This document shows, piece by piece, positions 1-14,161 of a DNA stretch of 14,161 nucleotides. Made by a program: the position numbers and the translations under genes. Source of the DNA: Candidatus Hydrogenedentota bacterium (lineage in GTDB: Bacteria; Hydrogenedentota; Hydrogenedentia; Hydrogenedentales; JAGMZX01); assembly GCA_029556545.1 (NCBI GenBank), contig JAKQEQ010000174.1, positions 1-14,161 of the forward strand, given 5' to 3'. Below the pieces are notes generated by a model. The model saw only the letters and a program-made list of their open reading frames with translations, was not told the DNA's origin and made no database searches. Position 1 is the first letter of the stretch; the number at the start of each line of letters is the position of its first letter.

Positions 1-104
1 AACAACGGCAGCGAATACGTCAGTTCGGGGTCCACCACCGCGGACGCCTTGTATCCGACGCACGCGGTGGTGGACCCCGAACTGACGTATTCGCTGCCGT
101 TGTT
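1..104. repeat. Perfect 42-bp inverted repeat with a 20-base loop at the window edge
   Basis: Bases 1-42 are the exact reverse complement of bases 63-104, separated by 20 bases (43-62). The right arm encodes conserved alcohol dehydrogenase sequence (VVDPELTYSLPLF), so it is the original. The left arm begins exactly at base 1 and does not continue the protein family. A perfect palindrome of protein-coding sequence ending at the first base is most simply a fold-back chimera from sequencing or assembly, not a biological element. Confidence 0.85.
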
Positions 105-675
105 CGTGACAGCCTGCACCGGCCTCGATGCGCTTTGTCACGCTATGGAGTGTTATTGGTCGAGGAATCATCAGCCGATGTGTGACTTGCTGGCAAAGGA
201 GGCCGCGCGACTGATCTTTCGTTCCCTCGAAACCGCGTGTACGCGCCCGAATGACACGGGGGCGCGCGCGGACATGGCCTATGCCGCGCTCATCGCGGGC
301 ATCGCGTTCCAACTGCCCAAAAACGCGATGGTGCACGCCTGTTCGTATCCGCTGTCGACGCGGTTCCACCTGTGCCACGGTGCGGCCTGCGCGTTCACGC
401 TCGAATTCGCCGTACGCCTGAACGCACCGCATATGGGGCGCCGCCTCGAAGCGTTCGCGGCGTACTGCGGCTTCGCGGACATCGACGCGATGGTCCGGCG
501 CATCCGCGAATTGAAGCGCATCGGCGGCCTGCCGTGTACGCTGGCGGAGGCAAACATCCCCAAGGATGCCGTCGGCGCATTGATCGACGGGAGTTTTCAT
601 CCCCTCATCAAGAACAACCCGAAGGAAGTGACGCGCGAAGACCTTGAGGCAATGTACGCTTCCCTCGCGGAATAG
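1..675 (+). CDS. Iron-containing alcohol dehydrogenase, C-terminal part (truncated at the window edge)
   Basis: This is the C-terminal, metal-binding half of a group III (Fe-dependent) alcohol dehydrogenase, a family that interconverts alcohols and aldehydes with NAD(P)H. Counting from the TTG at 49, the protein shows YPTHAVVDPELT, then GLDALCHAMECYWS with likely metal ligands Asp27 and His31. It continues with HACSYPL and FHLCHG, whose His96 and His110 are 14 residues apart, as in the family's iron site. The frame is open to base 1, but the true N-terminal Rossmann half lies outside the window, so 49 is not a genuine start. Residues before about DALYPTHAV look unlike the family and coincide with the inverted-repeat arm at 1-42, so those bases may be artefactual. 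DALCHAMECYWS resembles the phosphonoacetaldehyde reductase-like branch, but the substrate cannot be fixed. The gene ends 9 bases from the stop of the convergent MFS gene. Confidence 0.88.
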   Translation, partial: NNGSEYVSSGSTTADALYPTHAVVDPELTYSLPLFVTACTGLDALCHAMECYWSRNHQPMCDLLAKEAARLIFRSLETACTRPNDTGARADMAYAALIAGIAFQLPKNAMVHACSYPLSTRFHLCHGAACAFTLEFAVRLNAPHMGRRLEAFAAYCGFADIDAMVRRIRELKRIGGLPCTLAEANIPKDAVGALIDGSFHPLIKNNPKEVTREDLEAMYASLAE

Positions 676-684
676 GATGCGGCG

Positions 685-1860
685 TTACGCGGCGTCTTCG
701 CGCATTTCGCGCACGCGCATCAGCAGCGCGGCGGCGACACCCGCCAGCGCGGCGCCCATGCCGAACGCCGCAGGCGCGCCGAAGGCGGCCCAGACCGCCC
801 CGAAGAGCAGGCTTGCGGGAAGCGCGGCCAAGCCGACGACGCCGTGATAGAAGCCGAACGCCGTGCCGCGCAGGTGCGCGGGCGCGAGTTCCGCCGCCCA
901 GGCGCGCTCGGTCGGCTCGCACAGGCCGAAGTACAGCCCATAGGCCAGGAACGTGGCGATGAGGGGGATTGGCGCGGCCACCATCGCGAACGCGAGGTAT
1001 ACCAGTGCGTAGACCCCCCAGCCGGCCACCACAAGACGCTTGCGCCCGAACCGATCGGACAAGACCCCGCCCATGTACGACGCGCCGGTCTTCACGACGT
1101 GGTGCAGCGCCCACAGCACGGCCACCGAGGCGGCGGGTACGCCCGCATCGGAGAGCCGCAGCAGGATAAAGGCGTCTGTCGAATTGCCGAGGGTGAACAC
1201 CCCGAGCGCGATAAGGTAGCGCTTGAAGTCCGGCGACAGTTCCGCGTAATGCGCGAGCAAAGAATTGCCGGACGATTCCGGGCGTTGCGCGGCACCCGGC
1301 TCGCGCACGCCGACGACCAGCACCAGCATCACGAGCGCCGCGGGAATTGCCGCGAGGAGGAAGACGGCGTTGATCGAGAATCCAGCGAACGTCAGCAGCG
1401 CCGCCGCGACCAGCGGCCCGAGCACCGCGCCCGTATGGTCCATCACGCGCTGGAAACCGAACGCCCGGCCTCGCTGATCCGCCGCGGCCGCGTTCGCGAT
1501 GAGCGCGTCGCGCGGCGCCGTGCGCAGCCCTTTGCCGATGCGGTCCGCGAACCGCATCGCCAAAACGAAGACCCACGAGGTCGCCAGTCCGATCAGCGGC
1601 CGCGCCACGCCCGCGATGCCGTACCCGAAGACGACCCACGGTTTGCGGCGCGCCGTGCGGTCGGACCACGCGCCGGAAAATACCTTCAACAGCGACGCCA
1701 CCGTCTCGGCGATTCCCTCGATCAGCCCGAGCGCCACCGCGCCCGCGCCGAGCGTGCCGGTCAGAAACAGCGGGAGCAGCGGATAGATCATCTCGCTCGA
1801 CAGGTCGGTCAGCAGACTCGCCAGACCCAGCGCAACGACGATTCGCGGCATCCGGCGCAT
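685..1860 (-). CDS. MFS transporter
   Basis: This is a 391-residue, very hydrophobic inner-membrane protein with about 12 predicted membrane segments, the usual size for a 12-helix major facilitator. The MFS motif A appears as GAWSDRTARRKP (about residues 63-74) between helices 2 and 3. A second copy, GVLSDRFGRKRLVV, lies in the second half, showing the expected internal duplication. The stretch FADRIGKGLRTAPRDALI (about 104-121) is typical of a branch of putative drug or metabolite exporters; the substrate is unknown. The start ATG at 1860 has no good Shine-Dalgarno directly upstream. The nearest strong GGAGG (minus strand, 1892-1896) instead serves a tiny upstream frame that ends in TGATG at this start. 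The gene follows the HicB-like and SDR genes on the same strand with short gaps, so cotranscription is likely. Confidence 0.9.
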   Translation of the reverse strand: MRRMPRIVVALGLASLLTDLSSEMIYPLLPLFLTGTLGAGAVALGLIEGIAETVASLLKVFSGAWSDRTARRKPWVVFGYGIAGVARPLIGLATSWVFVLAMRFADRIGKGLRTAPRDALIANAAAADQRGRAFGFQRVMDHTGAVLGPLVAAALLTFAGFSINAVFLLAAIPAALVMLVLVVGVREPGAAQRPESSGNSLLAHYAELSPDFKRYLIALGVFTLGNSTDAFILLRLSDAGVPAASVAVLWALHHVVKTGASYMGGVLSDRFGRKRLVVAGWGVYALVYLAFAMVAAPIPLIATFLAYGLYFGLCEPTERAWAAELAPAHLRGTAFGFYHGVVGLAALPASLLFGAVWAAFGAPAAFGMGAALAGVAAALLMRVREMREDAA

Positions 1861-1883
1861 CAGGTTGGTGTTCCCATGTTCAC
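1860..1883 (-). promoter_or_regulatory. Possible leader peptide coupled to the MFS start (VNMGTPT)
   Basis: On the minus strand a strong GGAGG lies 7 bases before GTG at 1883. It opens a seven-codon frame (VNMGTPT) whose TGA overlaps the ATG of the MFS gene as TGATG. This geometry could couple MFS translation to that of the leader. The in-frame extension of the MFS ORF across this stretch has no ATG, GTG or TTG start. The alternative is chance, since the frame is very short. Confidence 0.25.
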
Positions 1884-1910
1884 AGGTCGTCCTCCGTGAA
1901 ACCGGCTTAT

Positions 1911-2066
1911 CTACATACTGATCGCTAGACAGCCCTCGACAGCCTCGTACAGGTTGGCAAGCAGTTCCTCGAAGGTTTCGCCCGGAGTCGCACAGCCGGG
2001 GATTGCCGGCACTTCGGCCCAGAATCTCCCTTCTTCCGCTTCATGAACGATTACTCTGATCTTCAT
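1911..2066 (-). CDS. HicB-like antitoxin-family protein, orphan
   Basis: This small protein of about 51 residues matches the HicB-like fold. MKIRVIVHEAEEGRFWAEVPAIPGC is the partial RNase-H-like beta sheet, followed by GETFEELLANLYEAVEGCLAI. HicB proteins neutralise the HicA mRNA interferase, and longer ones carry a C-terminal DNA-binding domain. Here the protein stops right after the core, so no repressor domain is present. I chose ATG 2066 because family members begin MK-[FIY]-x-V and an AAGGG sits 7 bases upstream. A GTG at 2129 with a strong GGAGGAGGAG would add 21 N-terminal residues and is a serious alternative. No HicA-like frame is visible on either side. It lies between the SDR and MFS genes on the same strand. 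Such solo HicB-like proteins are common and may have no toxin partner. Confidence 0.78.
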   Translation of the reverse strand: MKIRVIVHEAEEGRFWAEVPAIPGCATPGETFEELLANLYEAVEGCLAISM

Positions 2067-2177
2067 TGTGCTGCCCTTCACGTAAGCCGACGACTCCTCA
2101 GCCATTGGAACCTGCAAACATGTTGCCACTCTCCTCCTCCGATTGACAAGGGGCGTCGCCGGATTCTCCCGCTCCGG

Positions 2178-3014
2178 CTACTTCGCCCGCTGTTCCTCGG
2201 CACGGCGTTGCGCCTGGCGGCGGCGGCCGCTCCATTGGTACAACGGCGCGAAGATCGGGCCTACCGCCGGGAAATTATCGACGAATTTCGCGAGCTTAGT
2301 CTTGAGCCGGGGCACGTGCACCTCGTAAGGCGGCCTGCGGCGCATGGCCCGTTTAAAAATCGCGTGCTCGATTTCGTCGACCGTGAGCATGCGGTAGCCC
2401 GAGTAGAAGAGGTCGGCGGCGTCGTTGTGCAACTGGCCGTCGAGCATGGGCGTCTGCACGGAAGCGGGGCAGATGGCGGTGACGTATACGCCTTTCTTCC
2501 GCAGTTCCATGCACGCGGAGATCGAGTAGGCGCGCACGGCGTATTTCGTGGCCGCGTATACGGCCATGCCGGGCACGGGCGTCAGCCCCGCAATCGAGGC
2601 GATGTTGATGATGTGGCCCTTGCCTCGCAAGACCATGTGCCGCGCTGCCACCCGCGTGCCGAAGATAACGCCTTTCACGTTGACATCAATCTGACTGTGG
2701 ACTTCGTTGATCGGCTGATCCGTCGCCCACGCGGCGAGCAGCAGGCCCGCGATGTTCATGCAGATGTCGATGTGGCCGAATTCCCGCACCGCCTCCGCGA
2801 AGACGTTCTCCCACGCATCGGCGTCGCGCACGTCGAGCGCGCGCAGCCGCACCCGCTCGACGGGCCACGCGCCCTCCCGCGCGGCGTTTTCGAGCGCCTC
2901 GAGGTTGACGTCCGTCGCGAAGACGGAATGCCCCTGACCGAGCAACACGCCGGTCAAGTGCTTCGCGATGCCGCTCGCGCAGCCGGTAAGGAAGAAATGC
3001 CTGGTCTCGCCCAT
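2178..3014 (-). CDS. Short-chain dehydrogenase/reductase (SDR) family oxidoreductase
   Basis: This 278-residue classical SDR is predicted to be an NAD(P)(H)-dependent cytoplasmic oxidoreductase. The N-terminal cofactor loop is TGCASGIA (family TGxxxGxG, with Ala replacing the last Gly). The acidic residue in FATDVNLEALE after beta-2 suggests preference for NAD(H). LDVRDADAW and CMNIAG (family NNAG) follow. The catalytic residues lie in NIASIAG (Ser) and VYAATKYAV (Tyr and Lys of YxxxK). CPASVQTPM is the usual substrate-loop segment. The C-terminus ends in a very basic tail, WSGRRRQAQRRAEEQRAK, possibly a membrane-surface or nucleic-acid contact. The ATG at 3014 has a GGAGGG about 7 bases upstream. 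The substrate is unknown. It is probably the first intact gene of a minus-strand unit with the HicB-like and MFS genes. The 5' leader contains a 6-bp hairpin at 3033-3047, and a weak TATTTT -10-like box lies at 3055-3060. Confidence 0.9.
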   Translation of the reverse strand: MGETRHFFLTGCASGIAKHLTGVLLGQGHSVFATDVNLEALENAAREGAWPVERVRLRALDVRDADAWENVFAEAVREFGHIDICMNIAGLLLAAWATDQPINEVHSQIDVNVKGVIFGTRVAARHMVLRGKGHIINIASIAGLTPVPGMAVYAATKYAVRAYSISACMELRKKGVYVTAICPASVQTPMLDGQLHNDAADLFYSGYRMLTVDEIEHAIFKRAMRRRPPYEVHVPRLKTKLAKFVDNFPAVGPIFAPLYQWSGRRRQAQRRAEEQRAK

Positions 3015-3130
3015 GTTCGTGCCCTCCGTTTTGGCGTCTCCGACGCCTCGCCGGAAAATACACCAGCGCCCCCGAAAGGCACAACAAGCAGGATCGACAT
3101 TCCCGCGGCCCGGTCATCCCGGTTCGCGGC

Positions 3131-3265
3131 CTATACTTCCGGATCGAGTACGCGGAGGGTCTTGAAGTAGTCTCGGCAGAACCCGCGGTCTCGCGTAAGC
3201 AGGCGGTCGCACTGCGCCGCCGGCAACCATGAGACGCGAACAACGGGTCCGCTCACGCTCGCTTT
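3131..3265 (-). pseudogene. Remnant of a PIN-domain (VapC-type) toxin, C-terminal fragment
   Basis: An open stretch of about 44 codons on the minus strand, too short to be called routinely, reads AAQCDRLLTRDRGFCRDYFK followed by TLRVLDPEV and TAG at 3131. C-terminal ends of PIN-domain ribonucleases (VapC family) look like this: CD-x-LLTRD-x-GF carries the conserved acidic residue and the terminal LRVLDP is typical. The frame is closed upstream by a TGA at 3266-3268, so the N-terminal two thirds, with the first catalytic Asp, are missing. No VapB-like antitoxin frame is visible. I read it as a decayed toxin gene. The promoter of the gene at 3339 overlaps its broken end. Confidence 0.6.
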
Positions 3266-3291
3266 TCAACATCGCGGCGCCCGCGTATACT
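3263..3291 (+). promoter_or_regulatory. Putative sigma-70 promoter of the gene at 3339
   Basis: TTTTCA (3263-3268) and TATACT (3286-3291) are separated by 17 bases, matching 4 of 6 consensus positions in the -35 and 5 of 6 in the -10. Transcription would start near 3298, about 40 bases before the ATG. It overlaps the broken end of the PIN remnant on the other strand. Confidence 0.5.
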
Positions 3292-3338
3292 CGTGGCGGC
3301 CGCAGGAACGGTCCGGCGGCGGACGGCGGAGACCTCGC

Positions 3339-4187
3339 ATGAATATGTTCCCCCGCACCGACGTGGGCGGCGTGAGCGTGTCGCGCATGATCATCGGGAC
3401 CAATTGGTTCCTGGGCTGGTCGCATCAGACCTCGGCGAAGGACAATTTCATCAAGCGCTACCAGGACGCGAAGAAGATCGCCGACGTCCTCGAGGTGTTT
3501 CTCGATGCGGGCATTGACACGATCATGGGTATGACGGGCGTGCCGCCGCTGGTGGATGCCGTCCGCGAGGCGCAGGGCCGAACCGGCAAGGCGATGATCG
3601 TCGTCGATACGCCCTGGACGCCGCTGACGGAAGGCGGCGTCGACCTGGACAGGGCCGCCGAGGTGCTGGACGGCTGCGCGGCCAACGGCGCGACGTTCTG
3701 CCTGCCCCATTCGAGCGCGGTCGACGCGCTCGTGGACCGCACCACGCGCACGATTCGCGACATGGACCGGGTGTGCGCCATGATCCGCGAGCGGGGCATG
3801 ATCCCCGGGCTCTCGACCCATATGCCGGAGACGCCGGTCTACGCCGATGAAGCGGGGCTCGACATCGCGACCTACATCCAAATCTACAACGCGATCGGGT
3901 TTCTTATGCAGGTCGAGATCGACTGGGCGCACCGGGTCATCCAGGAGGCGAAGAAACCAGTGATGACCATCAAGCCGATGGCCGCGGGGCGATTGACGCC
4001 GCTCGTGGGGCTCGCCTTCGCGTGGAGCACCATCCGCGACCAGGACATGGTCGCCGTCGGCGCGCTGACCCCGGACGAGGCCCGGGAGGACATCGAAATC
4101 TCGCTCTCGATCCTCGAACGCCGCCGCCCCGACGTGACCTTGCAGCGCACGCGCAGCAAGCGGTCCCTGGAGGCCGGCGCGGCGTGA
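3339..4187 (+). CDS. TIM-barrel, aldo/keto reductase-like protein of unknown function
   Basis: I do not recognise a named function for this 282-residue protein, which appears soluble and lacks a signal peptide. It opens with MNMFPRTDVGGVSVSRMIIGTNWFLGWS, whose VS-x-x-x-xG pattern recalls the first strand of aldo/keto reductases. The C-terminal third (KPVMTIKPMAAGRLTPLVGL, then VAVGALTPDEAREDIEISL) resembles the reductase C-terminal strands and helix. The middle alternates strands and helices as a barrel would: VFLDAGIDTIMG, KAMIVVDTPW, ANGATFCLPHSS, GMIPGLSTHMPETP. The usual catalytic Tyr after the DTA/YG motif is not visible, since AGIDTIMGMTG occupies that place. It may therefore not be a classical reductase. 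A GGAG lies 7 bases before the ATG. It stands alone, converging on the leucine-rich-repeat gene. I infer a lineage-restricted enzyme and am unsure of the substrate. Confidence 0.75.
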   Translation: MNMFPRTDVGGVSVSRMIIGTNWFLGWSHQTSAKDNFIKRYQDAKKIADVLEVFLDAGIDTIMGMTGVPPLVDAVREAQGRTGKAMIVVDTPWTPLTEGGVDLDRAAEVLDGCAANGATFCLPHSSAVDALVDRTTRTIRDMDRVCAMIRERGMIPGLSTHMPETPVYADEAGLDIATYIQIYNAIGFLMQVEIDWAHRVIQEAKKPVMTIKPMAAGRLTPLVGLAFAWSTIRDQDMVAVGALTPDEAREDIEISLSILERRRPDVTLQRTRSKRSLEAGAA

Positions 4188-4190
4188 CCG

Positions 4191-4215
4191 GCGGCGGTAA
4201 GTTCGCTTGCCGCGC
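4191..4215 (+). terminator. Hairpin between convergent genes, possible terminator
   Basis: Just after the stop at 4187, a stem pairs 4194-4201 with 4206-4213 around a TTCG tetraloop (8 bp with one G-U). Two more pairs (4191-4192 with 4214-4215) are possible across a one-base bulge. It sits in the 64-bp gap between two converging genes. There is no clean T-run behind it, only a T/C-rich stretch at 4225-4233, so efficient intrinsic termination is uncertain. Confidence 0.4.
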
Positions 4216-4251
4216 CCGGCCCGTATCTTCCTTGCGCCGCCGTCCCGGAAA

Positions 4252-5751
4252 TCAGGGGTTTCCCAGACAGAAACCGTCTTCGGTGCCTTGGCCGGGGCAG
4301 GCATGAAACGCGCCGACGTTGTAGAACTGGATGATGCGGAGCAGTTCCGTCAACGCAATTTGCCAATCCGGCCCGGCGGGGGCGTAATCCGCGTCGTGAG
4401 GCGGACAGGACGCATCGCCGGGACCGGGCGCATAGCCGTCTTCGCCGGTCGCGTCGCAATGAAGCCCGCCGGAATTGTAGAACTGGATGATCCGCAACAA
4501 TTCCGTGAGGTTGATGCGATTGTCGCCGTTCTGGTCCGCGCTGTGGCGCGGCAGCGGCGGTTCCCCTTCGCCTTCGCCCTCGCCGGGGTTACACTCCGCC
4601 GCGCCGAACACGACGTCTACGCCGCCCGCCTCGAGTTCCGCCGCCTGCTCCGCCAACGTCTCGCCGCCGGTCAGGATATCGCACAGCCAAAGCTCGATCA
4701 GCGAGTCCAGATCGAACACGGGCAGTACGGTGGTCAGCGGGTTGCCGGACACGTCAAGTCGCAGCAGGGCATCGAGCGTCTCGACGCCGGAGAGACTCGG
4801 GATCAGGTTGTACGAGATGTCGAGGTATTCGAGGGCGGTGAGCCCACCCACCGGGCCGAGCGCCGTGACCTGGCAACTGGCCAAGTCGAGATCGCGCAGC
4901 GCCGTGAGCCCCGCGAGCGGCGTCAGGTCGCTGAAGAAGTTCACGGAGAGATTAAGCCGTTCGAGCCCGGTCAGGCCGCTCAATGGGGCGAGGTCCGTGA
5001 TCTGGTTGTCATAGAGAAAGAGCTGCGTCAGGTTGGCGAGGCCGGACAACGGCCCCAAGTTGCTGAGGGTGTTGCTGTTCAGGCCGAGGATTTCGAGGGC
5101 GGACAACGCCGCAAGGGGCGTCAGGTCGACCACGTTGTTGCCATCGAGCAAGAGTTCGCGCAGGCCGGTTAATCCGCTCAGCGGGCCGACGTCGGGCAGT
5201 TGATTATCTTGCAGATGCAGGGTTTCGAGGTTGGTCAGGCCGACAAGCGGCGAGATATTGCTGATCTGATTGCCGGCGAGGCCGAGCCACGTGAGATTGA
5301 TCAATCCGGACAGCGGCGCAATGTCCGAAATGGCGTTGCGCCAGATGCCGAGGTGATACAGCGCGGCGAGCCCCGCCAGCGGCGTCACGTCGGTCACCCC
5401 CGAATTCACGATTTGGAGGTACGTGAGGTTTGACAGTCCCGCGAGCGGCGTCAGGTCGGAAAGTTGACAGTCCTGCACGTCGAAGGCCTCGAGGCCCGTG
5501 CAGTACTCGAGGCCCGTCAAGTCCGTTATGACGCCATGCAAGTCGACATCATGGTAAAGGCTGGTAATGGTTGCGAGGGCGCTGTCCTCGAGGTCCCCCG
5601 AGGGCTGGCCGAGCGCCTCGCGAAGATGCGATTCGAGGGCCGCGTCGGGAATCTCGACCGCCGCCGCCGAGGCGGCCCCGGCGCAGAGCAGAAGCAACAA
5701 GCACAACAGGGTTGAACGGGACCGCCGACTCGGATCGGGCAGGGTACACAT
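4252..5751 (-). CDS. Secreted leucine-rich-repeat protein with GEGE linker and two EF-hand-like terminal repeats
   Basis: This is a 499-residue putative exported protein. The N-terminus carries basic residues, a Leu-rich core (LLCLLLLLCAG) and an AASAAA cleavage region, a clear Sec signal peptide. A short helical cap (IPDAALESHLREALGQ) follows, as in internalin-like proteins. Then come about eleven clean 22-residue leucine-rich repeats of the type TPLAGLxxLxxLxLxxNxISDL, and two degenerate ones. A GEGEGEGE linker leads to HSADQNGDNRINLTELLRII and QFYNSGGLHC. The second terminal copy, with LTELLRIIQFYN, ends FHACPGQGTEDGFCLGNP. The DxNxDxxINLxEL pattern looks like a calcium-binding dockerin or EF-hand loop, but the second copy has lost most acidic ligands. 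The DNA of the two copies is also a visible direct repeat (around 4320-4350 and 4476-4506). The likely role is extracellular protein or surface binding. The anchoring function of the tail is unknown. Confidence 0.88.
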   Translation of the reverse strand: MCTLPDPSRRSRSTLLCLLLLLCAGAASAAAVEIPDAALESHLREALGQPSGDLEDSALATITSLYHDVDLHGVITDLTGLEYCTGLEAFDVQDCQLSDLTPLAGLSNLTYLQIVNSGVTDVTPLAGLAALYHLGIWRNAISDIAPLSGLINLTWLGLAGNQISNISPLVGLTNLETLHLQDNQLPDVGPLSGLTGLRELLLDGNNVVDLTPLAALSALEILGLNSNTLSNLGPLSGLANLTQLFLYDNQITDLAPLSGLTGLERLNLSVNFFSDLTPLAGLTALRDLDLASCQVTALGPVGGLTALEYLDISYNLIPSLSGVETLDALLRLDVSGNPLTTVLPVFDLDSLIELWLCDILTGGETLAEQAAELEAGGVDVVFGAAECNPGEGEGEGEPPLPRHSADQNGDNRINLTELLRIIQFYNSGGLHCDATGEDGYAPGPGDASCPPHDADYAPAGPDWQIALTELLRIIQFYNVGAFHACPGQGTEDGFCLGNP

Positions 5752-5942
5752 GGGCGACGCCTCTTCTTGTGTTGAGAAGTCTACAGCCTACCGGATCAGC
5801 CGTGCCCGGATAAAGGCGCGCATCCATACGGAGTCGTTCACGGCGCTTCGTGCCCGGCGCCGGACGCTCGCCGAGCCATGTCGCACACCCGACACAGACT
5901 ATCTGTCCCTTGTGTCCTTTCCATCTCCTGCGTCCCCGAGAG
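5752..5942. other. Intergenic stretch without a gene
   Basis: This is the first half of the 373-bp gap between the divergent genes at 5751 and 6125. I see no credible coding frame. GACACA near 5890 and TGTGTC near 5911 form a loose 6-bp inverted repeat. The promoter for the minus-strand leucine-rich-repeat gene should lie here, but I cannot point to a convincing -35/-10 pair. Confidence 0.4.
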
Positions 5943-5979
5943 ATTCCGCCGCGCGCGGAATGAGAATGGGCGGAATGAG
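5943..5979. repeat. Hairpin plus 10-bp direct repeat (GCGGAATGAG) in the divergent intergenic region
   Basis: ATTCCGC (5943-5949) pairs with GCGGAAT (5955-5961) around a 5-base loop. GCGGAATGAG occurs at 5955-5964 and again at 5970-5979. The second copy is followed directly by GCCGGGCTTGACCCC. The arrangement looks like the end of a dispersed intergenic element and not like coding sequence. No transposase is present in the window. Confidence 0.5.
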
Positions 5980-5986
5980 GCCGGGC

Positions 5987-6016
5987 TTGACCCCATCGTG
6001 AAATCTTGCGTATTTT
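5987..6016 (+). promoter_or_regulatory. Putative sigma-70 promoter for the 6125-7714 unit
   Basis: TTGACC (5987-5992) and TATTTT (6011-6016) are spaced by 18 bases, matching 5 of 6 and 4 of 6 consensus positions. This would start a transcript near 6023 with a leader of about 100 bases. The surrounding sequence resembles a repeat element, so the match could be fortuitous. Confidence 0.45.
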
Positions 6017-6022
6017 ATTGCG

Positions 6023-6097
6023 GCGGCGCGCGCGGTTTCTCGTGAGGCGCCGCGTGTTTGTTTCCCGCCGTCGGGCGCGGGTTCGCGCGAGACGGCG
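6023..6097 (+). promoter_or_regulatory. Two strong hairpins in the 5' leader of the membrane-protein gene
   Basis: Hairpin A pairs 6023-6029 with 6047-6053 (7 bp, 17-base loop). Hairpin B pairs 6066-6072 with 6091-6097 (7 bp). After a two-by-two internal loop it continues with 6075-6079 against 6084-6088, closed by a GGTT tetraloop. Both lie between the putative promoter and the ribosome binding site (GGAG, 6113-6116). In GC-rich DNA such stems arise easily, and no known riboswitch class is recognised. Confidence 0.35.
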
Positions 6098-6124
6098 TGA
6101 CGTCGCGAAGGTGGAGTATCAGGG

Positions 6125-6655
6125 GTGTTACATTACATCGCGGTAATCATAGTGCAAGTTCCGTGGCTCTTGCTGCTGGCGGGCGCGGCATGGCGCATGC
6201 TGCGGGCGCGGTACCTGTACAGCCGTTTGCAGTTTTACGGCGCGGCGCTGGTGGTGGTATGCGGCATTGCGCGGCTGGTTCTGCTCGATCCGAATTTCGG
6301 CGTGGACCCGACGGCGGAGCGGACATGGGTGTACGGATACCTTCAGGTCGAACCGGGCGCCATCGCGATCGGGCTGTTGTTTTTCATACTCGGCTTCTTT
6401 CTGGACCACCGGCCCGGCAAGGGATTCCAACCCTGGCCGGCCTTGGCCAGGCAGACCGGCCTGGGGTCTTTCTTCGTGGGGAGCGTGCTGGGTCTCATCG
6501 CCTGGTGGCGCGCCGCGCCCGTTGAGACGTATCCGTACTGGACCTTGGCGTGGCTCATCTTCACGCTGGGATGGTATCCTTTCGCCGTCATGTACGTGGT
6601 CTGGAGCGGCCGCGCGCCCGTGCGCAAGGAAGTGCGCATGCCCTTGAACCTGTAG
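6125..6655 (+). CDS. Small polytopic membrane protein of unknown function
   Basis: This is a 176-residue protein with about five hydrophobic segments: roughly residues 4-24 (AVIIVQVPWLLLLAGAA), 36-54, 75-93 (GAIAIGLLFFILGFF), 110-127 and 138-160. The soluble parts are short, and one loop holds DPNFGVDPTAERTWVYGYLQ. The C-terminus is short and basic (RAPVRKEVRMPLNL), suggesting a cytoplasmic end. I recognise no catalytic motif or known family. The start is a GTG at 6125 with GGAG 8 bases upstream; an ATG start is not available nearby. The stop is only 9 bases before the ATG of the HisG-like gene, which has its own AGGAGA, so the two are almost certainly cotranscribed and may work together. Expression would come from the promoter-like pair at 5987-6016. 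Confidence 0.72.
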   Translation: MLHYIAVIIVQVPWLLLLAGAAWRMLRARYLYSRLQFYGAALVVVCGIARLVLLDPNFGVDPTAERTWVYGYLQVEPGAIAIGLLFFILGFFLDHRPGKGFQPWPALARQTGLGSFFVGSVLGLIAWWRAAPVETYPYWTLAWLIFTLGWYPFAVMYVVWSGRAPVRKEVRMPLNL

Positions 6656-6664
6656 GAGAACATC

Positions 6665-7714
6665 ATGAACGAAGCGCGACTGGTCATCGGCATGCCCGCG
6701 GGCTCGCTGGCGGACCCGAATCGGGGCGGCAACCTCATCGCCCTGCTCAAGCACGCGGGATTTCCGACCAAGGGCTACGACGCGGGCGGGCCGACCTCGT
6801 TTCCGCTGCACGCGATGCTCGTCGGCTGGGACGGACGCCCCCAGGAGTTCGGCGCGCAACTCGGCCTCGGCGAGGTCGATATCGCCATCGGCGGCGACGA
6901 CTGGGTCCGCGAGCGGGTTCTCGAATTCAAGTTCGAGTACGGGCGGGATCTGCGCCTCGAGAAGGTGCTGTCGCTCCACCGCGGCGGCGTGCGCATCGTC
7001 ATCATCTACGATCGGCGCGACCCGGCGGAGTCATTCGACGCCTGGTTCGCGGCGTTGCTCCGCGCCAAGCCGCTGGTAAGCATGGTCTCCGAAATGCCGT
7101 ACCTCGCCCTCGAATGGTATCTCAAGAAGGTCGAGGCGCTCGGGTTCGGCAAGTCGCACGCGGCGTATTCCGTGCAGAAGTTCAAGACGCCACCGCGCAT
7201 TCAAGAGGGACTCGTGATCTACGAGACCTGGGGCAAGACCGAGGCGAAAGTGAAGCACGCTGCGGTCGATTTCGGCCTCGAAATCACCCAGAGCGGCAGC
7301 GCCATCCGCAATTACGGCCTCGAAATCGGCGAGGTCATTATGGAGTCCGAGACCGGCATCTGGGCGAACCCGGCCGTGCGCGACAACCCCGAGAAATACG
7401 AACTGGCGCGGTTGTTCCTGCTGAATCTCTACGGGTCCGTCTTCGCTGAGAACAAGGTGTTGATCCTCTTCAACGCGAAGAATGAGGCGACGCCGGGCAT
7501 CCTCGAATACCTCAGTGCGAACAAATTGTTCGGCGATGAGCCCACCATGAACGCCGGCGCGAAATTCACCGAGTTCAGCGTGCAGATGGACGCGGACAAC
7601 CCCGCGCTCCCCCTGGCGAAGGTGCGCTACGACCTCGCACGCCTCGGCGCAACCCACATCGAAACAGTGCCTCTCGATTCCTCGATCCCCGGCCTGGACG
7701 CCATCGCGTTCTAA
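6665..7714 (+). CDS. HisG-like protein (ATP phosphoribosyltransferase family, divergent)
   Basis: This 349-residue cytoplasmic protein has the two-lobed HisG layout. HisG condenses ATP and PRPP in the first step of histidine synthesis. The strand-loop PAGSL (11-15) stands where HisG has PKGRL, so both basic residues are replaced. GEVDIAIGGDDWVRE (69-83) corresponds to the family's G-x-DLGITGxDxxxE. ITQSGS-x-x-RNYGLEIGEV (about 207-222) aligns with the PRPP loop E/TGxTLxxNGL, again altered. ESETGIWANP matches the SxARLIANP strand. The C-terminal 80 residues (PLAKVRYDLARLGATHIETV) resemble the ACT-like regulatory domain of long-form HisG. It is about 50 residues longer than usual HisG, and no other his genes are nearby. 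It could be a paralogue with another substrate or a divergent but true HisG. It follows the membrane-protein gene by 9 bases. Confidence 0.72.
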   Translation: MNEARLVIGMPAGSLADPNRGGNLIALLKHAGFPTKGYDAGGPTSFPLHAMLVGWDGRPQEFGAQLGLGEVDIAIGGDDWVRERVLEFKFEYGRDLRLEKVLSLHRGGVRIVIIYDRRDPAESFDAWFAALLRAKPLVSMVSEMPYLALEWYLKKVEALGFGKSHAAYSVQKFKTPPRIQEGLVIYETWGKTEAKVKHAAVDFGLEITQSGSAIRNYGLEIGEVIMESETGIWANPAVRDNPEKYELARLFLLNLYGSVFAENKVLILFNAKNEATPGILEYLSANKLFGDEPTMNAGAKFTEFSVQMDADNPALPLAKVRYDLARLGATHIETVPLDSSIPGLDAIAF

Positions 7715-7727
7715 GGAGCCACCCTGG

Positions 7728-8675
7728 CTACGGAGCCGGGTCGAGAACGCAGCCGGTCTGCGCGATTCCGGACAAGATAACGCTGTATCCTCCTCCCCCG
7801 AGCACGGCCATCGGACCGTAGTCCCGACCGAGCAAGAACATCGCGATCTCGCCCAGTTCCTCGTGATTGAACACGAGTCCGATCGCGTCGGGACTTGGCA
7901 TGACATCGAGCGATACGCCGTAGATTTGGGCCGCCGCGCGCACTGCGTTCCCCGTGAGGATCGTAAACGACTCGCTGCCCCAGTATTCCGGGACAAACGA
8001 CTCGCCGGATACGAGTCGTTCCGGAAGAAGATGCTGCATCTTGCCCGTGGCCGAGGGTAACCGGTAAAGGTCCTTCACGGAGGACGTGGCGTAGAGCCAC
8101 CCCTGGATCAAGACGTAGTACGCAACGGACTGGTAGTGCGTCCATCCGTCCATTCGACTGGTGGATTCCCAGACGGGGCAGCCGTTCATCTCGAAGCCCT
8201 CGGTAATGTGCTCCACCGTGTAAGCATCAATTGCGTTCAGCCATACCCAGAAATTCCCTGTGGCCAAGGGCCAGTAATCGCACAGCCAGACGCCCGGCGG
8301 CTCTCCTTCGTCCTCGCTTTCACCTTCTCCTTCCCCGATCATCTCCTCTTCTCCTTCCGCGCTTTCGCCCTCCCCTTCACCCTCTCCGTCCGTCGGTCCG
8401 CCTTCGGGCAGACCCGCGCCGCTCGCCCCTTCCCCTTCGCCTTCCGCAGACGGTATTCCCTCGTCGAGATTATCGCCTTCCGGCGCGCTATCCGGATACT
8501 CCGGCGGCTCACCCGTCGCGTCATCCGGCAGGGGGGTGACGTTGTCCGGATCGCCGTTATCCTCGGGCGGCCGCGATGAAGGCGACCAGGGACACGCGCC
8601 CAGCACCAAGGCGCAAACCAATAGCGTGAATAATCCCCCCTGACCGCAAGCCCGCTTGAGCCGCGCGTGTTTCAT
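7728..8675 (-). CDS. Putative lipoprotein with acidic GEGE-rich region
   Basis: This 315-residue exported protein of unknown function starts with a basic stretch and a hydrophobic core (LFTLLVCALVLGAC). Cys28 sits in a lipobox (LGAC), so I predict a lipid-anchored envelope protein. Residues about 30-130 are low complexity and very acidic (Pro, Asp, Glu, Gly) with repeated GEGEGEGE and EGEGES tracts, probably an extended spacer. The C-terminal ~185 residues start at WLCDYWPLATGNFWVW and look globular. A segment of the type PLATGNxWVW is often seen in secreted proteins from uncultured bacteria, but I cannot assign a function. The start ATG at 8675 follows GGGGGG by 7 bases. It converges on the HisG-like gene with only 13 bases between stops and is driven by the strong promoter at 8774-8801. 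Confidence 0.82.
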   Translation of the reverse strand: MKHARLKRACGQGGLFTLLVCALVLGACPWSPSSRPPEDNGDPDNVTPLPDDATGEPPEYPDSAPEGDNLDEGIPSAEGEGEGASGAGLPEGGPTDGEGEGEGESAEGEEEMIGEGEGESEDEGEPPGVWLCDYWPLATGNFWVWLNAIDAYTVEHITEGFEMNGCPVWESTSRMDGWTHYQSVAYYVLIQGWLYATSSVKDLYRLPSATGKMQHLLPERLVSGESFVPEYWGSESFTILTGNAVRAAAQIYGVSLDVMPSPDAIGLVFNHEELGEIAMFLLGRDYGPMAVLGGGGYSVILSGIAQTGCVLDPAP

Positions 8676-8773
8676 GACGCAACCCCCCTTTCTTTATTGA
8701 GACCGCCCCGGCACGCGGACCGTGGCCGCACATCCCGCCGCCGCCGACGATTGCGCGTGCCTTTCTTCTGGAT

Positions 8774-8801
8774 ATGATAGCACTTCCGCGCCGGATGTCA
8801 A
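8774..8801 (-). promoter_or_regulatory. Near-consensus sigma-70 promoter of the lipoprotein gene
   Basis: On the minus strand a perfect TTGACA (8801-8796) is followed after 16 bases by TATCAT (8779-8774), 5 of 6 to consensus. Transcription should start near 8767, giving a leader of about 90 bases before ATG 8675. This is the best promoter match in the window. Confidence 0.72.
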
Positions 8802-8863
8802 GGGTCGGGCACAAATCGGACGACCTAGAACAGTTGTCGCCACTGGGCTTCTTGGTCACCGCG

Positions 8864-8893
8864 TTGTCTCTTGCCGCGGGTCGGGATTAGAAT
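8864..8893 (+). promoter_or_regulatory. Putative promoter of the DRTGG/HATPase/PHP operon
   Basis: TTGTCT (8864-8869) and TAGAAT (8888-8893) are 18 bases apart, 4 of 6 and 5 of 6 to consensus. The predicted start near 8900 leaves a leader of about 32 bases before ATG 8932. The same TAGAAT hexamer stands before the gene at 12639. It is arranged back to back with the lipoprotein promoter. Confidence 0.48.
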
Positions 8894-8931
8894 AGGCGCG
8901 GCGGACGCGACTTTCTCCGCCGGGGACGCCG

Positions 8932-9291
8932 ATGAATCTCGCTGAAGTGGCAGAGCGCATCGGGGCGCGCATCCTGAACCCCGAGCGCGCGCGCGAAGTG
9001 GACGTGGACCGCGTCCATGCGGGGGACCGCATGAGCGATCTGCTGAGCCACGTGTCGGATACGACGCTGCTGGTGACGCATATCGCGAACCACGGCCTCG
9101 TGCGCCTTATCGAACTCATGGATGCGCCGGGCATCTGCCTCGTGAACGGGGCCGCGCCGGACCAGCTCGTCGAGGAAGCCGCGCGGCGCTGCGGCACGGT
9201 GCTGCTGGTGTCGCCCGCGAGCCTGTTCGAGACGTGCGGGCGGCTGCACCGCTGTCTCGGGGCCGGAGGGGAAGGGGCCGCCGCCCGATGA
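8932..9291 (+). CDS. DRTGG domain-containing protein (first copy)
   Basis: This 119-residue protein is a stand-alone DRTGG-type domain, a small alpha/beta fold found next to CBS domains and in hydrogenase-linked operons, thought to bind a ligand or partner. Visible family features are MNLAEVAERIGARIL at the N-terminus, DRMSDLLSHV (family GxxxSDLLSxV), TTLLVTHIANHGLV, a central GICLVNG strand and a final SLFETCGRLH helix. It is clearly homologous to the product of 10852-11205 but diverged, and its C-terminus ends in a Gly/Ala-rich tail. It is the first gene of a five-gene unit. Its TGA overlaps the ATG of the next gene by 4 bases, implying translational coupling. The ribosome binding site is weak (GGGGA). 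The function is inferred only from context: a sensory or scaffold subunit of a redox signalling set. Confidence 0.8.
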   Translation: MNLAEVAERIGARILNPERAREVDVDRVHAGDRMSDLLSHVSDTTLLVTHIANHGLVRLIELMDAPGICLVNGAAPDQLVEEAARRCGTVLLVSPASLFETCGRLHRCLGAGGEGAAAR

Positions 9292-10862
9292 CCGCCGCCA
9301 CCTACCCGATCATCAGCGGGGACTACGAACGGGGCGGCGAGGCGTCCAAGCAACTCAAGACCTTGCTCAAGAAGATCGGGGCGGACGCCGCCGCGGTGCG
9401 CCGCACGATGATCGCGGCGTATGAGGCCGAGATGAACGTGGTCATCCACGCGCAAGACGGCGCGATGCACGTGGCGGTGGACCCGGAGCAGGTCGAGATC
9501 GCCGTTATCGACGGCGGGCCGGGCATCCCGAATATCGACCGCGCGCTTTCGGAGGGGTTTTCGACCGCGCCGGCGGAGGCCCGCGAATTGGGCTTCGGCG
9601 CGGGCATGGGCCTGCCCAATATCCGCAGGAACAGCGACCGCTTCTCGATCCACTCGGGCGAAGGCCGGGGCACGCAGTTGCGGTTTATGGTGCGCCTGCG
9701 GCCCGCCGCGCCCGGCGTGACGGCGCCGAATTCCGTCGCGATTCAAGACGGGCGTTGCAACCAATGCCTGCGGTGCCTCCACGCCTGCCCGACGCAGGCG
9801 ACGCGTGTGCGCGGCGGGAAGCCGCTGATCCTCGAACATTTGTGCGTGGACTGCACGGCCTGCGCCGAGGCGTGTCCCTCGAACGTGTTCGGATTCCCCG
9901 GCCAGACCGCGCTGCCCGAGATTTCGCCGGAGACCGTGTTGGTGCTTCCGGCCTCGTTACTGGGCCAACTGGGGCCGGGCGTAAGCTTCGCGGACGTCGA
10001 GCAGGCGCTCGCGGAGCTCGGGTTCCGCAACGTGCGTGTCAGCGCCGCGTGGGAAAACGCACTGGCCGAGGCCGTGCGTACGCATGCCGCGGACGCCGCG
10101 GCCGCAGGGCCGGTGCTTTCGCCGGTGTGTCCGGCGGTCGTCAATCTGGTTCGCCTGCGGTTTCCTTCGCTGCTGCCGCAAGTGGCCCCGTTTCTGACGC
10201 CCATCGAGGCCGCGCGCGACGAGATCACCGGGCCGCACGCCGTCTTCGTCGCGCCTTGTTCCGCGCAGTATACGGCCCTCGCCGCTCCGAACGGTTTGAC
10301 GCGGACCGACGTGCTCGCGCCCGCGGCGATCATGCCCGCCTTGTTGCCGCGCGTGAAGCGGCGCGCGCATCCGCCCGCGGCCGCCGAGGACGCGACCGTC
10401 ACGCCGCTCCGCATTGGCGGCATGGACTCGGTGACCCGCTTTCTCGAAGACGTCGAGAACGGGCAGGCGACGGATTGCCGTGTCGTCGAGTTGTACGCCT
10501 GTCCCGAGGGGTGTTTCGGTGCGCCGATCTGGAAAACGCACCCGGCGCTGGCGCGCGCGCGCGCCGAGGCCGCTTTGGACGGACACGAAGAAACCGGCGC
10601 CGCCGTCCGCCGCATTCGTGACCTGACGCCGCGCGGCGGCTTGCGCCTGGATGCGGACATGGGGCGCGCCATGCTAAAACTGGGGGAAATCGACCGGTTG
10701 ACGCGCACGTTGCCGGGCCGCGACTGCGGCGTGTGCGGCGCGCCGACCTGCGCTGCACTGGCGGAAGACACCGTGCGCGGCGAGACCGCCGTCGAGGCGT
10801 GCCCGTATCGGGAAATGGAAGACGCGGGGAACAAGCGGAGGGAGTCGCTGCATGAATCTTAA
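9288..10862 (+). CDS. Fusion of RsbW-like HATPase, 2x[4Fe-4S] ferredoxin, [FeFe]-hydrogenase-like domain and Fe-S domain
   Basis: This 524-residue cytoplasmic protein has four modules. Residues 1-140 are an anti-sigma/serine kinase-type HATPase: N-box EAEMN50, G1 DGGPGI (75-80), G2 GFGAGMGLPN (102-111), then GT (128-129). Residues 155-200 hold two ferredoxin motifs, C157/C160/C163/C167-Pro and C186/C189/C192/C196-Pro. Residues 215-420 resemble the [FeFe]-hydrogenase large-subunit C-terminal domain. SPVCP (Cys281), APCSAQ (Cys324) and CPEGC (Cys405, Cys409) match the four ligands of the H-cluster 4Fe-4S unit. The proton-relay Cys (TSCCP) and the conserved Lys (MPCxxK) are replaced by Val and Gln. 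Residues 474-507 (GRDCGVCGAPTC, then EACP) are a 4Fe-4S domain as in RnfB and CO-dehydrogenase-linked proteins. I chose ATG 9288 because of GGAGGGGAAGGGG upstream, the family-like N-terminus and the ATGA overlap. I infer a redox-sensing kinase, not a hydrogen-converting enzyme. Confidence 0.87.
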   Translation: MTAATYPIISGDYERGGEASKQLKTLLKKIGADAAAVRRTMIAAYEAEMNVVIHAQDGAMHVAVDPEQVEIAVIDGGPGIPNIDRALSEGFSTAPAEARELGFGAGMGLPNIRRNSDRFSIHSGEGRGTQLRFMVRLRPAAPGVTAPNSVAIQDGRCNQCLRCLHACPTQATRVRGGKPLILEHLCVDCTACAEACPSNVFGFPGQTALPEISPETVLVLPASLLGQLGPGVSFADVEQALAELGFRNVRVSAAWENALAEAVRTHAADAAAAGPVLSPVCPAVVNLVRLRFPSLLPQVAPFLTPIEAARDEITGPHAVFVAPCSAQYTALAAPNGLTRTDVLAPAAIMPALLPRVKRRAHPPAAAEDATVTPLRIGGMDSVTRFLEDVENGQATDCRVVELYACPEGCFGAPIWKTHPALARARAEAALDGHEETGAAVRRIRDLTPRGGLRLDADMGRAMLKLGEIDRLTRTLPGRDCGVCGAPTCAALAEDTVRGETAVEACPYREMEDAGNKRRESLHES

Positions 10863-11205
10863 GGAAGTCATGGATAAACTGGGTCTGGAACTGCTGACGC
10901 CGGAGTTGCCGCCGGACCCGGCGCGCGAGGTCGCGGGGGCCTACGTGTCGGACCTGTTGAGCGACGTGTTGGCGCATGGGCCCGAGGACGGGCTGCTGGT
11001 CACGGTGCAAGTGCACATGAACGTCGTCGCGGTGTCGGTGCACGCGGGACTGGCCGGCGTCATCTTCGCGATGGGGCGGCGGCCCGAGGACAGCGTGCGC
11101 GCGAAGGCCGTCGAGGAAGGCGTGACGCTATTCGCGTCGAACGAATCCGCGTTCGACGTCGTCGGGCGTCTCTACGCACTCGGCCTGCGAGGAAGCCGTG
11201 CGTGA
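10852..11205 (+). CDS. DRTGG domain-containing protein (second copy)
   Basis: This 117-residue DRTGG-type protein is closer to the family norm than the first copy. It shows MNLKEVMDKLGLELLTPE, then GAYVSDLLSDV, LLVTVQVHMNVVAVSV, GVIFAMGRRPE and ESAFDVVGRLYALG. It is paralogous to 8932-9291, sharing the MNLxEV start, SDLLSxV, LLVT and the GRL end. In hydrogenase-linked operons of other anaerobes such small proteins sit beside HATPase and PHP genes, and their biochemical role is not established. The start ATG lies 11 bases inside the end of the preceding gene, preceded by GGAGG. Its TGA overlaps the GTG of the PHP gene as GTGA, so translation of the three is probably coupled. The pair of paralogues brackets the HATPase/Fe-S gene, suggesting two subunits of one complex. 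Confidence 0.85.
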   Translation: MNLKEVMDKLGLELLTPELPPDPAREVAGAYVSDLLSDVLAHGPEDGLLVTVQVHMNVVAVSVHAGLAGVIFAMGRRPEDSVRAKAVEEGVTLFASNESAFDVVGRLYALGLRGSRA

Positions 11206-11948
11206 AACGGTTCGCCGCGGATTTGCACGTCCACACCGCGCTCTCGCCCTGCGCGGATGACGCCCTGACCCCGCCCGCCGTCGTGCTCGCGGCCATGGAC
11301 GCGGGGCTCGACCTGATCGCGATTTGCGACCACAACACGGCGGGCAACGCCGCCGCCGTGCAGGAGGTTGCGGACGGGCCGGGCGAGGGCCGCGTCGCCG
11401 TGATTCCCGGCATCGAGATCACGACGGCGGAAGAAGTCCACGTCGTGGCGTTGTTTCCGGATACCGCGACGGCCGCCGCGGCCGCTGCGGCCGTGCTGGC
11501 GGGGTTGCCGTCTTACGAAGCGGGCGCGCGGCGCTTGGGCCGTCAGTTGCTGATGAACGGCGACGGGGACATCGTGGGCGAAGAATCGAAGATGCTCTCC
11601 GCGGCGTCGCTGTTTCCCTTGGCGCAGGCGGTGGCGTATGTGCATCGGTGCGGCGGACTGGCGATTGCCGCGCACGTGGACCGCCCCTCCTTTTCCGTAT
11701 GCGGGCAATTGGGTTTCTTCCCGCCGGACGTGCGCTTTGACGCGATCGAGATTTCCGCCGCGGGCCATGACCAGGGTCGAGACGCCGAGTTCCGCGTGCT
11801 CGGGCTGCCGCTGATCTTCGCATCCGACAGCCACAGCCTGGACGAGATCGGCGCGACGCGGTCCTATTTCGAGTTGGAAGCGCCGGACTTTCACGGGCTC
11901 GCGCGCGCGCTTCGGAACGCGGGCGGGAGGACCTACGGCATTGCGTGA
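11202..11948 (+). CDS. PHP-domain metal-dependent phosphoesterase
   Basis: This 248-residue protein is a polymerase-and-histidinol-phosphatase (PHP) domain, a TIM-like barrel with a tri-metal site that hydrolyses phosphoesters. The metal-binding residues are visible in order: DLHVHT (Asp7, His9, His11), CDHN (Asp43, His44), PGIEITT (Glu72), EVHVV (His80), AAHVDRPSF (His158, Asp160) and SDSH (Asp209, His211). All canonical positions look intact, so it should be catalytic; the substrate is unknown. CADD and FSVCGQLGFFP are also typical of the hydrogenase-cluster PHP branch. It starts at GTG 11202, overlapping the previous stop, and its end overlaps the start of the next gene by 8 bases. In this setting it may hydrolyse a nucleotide or phosphoprotein signal made or read by the flanking kinases, which is inference. 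Confidence 0.9.
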   Translation: MKRFAADLHVHTALSPCADDALTPPAVVLAAMDAGLDLIAICDHNTAGNAAAVQEVADGPGEGRVAVIPGIEITTAEEVHVVALFPDTATAAAAAAAVLAGLPSYEAGARRLGRQLLMNGDGDIVGEESKMLSAASLFPLAQAVAYVHRCGGLAIAAHVDRPSFSVCGQLGFFPPDVRFDAIEISAAGHDQGRDAEFRVLGLPLIFASDSHSLDEIGATRSYFELEAPDFHGLARALRNAGGRTYGIA

Positions 11949-12480
11949 ACTCTCGCTGCACATCCTCGACCTCATGGAGAACGCCACGCGCGCCGGGGCC
12001 ACCGTGGTGTACGTCGGCATCACCGAGAACGTCGCGCAAGACACCCTCGAGATCGTCGTCGAGGACAACGGGCCCGGACTGCCCGCTTCGTCCGACGCGG
12101 CGCTGGACCCGTTCTACACCACCAAGGAAGGCAAGAAGACCGGGCTCGGCTTAAGCTTGTTCCGCGCCGCCGCCGAGCAGGCCGGCGGATCGATGACCGT
12201 CGAGCGGGCGACGTTGGGCGGCGTCGCCGTGCGCGCCGTGATGCAGTTGCGCCACGTGGACCGCGCGCCGTTGGGCGACTTGGCGGAGACGTTCCGCACG
12301 CTGGTGCTCACGCATCCCGAGATTGACTTCTGCTGCCACGTACGAAGCGACGGCGGCGAAACCCTCGTGCGGGTCCTCGACATCATCCTCGAACTCGGGA
12401 CCGACGCCGCGGACGAGTTCGCGGTCGCGCGGATCGTCACCGAGCGCGTGCGCGCGGCGATCGCGCCCCTGCGCGCATAG
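11941..12480 (+). CDS. HATPase (histidine-kinase-like ATP-binding) protein without phosphoacceptor domain
   Basis: This 179-residue protein consists of a GHKL ATPase domain and a short extra alpha/beta tail. The N-box is DLMENATRAGA (Asn14), G1 is EDNGPGLP (41-48), the F/G2 region is DPFYTTKEGKKTGLGLSL, and AAEQAGGSMTVERATLGG completes the lid. There is no HisKA/DHp helix with an H-box, no membrane segment and no sensor domain. It must therefore phosphorylate a partner in trans, or only bind ATP. The C-terminal part (PLGDLAETFRTLVLTHPEID, then FCCHVRSDG) is not a known receiver or output domain. The TTG start at 11941 fits the family (MRELSLHILDLxEN), has GGGAGG 10 bases upstream and overlaps the PHP stop by 8 bases. 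It is the last gene of the five-gene unit and the second HATPase in it. Confidence 0.87.
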   Translation: MRELSLHILDLMENATRAGATVVYVGITENVAQDTLEIVVEDNGPGLPASSDAALDPFYTTKEGKKTGLGLSLFRAAAEQAGGSMTVERATLGGVAVRAVMQLRHVDRAPLGDLAETFRTLVLTHPEIDFCCHVRSDGGETLVRVLDIILELGTDAADEFAVARIVTERVRAAIAPLRA

Positions 12481-12489
12481 AACACAGTG

Positions 12490-12543
12490 TATGGAGTGCG
12501 CCCTTCAGGGCGCGGGGCGCGGGCTGAAGCCCGCACTTCATGC
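12490..12543. repeat. Inverted pair of REP-like hairpins (BIME-like)
   Basis: Two adjacent perfect hairpins are present. GCGCCC-TTCA-GGGCGC (12498-12513) has a GGAG foot at 12493-12496. GCGGGC-TGAA-GCCCGC (12519-12534) has a GAAG foot when read on the other strand. They are inverted copies of one 18-mer that differ by two compensatory base-pair changes, so the stem is preserved. The tetraloops TTCA and TGAA are complementary. The GGAG-plus-hairpin design is that of REP sequences mobilised by RAYT transposases. It may also end transcription of the operon. No RAYT gene is in the window. Confidence 0.72.
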
Positions 12544-12569
12544 AAGGACCCCGAAGACACGCCGCCGGC

Positions 12570-12598
12570 TTGGTCTGAGCGGGCGGTTCCGCTAGAAT
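12570..12598 (+). promoter_or_regulatory. Weak promoter candidate for the glycosyltransferase-methyltransferase gene
   Basis: TTGGTC (12570-12575) and TAGAAT (12593-12598) are 17 bases apart. The -10 is good and the -35 keeps only TTG. Transcription would start near 12605, about 34 bases before ATG 12639. The -10 hexamer is identical to the one proposed for the operon at 8932. Confidence 0.35.
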
Positions 12599-12638
12599 CG
12601 CGCCTTGATCCCCGGCAAGAGACAAGGCAACGTGCGCT

Positions 12639-13928
12639 ATGGAATCCGTCGAGACACAGGATAGTCCCGAACTCTCGGTCATCATCCCGAGCATGAATGA
12701 GGCGCTCAACCTCCGGCTGTTGCTGCCCGCGCTGAAGGAAACGCTGGACGCGATAGGCCCGCGCTACGAGGTGCTGGTCGTGGACAAGGACTCGCCGGAC
12801 GGCACGGAGCAGGTGGTCGTCGAAGCGGGCGCGCGCTACATTTGCGAGACGACGCCGGGATACGGCGCGGCGCTGCTCCGGGGCGTGCGCGAGGCGCGGG
12901 GCGAGTACCTGATCACGATGGACGCCGACTTGTCGCACCCGGCGCAGTTCATCCGGGATTTGTGGGCGGCGCGGGACCGGGCGGACGTGCTGATCGCGTC
13001 GCGCTACGTCCCCGGCGGGAACGCGGACCAGCCGCTCGGGCGCTATCTGCTCAGCCGGGTCCTGAACGCTTTTTTCCGCATCGGGCTGTCGCTGAACGCG
13101 CGCGACCTGTCCAGCGGGTTTCGCCTCTATCACCGGCGCGTCTTCCGCGATATCCGGCCCTTGCACACGAATTTCGTGATCCTGGTCGAGATTCTGATCG
13201 AGGCGCTGCGCCGCGGACGCCGCTTCGCGGAGGTCCCGTTCCACTATCAGCCGCGCGGCCAGGGCCGGTCCCACGCGCAAGTGGTCCAGTTCGGCAAGGA
13301 CTACCTGCGCCTGTTCTTCCGGATGTGGCGCGCGCGCAACTCGATTGATTTTCCCGACTACGACTGGCGCGCCCATGACAGCCGCATCCCGCTGCAGCGC
13401 TACTGGCAGCGCCGCCGCCACGCGCTGGTGCTCGGATTCGTCCCGCCCGGTGCGGCCACGCTCGACGTCGGCTGCGGCAGTTCGCGGATCATGGCCGACC
13501 TGCCCCACGCGGTCGGCGTCGATCTCCGGCATGAGAGACTGTGCTTCATGAAGGCCACGAACCGCCTGCTCGCGCGGGCGGACGGCCTCGCGCTTCCCAT
13601 CGGCGACGCCGCCTTCGACTGCGTTATCTGTTCCCAGGTCATCGAGCACGTCCCCGATGAGAATGGCCGCTTGCTCGACGAGCTCACGCGCGTGCTCCGG
13701 CCCGGCGGCACGCTGGTCATCGGCACGCCGGACTACGGCAATTGGCAGTGGCGGCTCACCGAGCGGCTTTACCGAATCGCCGCGCCGGGCGCGTACGCGG
13801 ACGAGCACGTCACGCACTACACCTTCGATTCGCTCACCGCCGCGTTGCGCGCGCGCGGGCATGAAATTCTCGACCACGCCTATATTCTCAAGGGCGAACT
13901 CATCATCAAGGCGCGCAAACGGACCTGA
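12639..13928 (+). CDS. Glycosyltransferase family 2 - SAM-dependent methyltransferase fusion
   Basis: This is a 429-residue two-domain protein. Residues 10-235 are a GT-A fold family-2 glycosyltransferase of the dolichol/polyprenyl-phosphate mannosyltransferase type: LSVIIPSMNEALNL, VLVVDKDSPDGT, the metal/nucleotide motif MDADLSHP (Asp95, Asp97), IASRYVPGG, and LNARDLSSGFRLYHRR. These enzymes transfer a sugar from a nucleotide donor, often to a polyprenyl phosphate. Residues 255-425 are a class I methyltransferase: LDVGCGSS (motif I, 275-282), VGVDL, FDCVICSQVIEHV and LRPGGTLVIGTPDY. No transmembrane helices are visible, unlike many polyprenyl-phosphate glycosyltransferases. The ATG at 12639 is preceded only by a weak AAGG. 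It could make and methylate a surface glycan or glycolipid. It stands alone behind the REP pair and is probably not part of the upstream operon. Confidence 0.9.
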   Translation: MESVETQDSPELSVIIPSMNEALNLRLLLPALKETLDAIGPRYEVLVVDKDSPDGTEQVVVEAGARYICETTPGYGAALLRGVREARGEYLITMDADLSHPAQFIRDLWAARDRADVLIASRYVPGGNADQPLGRYLLSRVLNAFFRIGLSLNARDLSSGFRLYHRRVFRDIRPLHTNFVILVEILIEALRRGRRFAEVPFHYQPRGQGRSHAQVVQFGKDYLRLFFRMWRARNSIDFPDYDWRAHDSRIPLQRYWQRRRHALVLGFVPPGAATLDVGCGSSRIMADLPHAVGVDLRHERLCFMKATNRLLARADGLALPIGDAAFDCVICSQVIEHVPDENGRLLDELTRVLRPGGTLVIGTPDYGNWQWRLTERLYRIAAPGAYADEHVTHYTFDSLTAALRARGHEILDHAYILKGELIIKARKRT

Positions 13929-13970
13929 ATCAAAGCTAATCCACCGGCTCCGCCGTTCCCGCGCAATATT

Positions 13971-14036
13971 TCGTGCTCGTGCTCGTGCTCGTAATCGTTC
14001 ACTTGCACCAGCGAAAGACTCGATTACGATTACGAG
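13971..14036. repeat. Short tandem TCGTGC repeat and 11-bp inverted repeat
   Basis: TCGTGC is repeated three times in tandem (13971-13988). CTCGTAATCGT (13988-13998) is the exact reverse complement of ACGATTACGAG (14026-14036), 27 bases further on. The right arm is itself part of a two-copy CGATTA repeat. The whole can fold into a hairpin behind the glycosyltransferase-methyltransferase stop. It has no T-run, so it looks like a repeat element more than a terminator. Confidence 0.55.
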
Positions 14037-14103
14037 TTGTCATGAAATCCTCCTGCGGCGGATTTCTCCCGCAGAGCATGAAAATGCGCGACGCATGTGG
14101 ACT

Positions 14104-14149
14104 GCGCAAGCTTGCTTGCGCTCTTGTCCGGCAAGCTAGCTTGCTGGAC
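14104..14149. repeat. Two consecutive palindromes at the right edge
   Basis: GCGCAAG (14104-14110) pairs with CTTGCGC (14115-14121) around CTTG. A 24-base near-perfect palindrome follows at 14126-14149: GTCCGGCAAGCT against AGCTTGCTGGAC, with one G-T mismatch. Both share CAAGC/GCTTG cores, suggesting related units of a dispersed repeat cut by the window end. Smaller hairpins lie just before, at 14053-14074 (CTGCGG/CCGCAG) and 14084-14096 (ATGCG/CGCAT). I see no coding frame from 13929 to the end. Confidence 0.55.
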
Positions 14150-14161
14150 GGGAAAGCTGGA

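Follow-up and report, generated by a model that had tools for sequence, protein, structure and literature searches.

Operons for electron-bifurcating [FeFe] hydrogenases hold genes for an HATPase, a PHP protein, an Fe-S hydrogenase-like protein and an anti-sigma-type kinase beside hydABCD (PMC3315566, PMC4694547, PMC4237134). Such accessory genes (A. woodii hydE, C. subterraneus tte0891, Halanaerobium Halsa_1862-1871) match those of the locus described here in kind and order. They are contiguous with the structural genes and encode kinase and sensor separately, whereas the present set is relocated and the two are fused. The Hydrogenedentota proteins called "group C1 [FeFe]-hydrogenases", which have an HATPase_C domain and no recognisable P1-P3 motifs, are probably the same proteins as B below; 21 of 53 adjoin group A3 genes (PMC11406978). 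That survey does not describe a five-gene set, a likeness to SpoIIAB, a relation to group D, or fusions. Pieces of this system are already published, and the signal output of the group D sensory [FeFe] hydrogenases is a stated open question (PMC8163306). A full-text literature search for DRTGG proteins with hydrogenase returned nothing on this system.

The window, the whole stretch of 14,161 nucleotides that was analysed, carries five genes that we call A to E (Table 1). The ORF coordinates bear out the preliminary description, which gave this order and overlaps of 4, 11, 4 and 8 bases and proposed that the genes belong together. The same gene order recurs in unrelated phyla and so is not due to chance; absence of a conserved order elsewhere had been named as an argument against a system. 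The flanking genes, a signal-peptide protein and a GT2-methyltransferase, agree with the lipoprotein and glycosyltransferase noted before. No hydrogenase structural gene occurs on this contig and no Rfam family was found in the window. A second copy of the set, raised as a possibility, was searched for in the same genome and none was found.

Table 1. The five-gene set and its neighbours (positions in the window)
Feature	Position	Strand	Product	Description
Signal-peptide protein	7728-8675	-		neighbour of the set
Gene A	8932-9291	+	119 aa	ORF, DRTGG-fold stand-alone protein
Gene B	9288-10862	+	524 aa, ATG start at 9288	kinase domain fused to [FeFe]-hydrogenase-like region
Gene C	10852-11205	+	117 aa	second DRTGG-like protein
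Gene D	11202-11948	+	248 aa	PHP-family metallophosphoesterase
Gene E	11941-12480	+	179 aa, TTG start	HATPase_c protein without DHp domain
GT2-methyltransferase	12639-13928	+		neighbour of the set

Residues ~1-139 of B form a SpoIIAB/RsbW-type GHKL kinase domain (Pfam HATPase_c_2, 40.7 bits). In the predicted structure (pLDDT 85), residues 1-139 align with SpoIIAB (1til; Z 17.8, rmsd 2.2, 133 aligned). B has in common with the SpoIIAB/RsbW anti-sigma serine kinases both the fold and the ATP-site residues (Glu46/Asn50, G1 and G2 boxes), and E46, N50, D75, G77, G79, G104, G106 and G108 are 100% conserved in 96 kinase domains. With E (HATPase_c, 53.2 bits), the set contains two ATP-binding kinase-like domains, as described earlier. 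STAS domains are the known substrates of SpoIIAB. The set differs in that no sigma factor or STAS anti-anti-sigma gene was found within it by Pfam domain search, and its small partner proteins are DRTGG-fold.

Residues ~144-510 of B resemble a group D/M2e (HydS) [FeFe] hydrogenase, with two Fer4 clusters, a degenerate H-domain and a C-terminal Cx2Cx4Cx16C cluster. Pfam matches are to Fer4 dicluster, FeS (PF04060, 42.3 bits) and Fe_hyd_lg_C (PF02906, 46.4 bits, cut-off 22.1). The preliminary description of B as an HATPase-FeS protein had both of these domain types right and overlooked the Fe_hyd_lg_C domain. Residues 136-449 of the predicted model match CbA5H (8zqd, Z 24.6). B has 16 conserved cysteines. 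The two N-terminal four-cysteine motifs (C157/160/163/167 and C186/189/192/196), the C-terminal motif (C480-x2-C483-x4-C488-x16-C505) and the H-domain [4Fe-4S] ligands C281, C324, C405 and C409, invariant in 96 sequences, are as expected of group D. When aligned by profile, C324, C405 and C409 coincide with the HydA motif cysteines, and C281 lies one column off, in a TSCSP motif.

This half is related to the sensory hydrogenases of group D (PMC8163306, PMC13104023). Two N-terminal [4Fe-4S] motifs, the H-domain and the C-terminal motif are shared with TamHydS, TTE0887 and Cthe_0335 (PMC8163306, PMC13104023, PMC3561251), as are a conserved R (in most cases R175 too), E and D at the published spacing and the lack of the group A proton-transfer cysteine. 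Both B homologues and group D hydrogenases are found with bifurcating hydrogenase, the latter upstream of it. B is unlike group D in its N-terminal SpoIIAB-type kinase, which elsewhere is encoded by a gene adjacent to that for HydS, and in being unlinked from hydABCD in the window genus. It also differs at the di-iron site. The position of Lys358, in the di-iron subsite, is Gln in B and Q/E/H/L/M in 22/22 sequences of the window clade, whereas the Lys is kept in 74/74 split forms. The Met497 position is Tyr/Phe in all 22 sequences of the clade and the C299 position is V in 16 of them. Because the Lys is lost, we call B group D-like and do not file it as a group D hydrogenase.

B seems to have lost its di-iron site in the window clade. 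As the [4Fe-4S] cysteines of the H-domain are kept without the di-iron Lys, B of this clade probably senses redox state and not H2. That B carries a complete H-cluster and signals to its fused kinase as a genuine H2 sensor, of the kind proposed for TamHydS, is improbable. The four conserved H-domain cysteines would fit such a sensor, TamHydS itself is an H-cluster-binding protein with slow H2 turnover (PMC8163306), and HydE and HydF occur in many relatives. Against it stand the replacements at the Lys358, Met497 and C299 positions and the contrast with the split forms; in addition, HydE, HydF and HydG were searched for in both genomes of the genus and not found, and the "C1" proteins of the 2024 survey lacked recognisable P1-P3 motifs (PMC11406978).

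The two proteins described as DRTGG score below the Pfam cut-off of 25.2 for this family (PF07085; A, 17.6 bits; C, 16.2 bits), but the fold of A supports the description: its predicted model (pLDDT 91) matches the solved DRTGG structure 2ioj (Z 16.1, rmsd 2.4, 111 aligned). Homologues at two loci exceed the cut-off (L061, 30.0 bits; L085, 39.6 bits), and the C homologue in Parabacteroides distasonis is annotated as DRTGG. The Pfam model, run over the whole genome, gave a single unrelated sub-threshold match and is too insensitive for A and C. Invariant residues are D32, S35 and G103 in A (36 sequences) and D34, S37 and T51 in C (100% of 96 homologues). A is a candidate phospho-acceptor or effector. 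Homologues of A are fused to Rex at three loci (L057, L058, L060) and to a kinase domain at another (L085). An independent kinase-HydS fusion occurs at L130, and lone receiver-domain genes lie directly upstream of A at L046, L047, L048 and L049.

D was described as an intact phosphoesterase. Its PHP match is just below threshold (26.1 bits, cut-off 26.4; PHP_C, 22.0 bits), but the metal-site residues D7, H9, H11, D43, H44, E72, H80, H158, D209 and H211 are conserved among 81 homologues, consistent with that description. The nearest solved sequences are a 5′-3′ exoribonuclease (7ug9) and PHP phosphoesterases. In E, residues D10, N14, D42, G44, G46, G68 and G70 are conserved in at least 99% of 68 homologues. 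By gene position and predicted domain, E is the counterpart of the known proteins A. woodii HydE and C. subterraneus Tte0891 (PMC3315566, PMC4694547). The order hydC-E-hydD was observed among gene neighbourhoods of the set in other genomes.

A complete hydA-hydB-hydD-hydC-rex operon occurs in the same genome on contig C192 (129,851-136,444 of 175,441), encoding a bifurcating HydA (NF040763, 910 bits), HydB, ferredoxin-like HydD, HydC and Rex. The set is on another contig and would be at least ~40 kb away even if the contigs abutted. It is also unlinked in the second genome of the genus (G040, locus L038), so the detachment reported for this contig holds in both. As the set lies outside the hyd operon, we call it a relocated counterpart of the operon accessory block and not a part of the operon. 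Among 80 loci spread over several phyla, 55 have one or more hyd structural genes within 10 kb of the set. In an Actinomycetota genome (L060) rexA-B-C-D-E-hydC-hydD-hydB-hydA is contiguous, as is A-B-C-D-E-hydC-hydD-hydB-hydA in a Phycisphaerae genome (L059). The expectation that related sets accompany bifurcating [FeFe] hydrogenases is supported.

The further proposal, of an autonomous module for redox or hydrogen signalling that works independently of hydrogenases, is very unlikely and largely refuted, since this genome has hyd genes of its own and relatives have them next to the set. Within the phylum they adjoin it in four genomes (G009, G058, G050, G056), a finding that had been named in advance as one that would make it an ordinary accessory set. 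The set is unlinked here, in G040, in P. distasonis and at several Bacillota loci, as an autonomous module might be, but HydA is present in 18/18 set-bearing genomes of the phylum and, for detached sets outside it, elsewhere in the genome in 12/14; this co-occurrence covers one phylum and 14 scattered genomes. In the gut commensal P. distasonis, whose set comprises six genes (76,069-79,840 of NZ_OY725779.1), HydA is ~60 kb away on the same record (15,562-17,307). In one small MAG of 1.6 Mb that has the set (G071), HydB was not found and no HydA match reached 1e-30, but it carries other [FeFe] hydrogenases and HydF/HydG. B occurs in 15/17 genomes whose HydA is at least 77% identical to that of the window genome and in 3/51 others (Fisher p 2e-10, not corrected for kinship).

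One case speaks for part of the independence claim. In a Chlorobiaceae MAG (L097) the complete set accompanies HydBCD and a [NiFe] hydrogenase of the Mvh/Hdr type; searches of this MAG turned up neither an [FeFe] hydrogenase nor a match to HydG, and HydF did not score above cut-off. The set is thus not strictly tied to the [FeFe] enzyme. A role of B in H-cluster maturation is weakened by this MAG.

We consider it likely that A-E are the regulatory/accessory block of electron-bifurcating HydABCD, moved from its usual place between rex and hydC, and that B is a redox-responsive kinase. An assembly or maturation role is unlikely: in this reading HydBCD would receive its Fe-S clusters or FMN through the two GHKL ATPases as chaperone-like enzymes, B would carry clusters, and D and the DRTGG proteins would assist. 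The authors of the A. woodii study left "assembly or signalling" open for HydE (PMC3315566), E lies amid structural genes and is fused to HydC in G050, and the conserved cysteines of B would suit a carrier. However, active recombinant (HydABCD)2 of C. subterraneus could be produced in E. coli with the E homologue alone, so basal activity does not require A-D (PMC4694547). The set is also absent from 24 of 42 HydA-bearing genomes of the phylum, and the linkage to Rex and receiver domains points to signalling.

The set is best read as a putative regulator of the HydBCD bifurcation module, in which a kinase and a phosphoesterase act under redox control. Block membership, gene order, genome-level association, fusions and residue conservation are read from sequence, and from them we infer the following mechanism. 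B would be a redox-responsive Ser/Thr kinase. Its hydrogenase-derived half, with four [4Fe-4S] sites, would sense how far ferredoxin/NADH or the hydrogenase itself is reduced and would gate the SpoIIAB-type half accordingly. Because the di-iron site looks lost, the signal in the window clade is probably redox state rather than H2. The kinase would transfer phosphate to a serine of a small partner protein, with S35 of A or S37 of C as the most likely targets, and D would undo this phosphorylation or hydrolyse the signal. E may work at the HydC/HydD end of the hydrogenase, and A may convey the state to Rex or the complex; in this way bifurcation would follow redox balance. Several findings count against a regulator. 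The DRTGG proteins are not STAS domains, E has no phospho-acceptor domain, the nearest solved relatives of D act on nucleic acids or small phosphates and not on phosphoproteins, B of the Chlorobiaceae MAG keeps the di-iron-site Lys despite no HydG being found there, and recombinant C. subterraneus HydABCD shows activity without A-D.

A more specific form of the regulator is a tentative possibility. Here an ex-hydrogenase without its di-iron site would serve as the [4Fe-4S] sensor of the fused anti-sigma-type kinase and, with two DRTGG phospho-acceptors, a PHP phosphatase and Rex, would make up a partner-switching circuit tuning HydBCD-type bifurcation irrespective of the attached hydrogenase. 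If this is true, the circuit would supply the output so far missing for the group D "sensory" hydrogenases. The fusion in B of a hydrogenase-like sensor to a protein kinase suggests how such sensors may relay their signal. The natural fusions (kinase-HydS, DRTGG-kinase, Rex-DRTGG and E-HydC) name likely partners and their order and make the output question directly testable, and the loss of the di-iron Lys in one clade separates redox from H2 sensing. Cultivated organisms that carry the set, such as P. distasonis, provide an experimental system.

The five genes lie on a contig that the window covers entirely (14,161 bases), in a 6.1 Mb, 96%-complete assembly whose proteins and complement of hydrogenases are in keeping with the phylum Hydrogenedentota. 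The reading frames A to E overlap by 4, 11, 4, and 8 bases, exactly as in the preliminary description, and the contig indeed carries no hydrogenase structural gene. The DRTGG label given to A and C fits A by fold (model against DRTGG structure 2ioj: Z 16.1, rmsd 2.4, 111 residues); the Pfam matches of both are below cut-off. B, described as a HATPase-FeS protein, also contains a [FeFe]-hydrogenase H-domain that had gone unnamed (PF02906, 46.4 bits against a Pfam cut-off of 22.1). The lone HisG-like protein of the window (table) may be another type of phosphoribosyltransferase or else a binding protein.

Coordinates of features in the window and at related loci
Locus	Positions	Strand	Feature
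Window	4252-5751	-	Secreted repeat protein; low-complexity GEGEGE stretch; two dockerin-like 'NRINLTELLRIIQFYN' repeats at its end
Window	6665-7714	+	Lone HisG-like protein; PF01634 48.9 bits; TIGR00070 28.4 bits, far below its cut-off
Window	7728-8675	-	Putative lipoprotein; low-complexity GEGEGE stretch
Window	8932-12480	+	Set A-E
Window	12639-13928	+	Methyltransferase domain (PF08241) fused to family 2 glycosyltransferase (PF00535)
L038 (G040, same genus)	11384-12430		FHA-GGDEF protein in the place upstream of A
L046 (relative)	4496-4930		Stand-alone response-regulator receiver, immediately upstream of A
L047 (relative)	9113-9595		Same
L048 (relative)	8151-8567		Same
L049 (relative)	10606-11004		Same
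L057 (Actinomycetota MAG)	4944-6038		Rex C-terminally fused to DRTGG protein A; fused B follows directly
L058 (Actinomycetota MAG)	1866-3038		Same
L060 (Actinomycetota MAG)	7768-8910		Same
L097 (Chlorobiaceae MAG, PNNN01000039.1)	8727-21563		Whole set and hydC-hydD-hydB inside HdrA/MvhD/VhuG/VhuA [NiFe] hydrogenase operon

In the AlphaFold model of B (pLDDT 85), residues 1-139 match SpoIIAB 1til (Z 17.8, rmsd 2.2, 133 aligned) and residues from about 136 to 449 match [FeFe] hydrogenase 8zqd (Z 24.6, rmsd 3.5, 292 aligned). The kinase-site residues E46, N50, D75, G77, G79, G104, G106, and G108 are 100% conserved across 96 kinase domains. The sensor half carries two ferredoxin motifs of four cysteines each, another four cysteines in the H-domain, and Cx2Cx4Cx16C at its C-terminus; this last motif and the R, E, D spacing are the same as those published for HydS, the putatively sensory group D/M2e [FeFe]-hydrogenase (PMC8163306, PMC13104023). 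Pairing of the L1 motif cysteine with HydA is only approximate, since C281 falls one column off the HydA TSCSP cysteine in a profile alignment.

The kinase and sensor are fused in the window's clade, one side of a tree branch with 100/100 support, and independently at locus L130. The position of Lys358, a lysine that contacts the di-iron subsite, is lysine in all 74 split forms and L130, and in 0 of 22 members of the window's clade. The Met497 position is aromatic throughout this clade. With lysine never found at the Lys358 position, the alignment suggests that the clade has lost its di-iron site and kept the [4Fe-4S]H ligands.

The preliminary description proposed an "autonomous" redox or hydrogen signalling module. 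This is not supported. A single cluster on contig C192 of the same genome encodes HydA, HydB, a thioredoxin-like HydD, HydC, and Rex. In four relatives the set has hyd genes next to it, a finding that the preliminary description itself had named as refuting its proposal: a complete, divergent hydABDC-rex in G009, HydA/HydB upstream in G058, and HydC downstream in G050 and G056. The genome's HydA belongs to group A6 (NF040763, 910 bits); a separate H-domain/histidine-kinase protein is encoded on contig C55. B occurs in 18 of 68 genomes of the phylum, all 18 with HydA. It is present in 15 of the 17 genomes with a HydA at least 77% identical to this one, against 3 of the remaining 51 (Fisher p 2e-10, kinship ignored).

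This HydA has intact H-cluster motifs. The HydE and HydF models had no match in the window's genome or in G040, both 96%-complete and HydA-encoding, and the best HydG match in the former is ThiH. An assembly gap may lie behind the absent maturases, because hydEF is missing from one assembly in each of the same-genus pairs G001/G002 and G011/G012.

A profile search of genome contigs with the phylum alignment gave 80 loci, in Bacillota, Bacteroidota, Planctomycetota, Actinomycetota, Chlorobiota, Chloroflexota, and others. Kinase and sensor are two adjacent genes (BN, BC) in 74. At least one hyd structural gene lies within 10 kb of the set in 55, usually in the order A-BN-BC-C-D-hydC-E-hydD-hydB-hydA. 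Contiguous runs are A-B-C-D-E-hydC-hydD-hydB-hydA in Phycisphaerae (L059) and rexA-B-C-D-E-hydC-hydD-hydB-hydA in Actinomycetota (L060). In the window's genome 78 bases separate hydC from rex, so the five-gene block is what elsewhere stands between them. For sets without a nearby hyd gene, HydA is encoded elsewhere in 12 of 14 genomes; the exceptions are G081, with HydB at a contig edge, and G071, a 1.6 Mb MAG with neither HydB nor HydA match, where other [FeFe] hydrogenases and HydF/HydG are present. In cultivated Parabacteroides distasonis the set is detached, with a group A6 HydA about 60 kb off.

At L097 the set and hydC-hydD-hydB stand between HdrA pieces and MvhD/VhuG/VhuA-type genes. 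In this genome the sensor is the sole PF02906 match, with no other [FeFe] hydrogenase; HydG went unmatched and no HydF match passed the cut-off, absences that are provisional in a MAG. The presence of HydBCD genes without a [FeFe] hydrogenase argues that the set is not tied to that enzyme and serves the HydBCD bifurcation module.

A is fused to the kinase at L085, where rex overlaps upstream, and E is fused to HydC in G050. With the Rex fusions and receiver genes of the table, these tie Rex, A, kinase, and sensor into one group, and E and HydC into another.

The pieces are known. HydE/Tte0891, counterparts of E, are accessory genes of bifurcating hydrogenases (PMC3315566, PMC4694547), a Halanaerobium operon lists all gene kinds of the set (PMC4237134), group D sensors occur upstream of bifurcating hydrogenases (PMC3561251), and Hydrogenedentota have 'C1' hydrogenases containing HATPase (PMC11406978). 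Four points do not appear in the literature searched and are apparently new: that the set forms a single module, that the kinase is of SpoIIAB type and comes with fusions to DRTGG and Rex, that one clade has probably lost the di-iron site, and that the set can associate with Mvh/Hdr.

The best reading is a redox-gated Ser/Thr kinase circuit, with kinase activity, substrate, and output all predicted. B would be the kinase, the small DRTGG proteins A and C its partners, with candidate phospho-serines at A S35 and C S37 (both 100% conserved), and D the PHP phosphoesterase. E would be a second ATPase, at HydC/HydD. The main rival is an assembly role: HydE of A. woodii is described as not being part of the active enzyme and as perhaps "involved in assembly or signalling" (PMC3315566), but E. 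coli yielded active C. subterraneus HydABCD with the E homologue alone (PMC4694547). The kinase circuit that we favor would act through Rex and/or the hydrogenase complex.
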